Of a stretch of DNA of 64,000 bases, positions 1 through 64,000 are shown in pieces (within the stretch, counting starts at the first letter, position 1; each line of letters begins with the position of its first letter). Source of the DNA: Alphaproteobacteria bacterium (GTDB taxonomy: Bacteria > Pseudomonadota > Alphaproteobacteria > UBA9219); assembly GCA_028866275.1 (NCBI GenBank), contig JAGWIK010000005.1:42201-106200 (forward strand), in the 5' to 3' direction. The translations under genes and the position numbers were made by a program. The notes beneath the pieces were generated by a model, which worked only from the letters and a program-made list of their open reading frames with translations, was not told the origin of the DNA and did not search any database.

Positions 1-1896
1 GAAGCAAGTTCCGACCTGTACGCCATCATCTGCCAGTCCGCGCTGCCGCCGCGTATCGACGCCATCACGGGGCTACGCTCTCTCGACAACCCAAGTCTGG
101 TGCGCTTCATCGATTCCGGCGTCGTGACATGGGCCGATAACGCGCGCGCCTATGCTTTTGTTTATCAAAGACCGTTGGCCCCGCAGATGATAAACAACCT
201 TGACGAAACGCGGACGCCGCTCAGCGAAGACGCCATCCACCACCATTTTATCACGCCGATGATCGGCGCGCTGAATGCCTTGATGGTATCGGGCGTGGCG
301 CATAACGCCATCAGGCCGAATAATATTTTCTGGCGCATCGGCAACGCCGCCCCGCCGCAAATCGGCGAATGTTTGTCGACGCCCGCGGGCATGGGGCAAC
401 CTGTGGCGGTCGAACCGATAGAAAGGGCCATGGCCCTGCCTTTGGGGCGCGGCACGGGATCACATGCCGATGATTGCTATGCCTTCGGCGTCGTGCTGGC
501 TTTCCTCGTTCTGGGCCGCAACCCGTTTCAGGGCATGGACGACGCCGCGATCATTGATTTGAAAATGCAACGCGGCAGTTTCGCCGCCATTGTCGGCAAC
601 AGCCGGTTGTCGCCGGCGCATATCGAGATTTTGCGCGGGCTTCTGTCCGACGATGCGCGGCAACGATGGACGGCGTCCAATCTGGAGCAATGGTTAAACG
701 GCCGGCGCATGACGCCCAAAGGATCGGATGCCGGACGCCGCGCCACCCGTCATTTCGATTTCATGGGAAGTGAATATTGGCAAGCCGCGCCCTTGGCCGG
801 CGCCATGGCCGCCAATGTCACCGATGCCGCCAAAATTATTGAAAATGATTCTTTGGGCAAATGGCTGCGCCGGTCGTTAAACGACGAAGAACGCGCCAAT
901 GACGTCGCAAACGTCGTCAACGAATTGAAACAAAGCGGCAAAAGCAGCAGATACGAGGATCAGCTGGTCACGCGCGTGTGCATCGTTCTGGACCGTGCCG
1001 CCCCCATTCGTTACCGCGGGTTGTCGGTCATGCCCGGCGGCATCGCCCCGTTGCTGGCCGAAGCCGCCGCAACGCCGGGTTCACCCAATATCCAGCTTTT
1101 GTCCGAAATCATCGCCAGCCAATTGCCGGCCCTGTGGGTCGATATGCAAAAAGACCCGACGCCGGACCAGGTTGCCTTGATCCAAACTTTTGACCGCATG
1201 AAGGGTTTTCTGGAAAAAGCCGCGATGGGCAACGGTATCGAGCGCGTGACCTACGAACTCAACCCCGGCCTGCCGTGCCTCAGCCCCATTCTGCGCGGGC
1301 AATATGTCGCCACGCCCAAAATGTTGCTGTCGTCGCTGGAACGCGTCGCGGCAAACGGCAACCGCCCGCGCGAGCCCATCGACCGCCATATTGCCGCGTT
1401 CCTGATCGTGCGCGACAAACGCGGGGAAAACATGTTCGCGCCGATGACCGCGCCCGAAGGATCGGTCAGGCGGGGCCTCGGTCTTTTGGCTTTGTTCGCC
1501 GAACTGCAATACCGCCATGGCCCCGAAAACACGCCGCAACTGGCCGGCTGGCTGTCGCCCGTCGTCGAGCCCGCGCTGCGCCGCTTTCTCGGCAAGGCTT
1601 TGCGCGAACATTTGCAAAAACAGGCCAAGGAAGCGGTCGCCACAGGCAATCTGGGCGCGATGCTGCGCCTGATCGACGACCCGCGCCGTCTTGAAACCGA
1701 CCGGCAGGAATTCATAGCCGCGCGGCTTTTATATCTCAGCATCCAAAAAGAAATCGCCGGTCTTGAATCGACCAACCGCGACAGCGTCATGCGCGGGTCG
1801 GGCAAAGCGATGGCCGCGAATATCAGCAGCCTTCTGGCCATTATCTTAATATGCGCGGCCATTCTGCGTGCCATGGCCGGCGCACTCTTCCAATAA
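1..1896 (+). CDS. Ser/Thr kinase-like protein, probable pseudokinase with C-terminal membrane anchor (5' end cut by window)
   Basis: The reading frame is open from base 1, so the N-terminus, including any glycine loop, lies upstream; an internal GTG at 100 is not needed as a start. The visible part begins inside a kinase-like fold. The catalytic loop reads HNAIRPNN where active kinases have HRDxKPxN, so the catalytic Asp is missing, and no DFG is seen. The helix F region (DDCYAFGVVLAFLVLGRNPF) is kinase-like. About 350 unrecognised residues follow, ending in a hydrophobic segment (ISSLLAIILICAAILRAMAG) that looks like a tail anchor. I infer a membrane-anchored pseudokinase, possibly a scaffold. 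No partner gene is visible here. Confidence 0.7.
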   Translation, partial: EASSDLYAIICQSALPPRIDAITGLRSLDNPSLVRFIDSGVVTWADNARAYAFVYQRPLAPQMINNLDETRTPLSEDAIHHHFITPMIGALNALMVSGVAHNAIRPNNIFWRIGNAAPPQIGECLSTPAGMGQPVAVEPIERAMALPLGRGTGSHADDCYAFGVVLAFLVLGRNPFQGMDDAAIIDLKMQRGSFAAIVGNSRLSPAHIEILRGLLSDDARQRWTASNLEQWLNGRRMTPKGSDAGRRATRHFDFMGSEYWQAAPLAGAMAANVTDAAKIIENDSLGKWLRRSLNDEERANDVANVVNELKQSGKSSRYEDQLVTRVCIVLDRAAPIRYRGLSVMPGGIAPLLAEAAATPGSPNIQLLSEIIASQLPALWVDMQKDPTPDQVALIQTFDRMKGFLEKAAMGNGIERVTYELNPGLPCLSPILRGQYVATPKMLLSSLERVAANGNRPREPIDRHIAAFLIVRDKRGENMFAPMTAPEGSVRRGLGLLALFAELQYRHGPENTPQLAGWLSPVVEPALRRFLGKALREHLQKQAKEAVATGNLGAMLRLIDDPRRLETDRQEFIAARLLYLSIQKEIAGLESTNRDSVMRGSGKAMAANISSLLAIILICAAILRAMAGALFQ

Positions 1897-2042
1897 TATT
1901 TATCGTTAAAAGTGCAGAAACCCTGTCGTCGCATGCCGGCGCAAAATGATGGTTTTGCTGCACTGCAAGAACGATTCTTCAACGATTGATCAACCTTGTT
2001 GCGCTACACTTCGTTTGTCATCCAACAACCAGTGGTCGCATC

Positions 2043-3977
2043 ATGGATGTTTTTCCCGTCTCTTCGCAAGCCGCATCCTCATCATGGATCGACGCCGGCA
2101 CCTATGACCGGATGTATGCCGCATCGATCAACGAACCTGAAAAATTCTGGGGCGAACAGGGGCGTTATCTGGACTGGATCAAACCCTATACCAGGGTCAA
2201 AAGCGGCGATTTTACCGGCGACGTCCAGGTCAAATGGTTCGAAGACGGCACGTTGAACGTCGCGGCCAATTGTCTGGACCGCCATCTGGCCGAGCGCGGC
2301 GATAAAACCGCTATCATATGGGAACCCGACGAAGCGACGGACGCGCCGCTGCATATCACCTATGCCGAATTGCACCGTAAAGTCGGGATATTCGCCAATG
2401 TCCTGAAACGCCACGGCGTCGTCAAAGGCGACCGCGTCGTCATTTACCTGCCGATGATTCCCGAAGCCGCCTATGCCATGCTGGCCTGCGCGCGGATAGG
2501 GGCCGTCCATTCCGTGGTGTTTGCCGGTTTTTCGCCGCACAGCCTGCGCGACCGCATCATCGATTGCGGCGCGCGGGTCGTCATCACCGCCGACGAAGCG
2601 CGGCGCGGCGGCAAGAAAACGCCATTAAAAGCCAATATGGACGAGGCCATATCGTCCTGCCCCGACGTGCGTAAATGCATCACCGTGCGTCACACGGGGG
2701 GCGTTGTGTCGTGGCAGGCCGGGCGCGACGTCTGGCTGCACGACGAGGCAGAGAAAGTTTCCAGCCTCTGTCCGGCGCAAGAAATGAACGCCGAAGACCC
2801 CTTGTTTATTTTGTACACATCGGGGTCCACCGGCACGCCCAAGGGCGTCGTGCATACCACCGGCGGATACCTGCTTTACGCCGCGCTGACCCATAAATGG
2901 GTGTTCGATTATCATGACGAAGACATTTACTGGTGCGCCGCCGATATCGGCTGGGTCACGGGCCACAGCTACATCATCTATGGGCCGCTGGCCAACGGCG
3001 CCACGACCCTGATGTATGAAGGCGTGCCCAACCACCCCGACCCGTCGCGTTTCTGGCGCATCATCGACAAGCATCAAGTCACGTTATTCTACACCGCGCC
3101 TACCGCCATTCGCGCGCTGATGCGCGAGGGCGAGGACTGGGTGCGCAAAACCGGCCGCGGTTCCTTGCGCCTGCTGGCTTCCGTCGGCGAACCCATCAAT
3201 CCCGAAGCGTGGCTGTGGTATCATCGTGAAGTCGGCGGCAACCGCTGCCCCGTTATCGACACCTGGTGGCAGACCGAAACCGGCGGCCATATGATCGCGC
3301 CCCTGCCCGGCGCTACCGCCCTGAAACCCGGATCGGCGACACGGCCCTTTTTCGGCGTCAAACCCGTTATCGTCGATACCGACGGCCATATATTGGATGG
3401 CGCCTGCGAGGGCATTTTATGCATCGACGGCCCGTGGCCCGGCATGATGCGCACGCTGTACAACAATCACGACCGTTTCGTGAAAGGCTATTTCAGCACC
3501 TATAAGGGCATGTATTTCACCGGCGACGGATGCCGCCGCGACGAAGACGGTTATTACTGGATCACGGGCCGCGTCGACGATGTCATTAACGTCGCGGGCC
3601 ATCGCTTATCCACGGCGGAAATCGAAAGCACCTGCGTGACCCATCCGCTGGTCGCCGAAGCCGCCGTCGTCGGATGTCATCACGACATCAAGGGTCAGGG
3701 CATTTATGTTTTCGTCACGCTGAAGTCAGGGGTCGACGGCAGCGACATGTTGCGCCGTGAATTAATCCATCTGGTCCGGCAAACCATCAGCCCGATCGCC
3801 ACGCCCGATTACATCCAATGGGCGCCGGGTCTGCCGAAAACGCGATCGGGCAAGATCATGCGCCGCATCTTGCGCAAAATCGCAACGGGCGAAGCCGATA
3901 ATCTGGGCGACATCTCAACCCTGGCGGATCCGTCGGTCGTCGACAGTCTGATCAAAGGCTGCCTGATTGGGAAATAG
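2043..3977 (+). CDS. acs: Acetyl-CoA synthetase (AMP-forming)
   Basis: Converts acetate, ATP and CoA to acetyl-CoA through acetyl-AMP in the cytoplasm. The 644-residue product has the length usual for Acs. It carries the adenylation P-loop [11 protein letters not shown], the core WWQTETGG, the hinge-side motif [13 protein letters not shown], and near the C-terminus [10 protein letters not shown], whose lysine is the adenylating residue and the target of regulatory acetylation in this family. I chose ATG 2043 because the alternative at 1986 adds 19 unconserved residues. The 3' end overlaps the convergent ppsR gene by 26 bases. Confidence 0.95.
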
Positions 3978-4788
3978 CTTCTTTTCTTTGCGCCAGAAGC
4001 GTCATGATCTCCGCCGCCGTTTCTTCAATCGACCGGCGCGATACGTCGATCACGGGACAGCCGAGGCGGGCAAAGAACCGCCGCGCTTCTTGCAATTCCT
4101 CGCGCACTTTTTCCGGATCGACATAGGATGTTTCCCGGTTTTCGCTTAACAGATGCAAGCGATTGCGGCGAATGGCGACAAGACTGTCGGCGTCTTTGGT
4201 CAGGCCGACGATCAACGGTTTTTTCAATTGCTTCAATTCGTCCGGCATCAGATGGCCGGGGACGAAAGGAATATTGGCGGCGCGAATGCCGCGTCCGGCC
4301 AGATAAACGCATGTCGGGGTTTTCGACGTGCGCGAGACGCCCAGAATCACCACATCGGCGTCTTGCAGCCGGTCGATGCCGTGGCCGTCATCCTGCGCCA
4401 GAGCGAAATCCATCGCATCGATACGGGCGAAATAGCCTTCGTCCAGAATATGCTGGCGCCCCGGCATATGGCTTGGATTCTTTCCGAACAGGGCCGCCAT
4501 GCCCGCCAGCACGGGCCGCAAGACGGATACGCAGGGAATGTCATTGTCGCGGCAGAAGCTTTCCAGCTGCGCCCGCAATTCCTCATCCACGAATGTGTAA
4601 AGCACAAGACCGCGGTTTTTTTGTATGCCGTCGATCACGGTTTGAAGCAGCCGCGGCGACCGTATCATGTTCCAGACATGTTCGCGGCATTCGACATCGC
4701 TGAATTGCGCCAGACAGGCGCGCGACATCGCCGCAATGGTTTCGCCGGTCGAATCCGACACCAGATGAAGATGAAAATCGACGGTCAT
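3952..4788 (-). CDS. ppsR: Pyruvate phosphate dikinase / PEP synthase regulatory protein (bifunctional kinase-phosphorylase, DUF299)
   Basis: A 278-residue member of the DUF299 family, which inactivates PEP-synthesising dikinases by ADP-dependent phosphorylation and reactivates them by phosphorolysis. It starts with the family signature [13 protein letters not shown], and GVSRTSKTP (about residue 150) is the nucleotide-binding loop. It is convergent with acs, overlapping its last 26 bases. It faces away from hemE across the putative replication origin. The Rickettsia homologue RP001 lies opposite hemE at the conserved alphaproteobacterial origin, so the placement is diagnostic. The partner dikinase is not in the window, so whether it targets PpsA or PpdK is unknown. 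Confidence 0.93.
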
Positions 4789-4837
4789 GTGCTGGGTGTT
4801 ATTTCTTCAGGAACTTTTAATCGAAAAGCGGGGATAG

Positions 4838-4846
4838 TGGGGATAA
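4838..4846 (-). promoter_or_regulatory. DnaA-like box (TTATCCCCA)
   Basis: Reads TTATCCCCA on the minus strand, one mismatch from the strong box TTATCCACA. A second copy of the GGGGATAA core occurs at 4949-4956, and a truncated GGGGATAG at 4830-4837. The repetition in one short region suggests a DnaA array rather than chance. Confidence 0.55.
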
Positions 4847-4947
4847 GTCAATCTTTATGCGTGGCGTCTTTTTTTGGTACCCGTTGCCGCTTTCTTATCC
4901 CACAACAGAAACAAGCGGGAGAAAATTTTCATCCTGTTCGTGAAAAA

Positions 4948-4956
4948 CGGGGATAA
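4948..4956 (-). promoter_or_regulatory. DnaA-like box (TTATCCCCG)
   Basis: Reads TTATCCCCG on the minus strand, two mismatches from TTATCCACA, and shares the GGGGATAA core with 4839-4846. It lies 32 bases before the perfect box at 4989. Confidence 0.45.
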
Positions 4957-4988
4957 AACGGCTTCTCTTTTTTTCCTTATTTTCCCCG

Positions 4989-4997
4989 TTATTCACA
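4989..4997 (+). promoter_or_regulatory. Perfect DnaA box TTATTCACA
   Basis: Exact match to the consensus TTATNCACA. It lies in the centre of the ppsR-hemE interval, 18 bases before the first CtrA box. In Caulobacter CtrA blocks initiation by competing with DnaA at closely spaced sites, so this spacing may be functional. Confidence 0.75.
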
Positions 4998-5015
4998 GAA
5001 AGGGTGGAACAATTA

Positions 5016-5030
5016 TTAAAATTGCCTTAA
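5016..5030 (+). promoter_or_regulatory. CtrA-binding site TTAA-N7-TTAA (origin site 1)
   Basis: Perfect TTAA, seven bases, TTAA. This is the consensus bound by phosphorylated CtrA. It lies just after the perfect DnaA box in the putative origin. The ctrA gene itself is in this window (56546-57262). Confidence 0.75.
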
Positions 5031-5173
5031 TAGATATTTACGAACAGGGTTGTCCGTTAACCGTTTATTATCAATTTAAATCATCGACAGCGAAATTCGT
5101 GGATGAAATTTGTACAATCGCTGCCTATATTTAATCCCCATTACCCCCTTGGCCAACCTACTACCTCTAACTC

Positions 5174-5188
5174 TTAATATATAATTAA
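5174..5188 (+). promoter_or_regulatory. CtrA-binding site overlapping the hemE -10 region
   Basis: Second perfect TTAA-N7-TTAA. Its spacer contains TATAAT (5180-5185 with the flanking T), which would serve as a -10 element, so bound CtrA would cover the hemE promoter. Only 10 bases separate it from the hemE start. In Caulobacter a CtrA-controlled hemE promoter also lies inside the origin. Confidence 0.7.
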
Positions 5189-5198
5189 GAAGTAAGGA

Positions 5199-6236
5199 AT
5201 GCGCGTGGACAAAACCCGTAAACCCCTTCTCGACGTGCTTCGCGGCGAGGTTCCCGAACGACTTCCCATTTGGCTGATGCGGCAAGCGGGCCGCTATCTT
5301 CCTGAATATCGGGATTTAAGGGCTAAATCTAAAAATTTCCTTAACATGTGTTTGACGCCGGCGCTTGCCACCGAAATCACGATGCAACCCATCCGCCGGT
5401 TTGGCATGGATGGCGCCATTCTATTCGCCGACATTCTTCTGATTCCGATGGCCTTGGGCCTGTCTTTGGATTTCCGCGAAGGCGAAGGCCCGGTCTTGCA
5501 GCGTGTCGCCAGCCGCGACGATCTTATGGGCCTGACTTATAACCCGGACAAAGTATTGCCGGTTTTCGAAACTGTGCGTCGCGTTAAAAACACGATGCCG
5601 GAAAAAACGGCGCTTATCGGATTCTGCGGCGCGCCCTGGACCGTCGCTTGTTATATGATCGACGGCAACAGCAAAAACGATTTTACCGCCGCCAAAGAAT
5701 GGGTGCGCGAAAAACCGCAGGATCTTGACGCGCTGATCGCCATACTGATCGACGCCAGTGAAAAATACCTGTCCGCGCAAATCGAAGCCGGGGCCGAAGC
5801 GGTGCAAATTTTCGACAGCTGGGCTGGATTGATTTCCGGTGACGATTTTACCCGCTTCATCATCGGCCCCACACGGGAACTTGTCAGCCGTATCAAGAAA
5901 AACTATCCCGACATTCCGATCATCGGCTTTCCCCGTGAAGCCGGCGATGATTACGAACCCTATATCCGCCAAACCGGCGTCGACGCCCTGAGCATCGATA
6001 CCAAGGTCGATATTCAATGGGCGAAACGGCAATTACAGCCCGTCAAACCATTGCAAGGCAATCTCGATCCCGATCTTCTGGTGCGCGGCGGCGAGGATAT
6101 GAAAAATGCGGCTCGCCACATCATATCCACGCTGGGCCCGCGCCATATCTTCAATCTGGGCCACGGCGTCGTGCCGCAAACCCCGCCGGAGCATGTCGCC
6201 GAACTGGTTTCCATCATCAGGAATTTTTCCGCATGA
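5199..6236 (+). CDS. hemE: Uroporphyrinogen decarboxylase
   Basis: Decarboxylates the four acetate side chains of uroporphyrinogen III to give coproporphyrinogen III. The 345-residue protein has the signature PIWLMRQAGRYLPEYR (residues 23-38), with the substrate-binding arginines, and GFCGAPWTVACYMIDG. The annotated ATG touches the AAGGA Shine-Dalgarno, so the GTG at 5205, six bases after it, may be the true start. It is first in a hemE-hemH-hemJ operon and overlaps hemH by ATGA. Its promoter region coincides with a CtrA box in the putative origin. Confidence 0.97.
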   Translation: MRVDKTRKPLLDVLRGEVPERLPIWLMRQAGRYLPEYRDLRAKSKNFLNMCLTPALATEITMQPIRRFGMDGAILFADILLIPMALGLSLDFREGEGPVLQRVASRDDLMGLTYNPDKVLPVFETVRRVKNTMPEKTALIGFCGAPWTVACYMIDGNSKNDFTAAKEWVREKPQDLDALIAILIDASEKYLSAQIEAGAEAVQIFDSWAGLISGDDFTRFIIGPTRELVSRIKKNYPDIPIIGFPREAGDDYEPYIRQTGVDALSIDTKVDIQWAKRQLQPVKPLQGNLDPDLLVRGGEDMKNAARHIISTLGPRHIFNLGHGVVPQTPPEHVAELVSIIRNFSA

Positions 6237-7225
6237 CAAAAACAGCCGTTATTTTGTTCAATCTCGGCGGGCCGGACGCGCAAGAGTCCGTCCGCCCGTT
6301 TTTATTCAACCTGTTCAACGATGAAGCCATTATCCGCGTGCCGCAACCGTTGCGCTGGTTTATCGCCACGATGATCTCATCACGACGCGCCCCCATCGCC
6401 CGCGCTATTTACAAACAAATGGGCGGCGGATCGCCGATCATGCCCAACACGCAGGCGCAGGCAGATGCGCTGGAAAACGCGCTTAATGAAAAATCATCGA
6501 CCCGCTATAAATGCTTTATCGCCATGCGGTACTGGCACCCGTTCGCCGGCGAAGCCGCGCGGGCGGTCAAGGATTATGGTCCGGATAACATCATCCTGTT
6601 ACCGCTTTACCCGCAATTTTCGACGACGACGACGCAATCTTCCTTCAAGGATTGGCATCGGGCCGCCGCCAAGGCCGGCATCGCCGCGCCGACCCAAAGC
6701 ATCTGTTGCTATCCGCAACTGGACGGGTTCGTTTCCGCGCTGGCCGCCGCCATTCGCCCTGTTTACGCCGAGGCGCAAAAATACGGCGCGCCGCGCATCC
6801 TTTTTTCCGCGCATGGCTTGCCGGAAAAAATTGTCAAGGCGGGCGACCCTTATGCCGATCAATGCGCCGCGACGGCCGACGCGTTAAGGCGCGCCCTTGC
6901 CGTCGACAAACGCGACAGCGTTTTATGTTTTCAAAGCCGCGTCGGCCCGTTGAAATGGATCGGGCCGTCAACCGACGACGAAGTGCGCCGCGCGGGACGC
7001 GACAAGGTGCCGCTGGTCGTCGTGCCCATCGCCTTTGTGTCGGATCATTCGGAAACCTTGGTCGAAATCAATATCGAATACCGCCATCTGGCCGCGCAAG
7101 GCGGCGCGCCCTTTTTCGGTTTCGTGCCTGCGGTCGGTGCCGCGCCCGCATTCATCGACGGGCTGGCGCAGCTGGTGCGTCAGGGCTGCAAAAATTGCGA
7201 TTGCGCTTTCGCCGCCAAAACGTAA
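6233..7225 (+). CDS. hemH: Ferrochelatase
   Basis: Inserts Fe2+ into protoporphyrin IX, the last step of protohaem synthesis. The 330-residue product begins MTKTAVILFNLGGPD and holds the metal-site histidine in FSAHGLPEK and the acidic residue in SDHSETLVEI, both typical. The C-terminus has a cysteine cluster (CKNCDCAF) that could be an iron-sulphur or metal site, a feature seen in some ferrochelatases. The ATG overlaps the hemE stop (ATGA), which implies translational coupling, and hemJ follows after nine bases. Confidence 0.96.
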   Translation: MTKTAVILFNLGGPDAQESVRPFLFNLFNDEAIIRVPQPLRWFIATMISSRRAPIARAIYKQMGGGSPIMPNTQAQADALENALNEKSSTRYKCFIAMRYWHPFAGEAARAVKDYGPDNIILLPLYPQFSTTTTQSSFKDWHRAAAKAGIAAPTQSICCYPQLDGFVSALAAAIRPVYAEAQKYGAPRILFSAHGLPEKIVKAGDPYADQCAATADALRRALAVDKRDSVLCFQSRVGPLKWIGPSTDDEVRRAGRDKVPLVVVPIAFVSDHSETLVEINIEYRHLAAQGGAPFFGFVPAVGAAPAFIDGLAQLVRQGCKNCDCAFAAKT

Positions 7226-7234
7226 AGTACGGCC

Positions 7235-7696
7235 ATGCCTTACATCTGGATCAAAGCCTTGCATGTTATTGCCGTCATCAGCTGGATGGCGGGCATGCTG
7301 TATCTGCCGCGTTTGTTCGTCTATCACACGCAGGCCAAACCCGGATCCGACCTGTCGGAAACATTGAAAATCATGGAACGGCGCCTGCTGCGCTATATCA
7401 TGAACCCGGCGATGATCGTCAGCTTTGCCACCGGCTTTGCCATGCTGGAAACGAACGACGCGTTAAAGGCCCAGCTGTTCATGCATATCAAAATGGTTTC
7501 CGTGCTGGCGATGGCCGGCGTGCACGGCATGCTGGCGCGCTATCGCCGCGCCTTCGCCGAAGACCGCAACATTCATTCGGGCAAATTTTACCGCATCCTG
7601 AACGAAGCCCCGACGGTTCTGATGATCGTCATCGTTATCATGATCATCGTCAAACCGTGGCAAGGCCATTATTTATGGTTAATACCTGGTTTATAA
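7235..7696 (+). CDS. hemJ: Protoporphyrinogen IX oxidase, HemJ type
   Basis: Oxidises protoporphyrinogen IX to protoporphyrin IX in the inner membrane. The 153-residue product is the usual HemJ size and has four hydrophobic helices. The conserved His10 (KALHV) and a lysine at about 86 (MHIKMV), which in HemJ are needed for activity, are present. It lies directly after hemH, so the three terminal steps (decarboxylase, chelatase, oxidase) form one transcript. No hemG or hemY-type oxidase is visible. Confidence 0.93.
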   Translation: MPYIWIKALHVIAVISWMAGMLYLPRLFVYHTQAKPGSDLSETLKIMERRLLRYIMNPAMIVSFATGFAMLETNDALKAQLFMHIKMVSVLAMAGVHGMLARYRRAFAEDRNIHSGKFYRILNEAPTVLMIVIVIMIIVKPWQGHYLWLIPGL

Positions 7697-7883
7697 GGTT
7701 TTTTCCAATAAAAGCTTGACCCGCGCGCGTCCTTTTGGTATAAAGTTCAAAATCCGGCGTGATTATTTTATCCGCTAAGCGATTTTGCAAGCGTCGGAAC
7801 CCTCCCCCCACTTGGCGAGAACGACTCCGTAAAAGCGGACTTTCGTACGCCCTTTATCTCAATACAAACGAGTGAACGATACA

Positions 7884-9260
7884 ATGACATCGACTAATTT
7901 ACGCGAATTAAAGGCCAAAACGCCGGCCGAACTCCTCGTCATGGCCGAAAAGCTCGGCATCGAAGGCGCCAGCGCGATGCGCAAGCAGGATATGCTGTTC
8001 GCCATTTTGAAAATCACCGGCGAACAGCCGAACCAGACCATTACCGGCGACGGCGTTCTGGAAGTGTTGCCGGACGGGTTCGGCTTCCTGCGTTCGCCCG
8101 AAGCGAACTATCTGCCCGGCCCCGACGATATTTACGTTTCGCCGTCACAGGTGCGCAAATTCAACCTGCGCACGGGCGACACGGTCGAAGGCGAAATCCG
8201 GTCGCCCAAGGAAGGCGAGCGTTATTTTGCCCTGCTTAAAGTCAACAAAATCAATTTCGACGAGCCGGAAAAGGCCCGCCACCGCGTCGGTTTCGACAAT
8301 CTGACGGCGCTGTATCCGACCAAGCATCTGAAACTGGAACTGCCCGATCCGACCAAGAAAGATTACACCGCGCGCATCATCGACCTGGTCGCCCCGATGG
8401 GCAAGGGCCAGCGCGGCCTTATCGTCGCGCCGCCGCGCACCGGCAAAACCGTGATGATGCAAAGCATCGCGCACGCCATCACCACCAATCATCCCGAAGT
8501 TTACCTGATCGTCCTGCTGATCGACGAACGCCCCGAAGAAGTCACGGACATGGCGCGGTCGGTCAAGGGCGAGGTTATCAGTTCGACCTTCGACGAACCG
8601 GCGACGCGCCATGTGCAGGTCGCCGAAATGGTGATCGAAAAGGCCAAGCGTCTGGTCGAACATAAACGCGACGTCGTTATTTTGCTGGACAGCATCACCC
8701 GTCTGGCCCGTGCCTATAACACCGTCGTGCCGTCGTCGGGCAAGGTCTTGACCGGCGGTGTCGACGCCAACGCGTTGCAGCGTCCGAAGCGTTTCTTCGG
8801 CGCGGCCCGCAATATCGAGGAAGGCGGGTCGTTGACCATCATCGCCACCGCCCTGATCGATACCGGCAGCCGCATGGACGAAGTCATCTTCGAAGAATTC
8901 AAGGGCACGGGTAATTCCGAACTGATCCTTGACCGCAAATTGTCCGACCGCCGCACCTTCCCTGCCATCGACATCACCAAGTCGGGCACCCGCAAGGAAG
9001 AATTGCTGGTCGACAAGGCGACCATGTCGAAAATGTGGGTTCTGCGCCGCGTGTTGCAACCGATGGGCACGACCGACGCGATGGAATTCCTGCTCGACAA
9101 GCTTAAATACGCCAAAACCAATGCCGATTTCTTTGAAAGCATGGGTTCGGGCGGCGGCGGTAACGAAAGTGGCGGCGGTTCGTCCGGCCCGACGGTTCAG
9201 CGCGCCACCATTGCGCGGCGCAGCAGTTCGTCCGGATCGACCAATTCCGACAAGGAATAG
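7884..9260 (+). CDS. rho: Transcription termination factor Rho
   Basis: Hexameric ATP-dependent RNA helicase that terminates transcription. The 458-residue product has the N-terminal helical domain, a cold-shock-like primary RNA-binding site ([12 protein letters not shown]), Walker A APPRTGKT, Walker [16 protein letters not shown] and the secondary-site R-loop region. The tail adds a Gly/Ser-rich stretch (about 30 residues). ATG 7884 is preferred; an in-frame GTG at 7872 is possible. A 187-base leader without a gene separates it from hemJ and may hold its own promoter and the autoregulatory site usual for rho. The hemE-hemH-hemJ-rho order is common in alphaproteobacteria. Confidence 0.97.
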
Positions 9261-9366
9261 GTTCCGGCAAGGAATAAACCGTCGAGGATTGAGGCTTGCG
9301 GCGCGCGCGATTTTTCGCGACAATGCCGCCGCGATAATTCCAATCAACCGAAGACGGGTGTTTGTC

Positions 9367-10080
9367 ATGAAAAAAACCATGAAAAAGAACGCGTATGCTT
9401 TTTTGCTGTCCGGCCTTTCAATGGCCTTGCTGGTGACGATGCCGCACGGCGCCAACGCGGAGGCGGTCGTGTCGCAAACCAAGGCGGGCAGTCTGGAAAT
9501 CAGCGACGCGCACATGGTTTACAAAAAAGATTCTCTCGACATCTATCTGACCATCAAAAATACCGGCAAGGTTGACGAACAGCTGGGCGGGTTCGACACG
9601 CCGATCGCCCATGAAAATCTGGTCGAAGTCGTGGATAAAGACGGCAAGGACGTGCAGGTTCTGGCCAACGAAACCCTGCCCGCCGGCAAGGAAGTCGAAT
9701 TTTCGCGCGGCGACAAATGGCTGCGCATCGTCGGCGTCAAGGAACCGCGTGAAACCGACATTATTCCTATCAGCCTGTTTTTCCGCCGGTCGCCTAACGC
9801 CAATCTGAAACTCGCTCTGGATACGTCCGAAGCGGACAAGCATCCGACGGCGGCGCCCACGGCCTCGTCGCCGGCGCCGTCCGCACCGACCAAGGAAGAA
9901 GCCTTCGCGCCCAAGCCCAAACCCGTGCCCGCGCCGGCCAAACCCGTGGTGCCCGGCGCGCCCAAAGCCCCGGCCGCGCCTGTGCCGCCGTCGTCTTCAG
10001 CATCGACGCCTTCGGCCTCTGCGCCTGAAACGCCTGCATCCACGACGCATCATTCGTGGCTCGACTGGTTCAAGAAATAA
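9367..10080 (+). CDS. PCuAC-like (copper chaperone superfamily) secreted protein with Pro/Ala-rich tail
   Basis: A 237-residue protein with a signal peptide ([20 protein letters not shown]..., likely cleaved after NAEA). Residues about 35-155 resemble the PCuAC domain, which delivers Cu(I) to cytochrome oxidase in the periplasm: alternate beta strands, an IKNTG segment and [11 protein letters not shown]. The classical H-x10-M-x21-H-x-M copper motif is not evident, so copper binding is uncertain. The last about 80 residues are low-complexity Ala/Pro/Ser. The stop codon overlaps the queH start (TAATG). Confidence 0.72.
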
Positions 10081-10739
10081 TGGGAACCGCAGGTGGAATG
10101 CCGGTAACGCGTATCGCCCTGCCCGTGCCGGGCGGGGTTGACCGCGTGTTGCTGCATTCCTGCTGCGCGCCCTGTTCGGGCGAGGTGATGGAAGCGATGC
10201 AGGCATCCGGCCTGGACATCACCATCTATTTCTATAATCCCAATATCCACCCGCGCGAAGAATATGACATCCGCAAGGAGGAAAATATCCGCTTTGCCCG
10301 GAAAATGAACATTCCCTTTATCGACGCCGATTATGACAGCGACAACTGGTTCGCCCGCGTCAAGGGGTTGGAATGGGAACCGGAACGCGGCGCGCGCTGC
10401 ACATCATGTTTCGACATGCGGTTTGAACGCACGGCGTTGTATGCGCATGAACACGGGTTTCCGCTGTTCACGTCGTGCCTTGGCATTTCGCGCTGGAAAA
10501 ATATGGAACAGATCAATGATTGCGGCCGCCGCGCCGCCGCGCGGTACGAAGGCCTGTCTTATTGGGATTATAACTGGCGCAAGGGCGGCGGAGCCAACCG
10601 CATGATCGAGATTTCCAAGCGCGAACATTTTTATCAGCAGGAATATTGCGGCTGCATCTATTCCTTGCGCGACACCAACAAACATCGCCGCGATACCGGC
10701 CGCGACAATATCGCCATCGGTCAGGTTTTTTACGAATAA
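10080..10739 (+). CDS. queH: Epoxyqueuosine reductase QueH
   Basis: Performs the final reduction of epoxyqueuosine to queuosine in tRNA. This is the non-orthologous replacement of QueG. The 219-residue product has the family cysteines in HSCCAPC (about 26-32), CTSCFDMRF (about 109-117) and EYCGCIYS near the C-terminus, which in QueH bind an iron-sulphur cluster and an adjacent iron. The start overlaps the preceding stop by one base, so it is translated with the PCuAC-like gene. A later ATG at 10098 is also possible. It is convergent with the polyprenyl synthetase gene. Confidence 0.92.
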
Positions 10740-10740
10740 C

Positions 10741-11763
10741 CTAAAATTCGCGCTCCACCGTGAAATTCACGATATCGAGCAACGCCTGTTTGACGGGATG
10801 TTCGCCGAACAGGCCCAACGCGTCGCGCGCGATGCAGGCGTAATGCTGAGCCCGTTCCAGCGCGTCGCGCAACGTGTTGTGACGGCGCAGCAAATCCTGG
10901 GCATGGGCCAGATCGCCGTCGCGTTGTTCGCTGTCGTCCAGCGTGCGTTTCCAGAAAGCGCGCTCCGCCTCCGACCCGCGATGAATGGCCAGAATGACGG
11001 GCAGCGTCACCTTGCCTTCGCGAAAGTCGTCGCCGACGGTTTTGCCCAGATTTTCCTGATCGGCGGTATAGTCCAGAATATCGTCCACGATCTGGAACGC
11101 GATGCCGAGATTAAGGCCGAAGGTGCGCAAGGCTTCTTCCTCCGACGAAGGGCGACCGGCAACCACCGCGCCGATGCGGCATGCCGCGGCAAACAATTCG
11201 GCGGTCTTGGCGCGCACGACTTCCAGATAGGCTTGTTCGCTGGTGGTGCTGTCGCCCTGCGTCGTTAATTGCAGCACTTCGCCTTCGGCAATGACGGCCG
11301 ACGCATGCGACAGAATGCGCAACACGTCGATGGATCCGTCTTCGACCATCATTTCAAACGCGCGGCTGAACAGAAAATCGCCGACCAGAACGCTGGCCTC
11401 GTTGCCGAACAGGGCGTTGGCCGACGGGCTGCCGCGGCGCATCGTGCTGTCATCCACCACATCGTCATGCAACAACGTCGCGGTATGGATGAATTCGACG
11501 CAGGAGGCGAGCTTGATATGCCGTTGCCCCTGATAGCCGCACAGCCGCGCCGCCGCCAGCGTCAATACGGGGCGCATGCGTTTGCCGCCCGCCGCGATCA
11601 AATGCCCGGCCAATTGGGGGATCATCGCCACGCGGCTTTCCATGCGTTGGATGATAAGCTGGTTGACGGCGGCCATATCGTCGGCGACCAGCGCGGCCAG
11701 CGTATCGAGCGCGGCGGTTTTGCGGCGGCGCGGCGGTTGTTCAAGGGGAATGATGGTGGCCAT
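10741..11763 (-). CDS. ispB: Polyprenyl diphosphate synthase (octaprenyl/decaprenyl type)
   Basis: Builds the long isoprenoid side chain of ubiquinone by adding isopentenyl units to an allylic diphosphate. The 340-residue product carries GGKRMRP, the first Asp-rich motif LLHDDVVDDS and the second VDDILDY, the hallmarks of trans-prenyltransferases. Chain length cannot be read from sequence, so ispB is assigned by size and family. ATG 11763 gives the usual MATIIPLE N-terminus; 11778 is an alternative. A tandem 15-base repeat lies in the upstream region. Confidence 0.9.
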   Translation of the reverse strand: MATIIPLEQPPRRRKTAALDTLAALVADDMAAVNQLIIQRMESRVAMIPQLAGHLIAAGGKRMRPVLTLAAARLCGYQGQRHIKLASCVEFIHTATLLHDDVVDDSTMRRGSPSANALFGNEASVLVGDFLFSRAFEMMVEDGSIDVLRILSHASAVIAEGEVLQLTTQGDSTTSEQAYLEVVRAKTAELFAAACRIGAVVAGRPSSEEEALRTFGLNLGIAFQIVDDILDYTADQENLGKTVGDDFREGKVTLPVILAIHRGSEAERAFWKRTLDDSEQRDGDLAHAQDLLRRHNTLRDALERAQHYACIARDALGLFGEHPVKQALLDIVNFTVEREF

Positions 11764-11798
11764 GACGGGGCTGGGCATGAGGGGTTGGGATAGGCCTG

Positions 11799-11828
11799 TT
11801 TGTTAACACAGGGTTTGTTAACACAGGG
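11799..11828. repeat. Perfect tandem duplication of a 15-base unit
   Basis: TTTGTTAACACAGGG occurs twice in direct succession (11799-11813 and 11814-11828). Each copy holds the palindrome GTTAAC. It lies between the polyprenyl synthase start and the preceding minus-strand gene, where a promoter or operator would be. TTAA elements are 15 bases apart in start position, which is not the CtrA spacing of 11. Confidence 0.85.
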
Positions 11829-11871
11829 ACGGATGGAAGAAAATCACTCTTTGCCATCGTTATCGACGGGG

Positions 11872-12552
11872 TCAGGACAGCGCAGGATAGCCTACCCTTT
11901 CGCGCCAGCAATTGATCCATCTTTTCGTGCGATCGGGCAAAAAGAACAAAGCCGGAGCATGCAGCCACGGCTGTTCGGGCTCGTCCTCACAAAACGGCTT
12001 GGCGATTTTTAACAAATCTGCGGCCAGTTCGTAATATGCGTTTGTCGCCGTATGGGCGAAAACCGGCGCATCGTCATTGTCGTCCGCCATATAGGCGGCA
12101 CGCGATCTGATCCGTTTAACCTGGGCCTTGAGCGCCCCAAGGCCCCGGGTATTTCTGGTCGTGATAGGATAGAGCAGCGCCCCGGCGACCAGATCGTCGC
12201 ATTCGAGCCGGCGTATGACATCCAGCATGTTGTGAGCATTATGCGTCGCGACCGAAAGCCGTTGCGCCGTATCGACGCGCCGGGCCGATATGCCGTGCGT
12301 GGGCGCTCTGCGCGTTCTTGTTTTTTCCGTTAAATTCTCAATATCGGCCAGAAGAACCTGCGCGGCGCGGCGGAACGCGATATAGGCTTCCTCGGGCGTA
12401 GGGAGGAAGTCGATATCTTCCGGTATTAATTCCGTTACTGTCGCGTCGCATTCCTCATCGCAGCCTTCATAGTATCTGGCCAGCAGATGATCGATAGCTT
12501 CGTCGGCGTCGATGGACGCGCTGAGTTTTCGCGTGGATAATCTTTGGGCCAT
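11872..12552 (-). CDS. Conserved-looking protein of unknown function
   Basis: A 226-residue soluble protein that I do not recognise. It starts MAQRLSTRKLSASIDADEA, is rich in Ala, Asp and Glu, and is predicted to be mainly helical with no signal peptide or membrane segment. Codon use resembles its neighbours. It is transcribed toward ispB but separated by about 100 bases that include the tandem repeat. The start ATG is preceded by an AT-rich stretch. Confidence 0.65.
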   Translation of the reverse strand: MAQRLSTRKLSASIDADEAIDHLLARYYEGCDEECDATVTELIPEDIDFLPTPEEAYIAFRRAAQVLLADIENLTEKTRTRRAPTHGISARRVDTAQRLSVATHNAHNMLDVIRRLECDDLVAGALLYPITTRNTRGLGALKAQVKRIRSRAAYMADDNDDAPVFAHTATNAYYELAADLLKIAKPFCEDEPEQPWLHAPALFFLPDRTKRWINCWRERVGYPALS

Positions 12553-12637
12553 AAAAATAAGTTCTGGAAAAAATTTAATGCGGCATTTTATCTATAAATC
12601 CCCGTTCAAACAAGGTTCTTCATATCCGCGTCACGCT

Positions 12638-12829
12638 TTAACCTTTACCAAACAACCCCTCAATCCCCGCTTTGTGGGCCTGTTTCTTGGCAATCGCCTC
12701 GTCGGCGCGGACAATTTCGGCCTCCAGCGCGGCGATATACTCTTCCAGTTCATGCACCGACATATTTTGCAGGTCGCGCGGTTTCGCCTTGCCGGGCCGC
12801 GGTTCAAATTCGTCCGGGTTAATCATCAT
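12638..12829 (-). CDS. DUF1192 family small protein
   Basis: A 63-residue acidic helical protein. It has the DUF1192 pattern: an N-terminal polar segment, then MSVHELEEYIAALEAEI, a short coiled coil beginning where the family is most conserved. The role of this alphaproteobacterial family is unknown. It follows hemY on the same strand and its start overlaps the hemY 3' end by 11 bases, so it belongs to the hemC-hemD-mitofilin-hemY operon. Two adjacent ATG codons (12829 and 12826) are possible starts. Confidence 0.85.
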   Translation of the reverse strand: MMINPDEFEPRPGKAKPRDLQNMSVHELEEYIAALEAEIVRADEAIAKKQAHKAGIEGLFGKG

Positions 12830-14144
12830 GACCCCCCGTCAACAAAGCCGCGCTTTTGCCCTGCCCCGGTTGCCGCCATTCGACGCTGTCGAACGCGCCG
12901 CAATGCACGCAAACCGGTTGCCATATTTTATGCGCGCCGCCGCACGACCGGCACGACCAGACAGAATCCGGCGCGGCGTCAGCCGATTTAATCATCCACG
13001 CGGCGGCGGCGCGATCATCGCCGCGTTCGCGCCGTTCCAGCCGCGCCAACAATTGGTAAACGCCGCGCGTCGCCGTGCCGTCATTGACGCAGGCCGTCAA
13101 ATGCCGCCGCGCTTCGCCCCATATATCGGCATCAAGCGCCGCCAGCGCCAGAGCCATACGGCTTTCGAGGCTGTTTTCGCGACTCCGGCATAAATGCTCG
13201 GTCTGTTTATAGGCATCGAGCCTGTCCTGCGCCAGACCGCGCAGAATATCGGCCAGTTGCGGATGCGGCATTTCTTTCCATGCTCGTTCAATGGCGCGCC
13301 GCGCCGCGCGGGCATTATCGGTGGCGGCCAGCGTTTCGGCCAGATTGATTTGCGCGGGCAGCCAATGCGGAGCCTGTTGCGCAGCCTGTTCGGCGGCGCG
13401 CAGCGCCGCGTCTTTGTTTCCCGTCGCCAAGGCTTCACGTGATACCGCGATGCGCAAGGCGGCGCGCGTTTGCCGTCCGGCGGCGGGGTCCAGCAGGCGC
13501 GCCGCCGAAGCCTGCGTCAAAGCCTGCTCCGCCTCGCCCCATTGGCCGCGCCGCGCCGCGCTTTCCATCCGTATCAGGTTAAGCCACGGCGTTGCCGGTT
13601 TGGCGCGGCGGCATTCGTCGATCAGCCGGTCGACCTCGTCCCATTTGCCGGCTTTTTTGGCGTCGGCGATCAGCCCGCGATAGCCCAGCACGGCGGCGTC
13701 CGCATCGCTGGCCAGCGCGCGGAACAGGCTGCGCGCGCTTTGCGCATCTCCCGCCAATTGCGCGGCCTGCGCCTGCAGCCACAAAGCCAGCGCGGGATGC
13801 GCGGCGTTCTTGCGCGCCGCGACGGCCAGTTTTCCCGCCTCTGTCGCGTTGCCCGACGCCACGGCGACAAGCCCGCGCGCCAGCGCGTCATGCCCTTGCT
13901 GCAATTTGCCGATGCGCCGGCGCAGTTTCCAATGCACGGGCCCGTGGCGCAGAAAATGCCACAGCCGCCACAACAGATGCAGCGCGTAGGCGAAAATCAA
14001 AACGCACAGCCCCAAAAACGCGGCCGAGGTTTCGATAACCGTGCCATGCCAGACAATGCGCGCCGTGCCCGGTTTGTCGGCGAGCCACAAGGCAAGGGCC
14101 GCCAGCACGGCGATTTGAATAACGAAAACGAACAAACGTATCAT
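12819..14144 (-). CDS. hemY: HemY-type TPR membrane protein with C-terminal rubredoxin-like zinc ribbon
   Basis: HemY of the hemCDY operon is a membrane protein of incompletely known role in late haem synthesis (not the oxidase also called HemY). The 441-residue product has two N-terminal membrane helices (about 1-22 and 40-58), then TPR-like helical repeats to about 390. The C-terminus carries WSCRSCGGAHKIWQPVCVHC, a CxxC...CxxC metal site like the rubredoxin domain of LapB/YciM. It overlaps the upstream mitofilin-like gene by ATGA. The start at 14144 is fixed by this overlap and the membrane helix. Confidence 0.88.
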   Translation of the reverse strand: MIRLFVFVIQIAVLAALALWLADKPGTARIVWHGTVIETSAAFLGLCVLIFAYALHLLWRLWHFLRHGPVHWKLRRRIGKLQQGHDALARGLVAVASGNATEAGKLAVAARKNAAHPALALWLQAQAAQLAGDAQSARSLFRALASDADAAVLGYRGLIADAKKAGKWDEVDRLIDECRRAKPATPWLNLIRMESAARRGQWGEAEQALTQASAARLLDPAAGRQTRAALRIAVSREALATGNKDAALRAAEQAAQQAPHWLPAQINLAETLAATDNARAARRAIERAWKEMPHPQLADILRGLAQDRLDAYKQTEHLCRSRENSLESRMALALAALDADIWGEARRHLTACVNDGTATRGVYQLLARLERRERGDDRAAAAWMIKSADAAPDSVWSCRSCGGAHKIWQPVCVHCGAFDSVEWRQPGQGKSAALLTGGHDD

Positions 14145-15073
14145 GGCGAAGCTCCGTCGTTGGAAGACGCGCCGAAATCCGTTGCCAGCCTGTTCAATGC
14201 GGCATCGACGGCAACGCGTTCCTGCAATTGCGCATCCCATGAAGCCAGATCTTTTTGCGCGTCATCGGGCAATCGGGTAAAGGCGCTTTGCGCCGCGGCT
14301 GCATCGCCTCGCGCCAAAGCGTCTTCCACCGCGTCGAACGCGGCGTTATGCACTGGCCGCACCGAGATCAGGCGCGACAAAGCATCCAGCGCGCGGGCTT
14401 TCCATTCTTCCCGCCATGACGACGCTTGATCGGCGGCGTCGGCAACCGGCGCGTTTGCGATCGCCGGTTCATGCGCCATCAAATCGGCGCGCAATTGCGC
14501 GGCCGTCGCCACGCCTGCGGTATGTGAAAACAAAATGGCGGTTTGCGTATCGATATCGGGCGCGTTGGCGGCGCTGCCCGCTTTGACCGCGTCATCGAAC
14601 GCGGCCAGCCGGGTGGCGAAAGGCGCGCCTGCGTCGACGGTCTGGCGCAAATCCCAAAAAGCCAGCGCGGCGGCGACCCATTGCCGGGTTTGTCGCTGCC
14701 TGTTGCGGCTTTCGCCCTGCAACTGCGCCACTTGCGCCTGCAGCGTCTTGACCGTATCGGCCAAGGCGTTCGCGGCCGTGCCGTCATTGCCGGCCGCCGG
14801 TTGTACGGGGGCGGCCGTGCGCGCTTCGAGCATGCGCACGCGGTCTTCCAGCGCGGCGATGGCGCGGGCATTTTGCACGCTTTGCGTATTCGGCATGACG
14901 GTCGCCGCGGGCGCGATAAAATGCTGCGTCACCCACGGACAGCGCAACGCGGCAACACCGCCCGCGCCCGCTATCAGAACCACAACCAATCCCATGCCCA
15001 GCATTTTGCGGGAACGGCTTTTTTTCCGGGGTGCGGCGGGGACAAGGTCGGTTGAGGCCGGGGACGAGGTCAT
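14141..15073 (-). CDS. Mitofilin/COG4223-like inner membrane protein
   Basis: A 310-residue protein with a cytoplasmic basic start (PRKKSRSRK), one membrane helix (MLGMGLVVVLIAGAGGVAAL), a coiled coil (about 65-125) and a helical periplasmic domain. This is the arrangement of the alphaproteobacterial mitofilin (Mic60-like) proteins found between hemD and hemY. ATG 15073 is chosen because an AGGGA Shine-Dalgarno lies six bases upstream, overlapping the hemD stop; the ATG at 15079 would leave no spacing. By homology it may shape membranes or scaffold haem enzymes; this is inference. Confidence 0.82.
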   Translation of the reverse strand: MTSSPASTDLVPAAPRKKSRSRKMLGMGLVVVLIAGAGGVAALRCPWVTQHFIAPAATVMPNTQSVQNARAIAALEDRVRMLEARTAAPVQPAAGNDGTAANALADTVKTLQAQVAQLQGESRNRQRQTRQWVAAALAFWDLRQTVDAGAPFATRLAAFDDAVKAGSAANAPDIDTQTAILFSHTAGVATAAQLRADLMAHEPAIANAPVADAADQASSWREEWKARALDALSRLISVRPVHNAAFDAVEDALARGDAAAAQSAFTRLPDDAQKDLASWDAQLQERVAVDAALNRLATDFGASSNDGASP

Positions 15074-15082
15074 GTGCATTCC

Positions 15083-15826
15083 CTATAGATGGTCATGAAT
15101 CAGACAGTCGAGCATCGCTTCTTCGTTAGGCGCCGCGGCGACTTTTATTTGCCGCCACGGCAGAATATCCAGAATATCCGCGACCGCCTGACTTAAACCC
15201 GTGGCGGTGACGTCGCGGCAGGCCTCGGTCAGGTTTTCCCGCATCAATATCTCCGTCAGCAACGTCGCGCTGCGCGGCGAGAAAACAGGGACAGACGCGA
15301 TGCCGCCGGATGACAAAGCCTCGCGCGTTGCGGGCGCAAAGCCGGTTGCCGCCACCGCAGCGTAAACGCGCCACGCCGTCACGTCAAATCCGGCCTCGAT
15401 CAGGGTGTTTTCCATCGCTTCCCGCGCAACAGCGCCCGCAATATGCAGCAAAGACCTGGACGGCGAGGGCGGATGCGCGGCGATAACCTGCCGCGCCAAC
15501 GCCGCTCCATCCTTATCGCCGCATATGACATGCGAAAAGCCCGCGCGCCGCGCGGCATGGCCTGTTACCGCGCCCACGCAAAAACAGGGCAGGCCGGTTA
15601 ATCCGGCCAGCTCGCCCGCACGGGCGGCGAGGCTGTCGGGCGCGTGCGCCGAGGTTATCAGCACGGCGGCGAAGGATCCGGCGGGACGGGGCGTGTCAAG
15701 CCTATCGATGCGCAACAACGGGTCGATAAGGCAATCGAACCCATGTTGCTGCAGCAAGGCGGCCCAGCGTTCGCTGGCGGTGCGGGGCCGCGTCAGAAGA
15801 ATTTTTTTTGCGCCGCCGCGTTGCAT
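15083..15826 (-). CDS. hemD: Uroporphyrinogen-III synthase
   Basis: Cyclises hydroxymethylbilane with inversion of ring D to form uroporphyrinogen III. The 247-residue product has the two Rossmann-like halves of the family, with weak overall conservation as usual for HemD: ILLTRPRTASERWAALL at the start, VLITSAHAPDSL, and VPVFSPRSATLL in the second half. The ATG shares one base with the hemC stop (TGATG), indicating coupling; a GTG one codon earlier is also in frame. Gene order supports the call strongly. Confidence 0.93.
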   Translation of the reverse strand: MQRGGAKKILLTRPRTASERWAALLQQHGFDCLIDPLLRIDRLDTPRPAGSFAAVLITSAHAPDSLAARAGELAGLTGLPCFCVGAVTGHAARRAGFSHVICGDKDGAALARQVIAAHPPSPSRSLLHIAGAVAREAMENTLIEAGFDVTAWRVYAAVAATGFAPATREALSSGGIASVPVFSPRSATLLTEILMRENLTEACRDVTATGLSQAVADILDILPWRQIKVAAAPNEEAMLDCLIHDHL

Positions 15827-16767
15827 CACGCCGCAAAAAGATCGGCGGGCGATTGCGCGCGCAATTCATGACCCAGCGCATAGCCGATAGCATCGGCATC
15901 GCGCGCCGCGCCGCGCGATGTCAGGCGTTTCATATCGGTGCCGTCGGCGCGGGCGACCAGCGCGTCGATATGGAGAACGCCTTCGGCATCGAGCGTGGCA
16001 TGCGCGCCGGCCGGCGTGTGGCACGACCCGTCGATGGCGCGCATCACCGCGCGTTCGGCGATAACGCAGGCCGATGTTTCGGCGTGGTTAAGCGGCGACA
16101 GCAAGGCGCGCATGGTATTGTCTTCGGTACGGATTTCGACGCCCAGCGCGCCCTGCCCCGCGGCAGGCACGATTTGCGTTGCCGAAAGAATTGACGTGGC
16201 GCGTTTTTCCATACCCAGGCGGGCCAGCCCGGCAAGGGCCAGCAATGTGGCGTCGGCGACGCCGTCGTCGATTTTTTGCAATCGCGTTTCGACATTTCCG
16301 CGCAACGGCACGACGCGCAGATCGGGTCGCAGCGCCAGAATTTGCGCCTGCCGCCGCAGGCTCGACGTGCCGACAACGCCGCCCGGCGGCATATCGGCGA
16401 GGGTCGAGGCTGTGCGGCCGATGAAAACGTCGCGGGGATCGTCGCGGGCGATGATCGCGCCGATGGCCAGGTTGGACGGCAACGCGCTGGCGACGTCTTT
16501 CATCGAATGCACCGCCATGTCGATATAACCCGACAGCAGCGCGTCTTCGATTTCCTTGGTGAACAGGCCCTTGTTGCCGCCCATATCGATAAAGCGGCGG
16601 TCTTTATGTTCGGGACGCCAATCGCCCGTGGTGCGAATGGGCACGATGTCGATCACGGTATCGTCGGCCAGAGAAGGGTGCGCAGCGAAAAGACGGCGGC
16701 GGATTTCTTCGGCCTGAATAAGGGCCAGCGGGCTGCCGCGCGTTCCCAAACGGATGGTTTTCTTCAT
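15826..16767 (-). CDS. hemC: Porphobilinogen deaminase (hydroxymethylbilane synthase)
   Basis: Condenses four porphobilinogens into hydroxymethylbilane. The 313-residue product begins with the signature IRLGTRGSPLALIQAEEI, has the catalytic-site segment HSMKDVASALP, GTSSLRRQAQ, VVPLRGNVETRLQK, and the dipyrromethane cofactor cysteine in SCHTPAGAHA. It is first in the operon hemC-hemD-mitofilin-hemY-DUF1192. The nearly 300 bases upstream lack a gene except for an inverted repeat (16883-16898) and should contain its promoter. Confidence 0.97.
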   Translation of the reverse strand: MKKTIRLGTRGSPLALIQAEEIRRRLFAAHPSLADDTVIDIVPIRTTGDWRPEHKDRRFIDMGGNKGLFTKEIEDALLSGYIDMAVHSMKDVASALPSNLAIGAIIARDDPRDVFIGRTASTLADMPPGGVVGTSSLRRQAQILALRPDLRVVPLRGNVETRLQKIDDGVADATLLALAGLARLGMEKRATSILSATQIVPAAGQGALGVEIRTEDNTMRALLSPLNHAETSACVIAERAVMRAIDGSCHTPAGAHATLDAEGVLHIDALVARADGTDMKRLTSRGAARDADAIGYALGHELRAQSPADLFAA

Positions 16768-17064
16768 TGCTTCCTGCGTTCTTTCTTTCCATCTTCCGGA
16801 CTGGTGGAAAGCACTTCGCCCCTTTTGCGTTTTATATCCCGTCAGAAAGTTCGGAAAAATCCGATCGATTGCGTAGATGCAGCCGGAAATTTTTCCGGAT
16901 TTTCAAGTCGATGAAGAACAGGATGGGCCGGAGACGCTGTATTAACAAATTTTTCACCATAGAATCAATTAATTAGTTTCTCGTTTTGCGGCTATTCTTG
17001 TCTATGTGGCAAGACATGGGCATGACAGGAGATAAAGCGAAACATGAGAACGGCAGGAAAAGGC
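16768..17064. other. Gene-poor interval upstream of hemC with a perfect inverted repeat
   Basis: No convincing coding region. It includes the palindrome CCGGAAATTTTTCCGG (16883-16898; 7-base arms, 2-base centre). Without a following T-run on the minus strand this is more likely an operator than a terminator. An AT-rich stretch at about 16943-16980 could hold promoters. No CtrA box with perfect spacing is seen. Confidence 0.4.
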
Positions 17065-17334
17065 TTAAACGCTGATATTCACGGTCGTACCGCGTTCCTC
17101 GCCGTCGTTGGCGTCGCCATCGTCCTTTTCGCCGTTTTTGTCCTGTGCCGTATGTTTGTCTGGCGTTTGGTCTTTGTGGTCGCGGTTTTGGTAGGATTTT
17201 TCGCTTTTGGGGGCGGGATCGACGGCGTTTTGCACCAAAGGCGCCACGGCCTGCGGGGTAGCGACGGCCTTGGCCGCGATGTCCTGCGGCAAGGGAGCCG
17301 TCAAAATCGGCGGTGGTATCGACGGAATCTGCAT
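17065..17334 (-). CDS. Small proline-rich then charged protein, unknown function
   Basis: Eighty-nine residues from ATG 17334. The N-terminal half is Pro/Ala-rich (MQIPSIPPPILTAPLPQD), the C-terminal half is strongly charged (Lys, Asp, Glu, Gln) and ends RGTTVNISV, a tail seen in several small alphaproteobacterial proteins. It is divergent from the DUF2336 gene. A longer form from GTG 17376 is possible. I prefer it over the overlapping plus-strand reading frame because the latter is a chain of hydrophobic and arginine-rich segments without known features. Confidence 0.5.
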   Translation of the reverse strand: MQIPSIPPPILTAPLPQDIAAKAVATPQAVAPLVQNAVDPAPKSEKSYQNRDHKDQTPDKHTAQDKNGEKDDGDANDGEERGTTVNISV

Positions 17335-17519
17335 GGGGCCAAAATTTCCGAAGCTAAGCGCGGCGAATATTATCACGCTACCAGAATAAATAAACCTTTA
17401 ACATTTCAGGGGGTATGCTGGGCTGTCCATAACCCCCAAGGCGAGGAAAGCCTTCGCATGCGCCTTTTTTTGAATAATTTATATATATCATCGACTTACA
17501 GTTTCCATAGGGGGACGGC

Positions 17520-18662
17520 ATGATGAGCATGGTCAAAGAAAAGCTGCCGACAATGTACGATCTGGCGCGCGACCGGTCGGAACCTGCGCGCATCGAACTG
17601 GCCGGCATGCTGGCCGATATTTTCCTGAACCCCGACGCGGTGTTGTCGCTGCGCGAAGAAGAAATGGCCAATGAACTGATCGATCAATTACTATTGGCCG
17701 GATCGGCGGCGGTGCGGTCGCAGCTGGTGCATAAATTTGCCGACATGTCGCGCATGCCGGCGCGCATTGCCAAGGCGTTGGCGCGCGACAGCATCGATGT
17801 CGCCGGCCCCGTTTTGCTGGCCAGCACATGTCTGGCCGATGATGATCTTATTCAGGTTGTCGATATGAAGGGCGGCGATCACGCGCTGGCGGTGGCCTCC
17901 CGCGCCGAAATCAGCGCAGCGGTGGCGGACGCGCTGGTCACGACCGGCGATATGCGCGTGATGATCGCGGTCGCGGAAAATCTGGGCGCGCATCTGTCCT
18001 ATCGCGCCGTTGATGTTTTGGCCGACGCCGCGCGTTACGCCGCGCCGTTGCGCGCGCCGGTGATGCGCCGCCCCGAATTGACCCCCGATGCGGCGATGAA
18101 GCTTTATTGGTGGGTCGAACAGGATCTGCGCCGCTATGCCCTGCAGCGCTTCGGCTTCAACGCGGGACAGATCGACCGCGCTTTGGCCGACACGGTCGCC
18201 GCGTTTCTGGGCGACCACGCGCATGAAAAAGACAATGACGCGGTGATGGCGCAGGTCGCCGACTGGATGGAAGCGCATGACGCGTTGACGCCGCAGGTTC
18301 TGCCGCAGGTTCTGCGCATGGGGCATTTCCGTTTGTTCAACATGTTGCTGTCGCGGATGTCGGGCCTGTCCCTGTCCTTGATCGACACCATCATAGCCGA
18401 AGTCGGGGGACGCGGTCTGGCCGCGATCTGCCGCACCATCGGCATCGACAAGCCCGGTTTCGTTTCGTTGTTCCTGTTGGCGCGCGGCGGCAGGCCGGGC
18501 GAGCATATCGTGCATCCGCGCGAATTGGCGCAAGCCCTGGCGGCGTTCGACCGCCTGTCGCCCGCGATTGCCGGCGATCTGTTGCACAGCTGGAAAGCGA
18601 ATCCCGATTATTTCGTCCGCCATATGCAGGAAGCGGCCGCCGAAAGCCGCACGCAGGTTTAA
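17520..18662 (+). CDS. DUF2336 domain protein (HEAT-like helical repeats)
   Basis: A 380-residue soluble protein, almost entirely helical, with repeated Ala/Leu/Asp-rich segments of HEAT-repeat type (about 30-170) followed by the DUF2336 core. Start signal AGGGGGA precedes two adjacent ATG codons. DUF2336 proteins are common in alphaproteobacteria and often lie near signalling genes; function unknown. It is convergent with the prepilin peptidase gene and shares four bases with it. Confidence 0.8.
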   Translation: MMSMVKEKLPTMYDLARDRSEPARIELAGMLADIFLNPDAVLSLREEEMANELIDQLLLAGSAAVRSQLVHKFADMSRMPARIAKALARDSIDVAGPVLLASTCLADDDLIQVVDMKGGDHALAVASRAEISAAVADALVTTGDMRVMIAVAENLGAHLSYRAVDVLADAARYAAPLRAPVMRRPELTPDAAMKLYWWVEQDLRRYALQRFGFNAGQIDRALADTVAAFLGDHAHEKDNDAVMAQVADWMEAHDALTPQVLPQVLRMGHFRLFNMLLSRMSGLSLSLIDTIIAEVGGRGLAAICRTIGIDKPGFVSLFLLARGGRPGEHIVHPRELAQALAAFDRLSPAIAGDLLHSWKANPDYFVRHMQEAAAESRTQV

Positions 18663-19192
18663 AAAAACCGCATATCCGCGAAACGCAGCGCGTAAATGCC
18701 GGCCGCAAGACCGGCGCATAAAAACGGCGCGAAAGTGACATGCGCGATGCGCCGCCGCGCGATATGCATGGCGGCGATCCACAAAACCGCCAGACACGCG
18801 CCGATTCCCCACGCCACGATCACAGCCTTCAACCCAAAGCATGCCGCCGCCAGCATCGACCATTTGGCATCGCCCATGCCCAGCGCATCATTTTTGAAAA
18901 ACAGCCGCCACATGAAATTGACCGCCCAGACGGCAAGGCCGGCCTCGATGCCGTGACGCAAATGCATCGCCGCGTCGGGCCATGATTTTTCCATGCCCAG
19001 CAACCCCGTCAGGGCCAGAAGCCCCAGAAAAATCGGCGCTTCCGGAATCGTGGTGGTGCGGATGTCGTGAAGGGCGGTCAGCGCAAGGACAAGAACCACG
19101 ATCGCCGTCGCCCACCACAAGGATGACGGTATCCCGGGCGCGGACTGAACCAGAACATGCCGGACGACGCCTTCATAGGGAAAAACGAGCAT
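18659..19192 (-). CDS. Prepilin peptidase, short A24 family (CpaA/TadV-like)
   Basis: Membrane aspartic protease that removes the leader of type IV prepilins. The 177-residue product has about five to six membrane helices and the two catalytic aspartates of family A24: one in LHDIRTTTIPEA (about residue 36) and one in GMGDAKW. The N-terminal methylase domain of PilD is absent, as in CpaA/TadV. The start at 19192 is two bases after the pilin-like gene stop; longer in-frame extensions run through that gene and are rejected. Pairing with a pilin-like gene supports the role. Confidence 0.85.
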   Translation of the reverse strand: MLVFPYEGVVRHVLVQSAPGIPSSLWWATAIVVLVLALTALHDIRTTTIPEAPIFLGLLALTGLLGMEKSWPDAAMHLRHGIEAGLAVWAVNFMWRLFFKNDALGMGDAKWSMLAAACFGLKAVIVAWGIGACLAVLWIAAMHIARRRIAHVTFAPFLCAGLAAGIYALRFADMRFF

Positions 19193-19194
19193 CG

Positions 19195-19827
19195 TTACGG
19201 AACGCAATGGCTGTCGGGAGTCCCGCTGGCAGGCAGCGTGATCCAGACCACGAATTTCTGCGACGTGCTGGACGGGTCGTAAATCACTTCCGACGTTGCG
19301 CTGAAAGCGGTCGAGCTGTTGAATTTCGTCGCGGCGCGCGTCAGCCCGTCGACCACGGTGGGCGTGCTGCCCGATGTCGGCGTGGTCCAGAAGCAACGGC
19401 CGTGGTCGTCGCTGGGCGTCGCGCTCCACGCGTCGATATAGGTCCATTCGTTGAAACCCGATGTCGGCGGCGGCAGCAATTTATCGACCCACATCGGCGT
19501 GCCGCCCATGGGCGTGCAGGTGATGTTGCGCACGATCGTGCCGGTGCTGGTATCCGATGTCGGGTAATAATCGTTGCTGGCGGGCGGATTGACCGATCCC
19601 GTCGACACCGCCATTTTATATTGCAAATTGCATTCGTTGATGGTGTTGCGGATCAAATTGGCTTGGGCCACGACATCATTGGTGATGCGGTCTTCGCTGC
19701 CCGCCGTCTGAAATCCGCCGCCGCCCGAGGCCATCACGGCGGCAAGAACGCCAAGAAGGGCGAGCACAAATAAAATCGGCCCGATGGCGATGCCGGCGTT
19801 GGGAGAGAATTTTTGTTGCATGGCCAT
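19195..19827 (-). CDS. Atypical type IV pilin-like protein
   Basis: A 210-residue protein with a short basic leader (MAMQQKFSPNAG) followed by one long hydrophobic helix (IAIGPILFVLALLGVLAAVM), then a soluble Ser/Thr/Gly-rich domain with four cysteines (INEC, ITCT, RCFW, HCVP). The layout is that of a type IV pilin, but the usual glutamate at position 5 after the cleavage glycine is absent. ATG 19827 has a GGGGA Shine-Dalgarno; the TTG at 19842 is less likely. It is followed immediately by the prepilin peptidase. I infer it is processed by that enzyme. Confidence 0.65.
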   Translation of the reverse strand: MAMQQKFSPNAGIAIGPILFVLALLGVLAAVMASGGGGFQTAGSEDRITNDVVAQANLIRNTINECNLQYKMAVSTGSVNPPASNDYYPTSDTSTGTIVRNITCTPMGGTPMWVDKLLPPPTSGFNEWTYIDAWSATPSDDHGRCFWTTPTSGSTPTVVDGLTRAATKFNSSTAFSATSEVIYDPSSTSQKFVVWITLPASGTPDSHCVP

Positions 19828-19842
19828 GATGTTCCCCGACAA

Positions 19843-20022
19843 TCAATGGGCGCCGGCGGCGCCTTCCTTAAGCACATAGCGTTTGCCGCAATAGGGGCAA
19901 TCGGCGAATCCGTCCGGCCCCATCGTCAGGAAAACGCGCGGATGGGCGGAGTCCCTGTCGCCGTTGCAGGCGATTTTGGCGGTGTCGACGGTGATGGTTT
20001 CACGGGGAGCGGTGGCGATCAT
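19843..20022 (-). CDS. Small zinc-ribbon protein (zf-CHCC, NDUFS6-like)
   Basis: Fifty-nine residues, starting MIATAPRETITVDTAKIACN and carrying the metal ligands C19, H28 (SAHPRVF) and C44-x2-C47 (CPYCGKRY). This is the zinc-finger family related to the C-terminal part of mitochondrial complex I subunit NDUFS6, which alphaproteobacteria encode as a free small protein. It ends 15 bases before the pilin-like gene start and is divergent from the ABC ATPase gene. Confidence 0.88.
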   Translation of the reverse strand: MIATAPRETITVDTAKIACNGDRDSAHPRVFLTMGPDGFADCPYCGKRYVLKEGAAGAH

Positions 20023-20101
20023 GGGGATAAACAGGATGAATATATTGTCGCATATTGTCGCGAGGGCCGGACCGTGCGATTATCGCCGCGAACCAACCGA
20101 C

Positions 20102-21070
20102 ATGCAAGCACCGATGAACGTTTTTTCGCCTGAATCCGCCGGTCTTTCCCCCGCTGTGGAAATTGCCGATCTTACCAAGACCTATCGCGGCGGCAAAGGC
20201 CGCCCGCCCAAGGATGCGTTAAAGGGCATCAGCCTGTCGATCCCGCGCGGCAGTATTTTCGGCCTTCTGGGCCCCAACGGCGCGGGGAAATCGACGCTGA
20301 TCAATATTCTGGCCGGGCTGGTTCTGAAAACATCGGGCACGGCGAAAATCTGCGGTTATGACGTCGACGCCGATCAACGCATGGCGCGGTTGTCGATCGG
20401 GGTCGTGCCGCAGGAACTGAATCTCGACGCGTTTTTCACGCCGCGCGAATTGCTGGAACTGCAGGCGGGGTTGTACGGCGTGCGCCGCCGCGACCGCCGC
20501 ACCGACGAATTGCTGCGCGCCGTCGACCTGACCGACAAGGCCAATTCCTACGCCCGCACATTGTCCGGCGGCATGCGCCGCCGTTTGATGGTGGCCAAGG
20601 CGATGGTGCATGCGCCGCCGGTTCTTGTGCTGGACGAACCGACCGCGGGCGTCGATGTCGAATTGCGCCGGTCGTTATGGGCCTATGTGCGCGCCTTGAA
20701 CAAGGCGGGCGTCACCATTTTGCTGACCACCCATTATCTGGAAGAAGCGCAGGAACTGTGCGACCGCGTCGCCATCATCAATCACGGCCAGATCGTCGCC
20801 AACGACACCACGGCGAATTTGCTGGCGCGGCTCGATAATAAAAAACTCTGCGTCACGCTCGACGCCGATATGCCGGTTCTTCCCGATAATCTGCGCCAGC
20901 AAGGATGGGAACAAACCGGCCCGCGCCAGCTTGCCGTCGCCTATCGACCCAGCGAAGCGGCGGTCGGCAATTTATTGCGCGTGCTGCAAATGAACGGCGC
21001 GGGCATCGTCGATCTCAGCACCGACGAAGCCGATCTGGAGGACATTTTCCTGCAATTGACGCGGAAATAA
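20102..21070 (+). CDS. ABC transporter ATP-binding protein (ABC-2 exporter type, DrrA/NodI-like)
   Basis: A 322-residue ATPase with Walker A GPNGAGKST, signature LSGGMRRR, Walker B VLVLDEP and the switch histidine in TTHYLEEAQ. A C-terminal extension (about 230-322) ending in DLEDIFLQLTRK is typical of ATPases that pair with ABC-2 permeases in drug, lipid or polysaccharide export. No permease gene follows; the next gene is convergent. Start codons at 20102 and 20114 are both possible. Confidence 0.87.
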   Translation: MQAPMNVFSPESAGLSPAVEIADLTKTYRGGKGRPPKDALKGISLSIPRGSIFGLLGPNGAGKSTLINILAGLVLKTSGTAKICGYDVDADQRMARLSIGVVPQELNLDAFFTPRELLELQAGLYGVRRRDRRTDELLRAVDLTDKANSYARTLSGGMRRRLMVAKAMVHAPPVLVLDEPTAGVDVELRRSLWAYVRALNKAGVTILLTTHYLEEAQELCDRVAIINHGQIVANDTTANLLARLDNKKLCVTLDADMPVLPDNLRQQGWEQTGPRQLAVAYRPSEAAVGNLLRVLQMNGAGIVDLSTDEADLEDIFLQLTRK

Positions 21071-21073
21071 ACG

Positions 21074-22432
21074 CTATTCCGGTTTTTCCGCTATTTCCAC
21101 CCGGTTGCGGCCGTTATTTTTGGCGGCATATAGCGCGGTGTCGGCGCGGCGGATCAAATCTTCAATGGTGCCGTCCCGGGCCGATAATTGCGCGATGCCG
21201 ATGCTGACGGTGCAGGGAATGACATTATGTTCGGCGATAAGGGGGCGGTTTTCGATATGTTTGCGCAGACGTTCGGCGACGTCATAGGCGGCGTCGATCC
21301 CCGTTTCCGGCAACAACACCGCGAATTCCTCGCCGCCCAGCCGGCCGATCGAATCCGACTGGCGCAGGCTTTCTTCGGCGCGTTTCACCACACCCTGAAT
21401 CACGGCGTCGCCCGCGGCATGGCCATAGGTGTCGTTGACGGGTTTGAAATGGTCGATATCGATCATCATCACCGTCATGTCGCGCGCGAAACGGCGGGCG
21501 CGGCGTAATTCCTGTTCGGCCTGGTTCTGGAAATAACGGCGGTTGCTGATGCCGGTCAGCGCGTCGGTCGAGGCCTGACGGAACAATTCCGCTTCCATTT
21601 CCTTGCGGTGCGAAACGTCGTTGAGCGCGACCAGCACCGCGGGCGTGTTATCATAATCGAGCGTGATGGCGGCCAGTTCCGCGGTGAAAATGCGGCCCTG
21701 ACCGGTTTTCATCTTGACCTCGATATCGCGCAGATCCGACACGCTTTCCAGCAGCCGGAAAACGCTGTCGCGGTCGGCGGATTCGACGAATAAATCGAAA
21801 GCGCGCGTGCGCAATAATTGTCCCGCGCTTTGCTGGAACAGCAAACAGCTTTTCCGGTTGACGAACAAAATCTGTCCGTCGCTGCGGCGCGCGATGTAAA
21901 TCGGGTAGGGCAGGATTTCCAGAACCGAACGCAATCTTTGTTCGTTCTTCAGCAGATTATGTTCCAGCTCGACCTGTTGCGTGATGTCGAGCGCGGTCAG
22001 CATCACCGCTTTGCCGCCGCCTTTCTCGTCCCCGTTTTTTTCGTCGCCCCAGCCGACGACGCGCATCGTCACCGAAACCCAGATCTCGCGCCCGTCCTTG
22101 CACAGGCCGCGGGCGCGCCCGACGACAAAAGGTTTTGCCCCGCGCATAAGATCGTCATATTCGGTTTCAAGGCGGGGCCACACATCGTCGGGCACAAGGC
22201 CGCGCAATAAAGGCATGGCCATGATGTCGCGGGTGGTTTTGTATCCGAACAGATGCGCGAACGCCTTGTTGACGTAAAGCGGTTTGAAATTGCGGTGGAT
22301 GATGACGCCCTGCACCGCGTCGTCGATAAAAGGCCGGAAATCAGGCGTCGCGAGAACGCCGTGACGGCGGTCGGCCTGTTTGGGGTTGCGGCGTCGGCCT
22401 TTGCGGCGCACGGGGGGTGTGTCTGCGGTCAT
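21074..22432 (-). CDS. PAS-PAS-GGDEF diguanylate cyclase
   Basis: A 452-residue cytoplasmic protein that should make cyclic di-GMP from GTP. Two PAS domains are visible (about 28-155 and 165-285; the second is preceded by a short linker helix), then a GGDEF domain with LGGEEFAVLLPE (active GGEEF form). RQSD five residues before GGEEF matches the RxxD inhibitory I-site, so product inhibition is likely. No transmembrane segment is seen. It is convergent with the ABC ATPase gene. Confidence 0.92.
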   Translation of the reverse strand: MTADTPPVRRKGRRRNPKQADRRHGVLATPDFRPFIDDAVQGVIIHRNFKPLYVNKAFAHLFGYKTTRDIMAMPLLRGLVPDDVWPRLETEYDDLMRGAKPFVVGRARGLCKDGREIWVSVTMRVVGWGDEKNGDEKGGGKAVMLTALDITQQVELEHNLLKNEQRLRSVLEILPYPIYIARRSDGQILFVNRKSCLLFQQSAGQLLRTRAFDLFVESADRDSVFRLLESVSDLRDIEVKMKTGQGRIFTAELAAITLDYDNTPAVLVALNDVSHRKEMEAELFRQASTDALTGISNRRYFQNQAEQELRRARRFARDMTVMMIDIDHFKPVNDTYGHAAGDAVIQGVVKRAEESLRQSDSIGRLGGEEFAVLLPETGIDAAYDVAERLRKHIENRPLIAEHNVIPCTVSIGIAQLSARDGTIEDLIRRADTALYAAKNNGRNRVEIAEKPE

Positions 22433-22502
22433 TCATAAAAGGGCGGCAGTTGCAAGGCGACCCTATCATAGCCGGCAGAGGTTAGCTATTGCTTACTGCC
22501 GG

Positions 22503-23183
22503 TCATATGCCGGTTGTGTTTTCGAAGCCGGTATTTTCAATAACGCGCAAAAACGGCTTTGCTTTTTTACGGGGCATGGCGGCGCGTTTCTTTTCCGCCT
22601 CGGCTTCGCGCCGGTGACGCAGCAGGCGGGCGATTTCGGGCGCGCGCGTCAGTTTTTCGATCTCCTGCGCCGTGCGTTCCAGATCATAGGGATCGCTGAT
22701 CGGCAATCCCGCGATGCCGTTTTCCGACATCCAGACCCCGTAATAAATAAGCCCGATCAAACAGGATAAATCATGGAACAATTCGCTGACGCCCAGTACC
22801 GCCGCGCGAAACGACGCGTTGTTCCACCCGTGCCGCATGGCGGCGCGCGTCAGGGCGTGAATGAAATCATTGCCGAAATCCGCGCTGTCGGGCTGGCCGC
22901 GCATCGCCGCGCCCATCCAGCGTTTCATGGCGTCGCGGTTTTCCATGATCATTTCCGATTGCGGGTCGAGCTGCATCGGCAGCCACGCAATATCGCCGAG
23001 CGCGTGGCGGACGGCCTCCAACCCGATGCGTTCGGCGCGGAAATAACAAAAACCGTATTTGTCGGAATCAAAATCGGGCGGCAACGGGTTGGATGTCAGG
23101 ATGGCCTGCCGGTCGCGCGATAATTTTTCGCGCGCCTGTTCGAAATGCTTCTGCAAATCGTCCAATGTCAGGATCGATGCCAT
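22503..23183 (-). CDS. Protein of unknown function
   Basis: A 226-residue protein from ATG 23183, not recognised. It has a charged helical start (TLDDLQKHFEQAREKLSRDR), a central segment with Trp and Met, a hydrophobic stretch (FHDLSCLIGLIYYGVWM) that might touch a membrane, and a basic C-terminus. It is divergent from mnmG. Amino acid composition is normal for a real gene. Confidence 0.65.
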   Translation of the reverse strand: MASILTLDDLQKHFEQAREKLSRDRQAILTSNPLPPDFDSDKYGFCYFRAERIGLEAVRHALGDIAWLPMQLDPQSEMIMENRDAMKRWMGAAMRGQPDSADFGNDFIHALTRAAMRHGWNNASFRAAVLGVSELFHDLSCLIGLIYYGVWMSENGIAGLPISDPYDLERTAQEIEKLTRAPEIARLLRHRREAEAEKKRAAMPRKKAKPFLRVIENTGFENTTGI

Positions 23184-23298
23184 GCCTGATTTCGCCTCCC
23201 TTGCACCCACCTCTTTATTCTAAGGGTAAAAAATGACGACATCGTTAATAAATCGAAACGATGGGTGGATGCATGAAAGCTTTTGATTTCAGGGCAAA

Positions 23299-25185
23299 AT
23301 GCAGTTATTGGGGCATATGCGTACTTACGATGTCATTGTTATCGGCGGCGGGCATGCCGGATGCGAAGCGGCCACAGCTGCGGCGCGCGTCGGCGCGCGC
23401 ACGCTATTGTTGACGCATAAAATAGAAACCATCGGTGAAATGTCGTGCAACCCTGCCATTGGCGGGTTGGGCAAGGGCCATCTGGTGCGTGAAATCGATG
23501 CTTTGGACGGCGTGATGGGCCGCGTCGCCGATGCCGGCGGCATCCAGTTCCGCGTTTTGAACCAAAGCAAGGGCCACGCCGTGCGCGGCCCGCGCGCGCA
23601 GGCCGACCGCAAGCTGTATCGTCAGGCGATGCAGCGCGTTATTTTGACCTATCCCAATCTGGATGTTCAGGCCGATGCCGCCGAAGACCTCGCCACCGAT
23701 GATAAAGGCGCCATAACCGGCGTGATGACGGGCGCGGGGGAATATATCCGCGCCGCCGCTATTGTCGTTACCACCGGCACTTTTTTGCGCGGCCTTATCC
23801 ATCTGGGCGAAGAAAAAACGCCTGCCGGACGTATCAATGAACCGCCGTCGCGGGGGTTGAGCGTCGCCCTCGAACGGCTGGGCTTTCCTTTGGGGCGGCT
23901 GAAAACCGGCACGCCGGCGCGGCTGGATGGGCGTACGATTGACTGGGCGCGGCTGGCGATGCAGCAGGGCGACGAAAATCCCGAAGCTTTTTCAACCTTG
24001 ACCGAAAAACTGCCCAATCCGCAAATCGCCTGCGGCATTACCCATACCACCGATAAAACCCATGAAATCATCCGCGCCAATCTGCATCGCGCGCCCATGT
24101 ATTCCGGCCAGATAACGGGCGTCGGCCCGCGTTATTGCCCGTCGATCGAAGATAAAGTCGTGCGCTTTGCCGATAAGGAAAAGCACCAGATTTTCCTTGA
24201 ACCTGAAGGGCTGGACGATACCACCGTTTACCCTAACGGCATTTCGACTTCCCTGCCCCGCGACGTGCAGGAAGCCTTTATTCGTTCGATTACAGGGCTG
24301 GAAAAGGTGGAAATCATCCGCCCCGGCTATGCCATCGAATATGATTTCTGCGATCCGCGCGAATTGAGGCAAACGCTTGAAACGAAACGTGTTTCAGGCC
24401 TTTATTTCGCCGGACAGATCAATGGCACGACGGGATATGAAGAAGCGGCGGCGCAAGGCGTTATGGCGGGGTTGAATGCCGCGCTTAAGGTCGCAGGCAA
24501 ACCGGCTTTCACCCTTGATCGTTCCCAAGCCTATATCGGCGTGATGATCGATGACCTGATTACGCGCGGCACCAACGAACCGTACCGTATGTTTACCTCG
24601 CGCGCCGAATATCGCCTGACTTTGCGCGCCGACAATGCCGATCAGCGTTTGACCCCCTTGGGCATCGCCATCGGTTGCGTCGGGCCGGAACGCCGGCAGG
24701 CTTTTGCCGCCAAGCTGGAAGGGTTGGCCGCGGGACGCACCCTTATGGATTCTCTCCGCGCTTCGCCCAACAAACTGGCCGGCTTCGGACTTAAAATCAA
24801 TGCCGACGGTGTGGTACGCTCGGCACTTGACCTTATCGCCTATTCCGATATCGATTTGGCTGCCTTGGTCAAAATCTGGCCGGAATTGGCCGCTTTGTCG
24901 CCGCAAGTGGCCCGCCAGCTGGAAATCGATGGAAAATATGCCGGTTATATCGAACGGCAGGATGACGATATCCGCGCCTTCCGCCGCGATGAAAATCTTG
25001 TTTTGCCCACCGATATCGATGTCGACGCCATCGGCAGCCTGTCGGCGGAAATTCGCCAGAAATTGAAAAAGATCCGCCCGGAAACGCTGGGCGCGGCGGC
25101 GCGCATCCCCGGCATGACGCCGGCGGCGGTAGTCGCCCTTTTGCGCTATGTGAAAAGGGATAAAAGCAAGCGGGATGTGGCATGA
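23299..25185 (+). CDS. mnmG: tRNA uridine-5-carboxymethylaminomethyl modification enzyme MnmG (GidA)
   Basis: FAD-dependent subunit of the MnmE-MnmG complex that modifies the wobble uridine of several tRNAs. The 628-residue product has the FAD-binding [12 protein letters not shown] (about 14-25), the signature [18 protein letters not shown], and the second GidA signature region ending [17 protein letters not shown] 23317 ([11 protein letters not shown]) is an alternative start with a GGGG Shine-Dalgarno. It overlaps rsmG by four bases. mnmE is not in the window. Confidence 0.97.
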
Positions 25186-25811
25186 ACGCCGAACAGGAAG
25201 ATTTTATAAAATCACACGCCGTTTCCCGTGAAACTATCCACAGCCTGTCCACATATGAAAAAATGCTGGTCGAATGGAGCGGCAAATTCAATCTGGTTGC
25301 CGCCAGCACCCTGCCCCATATCTGGACGCGCCATTTTGCCGACAGCGCGCAATTGGCGCGCTATATACCGGCCAATGCCAAAAATCTTGCCGATATGGGT
25401 TCGGGCGCGGGTTTTCCGGGTCTGGTTCTGGCCATCATGCGGCCCGATATCGACATTACCCTGATCGAAGCGACCGGTAAAAAGGCCGATTTTCTGCAGG
25501 CCGTTATTGATGCGCTGGAATTGAAGGCCAGCATTCGCCGCGCCCGTATTGAAGATATTCATGATCTGCGCGTCGATGTGGTGACGGCGCGGGCGCTCAA
25601 AGCGCTGCCGGAATTGATGAAATATGCCAGCCGGTTGATTCATAAAGACAGCCTGTGCCTTTTTCCCAAAGGCCGCAATGCCGTACAGGAATTGACAGAC
25701 GCCGCCAAATATTGGACATTCGAATGCGAGACTCACCCCAGCCTCAGCGACGATTCCGGTTCTGTGCTTGTGATTAAAAAACCGGTTTATAAATCGTGGC
25801 GCAAGTCTTGA
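25182..25811 (+). CDS. rsmG: 16S rRNA (guanine527-N7)-methyltransferase
   Basis: Methylates G527 of 16S rRNA. The 209-residue product has the SAM-binding motif [17 protein letters not shown], then [13 protein letters not shown] and [12 protein letters not shown], all typical of RsmG. It overlaps mnmG by ATGA and precedes parA, the order conserved near many bacterial origins. A parS-like palindrome lies inside its first codons (25221-25234). Confidence 0.95.
25221..25234. promoter_or_regulatory. parS: parS-like centromere site inside rsmG
   Basis: GTTTCCCGTGAAAC differs at one base from the perfect 14-base core GTTTCACGTGAAAC, which is recognised by chromosomal ParB proteins across bacteria. 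It lies 600 bases before parA and about 20 kb from the putative origin, a normal position for parS. Confidence 0.75.
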
Positions 25812-25850
25812 GCAAGAAGGGTGGGATATTCACCCTGTTTTGCGGCTTTC

Positions 25851-26669
25851 ATGGACGTTCTGGCTCCCCGTTGTAAAATCATCTCCGTCGTCAATCAGAA
25901 AGGCGGCGTGGGTAAAACCACGACCACCGTCAATTTGGCCACGGCGATGGCTGCGGTGGGCAAACGGGTTTTGGTCGTCGATGCCGACCCGCAGGGCAAT
26001 GCTTCGACCGGCATGGGCATTCAACGTGCCGAACGCGGCGCGGGTTGTTATGAATTGATGTTCGACGGCATGTCGGTCGAAGATGTCGCCGTGCCGACGA
26101 TTATTCCCGGCCTGTCGGTCATTACATCTTCCGCTGATCTGGCGGGCGCGGAAATCCAGCTTGTCACCACGGAACGGCGCGAATACCGCATGAAAGACGC
26201 GCTCGACCGCAGCGCCAAGGATTACGATGTCGTTTTTATCGATTGCCCGCCGTCGCTTAATCTTATCACGCTTAATGCCTTGATCGCGTCGGATTCCATT
26301 CTGGTTCCTTTGCAGCCGGAATTTTACGCGCTGGAAGGCATGACAAGCCTGTTGCAAACGGTAGAAGCCGTGCGCGCGCGTTTTAATCCGCAGCTGGAAA
26401 TTCAAGGCGTCGTGTTGACGATGTATGACAAACGCAACAGCCTGTCCGACGCGGTGGCGCGCGATGTGCGCGCCTATTTCGGCGACAAGGTTTACGAAAC
26501 CGTCATTCCGCGCAATGTGCGCGTATCCGAAGCGCCGTCTCATGGCAAACCGGTTCTGCTTTATGATCTGAAATGCCCCGGTTCGCGCGCCTATATGCAA
26601 TTGGCGGGCGAGATGCTGAAGCGCGAATTTCCCGCGGCGGCCGAGGATGATATCAAGCAGGCGGTTTAG
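25851..26669 (+). CDS. parA: Chromosome partitioning ATPase ParA
   Basis: DNA-binding Walker ATPase that moves ParB-parS complexes. The 272-residue product has the deviant Walker A KGGVGKTTT with its signature lysine, the Walker A' VVDADPQGN and Walker B VFIDCPPSLN. ATG 25851 gives the normal N-terminus just before CKIISVVNQ; the GTG at 25821 would add ten residues. parB follows after 131 bases that contain a perfect palindrome. Confidence 0.97.
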   Translation: MDVLAPRCKIISVVNQKGGVGKTTTTVNLATAMAAVGKRVLVVDADPQGNASTGMGIQRAERGAGCYELMFDGMSVEDVAVPTIIPGLSVITSSADLAGAEIQLVTTERREYRMKDALDRSAKDYDVVFIDCPPSLNLITLNALIASDSILVPLQPEFYALEGMTSLLQTVEAVRARFNPQLEIQGVVLTMYDKRNSLSDAVARDVRAYFGDKVYETVIPRNVRVSEAPSHGKPVLLYDLKCPGSRAYMQLAGEMLKREFPAAAEDDIKQAV

Positions 26670-26760
26670 TATCTGGTTTAATGAGGATGTGCGGGCGAAA
26701 AGCAGATAAAAATTTCCGAACCGGAATGACGGTTCTTTCGACCGCACGTCGCGCCATAAA

Positions 26761-26777
26761 ATTAGAATCATTCTAAT
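26761..26777. promoter_or_regulatory. Perfect 17-base palindrome upstream of parB, matching the Irr/ICE consensus
   Basis: ATTAGAATCATTCTAAT has 8-base arms around a central C. Its core TTAGAA-N3-TTCTAA matches the iron control element bound by the haem-responsive regulator Irr in alphaproteobacteria. It lies 23 bases before the parB start, where it would overlap a promoter. Irr is not seen in the window, and control of parB by iron would be unexpected; the match may also reflect another regulator. Confidence 0.5.
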
Positions 26778-26800
26778 ATAAATGGAGAACAGGAAATAAC

Positions 26801-27745
26801 ATGAATGCATCGACACCGGTAAAACCTTCGCCGCTTGGCCGCGGCCTGTCCGCCTTGTTCGGTGATGCCGACGCGTCGTATCAGGCGCCGATCACGCGGG
26901 TCAATGGCGGTATCGTCGCGCCCGCGCCGACGGCGGCGACGCCTGCGGCAGCCGGCGTGTCGTCCGGCGGGTTGCAGAAAATGCCCGTCACATGGTTGAA
27001 GTCGGGCACATTCCAGCCGCGTCGCCATTTCGACGAAACCGCCTTGAAGGAACTGGCGGAATCCGTGCGGGAACGCGGCATTCTGGAACCGCTTCTGGTG
27101 CGCGCGTTGCCGGGGGCCAACACCTATGAGATTATCGCGGGCGAACGGCGGTGGCGCGCGGCGCAAATAGCGGGCCTGCATGAAGTGCCGGTAATGGTGC
27201 GCGAACTGACCGACCGCGAAGCCCTGGAATTCGGCATTATCGAGAATGTGCAGCGCGAGGATTTATCGCCGCTGGAAGAAGGCGAAGGCTACAAACGGTT
27301 GCTGGAAGAATTCGGCCATACGCAGGATGCGCTGGCCAAAATTGTCGGCAAAAGCCGTCCGCACATCACCAATATGATGCGTTTGTTGTCGTTGCCCGAC
27401 GAGGTGCGGCAATTGATCGCCGACGGTAAATTGAGCGCGGGCCATGCCCGCGCATTGGTTCCGGCGAAAAATCCGGTAGGGCTGGCGCGGGAGATTGTCA
27501 AAAAGGGCTTGAATGTCCGCCAGACCGAAGCTCTGGCCAAGCGCGATCAGGACAATCCGGAAATTCATAAAAAGAAGGCCGACCCCCAGGCCGATGCCGA
27601 TATTGTCGCGCTGGAAAAGGAACTGGAACGCGTCATCGGGCTCAAGGTTAAGATTGCGCCTAAAGGAAAAGGCGGGACGCTGTCGCTGGCCTATCACGAT
27701 CTTGACCAGCTGGACGACATCATCAAGCGGTTAAGGGGGGCATAG
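26801..27745 (+). CDS. parB: Chromosome partitioning protein ParB
   Basis: CTP-dependent clamp that loads at parS. The 314-residue product has the N-terminal ParA-interacting segment (SPLGRGLSALFGD), the ParB/Srx box with GERRWRAAQIAG, the helix-turn-helix (about 165-195, TQDALAKIVGKSRPHITNMM) and the C-terminal dimerisation domain. The linker after the N-terminus is Ala/Pro-rich. The start is supported by AGGAAATAAC. A terminator-like inverted repeat (GAACCG-N6-CGGTTC) lies in the parA-parB gap, so parB may have its own promoter. Confidence 0.97.
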   Translation: MNASTPVKPSPLGRGLSALFGDADASYQAPITRVNGGIVAPAPTAATPAAAGVSSGGLQKMPVTWLKSGTFQPRRHFDETALKELAESVRERGILEPLLVRALPGANTYEIIAGERRWRAAQIAGLHEVPVMVRELTDREALEFGIIENVQREDLSPLEEGEGYKRLLEEFGHTQDALAKIVGKSRPHITNMMRLLSLPDEVRQLIADGKLSAGHARALVPAKNPVGLAREIVKKGLNVRQTEALAKRDQDNPEIHKKKADPQADADIVALEKELERVIGLKVKIAPKGKGGTLSLAYHDLDQLDDIIKRLRGA

Positions 27746-27823
27746 CCTCCACTTGATAGATTGCGCAACTAATAAGTTTCAGGCAAAATCGCCCGTCTTT
27801 TGTTTACAACTGGAAGCGTTTTC

Positions 27824-29056
27824 ATGAGTGGTGGCAACAATCAAGGCGATCCCGCCATCGCTTTGCTGCTGGCAAGCGTCGCCTTCGGCGTGGTCGGTTG
27901 GCTGATTTGGCGTACCTCGCACGATTTCTGGATCGATCATTTTTTCCGCTGGCTGCGTTTTGGCGAAGTGTGGACGATCAACCTGTTCATGAACCACCGT
28001 TATGACGGTTGTTTGCAGTGGCTGCGTTATGCCCAGACCGAAGGCCATGCGCAGCCGCCGGGCATATATAATATGACGTCTGCCTGTTTCCGCACCTATC
28101 TGTCGACAGTGCCTGCCGCCGATCTGCCGTCCTATTATGAAATGTCGATGCCGCCGTTGCTGGCGATCGGCGCGATGGTCGAAAGCTATATACGCTGGCC
28201 GATCGCCGCGTTTCTGGCCGCCATTCTCGGCTATGAATTGTTTTTCTCGCCGCATGATAAATTCAAGGTGCGCCATTCGCTGGAAACCTTCATCGCGGCG
28301 CAGGCCAAGATGTGGCCCATCATTACGCCTATTCTGAAGTTCAACCCGTCGCAGTCGGGCCGCGTGCCGGGCAGCCCCGTGCCGGATAAATTGCCGCTTT
28401 TTGCCGAAGCCCTGTCGCCCGAGGAATGGATCGCCTGGTGCCGCATTCCCGTGGTCAACGGGATTCCCGACCGCGACGCCGCGCGCCGCGCCTTCACCCA
28501 ACAATTGGGGCCGCGCTGGAACGGCGTCGGTTCCCTGCCGCCGCATATGCTGGCTTTGTTCGCCGCCTTTGCCTTAAAAGGCGCGCAGAAACGCGACGAA
28601 AGCGACAATCTATTGGGGCGGTTGGCTTTGTGCTGGTCGCCGGACAAGGGCTTCCGGATGGACGCCGCGCTGGCGGCGGAAGTCAAAAAGATCGCGTATG
28701 ATTCCGCTATCGGCGGCAAGGCCGTCGCCATTGCCGACCAATTTGCGTGGCGTACGACGGCGATGCTGGGCGTGTTGCGCTGGGCGCGGTCGCAAGGCGG
28801 CGTTCTGGCGCCGGCGCAATTCGTGTGGCTGCGCGCCGAAGACCGCGCCTTGTGGTATCCCTTGAACAATCTGGGCCGCCGCGCGTTTCACAGCGAAGGC
28901 GCGGGCGCCATGGCGCATTTCATGGCCGAACAAGCGGCGCAGAAGCCATTGCCCATTCCGCGCATCGAAACCGCGATTGTTACGTTGAACGCCTATCTGC
29001 ACGATCCCAACAAACGGCCCATGGCGATTCCGCCGCGCGAAGGGGCCAAAGCCTGA
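27824..29056 (+). CDS. dotM: DotM/IcmP-like type IV secretion coupling complex subunit
   Basis: In Legionella, DotM/IcmP is an inner membrane part of the coupling complex that receives effectors for the Dot/Icm type IVB secretion system. The 410-residue product has an N-terminal membrane helix (AIALLLASVAFGVVGWLIW), a second hydrophobic pair near 110-140 (RWPIAAFLAAILGYELFFS), and a large cytoplasmic helical domain with family features such as the FAEALSPEEW segment and FAAFALKGAQKRDE. ATG 27824 has a GGAAG Shine-Dalgarno; an upstream TTG is less likely. Other dot/icm genes are not in the window, which fits the scattered layout of I-type systems. Confidence 0.8.
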   Translation: MSGGNNQGDPAIALLLASVAFGVVGWLIWRTSHDFWIDHFFRWLRFGEVWTINLFMNHRYDGCLQWLRYAQTEGHAQPPGIYNMTSACFRTYLSTVPAADLPSYYEMSMPPLLAIGAMVESYIRWPIAAFLAAILGYELFFSPHDKFKVRHSLETFIAAQAKMWPIITPILKFNPSQSGRVPGSPVPDKLPLFAEALSPEEWIAWCRIPVVNGIPDRDAARRAFTQQLGPRWNGVGSLPPHMLALFAAFALKGAQKRDESDNLLGRLALCWSPDKGFRMDAALAAEVKKIAYDSAIGGKAVAIADQFAWRTTAMLGVLRWARSQGGVLAPAQFVWLRAEDRALWYPLNNLGRRAFHSEGAGAMAHFMAEQAAQKPLPIPRIETAIVTLNAYLHDPNKRPMAIPPREGAKA

Positions 29057-29109
29057 TTATTGTTTATCGAGCAGATTGACGTGATAGGATTTGCTCTGAA
29101 GAGGGTATC

Positions 29110-29586
29110 ATGACTAAAAAAACCGAAGCGCGCTGCGTCGGCGCGACGCTGACTGTCGGGTTCCATGCCGCCAACCCGCCCTTGATCTGGCGGTTCGATC
29201 TGGAACGCAACCACAGTTTCACGCTGGCGTTGCAGGGCGAAGACGGCGATTGGGAATTGGGCGTGACGTCGCCGCGCGGCGATTTTTATCCCGTCGTGCA
29301 TTTCGTCGCGCGCGAAGATGCCGAGGAAGCTTTCGCCAAGGTGGAGAAAATTCTGTCGCGCCGCCGTTTCGGGTTTCTGGGCGGCGTTGCGCGCGCGCTT
29401 TTGTATGTCGCCGTCGCGGCGCTGGTTATTACGGGCGGCGTGGGGCTTTTCGGCCTCTATGCCAGCCATACGCAAAGCGCATCGCCGATTGCGGGCGTCG
29501 CCGCGCCGGGGCAAACGCCCCGTTTCGGCGTGCCGTTGCCGGCGAACCAGATTTTACAACCGCCGCCGCCAGCGGCGGGGCAATAA
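29110..29586 (+). CDS. Small membrane protein downstream of dotM, unknown function
   Basis: A 158-residue protein. Residues 1-95 are a soluble domain of alternating beta strands (VGATLTVGFHAANPP..., WELGVTSPRG), followed by one membrane helix (LLYVAVAALVITGGVGLFGL) and a Pro-rich tail. I do not recognise the family. It lies 53 bases after dotM on the same strand with a good Shine-Dalgarno (AGAGGG) and ends at a strong terminator. Co-transcription suggests a link with the type IV secretion system, but this is inference. Confidence 0.65.
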   Translation: MTKKTEARCVGATLTVGFHAANPPLIWRFDLERNHSFTLALQGEDGDWELGVTSPRGDFYPVVHFVAREDAEEAFAKVEKILSRRRFGFLGGVARALLYVAVAALVITGGVGLFGLYASHTQSASPIAGVAAPGQTPRFGVPLPANQILQPPPPAAGQ

Positions 29587-29615
29587 AAAAGCCGGGCGGT
29601 TTGCCCGGCTTTTTC
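29585..29615 (+). terminator. Rho-independent terminator after the dotM operon
   Basis: GCCGGGC-GGTTT-GCCCGGC hairpin (29591-29609) with an A-run before and a T-run after, so it could act on both strands. It follows the 29110-29586 gene by a few bases. Confidence 0.9.
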
Positions 29616-29644
29616 TTTTTGGCGTGCGGCGTCTTTAGTTACCT

Positions 29645-30355
29645 TTAGTTACGGCGGCCGCCCATCAGTTCCAGCATGAACTGGAACGCGTTGATGAAGT
29701 TGAGGTAGAGCGTCAACGCGCCGAACACGGCCATTTTATCGTTGGCTTCCTGCCCATAGGATTCGGCATAGGTTTGCTTGATACGTTGCGTGTCCCACGC
29801 CGTCAGGCCGGTGAAAATCGCGACGCCCGCGATCGACGCCATCCATTGCAACATCGACGAGGCGAGGAAAATATTGACGACCAGCGCGATCATCAGCCCG
29901 AACACGCCCATCATCAGGAACGATCCCATGCCGGTCAGGTCTTGCTTGGTCGTGTAGCCCCACAACGCCATCGACCCGAAAGTCGCGGCGGTGACGAAGA
30001 AAGCGCGCGCGATGCTGGCATCGGTGAAGACGAGAAAGATCGCCCCCATCGACAAGCCCATAGTGGCGCAGAACAGCCAGAACATGGTTTTCAGCCCGCC
30101 CAGCGAGATGGTCTGCATGCGGAAATTCATGATCATGACAAAGGCCAGCGGCGCGAGCATCACGATCCAGCGCAGCGGCGATCCGAAAATAATTTGCGCC
30201 AGAACGGTATGGGCGACAACCCACGCCAACGCGCCGGTGATCGCCAGCCCGCCGCCCATATAGGCGAAGACGCGCTGCATATGCGCGCGCAAACCGGCAT
30301 CGAAGGTGACGCGGTCAAGCCCGGCGACGCCGGAACGGAAAAACGGATCGGTCAT
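29645..30355 (-). CDS. Bax inhibitor-1 / YccA family membrane protein
   Basis: A 236-residue integral membrane protein with about seven helices and the family C-terminal segment YAESYGQEANDKMAVFGALTLYLNF. Bacterial members are proposed calcium-leak channels or FtsH-interacting proteins (YccA). Which role applies is not visible here. A TM-rich N-terminus starts at ATG 30355. It is convergent with the dotM operon. Confidence 0.92.
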   Translation of the reverse strand: MTDPFFRSGVAGLDRVTFDAGLRAHMQRVFAYMGGGLAITGALAWVVAHTVLAQIIFGSPLRWIVMLAPLAFVMIMNFRMQTISLGGLKTMFWLFCATMGLSMGAIFLVFTDASIARAFFVTAATFGSMALWGYTTKQDLTGMGSFLMMGVFGLMIALVVNIFLASSMLQWMASIAGVAIFTGLTAWDTQRIKQTYAESYGQEANDKMAVFGALTLYLNFINAFQFMLELMGGRRN

Positions 30356-30449
30356 GGCAACCTCATGTGAAAGGAACTCGTGCAGTTAATATGTGCCTGC
30401 GCGCGCGGGATTTCAACTGTGAATGAAATAAATAAGGCAGGACAATGAA

Positions 30450-31439
30450 TTAAGCCGAGATTTTGGCGGCGAATGGCTGTGGAATTTGCGCGGCGTCGTA
30501 GGGCGTCGCTTCGTACAGCGATGCGACCCAGTTGGCGTAGATATGCGCGGTGTGCCGCCAGTTATTGACAGGGTCGCGCGCCGGGTCGTTGTCGGGAAAA
30601 TAGTGCCGCGGCAACGGCGTCGCAGGATCGGCGGCGCTGTCGCGCAGATATTCCGTTTTCAACGTGTCGGTTTCATATTCGGGATGGTTCAGGATATAGA
30701 CGCGGCGCGGATAGAAATGCGCGCCGTCGTCGAAAGGCACGGGCTCGACCAGAATATTGGGGCCGGATTCGCCGGATATCGCCACGGTTTCCAAGGCGGC
30801 GCAGGCGGCAATGGCCGACGCGTCGGGGTTTTTCCAGCGCGACACGGGCACGGAAAAACAATCGGGGAATCCGAACAGCAAGCCGGTTTTATCGCTGACG
30901 ATGTGATGATCGAACAGGCCGAAGGTTTTCTGCGCCCCCTTGTGGCTGTCGATGTCATGGAAATGTTTCAATGCCGCCTTGGCGCCCCAGCACAGGAACA
31001 GCGACGATAAAGTGTTGGTCGCCGACCAGTCGAAAATCGCGCGCACTTCGGGCCAGAAACTTTCCAGTTCGACCCGCGGCTGCAACGCGTTGACGCCGGT
31101 GACGATCAGCCCGTCGAATTTGCGGTGTTTGATGTCGCGCCACGCATTGTAAAAAGTGCGGATATGCGCGGCGGGCGTGTTCTTGCTGTCACGCCCCCCG
31201 GCGATGCTGTCGACATAGGAATCGGTGGCGACGAATGTAACCCGCACCTGAAGCGGCGTGTGCCCCAGCCAGCGCGCCAATTGCCGCTCGGTGGAAATTT
31301 TATCGGCCATCAGATTAAGGATGGCGATTTCCATCGGGCGGATATCCTGCCGTTCGGCGCGGCTGCGTTCAATCGCCTCGGCATCGCCCAGCGACGGCAG
31401 GAAGGGATGCGGGTCGGATGCGTTGACGATGACGGGCAT
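30450..31439 (-). CDS. metA: Homoserine O-acyltransferase, MetA type
   Basis: First step of methionine synthesis, acyl transfer to homoserine. The 329-residue product has the active-site cysteine in SSLFLCWGAKAALK, a DHHIVSD segment and the catalytic HPEYET. Whether it uses succinyl-CoA or acetyl-CoA cannot be told by eye. ATG 31439 starts two bases after the small upstream gene stop. The transcript begins at a SAM-II riboswitch with a terminator (31835-31958), so expression should fall when SAM is abundant. Confidence 0.93.
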   Translation of the reverse strand: MPVIVNASDPHPFLPSLGDAEAIERSRAERQDIRPMEIAILNLMADKISTERQLARWLGHTPLQVRVTFVATDSYVDSIAGGRDSKNTPAAHIRTFYNAWRDIKHRKFDGLIVTGVNALQPRVELESFWPEVRAIFDWSATNTLSSLFLCWGAKAALKHFHDIDSHKGAQKTFGLFDHHIVSDKTGLLFGFPDCFSVPVSRWKNPDASAIAACAALETVAISGESGPNILVEPVPFDDGAHFYPRRVYILNHPEYETDTLKTEYLRDSAADPATPLPRHYFPDNDPARDPVNNWRHTAHIYANWVASLYEATPYDAAQIPQPFAAKISA

Positions 31440-31441
31440 GG

Positions 31442-31699
31442 TTATGGCCTTGCCGATATGCCTTCGACGCCGGGCAGGTTCCACAAGGCGTCGACCGCGC
31501 GTGACGGGGCTCCGGTGGTGTGAACGAGTAATGTGCGTTCTTCTTTGGTGTCCTGAGGCCTGACGGTCAGAAGGGCGGCGATCCCGAATTCGTTATCGAC
31601 AATGGCGCGCGCGATGGGATTATCGGACCTGCCCTCTTTGGAAATTTCGCCCAACACGTCGATGGCGCGGCGGTCCAGCAGGATGGAAACATAAGGCAT
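31442..31699 (-). CDS. Small protein with ACT-like pattern, cotranscribed with metA
   Basis: An 85-residue protein from ATG 31699 (GGAGAAG Shine-Dalgarno). The pattern is beta (VSILL), helix (RRAIDVLGEISKEG), beta (FGIAALLTVRP), beta (ERTLLVHTT), helix (SRAVDALWNLPGV), beta (EGISA). This is the beta-alpha-beta-beta-alpha-beta order of ACT domains, common in amino acid-controlled enzymes. I do not recognise the family, and the glycine of the classical ACT loop is not obvious. It lies two bases upstream of metA, so it is translated with it. Confidence 0.6.
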   Translation of the reverse strand: MPYVSILLDRRAIDVLGEISKEGRSDNPIARAIVDNEFGIAALLTVRPQDTKEERTLLVHTTGAPSRAVDALWNLPGVEGISARP

Positions 31700-31834
31700 T
31701 TTTACTTCTCCATTCAAAATTCGCGTTATGCGAATAAACAACCGCCGCTTGAAAAAAGGCGCGGACGGCAAGGCCCTTGAGCTGCCGTGGAAAAACGGCG
31801 GCGTGGGCGATAAATGTGTTGAAAGGCTGGAAAT

Positions 31835-31893
31835 AAAAAAGCCTCGACGCATCTGTCACCCACCAGGGATCACAGTGCGGAGGCTGTCAAGGC
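31835..31893 (-). terminator. Intrinsic terminator of the metA leader (SAM-II expression platform)
   Basis: On the minus strand GCCTTGAC (31893-31886) pairs with GTCGAGGC (31848-31841), enclosing GCA-CTGT and ACAG-TGC arms and a CCC/GGG tip, followed directly by TTTTTT (31840-31835). An alternative pairing, GTCACAG with CTGTGAT, would break the stem. It lies between the aptamer and the first gene. Confidence 0.7.
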
Positions 31894-31905
31894 TTCCAAT
31901 GCTGT

Positions 31906-31958
31906 GACGCTTTAGCTGTTGGTGACGCGGCAGCAAGCTATCCTGTCAAATCCCGCGA
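31906..31958 (-). promoter_or_regulatory. SAM-II riboswitch aptamer upstream of metA
   Basis: On the minus strand, CGCG (31957-31954), GGATTTGAC, GCTTGCTGC, CGCG (31929-31926) and AACAGCTAAAG follow in the order of the SAM-II (metA motif) pseudoknot. The two CGCG strands form stem P1. GCTG in the loop can pair with CAGC ahead of the conserved CTAAA to make the pseudoknot. SAM-II is an alphaproteobacterial class that switches off methionine genes when SAM is high. Position ahead of metA, with a terminator between, supports the call. The covariance score needs checking. Confidence 0.78.
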
Positions 31959-32027
31959 TCCGGCGAACCGAATGAAGAACATGCTATGAAATTTTCGCCG
32001 CGAAGGCAAGCCTTTCGCCGGTTGCCG

Positions 32028-32822
32028 TTATTTGGCAATGCGGAATTGATCCTTGGCGCCGCGGATCAGGCCGAATACGGCGGCAGGGTCGGCGTCGGCG
32101 GCGGCAAAACCGGAAGCCGCCAGCGCGCGGCGCAGGTCGGGCGCGTCGGCGCGCAAAAACGGGTTACAGAGTTTTTCATTACCCAGAAGGGCGGGGATGG
32201 TGGGTTTGCCCAGCCGGCGCAGCGCGGCGATTTCGTCGGCGCGTTGTTTCAGCGCGTCGTTGTTTTTGTCGAGCGCGCGGGCAAAGGCGGCGTTGCCTTC
32301 GCTATATTCATGCGCGCAATAGACCAGCGTGTCGTCGGACAGGGCGCGCAACATTTTAAGCGATCCCCACATCTCCGCCGCCGTGCCTTCGAACAGACGG
32401 CCGCAGCCCAGCGAGAATAAAACATCGCCGCAGAATAACGCCTTGAGCGACGGGAAATAATAAGACACATGGCCCGATGTGTGGCCGCTTGTGCCCAGCA
32501 CCTCGCCGCGCAGGGTCGAAAAAGTCACGACATCGCCATGCGCGACGCCGCGCGACAGGCCGGCAATGCGGGATTGTTCGCGGGCGGGTCCTATGACGGG
32601 CGCGCCATATTCGCGTTGCAGTTTTTCATTGCCGCCGGTGTGATCGGCGTGGTGGTGGGTGTTGAGGATAAGCGACAGGAACAGGTCGCGTTCCCTTAAT
32701 GCCTTCAGCGCGGCGTCGCCGTCGCCGGGATCGACGATCATCGCCAGCCCCAGATCGGCGTCGCTGACCAGGAAGATGTAGTTGTCGGCAAATGCCGGGA
32801 CAAGCTCGATATGAAAGGACAT
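32028..32822 (-). CDS. gloB: Hydroxyacylglutathione hydrolase (glyoxalase II)
   Basis: Hydrolyses S-lactoylglutathione in methylglyoxal detoxification. The 264-residue product has the metallo-beta-lactamase motif THHHADHTGGN, later His ligands in GHTSGHVSYY, the bridging Asp in FCGDVLF and His in YCAHEYS, and the C-terminal glutathione-binding region. ATG 32822 begins MSFHIELVPAFADNY; the upstream GTG adds five residues. It is divergent from the methyltransferase gene, and the two share a 38-base promoter gap. Confidence 0.94.
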   Translation of the reverse strand: MSFHIELVPAFADNYIFLVSDADLGLAMIVDPGDGDAALKALRERDLFLSLILNTHHHADHTGGNEKLQREYGAPVIGPAREQSRIAGLSRGVAHGDVVTFSTLRGEVLGTSGHTSGHVSYYFPSLKALFCGDVLFSLGCGRLFEGTAAEMWGSLKMLRALSDDTLVYCAHEYSEGNAAFARALDKNNDALKQRADEIAALRRLGKPTIPALLGNEKLCNPFLRADAPDLRRALAASGFAAADADPAAVFGLIRGAKDQFRIAK

Positions 32823-32860
32823 TGACGTAAATTTCACCGATTTGTGCTAATAGAGAGTTA

Positions 32861-33616
32861 ATGTACAGCGACATCGTCGATTTACGCGATTTTTACCAAG
32901 GCCCTCTGGGACGGGCGGCGCGGCATTTGCTGCGCGCGCGGGTGGCCGAGCTGTGGCCGTCGGTCGCGGGCGAACGGGTGCTGGTTCTGGGCTATGGCGC
33001 GCCGTTGCTGCGCCCGTGGTTGGGGCAGGCCTATGCGTCTTATGCCTTTATGCCGGCGGCGCAGGGCGTTTCATACTGGCCGCGCGAAGGGCCGAATGTG
33101 GCCTGTCTGGTCGATGCCGAAAATCTGCCCCTGCCCGACGCCAGCATCGATCGGGTTATTGCGTTGCACGCGCTGGAAGCGGTGGCGGAACCGGGGCCGA
33201 TGCTGCGCGAGATCTGGCGCGTGATGAAATCGGGCGCGCGGTTTCTGGCCGTCGTGCCGAACCGCCACGGATTATGGGCGCATAGCGACCGCACGCCGTT
33301 CGGCAGCGGCCAGCCTTACAGCCTGCATCAGATGAAAACCGCGCTGCATCAGCAAGGATTTCTGGTCGAACGGGCGCGGCACGCCCTTTATATGCCGCCT
33401 TCATCGTCGCGGTTGAATCTGTCATTGGCGGCGCGGGTTGAAACCATCGGCGCGCGTTTGTTTCCGGGCTTCGGTGGCTTGTTGCTGGTCGAGGCGGGCA
33501 AGCAGCTTTACGCCCCGCGTGCGGGCCGCAAGGCGCAGCGGCATCGGTTGATTTTGCCCCTGCCCCTGCCGGCGGCGGCCCCCGTTCCCGCCACGCGATG
33601 GGGTGAAACTGTCTGA
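32861..33616 (+). CDS. Class I SAM-dependent methyltransferase
   Basis: A 251-residue protein with a methyltransferase type 11 fold. VLVLGYGAPLLRP is the SAM-binding motif I in a variant form, ENLPLPDASIDRVIALHALEAV is motif II/III, and MLREIWRVMKSGARFLAVVPN is typical post-III. The substrate is not evident. The pairing with a divergent gloB is common in alphaproteobacteria. The tail is Pro/Ala/Arg-rich. Confidence 0.86.
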   Translation: MYSDIVDLRDFYQGPLGRAARHLLRARVAELWPSVAGERVLVLGYGAPLLRPWLGQAYASYAFMPAAQGVSYWPREGPNVACLVDAENLPLPDASIDRVIALHALEAVAEPGPMLREIWRVMKSGARFLAVVPNRHGLWAHSDRTPFGSGQPYSLHQMKTALHQQGFLVERARHALYMPPSSSRLNLSLAARVETIGARLFPGFGGLLLVEAGKQLYAPRAGRKAQRHRLILPLPLPAAAPVPATRWGETV

Positions 33617-33701
33617 TAAAGCTTGGTTTTACGGCGATTTCGGCGTAACCTTAAAGTTGTAGACAGGTTTTTGCATCTCGCTGGCCCAAGGGAAGGTTTT
33701 C

Positions 33702-34598
33702 ATGTCGCTTAAGACCGCCGCCGCCAATCCCGACAAACAGGCTTTGGCCGATTGCCGCGCCCAGATCGACCGCATCGACGCCGTGCTGCACGACATGTTG
33801 CGCGAACGCGCCGAGGTTATCGACCATGTCCGCAAGCTGAAAGGCAAGCTGCCCATTTATATACGTCCCGGCCGCGAAGCCCAGATGCTGCGCGCCTTGA
33901 TGGCGCGGCCGCAGGGCAAATTGCCCGACGGGCTGGTGGTGCGTTTGTGGCGGGAAATGATTTCGGCCTTCACCCTGATGGAAGGCGGGATGAAAGTCGC
34001 GGTGCCCGTGCCCGCCAAGGGGCCGGATTTGTGGGATGTCGCGCGCGATTTTTACGGAAGCTTCACGCCGTTGGTCGAAGTGCCGTCCGCCGTCGCCGCC
34101 ATCAAGGCGGTGCAGGCCGACAAGGCGGCTATCGCGCTGGTGCCGTTTCCCAACGGGAAAGATAAGGATGCATGGTGGCCGTTGCTGGCGGGCGACCCCA
34201 AGAATGCGTTGACGGTGTTCACCACCCTGCCCTTCGAACAATTGAAGCCGGGGCGCGGCAATGCGCGCAACGCCATGCCCGCCGCTTTGGCCGTGGCCAA
34301 GCTGTACCCCGAACTGACCGGCGACGATCGCAGTTTTCTGGCGTTGCAGTGCGCGCATGTGCCCGAAGCGGAAATGAAACGGCTGCTGTCCAAAGCGGGT
34401 TATAAATTGTTGCAGTTGCTGTCGCAAAGCGCGGGCCGCGGCGGCAGCGCGCCGGTTTTGTATCTGGCCGAAACCGACGGCTATGTCGGACGCGCCGACA
34501 CGCGTTTGTCGCGCCTGCGCGCAATGATGGGCAGCCGGTTGCAGCATCTGGCGCCGCTGGGCGGCTATGCCGTGCCGTTGAAGGCGGGCCGGCGGTAG
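33702..34598 (+). CDS. Chorismate mutase (AroQ) with degenerate prephenate dehydratase-like C-terminal domain
   Basis: Residues about 12-95 are an AroQ chorismate mutase domain (CRAQIDRIDAVLHDMLRERA, LRALMARPQGKLPD), which makes prephenate. The remainder (about 105-298) has periplasmic-binding-protein-like fold signals seen in prephenate dehydratase but no recognisable TRF catalytic motif, so dehydration is doubtful. A GGAAGG Shine-Dalgarno supports ATG 33702. In many alphaproteobacteria this gene is followed by hisC and a prephenate dehydrogenase; here the dehydrogenase is at 35798 but an unrelated convergent gene intervenes and hisC is missing. Confidence 0.82.
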   Translation: MSLKTAAANPDKQALADCRAQIDRIDAVLHDMLRERAEVIDHVRKLKGKLPIYIRPGREAQMLRALMARPQGKLPDGLVVRLWREMISAFTLMEGGMKVAVPVPAKGPDLWDVARDFYGSFTPLVEVPSAVAAIKAVQADKAAIALVPFPNGKDKDAWWPLLAGDPKNALTVFTTLPFEQLKPGRGNARNAMPAALAVAKLYPELTGDDRSFLALQCAHVPEAEMKRLLSKAGYKLLQLLSQSAGRGGSAPVLYLAETDGYVGRADTRLSRLRAMMGSRLQHLAPLGGYAVPLKAGRR

Positions 34599-34599
34599 G

Positions 34600-35706
34600 T
34601 CAGGAAAGATTGGGGCCGGTTTTTGCCGCGGTTTGTCGGGCAGGATGAACAGGCGAGGCAGGGCCGGCGGTACCGTTGGTCGATGCGTCCGGAGATGCGC
34701 CCAGAGCGTAATATCGCCAGCCGTTGGCGTCCAGATACCGGGCGGTGATGGAGGGGTCTTCGCCTGATCCCAGAAGGGCTATTTTCTCTGCACCGAGGGC
34801 GTGGGCAAAATCGGGTTGATGCTCGGCGCCGTAAAAAATGACGGCCCTTTCAGAACCGGCTGCTTTTTTTATATTCTCGGCAATGGTGCCGTCGGACGCC
34901 AGCCTTTGCTTCACAAAATTGTTGTTTATAATTTGATTGATGCGATCAACATCTGCAGCAGGCAGTTTTGATATGTAATCCGCGATAAAATTTCTTTGCC
35001 ATTGTATTTGGTCGGGCACGCTCATGGCTGATACCCGTTTGGCCAGGGCGGGATCCTTATTGATGGCGTCTTGCTCTGCCTGTGCTATTTTTTTCATAAA
35101 ATCCGACAGGTCTTTGTTCGATGGCGCCTCTACCGAGGTGTCGCTGTCGGCGTTATGAACGGCTATGCCATATTTCTTGGCGTTCAAAATCATGGCGGCG
35201 CGCAACGCGAATAATTTGTTGCTTTGAGCCTCATTCTCGAAGGTAAGTTGGTAATTATTCCCCATCCCCTTGACATAATCGGCCGCGGAGATTTTACCGG
35301 CTGCGAGATCGTCCGCCAGATATTGCAGGCTCGGGGGAAATTCGATGAAGATATTTTTGACTCCGGCCGCGGCCAATGTGGCCATAGTGCTTTCCTGCGC
35401 CATGAAGGCCGAGATGCTCAAATCGCTGTGGTCGGTGTCACCGAGCCCGATGAATTGGGCGTTGCCGGCAAGATCGCGGGCAAGGCTTCGGTTGATTTGA
35501 GCCGTGGCCCGGTGTCGCGAGGCCGTAATGTGTTGCGCCGATGCGTGGTAATGGGGCGTCGTCGCCGCTTTCGACATGTGGGGGGCCATCAACGTGGCCG
35601 CCACGAGCGCGGATTTGAACATGCCCTGATAAGGTTTTCTGCGGGATGGCATAAATTTCATTTTCGAAAATGACGACAGTATGGTTTGAGAATACCCTTT
35701 AATCAT
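34600..35706 (-). CDS. Secreted protein with possible EreA/ChaN-like fold, lower GC than neighbours
   Basis: A 368-residue protein. After a basic segment comes a signal peptide (SALVAATLMAPHMSKA). The motifs GLGDTDHSDLSISAFM, IFIEFPPSLQYL and VIFYGAEHQPDFAH resemble the metal-binding loops of the EreA/ChaN/Tiki superfamily (GExHxx...; E; G..H). I propose membership but not a function. Several internal ATG codons (35661, 35652, 35622) compete with the listed start; 35661 or 35652 fit a signal peptide best. It is richer in A and T than its neighbours and sits convergent within the aromatic amino acid block, which suggests acquisition. Confidence 0.6.
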   Translation of the reverse strand: MIKGYSQTILSSFSKMKFMPSRRKPYQGMFKSALVAATLMAPHMSKAATTPHYHASAQHITASRHRATAQINRSLARDLAGNAQFIGLGDTDHSDLSISAFMAQESTMATLAAAGVKNIFIEFPPSLQYLADDLAAGKISAADYVKGMGNNYQLTFENEAQSNKLFALRAAMILNAKKYGIAVHNADSDTSVEAPSNKDLSDFMKKIAQAEQDAINKDPALAKRVSAMSVPDQIQWQRNFIADYISKLPAADVDRINQIINNNFVKQRLASDGTIAENIKKAAGSERAVIFYGAEHQPDFAHALGAEKIALLGSGEDPSITARYLDANGWRYYALGASPDASTNGTAGPASPVHPARQTAAKTGPNLS

Positions 35707-35797
35707 TCAAAACTTGTTTAAATTCTATGGTTAAAAAAGGGTCAAGATTTTTTATCTGCGTTGTGCAACAACAGAGGCCGTATTCGGGAAACGGGCA

Positions 35798-36550
35798 ATG
35801 ATTCCAGTGCGGCGGTCTTCATTCGGGCTTATCGGCGTCGGCGCGTTCGGCGCGTTGGCGGCGCGGCATCTGGCCGCGCATTTTGATCTGGTTTTGCATG
35901 ACGATATCGTCGATACGGCCGTTCTGGCGCGCGATACCGGCGCGCGCGGCGGGTCGCTGAGTGATGCGGCGGCGTGCGATATCGTCATGCTGGCGGTGCC
36001 GGTGCAGAAAATCGCTGATGTCGCGCGCGATATTGCGCCCTTGCTTCGCCCCGGCGCGCTGGTGGTCGATGTGGGATCGGTTAAGATCAAACCCGTGGCG
36101 CAGATGCTGGAAATTTTGCCGCCGCATATCGCCGTCGTCGGCACGCATCCTTTATTCGGGCCGCAAAGCGGCAAGAACGGCATTGCCGGTTTGAACATTG
36201 CGGTGTGCGAAGGCCGCGGCGGCCGCGCGGGCGAAGTCGCGCGTTTTTGCGCCGACGCATTGGGGCTGCGGGTATTCGAGGTGACGCCCGAAGATCATGA
36301 CCGCCAGATGGGCTATGTGCAGGCCTTGACGCATTTGCTGGCCAAGGTCGTGGTGGCGCTCGACCTGCCCGACATGCAATTGACGACGCGCACCTATGAA
36401 TTGATGCAGCAGATGGTCGATATGGTGCGTTACGACTCGGACGAATTGTTTCGCGCCATCGAACGCGAAAACCCCTTTACCGAACAGGCCAAGAAAAATT
36501 TCTTTGCCGCCGCCCGCGCATTGGAAGACCGGCTGGCGTCAGGAGGATGA
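35798..36550 (+). CDS. tyrA: Prephenate/arogenate dehydrogenase
   Basis: Oxidative decarboxylation of prephenate or arogenate toward tyrosine. The 250-residue product has the NAD(P)-binding motif GLIGVGAFGALAA, DIVMLAVPVQKI, VDVGSVKIKP, GTHPLFGPQSG, and a C-terminal helical domain with the conserved ALTHLLAKV. It is shorter than the usual 280-310 residues, missing some C-terminal helices. Substrate (prephenate or arogenate) cannot be told. It is convergent with the DUF2125 gene, overlapping it by 12 bases. Confidence 0.9.
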   Translation: MIPVRRSSFGLIGVGAFGALAARHLAAHFDLVLHDDIVDTAVLARDTGARGGSLSDAAACDIVMLAVPVQKIADVARDIAPLLRPGALVVDVGSVKIKPVAQMLEILPPHIAVVGTHPLFGPQSGKNGIAGLNIAVCEGRGGRAGEVARFCADALGLRVFEVTPEDHDRQMGYVQALTHLLAKVVVALDLPDMQLTTRTYELMQQMVDMVRYDSDELFRAIERENPFTEQAKKNFFAAARALEDRLASGG

Positions 36551-37615
36551 TGCCGTTGCCGGCGGCGCTTCCGGCCATTCGATCGCCGGAAAGGTAAAGA
36601 CGCGCACCGGGCCGAAAAACAAACCGCCCAATTGCACGGTGATGGGAAATTCCATGCCCTGCCCGTCTTTGCCCTGCGCCGGTTTGGCGAACAGTTTCAT
36701 CGCGGCGTCCAGCATGCCCGCGTCGCGCGCCGCGACATAGCCGCCTTTCATCAAGGCCTGCATGACCCGGTCGGGGTCGGCGATCGTGCCTGAAAACGCG
36801 CCTTCGGGTTGCAGGTCGTCGTCAAAGCCCATCGTGCCGGTCGATGTCATTTGCAACACGCCCCAGTCGATGTCGAGTTTGTCGAATTCGACCACGCCGC
36901 TGTCATTGTTCCATGCCGCGACATCGGCGCGTTCGCGCACGTCGGGCACGCGGCCCATCACGCGCATCGTCACGGCGACATGGTTGGCCGCGGGGCCGAA
37001 CGGCAAAGGCATGGCGTCCGGCAAAGTCAGGCCGGTGGCGTCGCCGTCGATGGTCAGGCCGGGCTGCCTGTGGTTTTGCGGCGGCGTGTCGGGGCGCGAT
37101 ACCGACGCATCCAGCGCGGCGGCGGCAAACAGATAATGCGGCGCAAGGCCCAGTTTGGCGTTGTCGAGTTGAAGCTTCGCGCGTTTCCATGTGCCGTCGG
37201 GGGCCAGCGTGACGTCGGCGATCCCTTTGTCCGTGGCCAGGGTCAGCGCGTGCCCGGCATCGTCGGTCGGGGCCTGCAGCGTGACGTTGTTTTTAAAGCG
37301 CGCTTGGTAATCATGCCAGTTCCACGGCGTGACGGCGATGTCGATCGCGTCGGCGTGGAAGGCGATGCCGTCGGTGTTTTTCCAGTCGAGATTCGACAGG
37401 CGCATCACGATATGGCGGGGAAAGCCGAAGATGCGGCGGTCGTCATAGCTGATATGATATCCGTCGGCGCGGCCCTGGGTGATCCAGCCGTCGATGACAT
37501 GGCGGTATTGCGCCGCAGCGGCCAGCCACAACCCCCATGCGGCGGCGGAAAGGATGACGACGACGGTTACGGCGGTGATGAAAAATGTGCGCGGGGAAAA
37601 AGCGGCAGGTTTCAT
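36539..37615 (-). CDS. DUF2125 family membrane-anchored periplasmic protein
   Basis: A 358-residue protein with one N-terminal membrane helix (FFITAVTVVVILSAAAWGLWL) and a large beta-rich exported domain typical of DUF2125 (about 60-320). The segment YRHVIDGWITQGRADGYHISYDDRRIFGFP is a typical start. It is common in alphaproteobacteria and of unknown function. ATG 37615 is chosen because the upstream extension lacks features. It is convergent with tyrA. Confidence 0.85.
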   Translation of the reverse strand: MKPAAFSPRTFFITAVTVVVILSAAAWGLWLAAAAQYRHVIDGWITQGRADGYHISYDDRRIFGFPRHIVMRLSNLDWKNTDGIAFHADAIDIAVTPWNWHDYQARFKNNVTLQAPTDDAGHALTLATDKGIADVTLAPDGTWKRAKLQLDNAKLGLAPHYLFAAAALDASVSRPDTPPQNHRQPGLTIDGDATGLTLPDAMPLPFGPAANHVAVTMRVMGRVPDVRERADVAAWNNDSGVVEFDKLDIDWGVLQMTSTGTMGFDDDLQPEGAFSGTIADPDRVMQALMKGGYVAARDAGMLDAAMKLFAKPAQGKDGQGMEFPITVQLGGLFFGPVRVFTFPAIEWPEAPPATASSS

Positions 37616-38052
37616 GGGCGGATTCCGGAAATGAAGACACCCGCAGTGTAGCGCAGAAAAAAATGTTGCGCGAAAAAACTGCAAGCCGGCGGTGACAGGA
37701 TGGCAATACGGAGGGCGGGGATCGGGGCCGGAGCGGTTGGCGATTTGAAAACCAGCCAAGCTCCGGCAGCCAATGCCTAAGGCAGCGCGGGAGGTCACCC
37801 GCGCGCTGCCTTCTCTCTACTCTAGGCCCGGTCAAACTAGTCAAAAACGCGGCTCCAAGTCAACAAGATGTTCTTGTTATGTTCTTAAATATATTTTTTA
37901 TTTCGGATGTGGAATGTCTGTGTCGGGTTTGGGTTGATGGCGAGGCGGCGTTAACAAAGAAGGGGGATAGCCAAAGGGGGCTTCTCTCTAACTGCATGTA
38001 AAATATGAAATTTGTTTACTTTTTGGTGGGGGTTTTGTGATAAGGTCGAAAA
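37616..38052. other. Gene-free interval with two strong stem-loops; candidate ncRNA or mRNA leader
   Basis: No gene was found. A hairpin near 37730-37762 (GGAGC-GG-TTGGC with GCCAA-GCTCC) is followed by GGCAGCGCGGG-AGGTCA-CCCGCGCGCTGCC at 37773-37802. Further on, AACAAGA-TG-TTCTTGTT (about 37860) leads to an AT-rich run. The right part (to 38052) is AT-rich and could be the hslO promoter (GATAAG at 38039). The stems fit no RNA family I recognise; I could not match them to 4.5S, 6S, tmRNA or RNase P RNA. Confidence 0.4.
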
Positions 38053-38982
38053 ATGATCGACCCCGCCGATAATCTTGTTTTGCCCTTCCAGCTGGAATCT
38101 TCGCATTTGCGCGGCCGCGCCGTGCGGCTGGGGGCGGCGCTCGACCTTATTCTGCATCAACATGCCTACCCTGCCCCCATCGGCCATTTGCTGGGTGAGG
38201 CGGTGGTGCTGGCTGTCGCTTTGGCGGCGGCTTTGAAATATGACGGCGTTTTCACGTTACAGGCCAAGGGCGACGGGGTGGTGCGGTTGCTGGTCGCCGA
38301 CGTGACCAGCGACGGCGGTGTGCGCGCCTATGCGCAATTCGATAAAGATTTATATGAATCAATAAATTATGCCGATATTCCGGCAGGTATCCGCTTGCTG
38401 GGCAAGGGGCATATGGCTTTTACCTGTTCGCTGGCCGGACAGGAAGAACGGTATCAGGGTATTGTCGCGCTGGAAGGCGCGACATTGGCCGAGGCTGTGC
38501 AGCATTATTTCCGCCAGTCGGAACAGGTGCCGACCGGCATTATGGCGGCGGTGGATTGCGATGCCCACGGGCGGTGGCGCGGCGGCGGGTTATTGGTGCA
38601 GCGTATGCCGCGCGAAGGTGGCGTCAATGTCGAAAGCGCGACGCCCGAGGCCGAGGATTGGACGCGGGCCATGATGTTGATGGGCACATGCACGCCCGGT
38701 GAATTGACGGCGGTTGATGTGACGGCGGACGCGCTGTTGTACCGTTTGTTTCATGAAGAAGGCGTGCGGGTCTATGATGCGCAGGCTTTGCGGCATCAAT
38801 GCCGCTGTTCCGACACGCGGGTGCGCGGCATGCTGCGGTCCCTGCCCCGCGCGGAAATCGAAGCTCTGGCGGTGGAGGGGCTTGTCACCGTGACATGCGA
38901 ATTTTGCAATAAAACCTATGGTTTCGACCGGCCCGCGCGGGACGAATTGTATAAAGACGCCGCCGGTTTAACCGGGCGTTAA
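38053..38982 (+). CDS. hslO: Redox-regulated chaperone Hsp33
   Basis: Holdase switched on by oxidation and unfolding. The 309-residue product has the N-terminal Hsp33 domain (about 20-230) and the C-terminal redox switch with cysteines CRCS (about 257-260) and CEFC (about 287-290), which bind zinc when reduced. The start codon follows within about ten bases of a possible -10 element GATAAG, so the transcript may be nearly leaderless; this is inference. Confidence 0.95.
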   Translation: MIDPADNLVLPFQLESSHLRGRAVRLGAALDLILHQHAYPAPIGHLLGEAVVLAVALAAALKYDGVFTLQAKGDGVVRLLVADVTSDGGVRAYAQFDKDLYESINYADIPAGIRLLGKGHMAFTCSLAGQEERYQGIVALEGATLAEAVQHYFRQSEQVPTGIMAAVDCDAHGRWRGGGLLVQRMPREGGVNVESATPEAEDWTRAMMLMGTCTPGELTAVDVTADALLYRLFHEEGVRVYDAQALRHQCRCSDTRVRGMLRSLPRAEIEALAVEGLVTVTCEFCNKTYGFDRPARDELYKDAAGLTGR

Positions 38983-39078
38983 CGCCGCCGGTGATAGAAT
39001 GCTTCATTGTATTTTTTTGTAACACAATGATTATAAACAATAAATTGTGTTTGCGCGGCGTTTGGCCCCTGCCCCGCC

Positions 39079-39107
39079 TTGACAGCGGGTAAAACTTGGC
39101 CTTATCT
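39079..39107 (+). promoter_or_regulatory. Likely sigma70-type promoter of hpf
   Basis: TTGACA at 39079-39084, a 17-base spacer, then TTATCT at 39102-39107 (a weak -10). The hpf start is at 39235, so the leader would be about 120 bases. No other gene lies in the hslO-hpf gap. Confidence 0.5.
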
Positions 39108-39234
39108 GAAAGCCGCGGGCGACATCGATCGCCGACCGCGACCGAGAGGGGTTTCCGGGCCGGATGCAGGCCTGCCGTTGTCAGACCCTGAATTCAAAGG
39201 CCAGAATCCTTTATCCTTGTGAAAGAGCAATGCT

Positions 39235-39822
39235 ATGAAACTGTCCGTTAAAGGCAAACAAATCGATGTCGGCGACGCCTTGCGCGCCCATGTCGAAACC
39301 CAGTTGAAAGACGTCGTGGCCAAATATTTCGCCGACGGGCTTGACGCTCAGGTGACCTTCTCGCGCGACGCGCATTTGTTCTGCGCCGACATTACCGTTC
39401 ATGCCGGACGCGGCATCACCTTGCAAAGCGCGGCGTCGGCCAGCGAACCCTATCCGGCTTTTGACGCGGCCCTGGCCCGTCTTGGCGGCCGGTTGCGCCG
39501 TCACAAGACGAAATTGAAACAACATCATCACGAAGCCGCGCGCGAAGCCGAAGCGGTTATCGCCAACGCGTTCGTTCTGCACGGGGAGGCGGAATCCGAA
39601 GAAGAGGCCAATGACAACCCCGTGGTGGTGGCCGAAATGACCACGCCGATCGAAATGCTGACGGTCAGCCAGGCGGTGATGCGGCTGGATCTGGGCGACT
39701 TGCCCGCCTTGATGTTCCGCAATCGCGCCAATGGCGGGCTGAACATGATTTATCGCCGCCCCGACGGGCATATCGGCTGGGTCGATCCCGCCGAGACCGT
39801 CGCCGCCAAAAAAGCCGGTTAG
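39235..39822 (+). CDS. hpf: Long-form ribosome hibernation promoting factor
   Basis: Binds 30S and dimerises ribosomes in stationary phase. The 195-residue product is the long form: the S30AE domain (1-105, MKLSVKGKQIDVGDALRAHV) and the C-terminal dimerisation domain (MTVSQAVMRLDLGDLPALMFRN), joined by an acidic linker. ptsN follows after 10 bases. The usual rpoN neighbour is absent in this window. Confidence 0.93.
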   Translation: MKLSVKGKQIDVGDALRAHVETQLKDVVAKYFADGLDAQVTFSRDAHLFCADITVHAGRGITLQSAASASEPYPAFDAALARLGGRLRRHKTKLKQHHHEAAREAEAVIANAFVLHGEAESEEEANDNPVVVAEMTTPIEMLTVSQAVMRLDLGDLPALMFRNRANGGLNMIYRRPDGHIGWVDPAETVAAKKAG

Positions 39823-39832
39823 GCCCTACAAC

Positions 39833-40309
39833 ATGACCCAGACTGTTACGATGCGTGACGTGCTTTCCCCGCAGGCCATCGCGGCCGCATTTGCCGCCGC
39901 GACCAAGAAGGACATATTGCAGAATATTGCCGAAGCCGCCGCGCCTTTGGCCGGCGTCGACGGCCATGCGGTGTTCGACGCTTTGTGGGAACGCGAAAGG
40001 CTGGGCACCACCGGCGTGGGGCAGGGTATCGCCATTCCGCATGCGCGCGTGCCGGGGCTGGACAAGGTGTTCGGTTATTTCGCGCGTCTGCCGCAAGGGG
40101 TGGCGTTCGAAGCGATCGACGACAAGCCGGTTGATCTGGTGTTCTTGTTGCTGGCGCCCGAAGATGCCGGGGCCGACCATTTGCACGCGCTGGCGACCGT
40201 GTCGCGTTTGCTGCGCGATGCCAAGCTGTGCGAAAAGCTGCGGAGCGCCAAGGATGCGGCGGCGATTTACCGCATTCTGGTCGACAGCGTCGTCGCCGAA
40301 GCGGCGTAA
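39833..40309 (+). CDS. ptsN: Nitrogen PTS EIIA component (PtsN)
   Basis: Phosphorylatable regulatory protein of PTS-Ntr, which affects potassium and nitrogen control. The 158-residue product has the active histidine in IAIPHARVPGL (about 66-76), the EIIA mannitol/fructose-type fold, and a C-terminal acidic helix. It ends two bases before the convergent tsaD gene. Confidence 0.93.
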   Translation: MTQTVTMRDVLSPQAIAAAFAAATKKDILQNIAEAAAPLAGVDGHAVFDALWERERLGTTGVGQGIAIPHARVPGLDKVFGYFARLPQGVAFEAIDDKPVDLVFLLLAPEDAGADHLHALATVSRLLRDAKLCEKLRSAKDAAAIYRILVDSVVAEAA

Positions 40310-40311
40310 CT

Positions 40312-41328
40312 TTATCCTTTCATTTCTTCCAGCGGCCAGCGCGGCCGGGCAGGGGTGTCGAGCGCGTCGGTGAGGCCGAGGCGCAGGCGTTCAAGGCCTG
40401 CCCATGCCACCATCACGCCGTTATCGGTGCACAGCCGCGCGGGCGGCGCGTCGAAAGGCACGTTATTTGCGGCGGCGACGGCGGCAAGTCGCGCGCGCAG
40501 GCTTTGGTTGGCGGCGGCGCCGCCTGCGGTGACAAAGGCGGCGGGTTTTTCGTTTTCCAGCATTGCAAAAGCGTGGCGGGCGCGGTCGGCGACGGAGTCG
40601 GCGATGGCGGCTTGCAGGCTGGCGGCCATGTTGGCGACAAGGGCGGGGGTGATATCGCGGCCTTGCACGGCGGTGCGCACGGCGGTTTTAAGGCCGGAAA
40701 AGGAAAAGTCGCAATTGGCGCGGCCAACCATGGGGCGGGGCAGGGCGAAGGCGGACGGGTCGCCGTTACGGGCCGCCTGTTCGATCAACGGCCCGCCGGG
40801 ATAGCCAAGGCCCAGCAATTTGGCGCATTTGTCGAAACATTCGCCGATCGCGTCGTCGATGGTGCGGCCCAGCACGCGGTAATCGCCGACGCCGCGCACG
40901 AACACCAGCTGGCAATGGCCGCCCGACGCCAGCAGCAACAGATAGGGAAACGGGATGTCGCCGGTCAAACGCGGGGTCAGCGCGTGCGCTTCCAGATGAT
41001 TGACGGCGATAAAGGGCAGGCGGCGCACGGCGGCGATGGCCTTGCCTGCCATGGCGCCGACCATGACGCCGCCGATAAGGCCGGGGCCGGTGGTGGCGGC
41101 GATGCCCGATAAATCGGCGAATGTGATATTGGCGTCGGCCATCGCGCGGGTGATGGCGCCGTCGATGACGTCCAGATGCGCGCGCGCCGCGATTTCCGGC
41201 ACGACGCCACCATAGGGTTTATGGTCGGCCAGTTGCGACGCGACGATATCGGCGCGGATCGTCCGCGTGGAGTCGACGATGCCGATGCCCGTGTCGTCGC
41301 AGCTGGTTTCGATGCCCAGAAGAAGCAT
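40312..41328 (-). CDS. tsaD: tRNA N6-threonylcarbamoyladenosine transferase TsaD
   Basis: Attaches the threonylcarbamoyl group to A37 of ANN-decoding tRNAs. The 338-residue product starts LLGIETSCDDTGIGIVD, has the metal-binding VNHLEAH (HxxxH) and the segments LLLASGGHCQLV and DFSFSGLKTAV. The window lacks tsaB, tsaC and tsaE. It is divergent from clpA across about 98 bases. Confidence 0.95.
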   Translation of the reverse strand: MLLLGIETSCDDTGIGIVDSTRTIRADIVASQLADHKPYGGVVPEIAARAHLDVIDGAITRAMADANITFADLSGIAATTGPGLIGGVMVGAMAGKAIAAVRRLPFIAVNHLEAHALTPRLTGDIPFPYLLLLASGGHCQLVFVRGVGDYRVLGRTIDDAIGECFDKCAKLLGLGYPGGPLIEQAARNGDPSAFALPRPMVGRANCDFSFSGLKTAVRTAVQGRDITPALVANMAASLQAAIADSVADRARHAFAMLENEKPAAFVTAGGAAANQSLRARLAAVAAANNVPFDAPPARLCTDNGVMVAWAGLERLRLGLTDALDTPARPRWPLEEMKG

Positions 41329-41426
41329 TTTTGCCGATATCCCTGTTTTCCCTGCTTTCTTTAGCCCCTTGTTTATCTTTTGTCGCTACCCATTTCTATG
41401 ATAGATTCCTGTAACGAGGTTGGCTC

Positions 41427-43745
41427 ATGCTGTCACGCAATCTTGAACGTACCTTGCATCGCGCTTTGGCTCTGGCCAACCAGCGGCGGCATGAATATGC
41501 GACGCTGGAGCATTTATTGCTCGCTTTGACCGACGACAGCGACGCCGTGGCCGTGTTGCGCGCCTGCAATGTCGATCTGGGGCAATTGCGCGCCGATCTG
41601 GTCAAGCATCTGGATAATGAGCTGACCGGCCTTGTCGTCGACAGTTATGACGAGGAAGCCAAGCCGACCGCCGGTTTCCAGCGCGTGCTGCAACGCGCCG
41701 TCATTCATGTGCAGTCGGCGGGGCGCGAGGAAGTCACGGGCGCCAATGTTCTGGTGTCGCTGTTTTCCGAACGCGAAAGCCATGCGGTGTTTTTCCTGCA
41801 GGGCCAGAATATGACGCGTTTCGACGCGGTCAATTATATTTCCCACGGCATTACCAAAACGCCGGGCGGCGAAAACGAAGCCGCCAATGACGAGGTCGAT
41901 GCCGAAGGCGGGGATAACGGCGGCAGCCAGAAGAAAGTCAGCGCGCTCGAAGCCTATTGCGTCAATCTGAATGAAAAGGCGCAAGAGGGCGGCATCGATC
42001 CTTTGATCGGGCGGGCTGACGAAGTCGACCGCACCATACAGATTTTATGCCGCCGCCAGAAAAACAATCCGCTTTATGTCGGCGATCCGGGCGTGGGCAA
42101 GACCGCCATTGCCGAAGGGCTGGCGCGGCGCATCGTGCGCGGCGAAGTGCCGGAAGCGTTGCGGCCGGCCACGATTTTCTCGCTGGATATGGGGTTGCTG
42201 CTGGCGGGGACGCGATACAGGGGCGATTTTGAAGAAAGACTGAAACAGGTGCTGAAGGAATTGAAGGCGATTCCGCACGCCGTTCTGTTCATCGACGAAA
42301 TTCACACCATTATCGGCGCGGGCGCGACGTCGTCGGGGTCGATGGACGCGTCGAATTTGTTGAAGCCCGCTTTGGCCAACGGTTCGCTGCGCTGCATCGG
42401 ATCGACGACTTATAAAGAATATCGCAATTATTTCGAAAAAGACCGCGCGCTCGTGCGGCGGTTCCAGAAGGTCGATGTTAACGAACCGTCGGTCGAGGAT
42501 GCGGTCAAGATTCTGGCAGGGTTAAAGCCGGTTTACGAAGAGCATCACAAATTGCGCTTTACCGACGAAGCCATTCGCAGCGCGGTGGAATTGTCGGCGC
42601 GCTATATCAACGACCGTAAATTGCCGGACAAGGCGATCGATGTCATCGACGAAGCGGGCGCGTCGCAGATGTTGTTGCCGCCGGAAAAACGCAAAAATAT
42701 GCTGGGCGTCGAGGATATCGAAGGCATTGTCGCCAAGCTTGCCAGAGTTCCGCCCAAGAGCATCGGCGCGGACGACCGCGAGGCGTTGCGCACGCTCGAT
42801 CGCGATTTGAAGACGCTGGTATATGGGCAGGATACGGCGATTGCCGCCTTGGTGTCGGCCATTAAATTGGCGCGCGCGGGGTTGCGCGATGTCGAAAAAC
42901 CCATCGGTTGTTACCTGTTTTCGGGGCCGACCGGCGTGGGCAAGACCGAAATCGCCAAGCAGATGGCCGCCAGTCTGGGGCTGGAGCTGAAACGTTTCGA
43001 CATGTCGGAATATATGGAAAAACACAGCCTGTCGCGCCTGATCGGCGCGCCGCCGGGCTATGTCGGGTTCGAACAAGGCGGGTTGTTGACCGACGCGGTC
43101 GATCAGCAGCCGCATTGCGTGTTGCTGCTCGACGAAATCGAAAAAGCGCATCCGGATTTATATGCGATTTTGTTGCAGGTGATGGATCACGGCAAATTGA
43201 CCGACCATAACGGCAAGGTGGTCAGTTTCCGCAATGTGATTTTGATCATGACCACCAATGCGGGCGCGGCCGATCTGGCCAAGCCGGCCATCGGTTTTGC
43301 CCGCGACGCGCGGTCGGGCGAGGATACCGAAGCGATCAATAAGCTGTTCACGCCGGAATTCCGCAACCGGCTGGACGCCATTATACCGTTCAACCCGTTG
43401 CCGCCCGACATCATCGAAAAAGTGGTGGAAAAATTCGTGTTGCAGCTGGAAGGCCAATTGGCCGAACGCGGCGTGACTATCGAATTGAAACCCGAAGCGC
43501 GGGCGTGGCTGGCGAAAAAAGGATATGACCCGCTGTACGGCGCGCGGCCTTTGGCACGCGTCATTCAGGAACAGGTGAAAAAACCGCTGGCCGAGGAATT
43601 GCTGTTCGGGCCGTTGCAAAAAGGCGGGGCGGTGACTGTCGGGCTGGATGAAGCCGCGGACAAATTGACGTTCGATTGTCAGGCCGCGCCGCCGTCGAAA
43701 CCTGCGGCAGAGAAAAAGCAGGATGAAACGGTGCGCGGGCGATAG
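41427..43745 (+). CDS. clpA: ATP-dependent Clp protease ATP-binding subunit ClpA
   Basis: Hexameric unfoldase that feeds ClpP. The 772-residue product has the N-domain (1-145, SRNLERTLHRALALANQR), two AAA+ domains with Walker A GDPGVGKTAIAEG and GPTGVGKTEIAKQ, and Walker B motifs VLFIDEIHTI and VLLLDEIEKAH. It lacks the middle coiled-coil of ClpB, so ClpA is the right paralogue. The adaptor clpS is not adjacent. bpt, an N-degron enzyme, lies 2 kb away. Confidence 0.95.
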   Translation: MLSRNLERTLHRALALANQRRHEYATLEHLLLALTDDSDAVAVLRACNVDLGQLRADLVKHLDNELTGLVVDSYDEEAKPTAGFQRVLQRAVIHVQSAGREEVTGANVLVSLFSERESHAVFFLQGQNMTRFDAVNYISHGITKTPGGENEAANDEVDAEGGDNGGSQKKVSALEAYCVNLNEKAQEGGIDPLIGRADEVDRTIQILCRRQKNNPLYVGDPGVGKTAIAEGLARRIVRGEVPEALRPATIFSLDMGLLLAGTRYRGDFEERLKQVLKELKAIPHAVLFIDEIHTIIGAGATSSGSMDASNLLKPALANGSLRCIGSTTYKEYRNYFEKDRALVRRFQKVDVNEPSVEDAVKILAGLKPVYEEHHKLRFTDEAIRSAVELSARYINDRKLPDKAIDVIDEAGASQMLLPPEKRKNMLGVEDIEGIVAKLARVPPKSIGADDREALRTLDRDLKTLVYGQDTAIAALVSAIKLARAGLRDVEKPIGCYLFSGPTGVGKTEIAKQMAASLGLELKRFDMSEYMEKHSLSRLIGAPPGYVGFEQGGLLTDAVDQQPHCVLLLDEIEKAHPDLYAILLQVMDHGKLTDHNGKVVSFRNVILIMTTNAGAADLAKPAIGFARDARSGEDTEAINKLFTPEFRNRLDAIIPFNPLPPDIIEKVVEKFVLQLEGQLAERGVTIELKPEARAWLAKKGYDPLYGARPLARVIQEQVKKPLAEELLFGPLQKGGAVTVGLDEAADKLTFDCQAAPPSKPAAEKKQDETVRGR

Positions 43746-43748
43746 GAG

Positions 43749-45635
43749 TCAGAAGGCGAGATTATATTCTTTCTGAAACAGCTCGAAGCTCAGCAGCGTC
43801 CAGATCAGTTTTTCATGATTGAAGCGGCCGGCGACATGCTGGGCGAGGATGGTTTGCAGAGCCGCGCGGTTATAGAAATCGCGGGTGCGCGAATGATCGC
43901 CCAGCAAATGATCGTGAACGTAATCACGCAGGCCGTCGCGGAACCACAGGCTGACCGGCACGCGGAAACCGACTTTGCGCCGCGACAGGATTTCAGGCGG
44001 CAGGATATGCCGCATCGCGGCGCGCAGAATCCATTTCTGCGTGCCGTTTCTGATACGGAAAGTGTCGGGCAGGGCGGCGACCAACGCCGCTAGTTCGTGA
44101 TCCATGAACGGCATGCGCGATTCGATCGACGCCGCCATTGTCATGCGGTCGCCGCGTTCCAGCAGATTGTCGGGCAGCCATGACCGTTGGTCGAAATAAA
44201 GGCAGCGGCGCAAAGGCGAAATGTCGGGCGCGTCGGTAAAGGCGAAAGGATCGACGGCGCGCGGGGTGATAGCGGCATTGACGAGCGCGGCTCTGTCGGC
44301 AAGGCTCAACGCGCCGAACCAGCGCGGCAGCCGGTCATGCGCGTCGCGCAACGCGAAGGCTTGCGCCACGGTGCGCGCGCGATAAAACCGCGCCGGCAGG
44401 GCGTCGATCAGGGGCGCGATCAATTTGTCATGCACCGGCGCGGGCACAAGGGATTGGTAGCGCGCCGCCCACGGTTCGAATCTGTGCTTGGGATAGCCGG
44501 CCAGAATTTCATCCGACCCTTCGCCGGTCAGCACCATTTTGACGCTTTGCGCCGCGTGGCGCGACAGGGTCAGAAGCGCCATGTCGGTGGGTTCGGCGAC
44601 GGGGGCGTCGCGGAAACGAATGGCTTCGGGCAACAAGGTGATGACATCGCCGGCGCGCATGCGCCATTCGTGGTGGTTGGTGGTGAATTGTTTGGCGATT
44701 TGCGCCGCATAAACCGTTTCGTCGAACGCGGCTTCTTCGAAACCGACCGAGAAGGTGTTGACGGGAAGCTGGCTGTGGCGGCTCATCAGCGCGACGATGG
44801 CCGCGCTGTCGACGCCGCCGGACAGAAACGCGCCGAACGGCACATCCGCGATCATGCGCAACCGCACGGACTCATCAAGCTTGTCGGTGAAGGCCTGCAC
44901 CGGATTGTCGCGCAACGCGGCGGCCGGCGGCGGCGGTTGTTCGCCGTCGGGCGGCACGGCATAGGGGTTTTGCGACCATTTGCCGTTCTGCCACAGGGCA
45001 TAGCTGCCCGGCATTAATTTGGTAATGCCGTCGAACATCGTGTGCGGCCCCGGCACATAACGGTCATGCAGGTAATCGAGCGCGGACTGTTTGTCCTGTT
45101 TTGCCGCGACGCCGGGATAGGCCAGAAGGGCCTTGATTTCCGAAGCGAAGATCAGGCGGTCGCCGTCGTGATGCAGGAACAAAGGTTTCTTGCCGAAACG
45201 GTCGCGCGCCAGAAGCAGCATTTCGCGCCCCGCATCCCACAGAGCGAAAGCGAACATGCCGCGCAACCGGCGCAGGCTGTCGAGGCCCCATGCCCGCCAG
45301 GCGTTCAGCAGCACTTCGGTGTCGGAATGCGTGGAAAAGATGAAGCCTTGGGCTTTCAATTCGTCGCGCAGGGACTGGAAATTATAAATCTCGCCGTTAA
45401 AGACCAGCGCGATTTGATGGTCGCGCGACACCATCGGCTGCACGCCGCCTTGGGGGTCGATAATGGCGAGGCGGCGATGGCCCAGCGCAACGGCATGTTT
45501 TCCGTCGCGCGTCGCGGCATGATACGCGCCGTGCCCGTCGGGGCCGCGATGCGCGAGGGCGTCGGTCATGCCTGTCAGCGCGCCGGCGGCGGCGTTTTTT
45601 TCCTGAAGGTCGATCCAGCCCGCGATGCCGCACAT
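43749..45635 (-). CDS. asnB: Asparagine synthetase B (glutamine-hydrolysing)
   Basis: Makes asparagine from aspartate, ATP and glutamine. The 628-residue product begins MCGIAGWID with the N-terminal nucleophile Cys2, has the glutaminase core (ALGHRRLAIID, ALVFNGEIYN), and the synthetase domain with the PPi loop FLSGGVDSAAI. The start is fixed by Cys2, so the longer in-frame extension is rejected. It starts one base after the bpt stop. Paralogues of this length also act in cell-surface glycan modification, so the substrate is not certain. Confidence 0.92.
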   Translation of the reverse strand: MCGIAGWIDLQEKNAAAGALTGMTDALAHRGPDGHGAYHAATRDGKHAVALGHRRLAIIDPQGGVQPMVSRDHQIALVFNGEIYNFQSLRDELKAQGFIFSTHSDTEVLLNAWRAWGLDSLRRLRGMFAFALWDAGREMLLLARDRFGKKPLFLHHDGDRLIFASEIKALLAYPGVAAKQDKQSALDYLHDRYVPGPHTMFDGITKLMPGSYALWQNGKWSQNPYAVPPDGEQPPPPAAALRDNPVQAFTDKLDESVRLRMIADVPFGAFLSGGVDSAAIVALMSRHSQLPVNTFSVGFEEAAFDETVYAAQIAKQFTTNHHEWRMRAGDVITLLPEAIRFRDAPVAEPTDMALLTLSRHAAQSVKMVLTGEGSDEILAGYPKHRFEPWAARYQSLVPAPVHDKLIAPLIDALPARFYRARTVAQAFALRDAHDRLPRWFGALSLADRAALVNAAITPRAVDPFAFTDAPDISPLRRCLYFDQRSWLPDNLLERGDRMTMAASIESRMPFMDHELAALVAALPDTFRIRNGTQKWILRAAMRHILPPEILSRRKVGFRVPVSLWFRDGLRDYVHDHLLGDHSRTRDFYNRAALQTILAQHVAGRFNHEKLIWTLLSFELFQKEYNLAF

Positions 45636-45636
45636 G

Positions 45637-46371
45637 TTACAGCCACCAGTCCCAGCCGCGCGGGCTGAGATACTGCATCGGCTGGAATTTGGCCTTATAC
45701 GCCATTTTACGCGATGCCGCGATCCAGTAACCGAGATAGACAAAGGGTTCGTCGCGCCGTTGCGCTTCGGCGATCAGCGCGAGGATAAGGAATGTGCCGA
45801 GGCTGCGGCGCGCGTCATCGGGGTCATAGAAACTGTATACCGCCGACAGCCCGTCGCCGACATTGTCCGTGATCATGCAGCCTTTAAGCATGCCCGCGCC
45901 GTCGCGCAGAAGGTGCAGATGCGTGTCGGCGCCGCCTTCCTGCAGCATGGCGGCAAAGTCGGATTCCGTCATGCGCGCCATGTCGCTGTCGCCGTGGCGC
46001 GAGCGTTGATAGGCCATGAACAGGGCGAAGAGTTCCGGCGTCGGCGCGGCGTCGGCGCGCGTCCATGTCAGGTCTGTATTGTGCGCCATAACGCGGCGTT
46101 GCGACCGCGACGGTTGAAAGACGCGCACGGGTATGCGCACCGGCGTGCAGGCGTTGCAGTTGGGACAGGCGGGGCGGTACACGACATCGTGGCTGCGGCG
46201 GAAACCGGCGCGGCACAGCGCGGCATTCACGACGGCGGGGCCGGGATCGCTGTCGCCGTCCAGGCGGGTGAACAGCTTGCGTTCGACTTGCGCGGGCAGG
46301 TACGGGCACGGCGCGGGGCCCGACAGGTAAAAACGCAAATTCTGGTGAAAGGCGGGCGGGATGGCGGACAT
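45637..46371 (-). CDS. bpt: Leucyl/arginyl-tRNA-protein transferase (Bpt-type)
   Basis: Adds an amino acid from tRNA to the N-terminus of proteins starting with Asp or Glu, marking them for ClpS-ClpA. The 244-residue product has the ATE N-terminal cysteine segment CPNCNACTPVRIPV and the C-terminal GNAT-like domain (YSFYDPDDARRSLGTFLI, YLGYWIAASRKMAYKAKFQP). In the minus-strand operon aroE-coaE-bpt-asnB it abuts both neighbours. Confidence 0.93.
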   Translation of the reverse strand: MSAIPPAFHQNLRFYLSGPAPCPYLPAQVERKLFTRLDGDSDPGPAVVNAALCRAGFRRSHDVVYRPACPNCNACTPVRIPVRVFQPSRSQRRVMAHNTDLTWTRADAAPTPELFALFMAYQRSRHGDSDMARMTESDFAAMLQEGGADTHLHLLRDGAGMLKGCMITDNVGDGLSAVYSFYDPDDARRSLGTFLILALIAEAQRRDEPFVYLGYWIAASRKMAYKAKFQPMQYLSPRGWDWWL

Positions 46372-46989
46372 TTACGGCTCCAGCCCCAATCGGCGCAGGA
46401 TTTTTTGCAGATGGGCCCGCGTATGCGCTTCATCAATGCCGGTGGGCACGGTGAAATCGGCGCGCGCGCGTTTCGCCTTGTCCGGCATTTGCCGCGCGAC
46501 GATGGCGCGGAATTTTTCTTCGGTCATATGCGGACGCGCCATCACGCGGGCGCGTTGTATTGCGCGCGGGGCGGTGACGCACATTGTCACGTCGCAGCGT
46601 TTTTCGCCGCCGGTTTCGAACAGCAGGGGGATTTCCAGAATGGCGGCGCGGGCTTTGCGCGCGCGGGCGTTTTTTAAAAACGCGCGTTCGGCCTTGCGGA
46701 TCAAGGGATGGAGAATGCGTTCGAGCCGTCGAAGTTTTTGCGCGTCGCCGAACACCGCGCGGCCCAGAATCTTGCGGTCGATGGCGTTTTTCTTCAACGC
46801 TTCGGGAAAAATGCCGGCTATCGGCGCGACGGCGTCGCCGTCTTTTTTTAGCAAAGCATGCACGGCCTTGTCGGCGTCGTAAATCGGATAGCCCATTTTT
46901 TTCAGAATGCCCGCCGCCGTGCTTTTGCCCATGCCGATGCTGCCGGTCAGGCCGATAATCAACATGCGGTCGGGGCGGGCGCGGGACAT
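46372..46989 (-). CDS. coaE: Dephospho-CoA kinase
   Basis: Last step of CoA synthesis. The 205-residue product has Walker A GLTGSIGMGKST, the AMP-like lid and the segment YDADKAVHALL. ATG 46989 is closest to the aroE stop; the ATG at 46965 (MLIIGLTGS) is an alternative and removes eight residues. It lies between aroE and bpt; dnaQ, which usually follows coaE here in alphaproteobacteria, is absent. Confidence 0.94.
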   Translation of the reverse strand: MSRARPDRMLIIGLTGSIGMGKSTAAGILKKMGYPIYDADKAVHALLKKDGDAVAPIAGIFPEALKKNAIDRKILGRAVFGDAQKLRRLERILHPLIRKAERAFLKNARARKARAAILEIPLLFETGGEKRCDVTMCVTAPRAIQRARVMARPHMTEEKFRAIVARQMPDKAKRARADFTVPTGIDEAHTRAHLQKILRRLGLEP

Positions 46990-46993
46990 GTCT

Positions 46994-47830
46994 TTATTTA
47001 TCAGCCAGAATGTAATCGCGCAATTGCGGCGTGACGGCGGGGTCTTGTCCGAAAAACGCGGCGAAAGACGGCCGCGCCTGATGCAAGAGCATGCCCAGCC
47101 CGTCGATCGTTTGGTGGCCGCGTCGCCGCGCCGCGCGCAACAACGCGGTTTCCAAAGGATTATAGACGATATCGGTGACGGCGGCTGTGGCGGGCAGCGC
47201 GTCAAGCGGGAAGGCGAGTTCCGGTTGCCCCTTCATGCCCAGCGAGGTTGTGTTGACCAGAAGGTCGACGCCGCCGAGCGCGTCGGCCGCGTCATGCCAT
47301 GCGACGGGCGTGATGCTGCCGGCGGGGGTTGAAAAATCGCGCGCCAGTTTTTCGGCGCGGTCGACGGTGCGGTTGGCGATGCGGATATCGGTAAAGCCCA
47401 TATCGGCCAGCGCGACGATGACGGCGCGCGCGGCGCCTCCGGCGCCAAGAACAAAAGCCGTGCTGTCTGGTTTATAGCCGCCATGCAGCAAATTTTGCGT
47501 AAAACCATAGGCGTCGGTGTTGCGGCCGTGAAGCCTGCCGTCGGGTTCGACAGTGACAAGATTGACCGCGCCGATGCGGCGCGCGGTATCGTCGGCCGTG
47601 TCGATGACGGACAGGGCCAGTTCTTTCAACGGCACGGTCAGGTTGACGCCGCGCAACCCCTGGGCGGGCAGGGCGCGCAGGGCGGATTGCAGATTCTGCG
47701 GTTCGACCGGCAGGGCGTCGTACCGCCCGTCGATGCCATATTGCCGCAGCCAGAAACCGTGCAGGCGCGGCGACAGCGAATGGGATATGGGCCAGCCCAT
47801 GACGGCGGCTTTGAGAGGAAAAGAGGTCAT
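46994..47830 (-). CDS. aroE: Shikimate dehydrogenase
   Basis: Reduces 3-dehydroshikimate to shikimate with NADPH. The 278-residue product has the substrate site GWPISHSLSPRLHG, GVNLTVPLKELAL, the NADP motif VLGAGGAARAVI and NTTSLGMKG, then DGLGMLLHQA. It starts the minus-strand operon. It is divergent from the response-regulator gene. Confidence 0.95.
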   Translation of the reverse strand: MTSFPLKAAVMGWPISHSLSPRLHGFWLRQYGIDGRYDALPVEPQNLQSALRALPAQGLRGVNLTVPLKELALSVIDTADDTARRIGAVNLVTVEPDGRLHGRNTDAYGFTQNLLHGGYKPDSTAFVLGAGGAARAVIVALADMGFTDIRIANRTVDRAEKLARDFSTPAGSITPVAWHDAADALGGVDLLVNTTSLGMKGQPELAFPLDALPATAAVTDIVYNPLETALLRAARRRGHQTIDGLGMLLHQARPSFAAFFGQDPAVTPQLRDYILADK

Positions 47831-47912
47831 GTCGGCAGCATACTAAAGTTTCTTTTGTTTGTAAGGGGATGAGGTTAGAATCCGCGTCCCTGACCTTTTT
47901 CGGCCTTTTTGC

Positions 47913-48530
47913 ATGCCCGAAATCCTGCTTTTGATCGCTGACAATGCTTTGCGCGACGCCGTGGACGAACAAATCGCGGCATCGCGGCTGGGCGAGGTGC
48001 GGCCTGCGGTTCAGGGCGTCGCGCCCGATATGGTGATTGCCGACGCGGCGGGGTGGGCGCGCGGGGGCGGGGTGGAAAAACAGGGCGAAAAACCGGTGTT
48101 TTTACTGTTGGGCACCGGTAGCGAGGAAGAAGGAAGTTTTGCCGAGACTTTTGCCCTGCCGGTGCGGCTGGGGCATTTGCTGATGCGGATGCGGTATTAT
48201 CTGGAAACGGCGCCTTTGCTGCGCAACCGCAGCGTCGATTTTGGCAATTGGCGGCTGGAGCCGCAAAGCCGCCGCGCGGTGCCGTTGGCGGGCGGCGATG
48301 CCGTGCGGTTGACGGAAAAGGAAACCGCCTTGCTGGCGTTTCTGGCGGCGCGGGATGCGCCGGCGTCGCGCCGCGATATTCTTGCCGCCGTGTGGGGGTA
48401 TGACGAACGTATCGATACCCATACGCTGGAAACCCATATTTATCAGTTGCGGCGCAAGCTGGATGCCGGGGGCGGCGACTGGCTGGTCAGCGAAAAAGAC
48501 GGGTATCGGCTGGCGCGGGTGCGCGGATGA
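47913..48530 (+). CDS. OmpR/PhoB-type response regulator with degenerate receiver domain
   Basis: A 205-residue protein. The C-terminal winged helix is typical (LTEKETALLAFLAARD, DILAAVWGYDERIDTHTLETHIYQLRRKL). The N-terminal receiver (about 1-110) is shortened; an aspartate is in the phosphoacceptor strand (VIADAAG, D44), but only one acidic residue remains of the usual pair and the conserved lysine of the beta-5 strand is absent. Phosphorylation is therefore doubtful. It overlaps the DUF882 gene by ATGA, so it likely acts with it. Confidence 0.8.
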   Translation: MPEILLLIADNALRDAVDEQIAASRLGEVRPAVQGVAPDMVIADAAGWARGGGVEKQGEKPVFLLLGTGSEEEGSFAETFALPVRLGHLLMRMRYYLETAPLLRNRSVDFGNWRLEPQSRRAVPLAGGDAVRLTEKETALLAFLAARDAPASRRDILAAVWGYDERIDTHTLETHIYQLRRKLDAGGGDWLVSEKDGYRLARVRG

Positions 48531-49138
48531 CCGGCGCGGGGATCAAACGTCTGTTGGCGCTGGCGTTGGTGATGCTGCTGACGGCTTGCGCGGGCGGCGG
48601 GGACGGCGGTTATGCCTATCATAATCTTATCGGGCGCGGCATGGCAAAGACCGATCCCGATCCCGATCCGGTGCGGCGCATCGTGATGGAATACCCCTAT
48701 AACCACGAAAAACTTGATGTGGTTTATTATCATGACGGTCATTACGACCGCCGCGCCATGCATGAAATCGACGTGCTGTTCCGCGATCGCCACGCCGATG
48801 TCGTGGGCAGGATCGATCCCGCTTTGATCGATTACATGGTCGATATACGCAAAAGGCTGGATTTGCCGGCGACCGTGGTGTTCCAGATTCTGTCGGGTTA
48901 TCGCACGCCCGCGACCAACGCCATGCTGGCGCAGACCAACGGCAATGTCGCCAAGGAATCGCTGCATATGCGCGGCTGGGCGGTCGATTTCCGTATTGCG
49001 GATGTCAGCGGCGCGGCGATTGCCGCTGTGGCCCTGACGATGCAGCGCGGCGGGGTTGCTTATTACCACGAAGACAATCATGTTCATATCGATATCGGCA
49101 ATATTCGCACATGGCATCTGGCCGGAAATCAGGGATAG
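48527..49138 (+). CDS. DUF882 lipoprotein, M15-type peptidase fold (YcbK-like)
   Basis: A 203-residue predicted lipoprotein with lipobox LLTAC after a signal peptide. The motifs SGYRTPATNAML, SLHMRGWAVDFRI and HVHIDIG provide the His/Asp ligands of the metal site of D,D-peptidase-like M15/DUF882 proteins. It probably acts on peptidoglycan in the periplasm, by family. It overlaps the response-regulator gene and precedes pmbA by eight bases. Confidence 0.85.
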   Translation: MTGAGIKRLLALALVMLLTACAGGGDGGYAYHNLIGRGMAKTDPDPDPVRRIVMEYPYNHEKLDVVYYHDGHYDRRAMHEIDVLFRDRHADVVGRIDPALIDYMVDIRKRLDLPATVVFQILSGYRTPATNAMLAQTNGNVAKESLHMRGWAVDFRIADVSGAAIAAVALTMQRGGVAYYHEDNHVHIDIGNIRTWHLAGNQG

Positions 49139-49146
49139 GACGCAGG

Positions 49147-50478
49147 ATGGAAACGCAGGAATTGTTGCAACAGATGATGCGCAAGGCTTTGGCCGCCGGG
49201 GCCGATGCCGCGGATATTCTGGTGGCGGATTCGTCCGATGTGTCGGTTGCGGTGCGGCTGGGCGCAGTCGAAAGCCTTGAACGGGCGGAATCATGCGATA
49301 TGGGTTTGCGCGTTTTTGTCGGCAAGAAACAGGCGATCGTGTCGGGCAGCGACCGGCGGCCGGCGGCCATCGACGATATGGTGGCGCGCGCGGTGGCGAT
49401 GGCGAAGCTTGCGCCCGAAGATGAATTTTGCGGCATCGCCGCGGCGGACGAGGTGGCGCGCCGCTTGCCCGTTCTGGAAATGGCGGACGATACCGATTTT
49501 TCCGCCGAGGAATTGATCGCGCGCGCGCGCGAGGCCGAAGACGCCGCCCGCGCCGTCGCCGGCGTCACCAATTCCGAAGGCGCAGCCGCGGGATGGGGCG
49601 CGACGCGGACGACAATGGCGGCCAGCAACGGGTTTACGGGCAGTTATCGCCGTACCGGCTATTCGATAAGCGCCACGGTTCTGGCGGGTGAAGGCACGGG
49701 CATGCAGCGCGATTACGATTATGCCAGCCGTGTTTTTGCCGGCGATCTGCCCGCGCCCGCGGATATCGGCCACCGTGCGGGCGAACGCGCGGTGCGGCGG
49801 CTGCACCCGCGCAAAATGCCGACGGCGCATGTGCCGGTCTTTTTCGATCCGCGCATTGCGGGCGGGTTGATCGGCACGATGATCGGCGCGATTTCGGGCG
49901 CGGCGGTCGCGCGCGGCACGAGTTTTTTGAAAGACAAACTGGGCCACAGGATCTTTCCCGACGCCATCACAGTGGTCGACGACCCGCATCGCGCGCGCGG
50001 GATGCGGTCGCGCGCTTTCGATGCCGAAGGCATTCTGCCGCAGCGGCGCAAGATTATCGACAAGGGCGTGTTGACGACATGGCTTCTGGACTTGCGGTCG
50101 GCGCGGCAGTTGAAGATGGCCAGCACGGGGCACGCCGCCCGCGGCACGGGCGGGCCGCCGTCGCCGTCATGCAGCAATGTCTATGTCGAAGCGGGCGCGA
50201 TGACGCCTGTTGATTTGATGCGCGATGTGGCGCAGGGTTTTTATGTCACCGAAACCATGGGTATGGGCGTCAACGGCGTGACCGGCGATTATAGTCAGGC
50301 TGCCGCCGGATTCTGGATCGAAAACGGGCAGATCGCGTTTCCGGTCAATGAAATGACGATTGCGGGCAATCTGAAAGACATGTTCATGCATATGACGGCG
50401 GCGAACGATCTGGCGTTCGAACGCGGCATCGATGCGCCGACCTTGCGCGTCGACGGCATGACAGCAGCGGGGGTATAA
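49147..50478 (+). CDS. pmbA: PmbA/TldE, partner of the TldD metalloprotease
   Basis: TldE forms a heterodimer with TldD, which degrades unfolded peptides and processes some RiPP toxins. The 443-residue product has the family start (METQELLQQMMRKALAAGADAADI) and the C-terminal TldE region, without the TldD HExxxH metal site, as expected for TldE. Start 49147 has AGGA upstream. tldD is not in the window. Confidence 0.93.
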   Translation: METQELLQQMMRKALAAGADAADILVADSSDVSVAVRLGAVESLERAESCDMGLRVFVGKKQAIVSGSDRRPAAIDDMVARAVAMAKLAPEDEFCGIAAADEVARRLPVLEMADDTDFSAEELIARAREAEDAARAVAGVTNSEGAAAGWGATRTTMAASNGFTGSYRRTGYSISATVLAGEGTGMQRDYDYASRVFAGDLPAPADIGHRAGERAVRRLHPRKMPTAHVPVFFDPRIAGGLIGTMIGAISGAAVARGTSFLKDKLGHRIFPDAITVVDDPHRARGMRSRAFDAEGILPQRRKIIDKGVLTTWLLDLRSARQLKMASTGHAARGTGGPPSPSCSNVYVEAGAMTPVDLMRDVAQGFYVTETMGMGVNGVTGDYSQAAAGFWIENGQIAFPVNEMTIAGNLKDMFMHMTAANDLAFERGIDAPTLRVDGMTAAGV

Positions 50479-50481
50479 AAT

Positions 50482-52872
50482 ATGCACAAGATCGTACGGG
50501 TTATGAAAAAAATAATAATTGGCGCGGCGTTGCTGGCGGTTGCCGCCGGCGTCGCCGGCTCCGTCTATGCGGCGTGGGTTTTCTATCGCGCCGAACCGGC
50601 CTATGCCGGCCATATGAAAATGTCGGGCCTGTCCGCGCCGGTGCGTATTTTCCGCGACGGCTATGGCGTGCCGCATATTTTCGCGCAGGACAAAGACGAT
50701 GCGGCTTTCGCCCTTGGGTATGTGCACGCGTCGGAACGTTTGTTCCAGATGGAAATGCAACGCCGCGCGGGGCAGGGACGGCTGGCGGAACTGGTCGGGC
50801 CGTCGATGCTGGATGTCGACGAATTCACGCGCACGCTGGGTTTATACAAACTGGCGCAAAGCAGTTTCGAGGCCATGTCGCCCGACGCGCAGGCTTGTTT
50901 CAAGGCTTATGCCGCCGGGGTCAATGCGTGGTTGAAGACGCATCAGGACAGGTTGCCGCCGCAATTCGCCCTGCTGCATGACACGCCCGCGCCGTGGGTT
51001 CCGGCGGATTCGCTGGTGTGGCAGAAATTGATGGCGCTGGAATTGAGCCATAACGAACATCTGGAAATCCTGCGCGCCAGACTGGCGCAGAAAATGCCGC
51101 GCGATAAAATGGCGTGGCTGTTCCCGATGCCGCCCGCCGGCACGCCGGTGACAACGCAGCCTTTGGCCCTGCCGGCGCCGCCGCAGGCCGCGCGGGATGT
51201 GCAGGATAAATTGGCGGGATTGCTGGGGCTGGATCATGCCGCGTCGAATGAATGGGTGGTGGGCGGCGCGTTGACGCAAACCGGCAAGCCGATGCTGGCC
51301 AACGACCCGCATCTGGGCCTGGAAGCGCCGATTTTATGGTATCTGGCGCGTATCGTCACGCCGCAGGGCAGCGTCAAGGGCGCGACCGTGCCGGGGCTGC
51401 CCATCGTGTTGCTGGGCGAAAACGATCATGTGGCGTGGGGCTTTACGACGACGGGCAGCGATGTCGAGGATCTGTTCGTCGAAACAATCGACCCCAAGGA
51501 TCCGTCGCGTTACATGACGCCCGATGGTTCGGCGCCTTTTGCGACGCGTGAGGAAATCATTCATGTCAAGGGCGGCAAGGATGTTGTTTTGCATGTGCGC
51601 GTCACGCGCCACGGGCCGGTGATATCGGATGTCAGCAAGGATGCGGCGTCGGTGGCAAAGCCGGGGCAGGTGGTGGCGTTGGCCTTTACCGGATTGGGCG
51701 ATAAGGATAGGACGGCAGAGTCGTTGTTGCGCATTGACGATGCGCCCGATGCCGCCGCGTTGATCGACGCGTTGAAATTGTATCAGGCGCCGCCGCAAAA
51801 TATCGTTTATGCCGACGACAAGGGCGCGTTCGGCTATATTAATCCCGGCATCGTGCCGGTGCGGAAATCGGGTGACGGGCTGATGCCGGCCGACGGCGCG
51901 TCGGGCGATGATGATTGGGTCGGAACCGTGCCGTTCGATGAATTGCCGCAAGTTGCCGATCCCGCCGCCGGTTATGTGTTCAATGCCAACAATGCCGTGG
52001 TGGGGCCGGATTCGAATGTTTATTTCGGGCAGGATTGGGAAGAACCGTACCGCGCCCGCCGCTTGCAGCAATTCTTCGACATTATGGGCGCGACGGGACA
52101 GAAATTCACGCTGGCCAAGATGGAAGCGATGCAGGCCGACCATTTGTCGCTGGCGGCGCGGGATTTTTTGCCTGTGCTGGCGGCGTTGAAGCCGCAGGAT
52201 GCGCGCCAGACGCGGGCGCTGGAAATGCTGGGTGGGTGGGACGGCGTCATGGATGCGGCGCGGCCGGAACCGGCGATTTTCGATGCGTGGCTTTATGAAT
52301 TCCACAAACGCATGTTCGCGCAAACCGGCGTCGATATGTCGGAAAAAGGCCCGTTCGCGGCAATGACATTGATGTCGCTGATCAAAAACCACGCGCAGGA
52401 TTGGTGCGGCGATGCCGATTGTCACGGCATGATGCTGCAAAGCCTGACCGACGCGCTGGATTTCCTGACGGCGCGGCAGGGGCCGGACATGGCCGCGTGG
52501 CGATGGGGCCGCGAGAATGTCGCGATGCTGACGAATAAATTCTACAGCCATATTCCGCTGCTCGACGATTTGTCGAACCTCAGCGTCGAAAGCAGCGGCA
52601 GTTTTTATACGCTCGATCGTGGCGGCGGGTTCGATCATGACGCGGCGCATCCGTTGTCGCGCACGCATGGCGGCGGGTTTCGCGGCATTTACGATCTGGC
52701 CGATCCGGACAAGTCGCTGTTCATGATCGCGACCGGCGAGTCGGGGCATATTTTCTCGCCGCATTACGGCGATCTGGTCCCCATGTGGAACAATGTCATG
52801 GGCATTACCTTGTCGGGCACGGCGGCGCAGTTGAAACAGGCGGGCGATCCCGAACTGGTGCTATCGCCATGA
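50482..52872 (+). CDS. Penicillin acylase family protein (Ntn hydrolase)
   Basis: A 796-residue exported enzyme precursor. After a signal or anchor helix (KKIIIGAALLAVAAGVAGS) come the alpha-chain region (RDGYGVPHIFAQDKDDAAFALGYVHA) and the nucleophile SNEW (near residue 254), with a beta chain ending in the HGP segment. In this family the Ser becomes N-terminal after autocleavage. Substrates may be N-acyl amides such as acyl-homoserine lactones. It overlaps the next gene by ATGA. ATG 50503 is an alternative start. Confidence 0.88.
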   Translation: MHKIVRVMKKIIIGAALLAVAAGVAGSVYAAWVFYRAEPAYAGHMKMSGLSAPVRIFRDGYGVPHIFAQDKDDAAFALGYVHASERLFQMEMQRRAGQGRLAELVGPSMLDVDEFTRTLGLYKLAQSSFEAMSPDAQACFKAYAAGVNAWLKTHQDRLPPQFALLHDTPAPWVPADSLVWQKLMALELSHNEHLEILRARLAQKMPRDKMAWLFPMPPAGTPVTTQPLALPAPPQAARDVQDKLAGLLGLDHAASNEWVVGGALTQTGKPMLANDPHLGLEAPILWYLARIVTPQGSVKGATVPGLPIVLLGENDHVAWGFTTTGSDVEDLFVETIDPKDPSRYMTPDGSAPFATREEIIHVKGGKDVVLHVRVTRHGPVISDVSKDAASVAKPGQVVALAFTGLGDKDRTAESLLRIDDAPDAAALIDALKLYQAPPQNIVYADDKGAFGYINPGIVPVRKSGDGLMPADGASGDDDWVGTVPFDELPQVADPAAGYVFNANNAVVGPDSNVYFGQDWEEPYRARRLQQFFDIMGATGQKFTLAKMEAMQADHLSLAARDFLPVLAALKPQDARQTRALEMLGGWDGVMDAARPEPAIFDAWLYEFHKRMFAQTGVDMSEKGPFAAMTLMSLIKNHAQDWCGDADCHGMMLQSLTDALDFLTARQGPDMAAWRWGRENVAMLTNKFYSHIPLLDDLSNLSVESSGSFYTLDRGGGFDHDAAHPLSRTHGGGFRGIYDLADPDKSLFMIATGESGHIFSPHYGDLVPMWNNVMGITLSGTAAQLKQAGDPELVLSP

Positions 52873-54122
52873 CCGGCAGAATCAAAACCGTGGTTCTGGT
52901 CGATTTGCCGCGTGAAAAATCATCGGGCGGGCATGTCAAATACTGGGAACGCGTGGCGCAGGCGGCCGTGGCCGGCGCGGCGGACGATATCGATCTGACG
53001 GTTTATTTTTCCGGCGCGGCGGGCGAGGAGATACTGTCGCCGCAGGTGCGGTATCGTTATCTGCCGCCGGTGTTCAGTACCGAAAGGTTGAAATTCCTGC
53101 CTTATGTGCCGGCGCATACCGATCTGGCCGGATTTCATCCCGCGCTGGCCGCCGAATTGCCGGCCTATGATGTCATTCATACAACCGATGCCTGTTTCGC
53201 TTTCGCGCGCACGGCGGAACGGGTGGCGCGGTGGAATAATATTCCGCTGGTAACGTCGTTTCATACCGACACGCCGGCCTATACCGAAATTTTTACGCGC
53301 CAGACTTTGGTGCATTTGCTGGGGCGGCGCGTCGGGCTTTTCATCGCCGACAAAATCGGCGTTGCGGCGCGCGAAGGACGCAAAAAGCAAAAACGCGTCA
53401 AGGCGCATTTGCGCGCCTGCGCCGCCATACTGGCGATGCGCGACGAAGACCGCGCGTTGGCGCACAGCGTCGGCGCGGACGGCAAAGTGCGGCCCATGCG
53501 ATTGGGCGTGGATAAAAAGATGTTTACGCCGGATGCCGCCGACCGCGCCGGGATCGAACGCGATTACGGCATCGCATCCGGCAAATGTCTGGTGCTGTTC
53601 GTCGGCCGTGTCGATGCGGGCAAGAATGCGTTGATGCTGGCGCAGGCCTGCGCGCAGGCGATTGCCCAAGGCGCGAACCTGCATCTGTTGATGGCGGGGT
53701 TGGGGCCGCAAAGCGACGAGATTAAAAAGACTCTGGGCGGTGACGTAACGCTGGCGGGGTGGGTCGAACCGCAAGCCTTGCCGCGCCTGTATGCCAGCGT
53801 CGATTGTCTGGCGATCGCGTCGGATGTCGAAATCGGCGGCATGATCGGGCTGGAGGCCTTGTCTGCCGGTTGCCCCGTTCTGGTATCGCGGCACAGCGGC
53901 GTGGCGCAGGCTTGTAGCGCCTCGCAGGCCATGCATATGATGGAAAGCGGCGCGGATGCCTGGGCGCGGGGATTGCGCGATCTGGCGGGCGATGCGGAAC
54001 ATCGCGCGTCGTTGCGCGCGGCGGCGTTGGAATTCCGGCAAACGCGTTTAGCCGGGTGGGACGATGTGTTGCGGCAGGATTTCGCGCCGGTGTGGCGGGA
54101 AGCCGCGAAAAAACGGGGGTAG
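52869..54122 (+). CDS. Glycosyltransferase family 4-like protein
   Basis: A 417-residue GT-B protein. The N-terminal acceptor domain (VVLVDLPREKSSGGHVKYW) and the C-terminal donor domain, with VGRVDAGKNALMLAQACAQ and the EIGGMIGLEALSAGCPVLVSR motif (E-x7-E), identify a GT4-type retaining enzyme. The donor sugar is unknown. It overlaps the acylase gene and is followed after one base by a PIG-L deacetylase, a common pair in glycan synthesis. Confidence 0.9.
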   Translation: MTGRIKTVVLVDLPREKSSGGHVKYWERVAQAAVAGAADDIDLTVYFSGAAGEEILSPQVRYRYLPPVFSTERLKFLPYVPAHTDLAGFHPALAAELPAYDVIHTTDACFAFARTAERVARWNNIPLVTSFHTDTPAYTEIFTRQTLVHLLGRRVGLFIADKIGVAAREGRKKQKRVKAHLRACAAILAMRDEDRALAHSVGADGKVRPMRLGVDKKMFTPDAADRAGIERDYGIASGKCLVLFVGRVDAGKNALMLAQACAQAIAQGANLHLLMAGLGPQSDEIKKTLGGDVTLAGWVEPQALPRLYASVDCLAIASDVEIGGMIGLEALSAGCPVLVSRHSGVAQACSASQAMHMMESGADAWARGLRDLAGDAEHRASLRAAALEFRQTRLAGWDDVLRQDFAPVWREAAKKRG

Positions 54123-54123
54123 C

Positions 54124-54888
54124 ATGTTCGGACGCAGGATATTGATGCTGGTCGCGCATCCCGATGATGAAATTGTGGCCGGCGCGGCGGCGGTGATGCG
54201 CGCGCGCGCGGCGGGGGCGGAAGTGGCGGCGTGTTATCTGACGCATGGTTGCATCGCGCGCGATACGGTCTGGCCGTGGCAACGCAAATATTACGATGTT
54301 GCGGTGGCGATGCGTCGCGCCGAAGGCGAAGCGGTGGCGGCGCAAATGGGTGTGACGCCGCTGGGCTGGGCCGACCGTCCGGCGCGGCATTTGTGGCAGC
54401 ATTTGCCGCAAGTGATGGAAGAGGCCAGTGCCGCCGTGGCGGCGTGGAGGCCCGATCAGGTTTGGGTTCCGGCCTATGAAGGCGGCAATCCCGATCACGA
54501 TGCGTTGAATGCCGTGGGGTTCGCCTTGAAAAAACGGGTCAGTGTTCTGGAATTCGCCGAATATAATTATTTCGGCGGCCACGCGCGGTCGCAGCAATTT
54601 ATTTCGCCCGACGAGACCACGCGCACGATCGATTTGACCGAGGACGAACGCCGCGCCAAGCGGGCCTTGCTGGGCGTTTATGCGTCGGAACGCGGGAATT
54701 TGTCTTATGTGAAATGCGACCGCGAAAGCTATCGGCCTATCGCGACTTATGATTATTTCCAGCCGCCGCATCAGGGCACGTTATGGTACGCGCGGTTCCA
54801 ATGGGTGCCGTTCCGTCATCCGCGCGTCGATTTCACCGATCCCGCCGCCGTGTCGGCGGCGATTACGGCGTTTCTGTCACGACAGTAA
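54124..54888 (+). CDS. PIG-L family N-acetylglucosamine deacetylase-like enzyme
   Basis: A 254-residue zinc-dependent deacetylase. The metal-binding AHPDDE is at residues 11-16 and the second motif is PDHDALN (about 122-128). Members act on GlcNAc in mycothiol, bacillithiol and lipid-linked sugars. Next to a GT4 enzyme, a role in a glycolipid or surface polysaccharide is likely but not proven. The start at 54124 follows the glycosyltransferase stop. It is convergent with rseP, overlapping it by 12 bases. Confidence 0.9.
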   Translation: MFGRRILMLVAHPDDEIVAGAAAVMRARAAGAEVAACYLTHGCIARDTVWPWQRKYYDVAVAMRRAEGEAVAAQMGVTPLGWADRPARHLWQHLPQVMEEASAAVAAWRPDQVWVPAYEGGNPDHDALNAVGFALKKRVSVLEFAEYNYFGGHARSQQFISPDETTRTIDLTEDERRAKRALLGVYASERGNLSYVKCDRESYRPIATYDYFQPPHQGTLWYARFQWVPFRHPRVDFTDPAAVSAAITAFLSRQ

Positions 54889-56013
54889 GGCGCGCAGTTT
54901 GGATATGACCTGCAGATGGACGAGGTCGTTCCATGTCGCGAACATCATCAAGGACAGCACCAGCGCGAATCCGAGGCGGAAGCCGTATTCCTGAATTTTT
55001 TCGTGCAGAGGGCGTCCGCGGATTTTTTCGGCGGCATAGAACAGCAAATGCCCGCCATCCAGCAACGGCACGGGGAACAGGTTGACAAGGCCCAGATTGA
55101 TGGAAATCACGGCCATGAACCAGACCAACGCCCAGCCGCCGCTTTGCGCCACCTGTCCCGACATTTGCGCGATGCGCAGCGGCCCGCCGATTTCATCGGA
55201 TGCGCGCGTGCCCATGATCATCTGCCCGATGGCGCGCAGCGTGCCGGTGGTCAGGTTCCATGTTTCGATGCCGGCATGCTGTACGGCTTGCAAAGGCGGC
55301 CATTTCTTATATTCGATTTTATCCGACACGATGCCGATTTTGCCCATGCGGTGATGGCCGCCGAAACGGTCGGTCTGGTCGGCGATTTCGGGCGTCAGGG
55401 CGACGGTGCTGTCGACGCCTGCGCGGTCGATCGTGATATGGATCGGCGTGCCTTCGTTCAGCGCGACGATGCGTTTGATGTCTTCGAAGCTGGCGATGGC
55501 GTCGCCGTCGATGGAGATGATTTTGTCGCCCGGCTGCAATCCGGCCTGCGCCGCGACGCTGTGATCTTGCACCGCGCTGATCAAAGGCGGGGAAAAGGGC
55601 TGCCCCTGAAAGACGAACAAAACGGCCAGCACCAGAATGGCGAACAGGTAGTTAAAAGCCGGGCCTGCGGCGACGATGGCGAAGCGTTTTTCCACGCTCT
55701 GGTGGAAAAAGGCGACTTTCTTTTCGTCGTCGGACATGGTTTTTACGGCGGCGTCGGGCGTGCTGGCGGGGTCGGCGTCGCCGAACATTTTGACGTAACC
55801 GCCCATCGGCAGCCATGCCACCTGCCAGCGCGTGCCGTGTTTGTCGGTCCAGCCGAACAGCGACCGGCCAAAACCGATGGAAAAAGACAAAACCCGCACG
55901 CCGCAACGCCGCGCCACCCAGTAATGGCCCAATTCGTGCACGAACACCACGACGCTGATGACGATGACGAAGGGAATGGCGTAATGGTGGATGAGGGATA
56001 TGAGATCGTGCAT
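54877..56013 (-). CDS. rseP: Site-2 intramembrane protease RseP
   Basis: Zinc protease that cleaves anti-sigma factor and signal peptide remnants in the inner membrane. The 378-residue product has HELGH in FVHELGHYWVARRCG (first helix), a single PDZ domain (about 125-210), and the C-terminal metal-ligand motif NLFPVPLLDGGHLLFY. In alphaproteobacteria this gene often lies between dxr and bamA; neither is here, so the cluster has been rearranged. Confidence 0.94.
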   Translation of the reverse strand: MHDLISLIHHYAIPFVIVISVVVFVHELGHYWVARRCGVRVLSFSIGFGRSLFGWTDKHGTRWQVAWLPMGGYVKMFGDADPASTPDAAVKTMSDDEKKVAFFHQSVEKRFAIVAAGPAFNYLFAILVLAVLFVFQGQPFSPPLISAVQDHSVAAQAGLQPGDKIISIDGDAIASFEDIKRIVALNEGTPIHITIDRAGVDSTVALTPEIADQTDRFGGHHRMGKIGIVSDKIEYKKWPPLQAVQHAGIETWNLTTGTLRAIGQMIMGTRASDEIGGPLRIAQMSGQVAQSGGWALVWFMAVISINLGLVNLFPVPLLDGGHLLFYAAEKIRGRPLHEKIQEYGFRLGFALVLSLMMFATWNDLVHLQVISKLRALLS

Positions 56014-56068
56014 GGATATTCCGTTCTTTCAGGGGCCGCTTTGCGCACTGTCGCACATTGTTGCGGCC

Positions 56069-56101
56069 AAAAAAAGACCCGGCGCGCGGGCCGGGTCTTT
56101 T
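56069..56101. terminator. Bidirectional intrinsic terminator between rseP and the DUF465 gene
   Basis: AAAAAAGACCCGGC-GCGCGG-GCCGGGTCTTTT: an eleven-base stem with A and T runs on the outer sides, so it can stop transcription in both directions. It lies after the DUF465 gene and before rseP on the minus strand. Confidence 0.9.
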
Positions 56102-56120
56102 CGATCGATCGTGCCGCGCG

Positions 56121-56303
56121 TTACGCCGCTTCGCGGGCGCCGTGCAGCAGGAATTCGATCTGATCCTTGACCGCCAGTTTTTGTTGTTTCAGGCGGTGGA
56201 TTGCGATTTCGTCGCCGCCGGCGCGCGCTTCCTCGGCGCGCAGCATCTGGTCAAGGCGGGCATGTTGTTTCTTCAGCGAGTCGATACGATTTTCAAGTGC
56301 CAT
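56121..56303 (-). CDS. DUF465 / YdcH-family small protein
   Basis: A 60-residue, highly charged, single-helix protein: LENRIDSLKKQHARLDQML then IAIHRLKQQKLAVKDQIEFL. This is the YdcH/SlyX-like pattern of a short coiled coil. Function unknown. It is monocistronic between ctrA and a terminator. Confidence 0.87.
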   Translation of the reverse strand: MALENRIDSLKKQHARLDQMLRAEEARAGGDEIAIHRLKQQKLAVKDQIEFLLHGAREAA

Positions 56304-56545
56304 AACGAACCTCCTTCAGATTAAGGGTTTATCTTGGGATAGGAGGAACTTTATCACGAAACGCAGGCATGGGGATGGGGAATTTTTTCGCATCCGCAAC
56401 AACGGCAACAAGATACGAAAAAATTGTCGCGGCGATTCAGGCGGTAAGCGCGCAAACGCAACTTTGTTGCTTTTTTTGCGACCGCGCACAAACAAGGTGA
56501 ATGCGTCGTTAAGGATAACGCGGCGTTAACGGCGGGCGTCAGCGG

Positions 56546-57262
56546 TTATGCTGTTTTGGCGGCTGTCGGGCGGGCGTTTTCACCGCCGACAGGATCGCGC
56601 AGCACATAGCCGCGGCCCCACACGGTTTCGATGTAATTGTCGCCGCCCGCGGCATTGGCCAATTTCTTGCGCAATTTGCATACGAACACGTCGATGATTT
56701 TCAATTCGGGTTCGTCCATGCCGCCGTATAAATGATTCAGGAACATTTCCTTGGTCAGCGTCGTGCCTTTGCGCAGCGACAGCAATTCCAGAATGCCATA
56801 TTCCTTGCCGGTCAGATGCAACGGTGCGCCGTCGACTTCGACCGTGCGGGTATCGAGATTGACGATCAGCTTGCCGGTGCGGATGACGCTGTCGGAATGG
56901 CCCTTCGAACGGCGGATGATGGCGTGGATGCGCGCGACCAATTCGCGGCGGTCGAACGGCTTGGTCAGATAATCATCGGCGCCGAAGCCCAGGCCCTTAA
57001 TCTTGTTGTCGAGTTCGGACAGGCCGGACAGGATAAGGATCGGGGTGGTGACGCGCGCGGCGCGCAGGCGGCGCAACACTTCGTAGCCGTCGATGTCGGG
57101 CAGCATCAGGTCGAGGATGATGATGTCGTAATCGTAAATTTTGCCGATTTCCAGACCGTCTTCGCCCAAATCGGTGGTATCGACGATGAAGCCTTCGGCC
57201 TGCAGCATCAATTCGATGCTCTTGGCTACCGAGGTATCATCTTCAACAAGCAGAACGCGCAT
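56546..57262 (-). CDS. ctrA: Cell-cycle master response regulator CtrA
   Basis: OmpR-type regulator that, when phosphorylated, binds TTAA-N7-TTAA sites to control cell-cycle genes and the origin. The 238-residue product begins [20 protein letters not shown], has the phosphoacceptor Asp in [10 protein letters not shown] (D51), [20 protein letters not shown], and the winged helix [23 protein letters not shown]. The DNA-binding region is almost identical to Caulobacter CtrA. It has two imperfect CtrA half-sites upstream (57299-57336), which suggests autoregulation. The putative CtrA-bound origin lies about 52 kb away. Confidence 0.97.
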
Positions 57263-57298
57263 AATTTTGCCTCATAGGTTAAGACGGCGTGTGTCACG

Positions 57299-57336
57299 TT
57301 AAGCATACTGTAACATAAATTTTAATGAATGGTAAA
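57299..57336. promoter_or_regulatory. Imperfect CtrA-like sites upstream of ctrA
   Basis: TTAA-N7-GTAA (57299-57313) and TTAA-N7-TAAA (57322-57336) lie in the AT-rich region just upstream of ctrA. Each matches seven or six of eight consensus bases. No GANTC methylation site was seen among them. Confidence 0.35.
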
Positions 57337-57398
57337 CTTTATTAACAAAAAAACAGGGTGGGAAAGTTTTTTGTATTTTATATCAATATGTTAATTGA

Positions 57399-57914
57399 TT
57401 ACCCTTTTGGGGGTTCGGCCACTTTTGCAGCGGTAGCGGCGGCGAAGAAGGCTAAAAACAGCGACCAGACGATGTTCCAGTTCGCCATCGACAGGCCCAG
57501 AAATGTCCAGGCGATATGGTCGCAATGCGGTACGGTCATTTGCAAAAGCTGCCGGCGCAGATCATCGGGCGATGTGCCGTTTAACGGCTGCACGGCGCAA
57601 CCGGGCGTGCCGACCCACCAATGTTGTTCGACGCCGGTGTGAAAGACGGCCAACCCCATGCCGGTTAAATAAATCGCAGTCAGCAGGATTAACAGGACGA
57701 CGCTGTGCCGCGCATAAGGTTTCCACGCCCACAGAATGGCGGCAATGATGGCGGCGGCGTCATAGGGCACGCGTTGCCACAGGCACAGAACGCAGGGCTC
57801 CAGACCGAAACCGAATTGCATGACGAGCACGAAAGCCAGCGAACCGAGGCTGGCGGCCAGCAGAAGCTGCGCGGCGCGGGGCAGGGTCAGGCATCGGGCG
57901 AGGCATTTGGTCAT
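57399..57914 (-). CDS. dsbB: Disulphide bond formation protein DsbB
   Basis: Inner membrane oxidase that reoxidises DsbA and passes electrons to quinones. The 171-residue product has four membrane helices, the first Cys pair in EPCVLCLWQRVPY (CxxC) and a second pair in PGCAVQ and PHCDHI. Start at 57914 (MTKCLARC) or 57923. dsbA is not in the window. Confidence 0.91.
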   Translation of the reverse strand: MTKCLARCLTLPRAAQLLLAASLGSLAFVLVMQFGFGLEPCVLCLWQRVPYDAAAIIAAILWAWKPYARHSVVLLILLTAIYLTGMGLAVFHTGVEQHWWVGTPGCAVQPLNGTSPDDLRRQLLQMTVPHCDHIAWTFLGLSMANWNIVWSLFLAFFAAATAAKVAEPPKG

Positions 57915-58070
57915 GGGGCACATGGGGCGGCAGGGTAATGAAAAGCGGCGGGAGATGGAAGATAAATATGTCCGCCGCTATACCCGCGGTTTTGTCCTTA
58001 TCTCCTCTTTCTTCTCTGCCGTCTTTTCTCTATCTTCTGTGTCTCCGACCTCGAACCCCTTAGATGTTTT

Positions 58071-59414
58071 ATGATTACGCCTCGTACCCCTGCCGGAACG
58101 CTTGAACTTTTGCCGCGCGACCAGATGATTTTCCAGCATATGATGGATGTCATTCGCCGCATTTATGAAAAATTCGGCTTTGTGCAGATCGAAACGCCGG
58201 TTTTCGAATTAAAGGATATTTTGCTGACCAAGTCCGGCGGCGAAACCGAAAAACAGGTTTATTTCGTGCAATCGACCGGCAGCGTGCAGCAAGGCTATGA
58301 CGCCGATATGGCGTTGCGGTTCGATCTGACCGTGCCGCTGGCGCGTTATGTCGCGGAACATGAACGCGATCTGGCCTTTCCCTTCCGGCGGTACCAGATG
58401 CAGCGCGTTTATCGCGGCGAGCGCGCGCAGCGCGGCCGGTCGCGCGAATTCTATCAGTGCGATATCGACGTTATCGGCAAGGATAAACTTGGCATCGGTT
58501 ATGACGCCGAAGTGCCCGCCATCATCGTGCAGATTTTCGAAGCATTGAAAGTCGGCGATTTCACCATCCATTTCAACAACCGCAAGATTTTGCGCGGGCT
58601 TCTGGCCGGTTACGGCGTCGCCGAGGAAGAACAACAAAAACTGGTGCTGCGCGAACTGGACAAGCTCGATAAAATCGGCGCCGATAAAGTGCGCGCGGCG
58701 ATGGTCGCGCTGGGGCTGGCGGAAAACGACGCCGCCGAATTGCTGCGCCTGACGGGGCATGCGGGCACGAAGGACGAAGTTCTGGCGGCGTTGAACGCCT
58801 TGCCGATTGACAACGAAATGTTCAAAACCGGCGTGCATGAAGCGACGCAGGTGGTCGAGGGATTGCGCGCTTTGGGCGTGGCGGAAAAACGCACGCGGTT
58901 GAATTTGTCGATCGCGCGCGGATTGGATTATTACACCGGCACGGTTTACGAAACCCAGATCGACGCGCATCCCGAATTCGGGTCGGTCTGTTCGGGCGGG
59001 CGCTATGACGATCTGGCCAGCCATTATACCAAGTCGAAACTGCCGGGCGTCGGCATTTCCATCGGTTTGACGCGGCTGTTCGAATGTTTGCAGGCGAATA
59101 ATTTACTGCCCGCCGCGCCGCCGACGATACAGGTTCTGATCGCGCAGCTGGACCCGCAATTGCGGGCCAACAACCTGACATTGGCCAGCGATTTGCGCCG
59201 CGCCGGCTATGCGGTGCAGGTCTGGCTGGAAGACGGCAAGCTCGACAAGCAGTTTAAATATGCCGACAAGCTGGGCATTCCTGTGGCGTTGCTGTGCGGC
59301 GGCGATGAAATGGCCAAGGGCACGGTGGTGGTCAAGGATATGAACGCCAAGACGCAAAGCGAGGTAAAGCGGGGCGAAGTTGCAACGGCGTTGCGCGGCA
59401 TTCTGGGGGTATAG
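58071..59414 (+). CDS. hisS: Histidyl-tRNA synthetase
   Basis: Class II aminoacyl-tRNA synthetase. The 447-residue product has motif 1, motif 2 with RAQRGRSREFYQCD, the histidine-binding segment ARGLDYYTGTVYE, motif 3 region GVGISIGLTRLF, and a C-terminal anticodon-binding domain. The upstream 150 bases contain no gene. It is followed after three bases by a transglycosylase/transpeptidase gene. Confidence 0.97.
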   Translation: MITPRTPAGTLELLPRDQMIFQHMMDVIRRIYEKFGFVQIETPVFELKDILLTKSGGETEKQVYFVQSTGSVQQGYDADMALRFDLTVPLARYVAEHERDLAFPFRRYQMQRVYRGERAQRGRSREFYQCDIDVIGKDKLGIGYDAEVPAIIVQIFEALKVGDFTIHFNNRKILRGLLAGYGVAEEEQQKLVLRELDKLDKIGADKVRAAMVALGLAENDAAELLRLTGHAGTKDEVLAALNALPIDNEMFKTGVHEATQVVEGLRALGVAEKRTRLNLSIARGLDYYTGTVYETQIDAHPEFGSVCSGGRYDDLASHYTKSKLPGVGISIGLTRLFECLQANNLLPAAPPTIQVLIAQLDPQLRANNLTLASDLRRAGYAVQVWLEDGKLDKQFKYADKLGIPVALLCGGDEMAKGTVVVKDMNAKTQSEVKRGEVATALRGILGV

Positions 59415-59417
59415 CCT

Positions 59418-62400
59418 GTGGCTTTGTGGCGCGCGACACCGGAACCCGAATTGCCGTTGCGTTTGCCGCGCGCGCGGTCTTTTTGGGCGGCGCGCGCGCT
59501 GATCATGTCGATCTTCGCCGCGATGGCAGGTGTTGCGGCGTGGCATGAAATGGAAACGTCGCAATTGCAGGCGCGGTTTTTTTCGCGTTACGACCGCGGC
59601 ATTTCGTTCCAGATGCAGCCCGACGTCAATCCGTTGATGCGGTTTCCCAAATACGGGCCTTACAATGCGCGGCTGGGCTACAGCTATATGCCGTTTTTCA
59701 TCAAGGCCATTCAGGCCGATGATTTTACGGTCGCGGCGCAGATGCGCGCGTCGCCTGCCTATACCAAATTGCTGCGCGACGGATTTTATCCCGTCTACCG
59801 GCCCAAGACGGTGGCGGGGTTGACGCTCTACGACCGGCACGGCGAACAGATTTACGCGGCGTCCTATCCGCGCCATGTTTTCGCCAGCTTTGGCCAGGTG
59901 CCGCCGCTTCTGACCCATACGCTGCTTTATATCGAAAACCGCGATTTGCTCGAGCCGGGGCCGGTGACGCGCAACCCGGTCATCGAATGGGGACGGTTCG
60001 CGCATGCCGCGTTCGGGTTCATCGCGCGACATTTTGTTCCGGGATTCAACGACGGCGGCGGCAGCACGCTGGCGACGCAGACGGAAAAATTCCGCTTTTC
60101 GCCCGGCGGCGCGACCGATGGCGGCATCGAGAAATTGCGCCAGATTATTTCCGCGTCTTTCCGCGTCTATCTTGACGGGCCGGACACGCGCGCGGCGCGG
60201 GAAAAAATTTTGCTGGATTATCTGAACAGCACGCCGTTGTCGGCGCGGCCCGGTTTCGGCGAAATCAACAGCATCGGCGACGGGCTGTGGGCGTGGTTCG
60301 GGTATGATCTGCCCGACGTCACCGCCGCGCTGAACGGCAGCGAAAGCACGCCCGACGGGCTGGCGCGCAAGGCGCAGATGTACCGCGCCGCGCTGGGGCT
60401 GGTTCTGGCGCAACGGCGGCCAAGTTATTATCTGCAGACGAACCGCGGCGCGCTCGACGACCTGATCGACGCGACGCTCGACCGGCTGCAGAATGCGGGC
60501 GTGATTTCGGTCGCGCTGCGCGACGCCACCAAACGCGCCACGCTGGTTTTCCTGCCGCACGCGCCGGAATTTCCGGAACCGCCTTATATCGAAGAAAAAG
60601 CCGTCGACGCGTTCCGCACGCGGTTGCTTGGCCTTTTGGGGCTGCGGCGGCTTTATGAAGTCGACCGGCTCGACCTGTCGGCGCAGACGACGATCGACCA
60701 ATCCGCGCAGCGCAAGCTGGTCGACTTCCTGAAACAGGTCGACGATAAGGATTTCATGCAGGCGCATGGATTTTACGGATTCCGTTTGTTGTCGCCCGAC
60801 AATGATTTGTCGAAGATAAAATGGAGCGTGGTGCTGTACGAACGCGGGGCGAACAGCGACAAATTGCGGCTTCAGGCCGATAATATCGACGGGCCGTTCG
60901 ACATGAATGACGGCGTCAAGCTTGATCTCGGCTCGACCGCCAAATTGCGGACGATGGCGACCTATCTGGAAATCATCACGGAATTGCACCGGCGCTATGC
61001 CGGATTGTCGAAAGACGATTTGCAGGATCTGGCGGACGACGCGCCGGACGTGCTGACCAAATGGGCTATCGGCTGGTTGATCGATCATCCCGATGCCGAT
61101 TTGCCGTCGATGCTTGATGCGTCGCTGGATCGACAATATTCGGGCAATAATGACGAAGTTTTCTTCACCGGCGGCGGCGAGCATGTTTTCCATAATTTCG
61201 AAGCGTCGGAAAACAACGAAGTGATGGATCTGCACGAGGCGTTCCGGCGTTCGGTCAATCTGGTCTTTGTGCGTTTGATGCGCGATATCGTCAATTATAC
61301 CATCGCGCAGGACGCCGCGCCCAAGGATGAAATTCTGGACGACCCCGACGAGCCCGCGCGCCGCGCCTATCTGGAACGTTTCGCCGACCAGGAAGGGCAG
61401 GAATTTCTGGGCCGTTACATCGCGGATTACAAAGGGCTGGACGCCGACCAGCGGATGCAGAAAATGCTGGCGCACGCGCATAAAGGCGCGACGGCGCGGG
61501 CGGTGCTGTTCCGTTCCGTGTTTCCCGACGCGACGTTCGACGCCTTCGCGCAATTCATGGCGGCTTACCCGCCCCGCGACCCGCCCGATGCGGCGCGGCT
61601 GGCGCGGTTGTATCGCGATAATGCGCCGGGGCATTATGATTTGTCCGACCGCGCCTATCTGACCGGGATGAATCCGATGGAGTTGTGGCTGGTGGCCTAT
61701 ATGCAGGCGCATCCCGACGCGTCGCGTCGCGAGATGATGGATGTCAGCTATCCCGTGCGTATTCAAAGCTATGCCTGGCTGTTCAAGCCGCGCATGCTGC
61801 GCGCGCAGGATACGCGTATTCGCATTATGCTGGAAGAAGACGCCTTCGCGCATATTCAAAAACGCTGGGCGCGGCTGGGGTATCCGTTCGATTATTTGGT
61901 GCCCAGTTATGCCACCGCGATCGGCAGTTCGGCCGACAGGCCCGGCGCGTTGGCGCAGCTGGTCGGCATTATTCTGGCCGACGGGCGGAAATTACCGGTC
62001 GAGCGATTCGAATCCATTACTTTTGCCGCCGATACGCCGTACCAGACATTGTTGAAGCATGACGATACCGCGCCCGCCGAACAAGTGATGAACCCCGCCG
62101 TGGCGCGCGAATTGCGCGGGTTGATGCGCGAAGTGGTGGACGAACCGCGCAGCACCGCGACGCGGGTGGCGGGTGCCTATCACGACGCCGACGGCAACGT
62201 CATTCCGGTGGGAGGCAAGACGGGCACGGGCGACCAGCGATTCGATGAATTCGGCGCGGGCGGGCGCATCATTAATTCGCGCGTCGTCAACCGCACGGGG
62301 ACTTTCGTATTTTATATCGGCGATCGCTTTTTCGGCGTGGTCACCGCGCATGTCGCGGGCGAAGACGCCGCGCAGTACCATTATTCCAGCGCGCTGGCGG

Positions 62401-62525
62401 TGCAGATGCTGCGCCAGCTGGCGCCCATCATTAATCCGATGATTAATGAAGACGCGCCGCCCGCGCCGCAGGCCGCGTCGGATTTGTCGCCGCCCGTGCC
62501 GGTCAGCCAGCCTTTGCCGCCATGA
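59418..62525 (+). CDS. Divergent bifunctional penicillin-binding protein (GT51 transglycosylase plus transpeptidase)
   Basis: A 1035-residue protein, larger than most class A PBPs (about 750-850). A membrane helix near 28-41 leads to a GT51-like domain in which the catalytic Glu lies in YIENRD (about 173; usual form EDxxF) and GGSTLATQ (213-221) replaces GGSTITQQ; YLNSTPLSARPGFGEINS matches the last GT51 motif loosely. The transpeptidase has STAK (Ser about 506), an SVN and GGKTGTGD (about residue 935). An inserted region separates these motifs. Peptidoglycan polymerisation is likely, but the altered GT51 residues leave activity uncertain. The start GTG 59418 is the first in frame after hisS. 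Confidence 0.8.
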   Translation: MALWRATPEPELPLRLPRARSFWAARALIMSIFAAMAGVAAWHEMETSQLQARFFSRYDRGISFQMQPDVNPLMRFPKYGPYNARLGYSYMPFFIKAIQADDFTVAAQMRASPAYTKLLRDGFYPVYRPKTVAGLTLYDRHGEQIYAASYPRHVFASFGQVPPLLTHTLLYIENRDLLEPGPVTRNPVIEWGRFAHAAFGFIARHFVPGFNDGGGSTLATQTEKFRFSPGGATDGGIEKLRQIISASFRVYLDGPDTRAAREKILLDYLNSTPLSARPGFGEINSIGDGLWAWFGYDLPDVTAALNGSESTPDGLARKAQMYRAALGLVLAQRRPSYYLQTNRGALDDLIDATLDRLQNAGVISVALRDATKRATLVFLPHAPEFPEPPYIEEKAVDAFRTRLLGLLGLRRLYEVDRLDLSAQTTIDQSAQRKLVDFLKQVDDKDFMQAHGFYGFRLLSPDNDLSKIKWSVVLYERGANSDKLRLQADNIDGPFDMNDGVKLDLGSTAKLRTMATYLEIITELHRRYAGLSKDDLQDLADDAPDVLTKWAIGWLIDHPDADLPSMLDASLDRQYSGNNDEVFFTGGGEHVFHNFEASENNEVMDLHEAFRRSVNLVFVRLMRDIVNYTIAQDAAPKDEILDDPDEPARRAYLERFADQEGQEFLGRYIADYKGLDADQRMQKMLAHAHKGATARAVLFRSVFPDATFDAFAQFMAAYPPRDPPDAARLARLYRDNAPGHYDLSDRAYLTGMNPMELWLVAYMQAHPDASRREMMDVSYPVRIQSYAWLFKPRMLRAQDTRIRIMLEEDAFAHIQKRWARLGYPFDYLVPSYATAIGSSADRPGALAQLVGIILADGRKLPVERFESITFAADTPYQTLLKHDDTAPAEQVMNPAVARELRGLMREVVDEPRSTATRVAGAYHDADGNVIPVGGKTGTGDQRFDEFGAGGRIINSRVVNRTGTFVFYIGDRFFGVVTAHVAGEDAAQYHYSSALAVQMLRQLAPIINPMINEDAPPAPQAASDLSPPVPVSQPLPP

Positions 62526-63226
62526 TCGGGCCGTGCCGCAGATACGGGCGGCGGGCCCGGGAATTGATGGCGGTGTTTTTGGGGTTGACCGTCATCCTGC
62601 CGGTCATTGTTTCGTCACCGGCCGCGGCGCATGCGCGGCACGAATCCACCCATGCGCATGGGCAGGCATCGCCTGAAAAATCCTTGGGCCGTTTCGACGC
62701 GTGGCAGGCCTATGTCATGATGCAGGGCGGCCAGAAGACATGTTACATGGTGACGACCAAGACGGTTCAAGCGGCGCGGTGGGCGCGGGCGCAGCCTTAC
62801 ATCATGATTACGCACCGGCCTGTCGAGGCCAGCACCGATGTTTTCAGCTATAACGCCGGAACGCGGCTTGATTCGGGCCGCGGCGCCGCGATACGTGTCG
62901 GGACGACAGATTTCGATTTGTTCGCCGTGCATGATGTCGCGTGGGCGCGGCTGGTGCAGACCGATCATGCCATTGCCGCGGCCCTGATAGGAAAAACGCA
63001 GCCGGCGGTTCCCTCGACCGTGCGGGTGACGGCGTGGCCGGATCGCGCGCATACCGCGGCCTTGGTCGATGTTTTCGATGTGACCGGCGCGCCCGCGGCT
63101 TATCATGCCATTGGCGTGGCGTGCGGGCTTATTCAGGAACGGCGTGCGCCCGCGCATCATCGCCACGCTCACCGTCAACCGGTTCACAGGGCGGCACCTC
63201 ACGACGCGGCGTTACCAAAATCTTAA
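62522..63226 (+). CDS. Invasion-associated locus B (IalB)-family periplasmic protein
   Basis: A 234-residue secreted protein with a signal peptide (about 1-36, ending PAAAHA). The core, WQAYVMMQGGQKTCYMVTTKT and ITHRPVEASTDVFSYNAG, then FAVHDVAWARLVQTDHAI, matches the IalB family, whose Bartonella member affects erythrocyte invasion; the molecular role is unknown. The C-terminus is His/Arg/Ala-rich and probably disordered. It overlaps the previous gene by ATGA. Confidence 0.82.
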   Translation: MIGPCRRYGRRARELMAVFLGLTVILPVIVSSPAAAHARHESTHAHGQASPEKSLGRFDAWQAYVMMQGGQKTCYMVTTKTVQAARWARAQPYIMITHRPVEASTDVFSYNAGTRLDSGRGAAIRVGTTDFDLFAVHDVAWARLVQTDHAIAAALIGKTQPAVPSTVRVTAWPDRAHTAALVDVFDVTGAPAAYHAIGVACGLIQERRAPAHHRHAHRQPVHRAAPHDAALPKS

Positions 63227-63250
63227 CGATGCGCCGCCAGAATACAGGAC

Positions 63251-63925
63251 ATGTCACCTTTTTCCGCGCGAAAGAAACGGGGTTTTACCCTGATCGAGCT
63301 GGCCATCGTTCTGGGCGTTGTCGCCTCGATACTGGGCGCGTTGTGGGCTTTGGTCGGCATTGCCCGGGAAAAAGCCAGGCTGGCGACGGCGATCGATGCC
63401 GTGACTTCAACCGCCGATAATGTGCAGGCGCTTTATGGTTCGGCCCCCGCGATTGCCGGCGGTTATACCGATCTTAACGGATCGCTGACGTCAATGTCGG
63501 GATTGGTGCATGCGGGTGTTTTTCCCGAGGCGTTGGTGCAAAAAACGATGACGACCTGTTCTTTTGGCGGCGGCGCGGAAAACTATGTCGCCAGCCCGTG
63601 GACGGCCTATAGCCCGTGCGGGGCTATACATGTCTGTGCATGGAATTATGTGGGAACGACGGTATGCCCGGCGACGTCGGCGGCGCGGGAACCTTATTTT
63701 GCGGTTGAAGTGACGCAGCTGGATTATGACGCCTGTACGGCGCTGGCGTCCAGCTTTGCCCCCAATGGCGGTACGACGCCGGTGGATATTTACATCAATG
63801 GCAGCGGCGTTGTCGCGGCAGGCGGCGCGTTGCCGGTGTCGGCGGCGATCGCGACCGGCAAATGCAGCAGCACGATGGCAAACACGGTCGATTTTGTTTA
63901 CCGGCTACGCCCGCAGGGTTATTAA
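63251..63925 (+). CDS. Type IV pilin (PilS-like major pilin)
   Basis: A 224-residue prepilin. The leader ends KKRG and is followed by FTLIELAIVLGVVASILGAL, the canonical type III signal with cleavage after Gly and Glu5 conserved. The mature part has several cysteines and a C-terminal beta-rich domain like PilS pilins of type IVB pili. It is close to the window edge, and further pilus genes may follow. The prepilin peptidase at 18659-19192 could process it. Confidence 0.85.
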   Translation: MSPFSARKKRGFTLIELAIVLGVVASILGALWALVGIAREKARLATAIDAVTSTADNVQALYGSAPAIAGGYTDLNGSLTSMSGLVHAGVFPEALVQKTMTTCSFGGGAENYVASPWTAYSPCGAIHVCAWNYVGTTVCPATSAAREPYFAVEVTQLDYDACTALASSFAPNGGTTPVDIYINGSGVVAAGGALPVSAAIATGKCSSTMANTVDFVYRLRPQGY

Positions 63926-64000
63926 AGGTTTTGCGGACACGCCGTTCTTGACCTTGGCGCGTAAAGGCGGTATTGCCGTGCCCCTTGGCCCCGGGATCAA
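63926..64000. other. Window end, no gene assigned
   Basis: Seventy-five bases after the pilin stop. A start codon (GTG near 63977) opens a frame to the window end, but this is too short to call. Confidence 0.3.

Follow-up and report, generated by a model that had tools for sequence, protein, structure and literature searches.

The 410-base interval that separates the divergent genes ppsR and hemE (positions 4789-5198) is very probably the chromosomal replication origin (oriC) of a UBA9219-lineage alphaproteobacterium, at which DnaA would load and melt an AT-rich stretch and CtrA, bound 27 nt from the main DnaA box, would block this process. The window, by which we mean the whole 64-kb stretch of DNA that was analysed, covers bases 42201-106200 of contig C9 (106,200 bp) in a genome of 2.19 Mb across 78 contigs. 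Its motifs and boundary genes suggest that the interval is probably an oriC of the known alphaproteobacterial type located between hemE and a COG1806 gene (here ppsR). The original prediction of an origin at this place is supported by the gene neighbourhood, by a single strong match in the genome to a conserved element (model R1, described below), by the adjacency of this element to hemE among relatives and by a stretch of low stability.

By analogy with the Caulobacter origin Cori, both DnaA and CtrA would bind in the interval, which would be melted, loaded with helicase and subject to repression. In this scheme DnaA would occupy the main TTATTCACA box together with the weaker TTATCCC/TCCCC boxes, extend to the AT-rich stretch next to hemE and melt it, and phosphorylated CtrA at the TTAA-N7-TTAA site next to the main box would block the DnaA step, the regulator being supplied from a gene 51 kb away. 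Repression by CtrA, which is argued from this analogy, is the less certain half of the explanation, and the CtrA-type site could regulate hemE transcription instead or as well.

DnaA boxes and the CtrA-type site

The G+C content of the interval was 0.385, compared with 0.597 for the window. It had been described as lying between a DUF299 gene (ppsR) and hemE, and both gene assignments were borne out by the family models NF003742, PF03618 and TIGR01464 (Table 1). Searches of the window with Rfam at gathering thresholds and with a tRNA scan returned no matches. The window also contains a 598-aa open reading frame at 100-1896 (+) with a protein-kinase-like region that scored below the Pfam cut-off.

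Table 1. Positions in the window of the predicted oriC, its elements and the genes discussed
Feature	Positions	Strand	Basis or remark
Predicted oriC (ppsR/hemE spacer)	4789..5198	.	Gene calls and motifs; pieces kept across genus
ppsR (DUF299/COG1806 kinase-pyrophosphorylase), left boundary	3952..4788	-	PF03618 305 bits, NF003742 326 bits
hemE, right boundary	5199..6236	+	TIGR01464 390.7 bits vs cut-off 303
TTATCCCC box	4839..4846	-	With next base TTATCCCCA; includes W-box word TCCCCA
TTATCCCA box	4895..4902	+	Motif match; place unconserved in genus alignment
TTATCCCC box	4949..4956	-	Within block that is CTGTGAAAAAC-GGGATAAAA in relatives; GGATA invariant
Main DnaA box TTATTCACA	4989..4997	+	Next base G; relatives have TTATNCACAG or a near match
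CtrA-type site TTAA-N7-TTAA	5016..5030	.	Starts 27 nt after DnaA box start
Weaker overlapping match TTAA-N7-TTAC, giving a third half-site 11 bp further along	5027..5041	.	38 nt from box
Model R1 match (box, CTA-rich tract, AT-rich stretch)	5113..5197	+	43 bits, E 6.6e-11 over 2.19 Mb
Weak box TAATCCCCA (two mismatches)	5132..5140	+	Closest box to putative melting stretch; largely kept in genus
CTA-rich tract CTACTACCTCTA	5158..5169	+	DnaA-trio-like, short of published rule
AT-rich low-stability stretch, likely unwinding element	5165..5194	.	Includes near-palindrome CTTAATATATAATTAAG (5173-5189)
ctrA, predicted regulator	56546..57262	-	NF045991 424.8 bits vs cut-off 350

One TTATTCACA, three TTATCCC and two TCCCCA words were counted in the interval, several of them conserved, and the original prediction of one perfect DnaA box and several further ones was thereby confirmed at 4989 (+) and, with TTATCCC boxes, at 4839, 4895 and 4949. 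The sequence TGGGGATAA at 4838-4846 was invariant in the seven aligned spacers of the genus. The word TTATNCACA occurred 33 times in the 2.19-Mb genome, so that about 0.006 copies would be expected per 410 bases where one was observed, and the copy at 4989 was the only one within the 64-kb window. Since the reversed pattern, used as a control, occurred 21 times in the genome, the single TTATTCACA box carries little weight by itself, and conservation of the putative sites is stronger support than motif counts.

A conserved minus-strand block at 4936-4956 (CTGTGAAAAAC-GGGATAAAA in relatives) and the main DnaA box lie opposite each other in an imperfect inverted repeat (4927-4961 and 4975-5009, 74%), and the first half of this block is degenerate in the window.

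The two perfect TTAA-N7-TTAA sites of the original prediction were both present, at 5016 and 5174. Their reading as CtrA boxes is supported for the former, which is conserved, and is weak for the latter, where TTAATATATAATTAA was perfect in only two of the seven genus spacers (the window and L014) and the place was otherwise occupied by varying AT-rich sequence. We therefore rejected 5174 as a conserved CtrA site; this match is more likely part of the putative unwinding stretch.

The distance from the start of the DnaA box to the TTAA-N7-TTAA site at 5016 and its counterparts was exactly 27 nt in all seven aligned genus spacers (own included), six of which had a perfect site, where up to one mismatch was allowed for the CtrA-type site and up to two mismatches from TTATNCACAG for the DnaA box. 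An eighth member of the genus (G004), found via model R1, had a one-mismatch site at 26 nt. In the aligned block, mean column identity was 0.96 for the half-sites, 0.84 for the box and 0.38 for the 35 other columns, but the half-site columns had been chosen for matching, and the fairer control is a shuffle test over every offset. In 3000 shuffles, a common offset was reached by at most two of the seven spacers with up to one mismatch and by at most one with a perfect site, compared with the observed seven and six. Shuffling leaves shared descent in, and the low identity of the other block columns indicates that the aligned genus spacers have diverged.

Other spacings were found among the relatives. 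The overlapping weaker site at 38 nt was present with one mismatch in five of the seven genus spacers (L012, L013, L014, L017 and L018), and in genus g2 the spacing was 38 nt in all six loci (L026, L028, L029, L032, L172 and L177; the last two were brought in by model R1), with four perfect sites. The difference between 38 and 27 nt is 11 nt, approximately one helical turn. Two other members of the family had sites at 29 nt (g6, perfect) and 22 nt (g7, one mismatch). No CtrA-type site at such a spacing was found in L019, L020, L027 or L036, although L027 has a perfect one elsewhere in its spacer, and such sites at conserved spacing were absent from the family genera g4, g5 and g8 and from the two other families of the order; eight spacers of families f2 and f3 that were counted contained no N7 site. 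The ctrA gene was found above the cut-off in 28 of the 33 genomes of the order. In the own genome, two GcrA-family matches and the single match to the DnaA C-terminal domain sit on contigs other than that of the window.

We also compared the seven-base gap with other gap lengths. The window contained three TTAA-N7-TTAA sites, two of them within the interval. Spacers of the own genus had nine N7 sites vs two for nine other gaps together, other members of the family had three vs three, and other families had none vs one, while 17 N7 sites were found in 15 of 80 named loci of the class vs eight for the nine other gaps (L042, among the named loci, is apparently the same contig as the G009 one and thus not independent). 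When a trailing C or a leading G was required, the named loci had 19 N7 sites vs three for eleven other gaps and the other spacers had six vs four. In whole contigs, N7 ranked first among the gaps in four sets out of seven (own C9, G002, G005 and G029), and it tied or lost in the remaining ones (G025, G028 and G010, the last with N11 commoner); the preference thus extends beyond the spacer. A pattern of ATNCACAG, 17-28 bases and TTAA-N7-TTAA had 14 matches in the 33 genomes, nine of them at model R1 matches, and its reversed form had two.

TTAA-N7-TTAA sites with a strong preference for N7 were also observed upstream of hemE in the named loci L052, L056, L062, L065, L071, L073, L079, L084, L086, L088, L096, L101, L106 and L108, most of which belong to genera of Hyphomicrobiales, a group in which the S. 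meliloti origin is reported to lack a CtrA site.

The TTAA words could alternatively be helically phased for DNA bending or for another protein and not form a CtrA site at all, which we regard as unlikely. An N7 gap does amount to an 11-bp period, with half-sites at 27, 38 and 49 nt, and families f2 and f3 possess ctrA yet have no site in the spacers counted; the word is nevertheless the CtrA consensus of PMC4285127, ctrA is present in the window, and N7 is favoured in the named loci of the class too.

Under the reading of the word as a CtrA site, the DnaA box and the CtrA site may form a rigid module in which the spacing can shift only by whole helical turns (27 or 38 nt) and CtrA always stays on the same DNA face relative to DnaA, a suggestion that we put forward tentatively and consider rather less probable than its absence. 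If it is true, CtrA-gated origins extend to a lineage far from Caulobacter, and many more of them would be marked by the N7-specific sites found in hemE-ppsR spacers of other alphaproteobacteria. The fixed distance between DnaA box and CtrA-type site is the part that a specialist may not expect; none was seen in the literature searched, and we make no claim that it is absent from print. It can be written as a rule, TTATNCACAG-N17-TTAA-N7-TTAA, describing a predicted CtrA-gated origin in a bacterium other than Caulobacter, and if CtrA binds the interval, one can test directly how old the control of replication by CtrA is.

A conserved element beside hemE

The last 85 bases before hemE comprise TTTAATCCCCA, the CTA-rich tract and the AT-rich near-palindrome, all with counterparts in relatives, and this combination of box, CTA-rich tract and AT-rich stretch was missed by the original prediction. 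Model R1, which was built from 23 relatives with the own genome left out, gave one strong match in the own genome, the next best having an E-value of 0.127. Across the order, 29 of 33 genomes matched (own included; E <= 0.01), and the best match adjoined hemE in 28 of these, the other one being G001, in which it lay between ppsR and rho. A second, weaker match in G029 was beside neither hemE nor ppsR.

Sequences for the model came from 19 of the 33 genomes. Among the 14 that contributed none, ten matched, nine of them beside hemE, and six of these nine had no ppsR in the fetched stretch (that of G015 ends at a contig end). For five of the six, no ppsR was found in the genome, which indicates that the element goes with hemE. 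No R1 match was obtained in G003 (own genus, 99% complete), G008, G011 or G017, where scoring covered 133 of 311 first-look candidates in G003 and 133 of 148 in G017.

Stability was scanned with nearest-neighbour energies. Bases 5175-5194 formed the second least stable 20-mer of the window and 5165-5194 the fourth least stable 30-mer, and with 50-base windows the AT-rich stretch was outside the top six. The second CtrA box of the original prediction is contained in the near-palindrome at 5173-5189. Shuffling the interval gave a score as high as that of the CTA tract in 2.8% of cases, and we rejected a reading of the tract as DnaA-trios because the longest run in the window is two, whereas the published rule asks for three or more no further than 16 bases from a box. 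With a permissive box, eight of 28 spacers reached three trios; for six of them, shuffles did so at frequencies of 0.12-0.36.

The ppsR gene was found in 38 of 59 genomes (own included), and hemE was divergent beside it in 27 of the 30 loci that were fetched from these 38 matches (own included). An origin-like spacer was kept between ppsR and rho in G001 (C120:30941-34741, L018), with hemE not adjoining; rho came directly before ppsR in G003 (C6:39344-43147, L023); and in G029 the R1 match beside hemE was 38 kb from ppsR. Among 80 named hemE loci, 71 had a divergent ppsR, and one of the other nine had too little flank. The statement of the original prediction that the origins of Caulobacter and Rickettsia are likewise beside hemE agrees with PMC1914354.

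A spacer of this kind might also be an ordinary divergent promoter, with DnaA and CtrA regulating the transcription of hemE and ppsR and replication starting elsewhere. We consider this quite improbable: the GC-skew minimum is 10.5 kb away and the upstream region of a gcrA-family gene shows that a DnaA-box cluster can occur without an origin-like element, but the CTA-rich and AT-rich stretch is conserved with one strong match in the genome, the element follows hemE where ppsR is missing and follows ppsR in G001 where rho takes the place of hemE, and the same gene pair flanks the origins of Caulobacter and Rickettsia (PMC1914354).

The region upstream of the gcrA-family gene (C69:86910-87413) has three perfect TTATNCACA within 134 bases (C69:86611-86744, locus L146), the densest cluster among the 33 of the genome; the ppsR/hemE spacer has one perfect box. 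An origin upstream of gcrA was rejected because the skew stays positive there and neither CTACTA nor an R1 match was found. DnaA activates gcrA in Caulobacter, and the cluster is probably the gcrA promoter. No second region comparable with the spacer, which has the single strong R1 match, was found in the genome in a scan that covered R1 matches and clusters of perfect boxes.

GC skew and gene order around the interval

The cumulative GC skew of C9 had its minimum at position 15,621 of the window (~15.6 kb), 10.5 kb towards hemE, and the third-position skew corrected for gene strand changed sign ~12 kb from the spacer. The original prediction had expected the skew inflection at the interval itself and would have taken one elsewhere as a refutation, and the result goes partly against it: the minimum is displaced, but its position varies among relatives and at least one other local minimum exists in the genome. 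In relatives (plus denoting the hemE side), the minimum was at +0.3 kb in G025, +14.5 kb in G005, -19 kb in G028 (120 of 135 kb read) and -55 kb in G010, and G002 had a local minimum at +17.8 kb with the lowest point of its contig at the far end. In G029, for which 20 stretches of a 1.83-Mb contig were sampled, the skew went from slightly negative to slightly positive between 200 and 230 kb and turned back near 0.9 Mb, the R1 match being at 245 kb. GC skew was thus rejected as a fine origin locator, since it is too unstable in this group and disagrees plainly in G010. A second local skew minimum was also observed at ~109.7 kb of own contig C28, with no TTATNCACA within ~69 kb and no R1 match.

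An eight-gene block with ctrA at +42.3 to +51.7 kb (window 47.5-57.3 kb) was mirror-imaged at -41.9 to -51.4 kb in the congener G002. The mirror axis was ~+0.2 kb from the R1 match in the comparison with G002 and ~+2.3 kb in that with G005 (six genes), and the mirrored block kept its distance from the spacer (~51 kb in G002 and 47 kb in G005). Genes closer to the spacer have not changed sides, so the arrangement calls for two or more nested inversions, or for a move combined with an inversion. In bacteria, the usual inversions are those symmetric about the origin (PMC9584773), and this mirror-image block, a single case, gives mild support to the placement of the origin; in G010, G025 and G028 the genes were too few or too scattered for such a comparison.

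The genes at +6 to +15 kb (window 11.3-20.6 kb) are on the hemE side here but on the ppsR side in both G002 and G005, which shows that the stretch was moved, and the move may contribute to the shifted skew minimum, leaving the negative skew of the hemE-rho segment unaccounted for. A true origin at the skew minimum, 10-20 kb from the spacer in the hemE direction, with the hemE spacer as a relic or an initiation-control site, has very little probability and was rejected: the window, G005 and, locally, G002 have their minimum on the hemE side, but the window has no perfect box outside the spacer and the genome no other strong R1 match, the minimum falls at 0.3 kb in G025 and 55 kb on the other side in G010, and the stretch concerned is rearranged.

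The rest of the window had been described as origin-proximal in gene content, of which rho, mnmG and a ParB-family gene were present, with rsmG in addition; the ParA-like gene scored below family cut-offs, and the parS that had been listed was not recovered. Within the window, no site came within two mismatches of the canonical 16-mer, and the 12-base core was at chance level. One sequence at the mnmG-rsmG junction near parAB (25222-25233, TTTCCCGTGAAA) is one mismatch from the parS core, a match at chance level in the scan.

Comparison with known origins

Cori of Caulobacter and the predicted origin of Rickettsia are located between hemE and a COG1806 gene (PMC1914354). The interval resembles Cori of Caulobacter crescentus, which lies between hemE and CC0001 (COG1806), in its boundary genes and AT-rich spacer (PMC1914354) and in having the W-box word TCCCCA and the CtrA consensus TTAA-N7-TTAA (PMC4285127, PMC4468827). 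It differs from Cori, which has five CtrA sites, in having two perfect matches, one of them conserved, and its main box is TTATTCACA, unlike the TGATCCACA G-boxes of Cori. CtrA binds Cori and inhibits DnaA binding there (PMC4285127). On either strand of the interval, no IHF-type site was found with the general patterns WATCA-N4-6-TTR and WATCA-N5-WTR.

The interval is also similar to the origins predicted in silico for Rickettsia, Wolbachia and Ehrlichia, which are AT-rich spacers adjacent to hemE, most of them with DnaA and CtrA words (PMC1914354). In Wolbachia, Ehrlichia and Anaplasma, COG1253 takes the place of ppsR, and the available part of that paper states no fixed DnaA-CtrA spacing (PMC1914354).

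As in the BUS arrangement (PMC8287927), a weak box, CTA triplets and an AT-rich stretch follow one another in order beside hemE. Under the BUS rule, a DnaA box has three or more DnaA-trios no further than 16 bp away (PMC8287927), whereas the window shows no run of three or more triplets at that distance from any box.

Not all members of the class have CtrA bound at the origin. Sinorhizobium meliloti is a CtrA-bearing alphaproteobacterium too, yet its chromosomal origin is reported to have neither a CtrA motif nor CtrA binding (PMC4433202), and Brucella CtrA is likewise cited as not binding the origin of that bacterium (PMC2877005). A 2015 review considered CtrA sites to be unseen in origins other than that of Caulobacter and possibly that of Rickettsia (PMC4468827). 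CtrA sites at further origins have been reported from in silico analysis (PMC1914354) and from ChIP in Hyphomonas (PMC7200025). The interval is like Hyphomonas neptunium in this respect, in which ChIP-seq placed CtrA binding beside the origin (PMC7200025), the site here being a predicted one.
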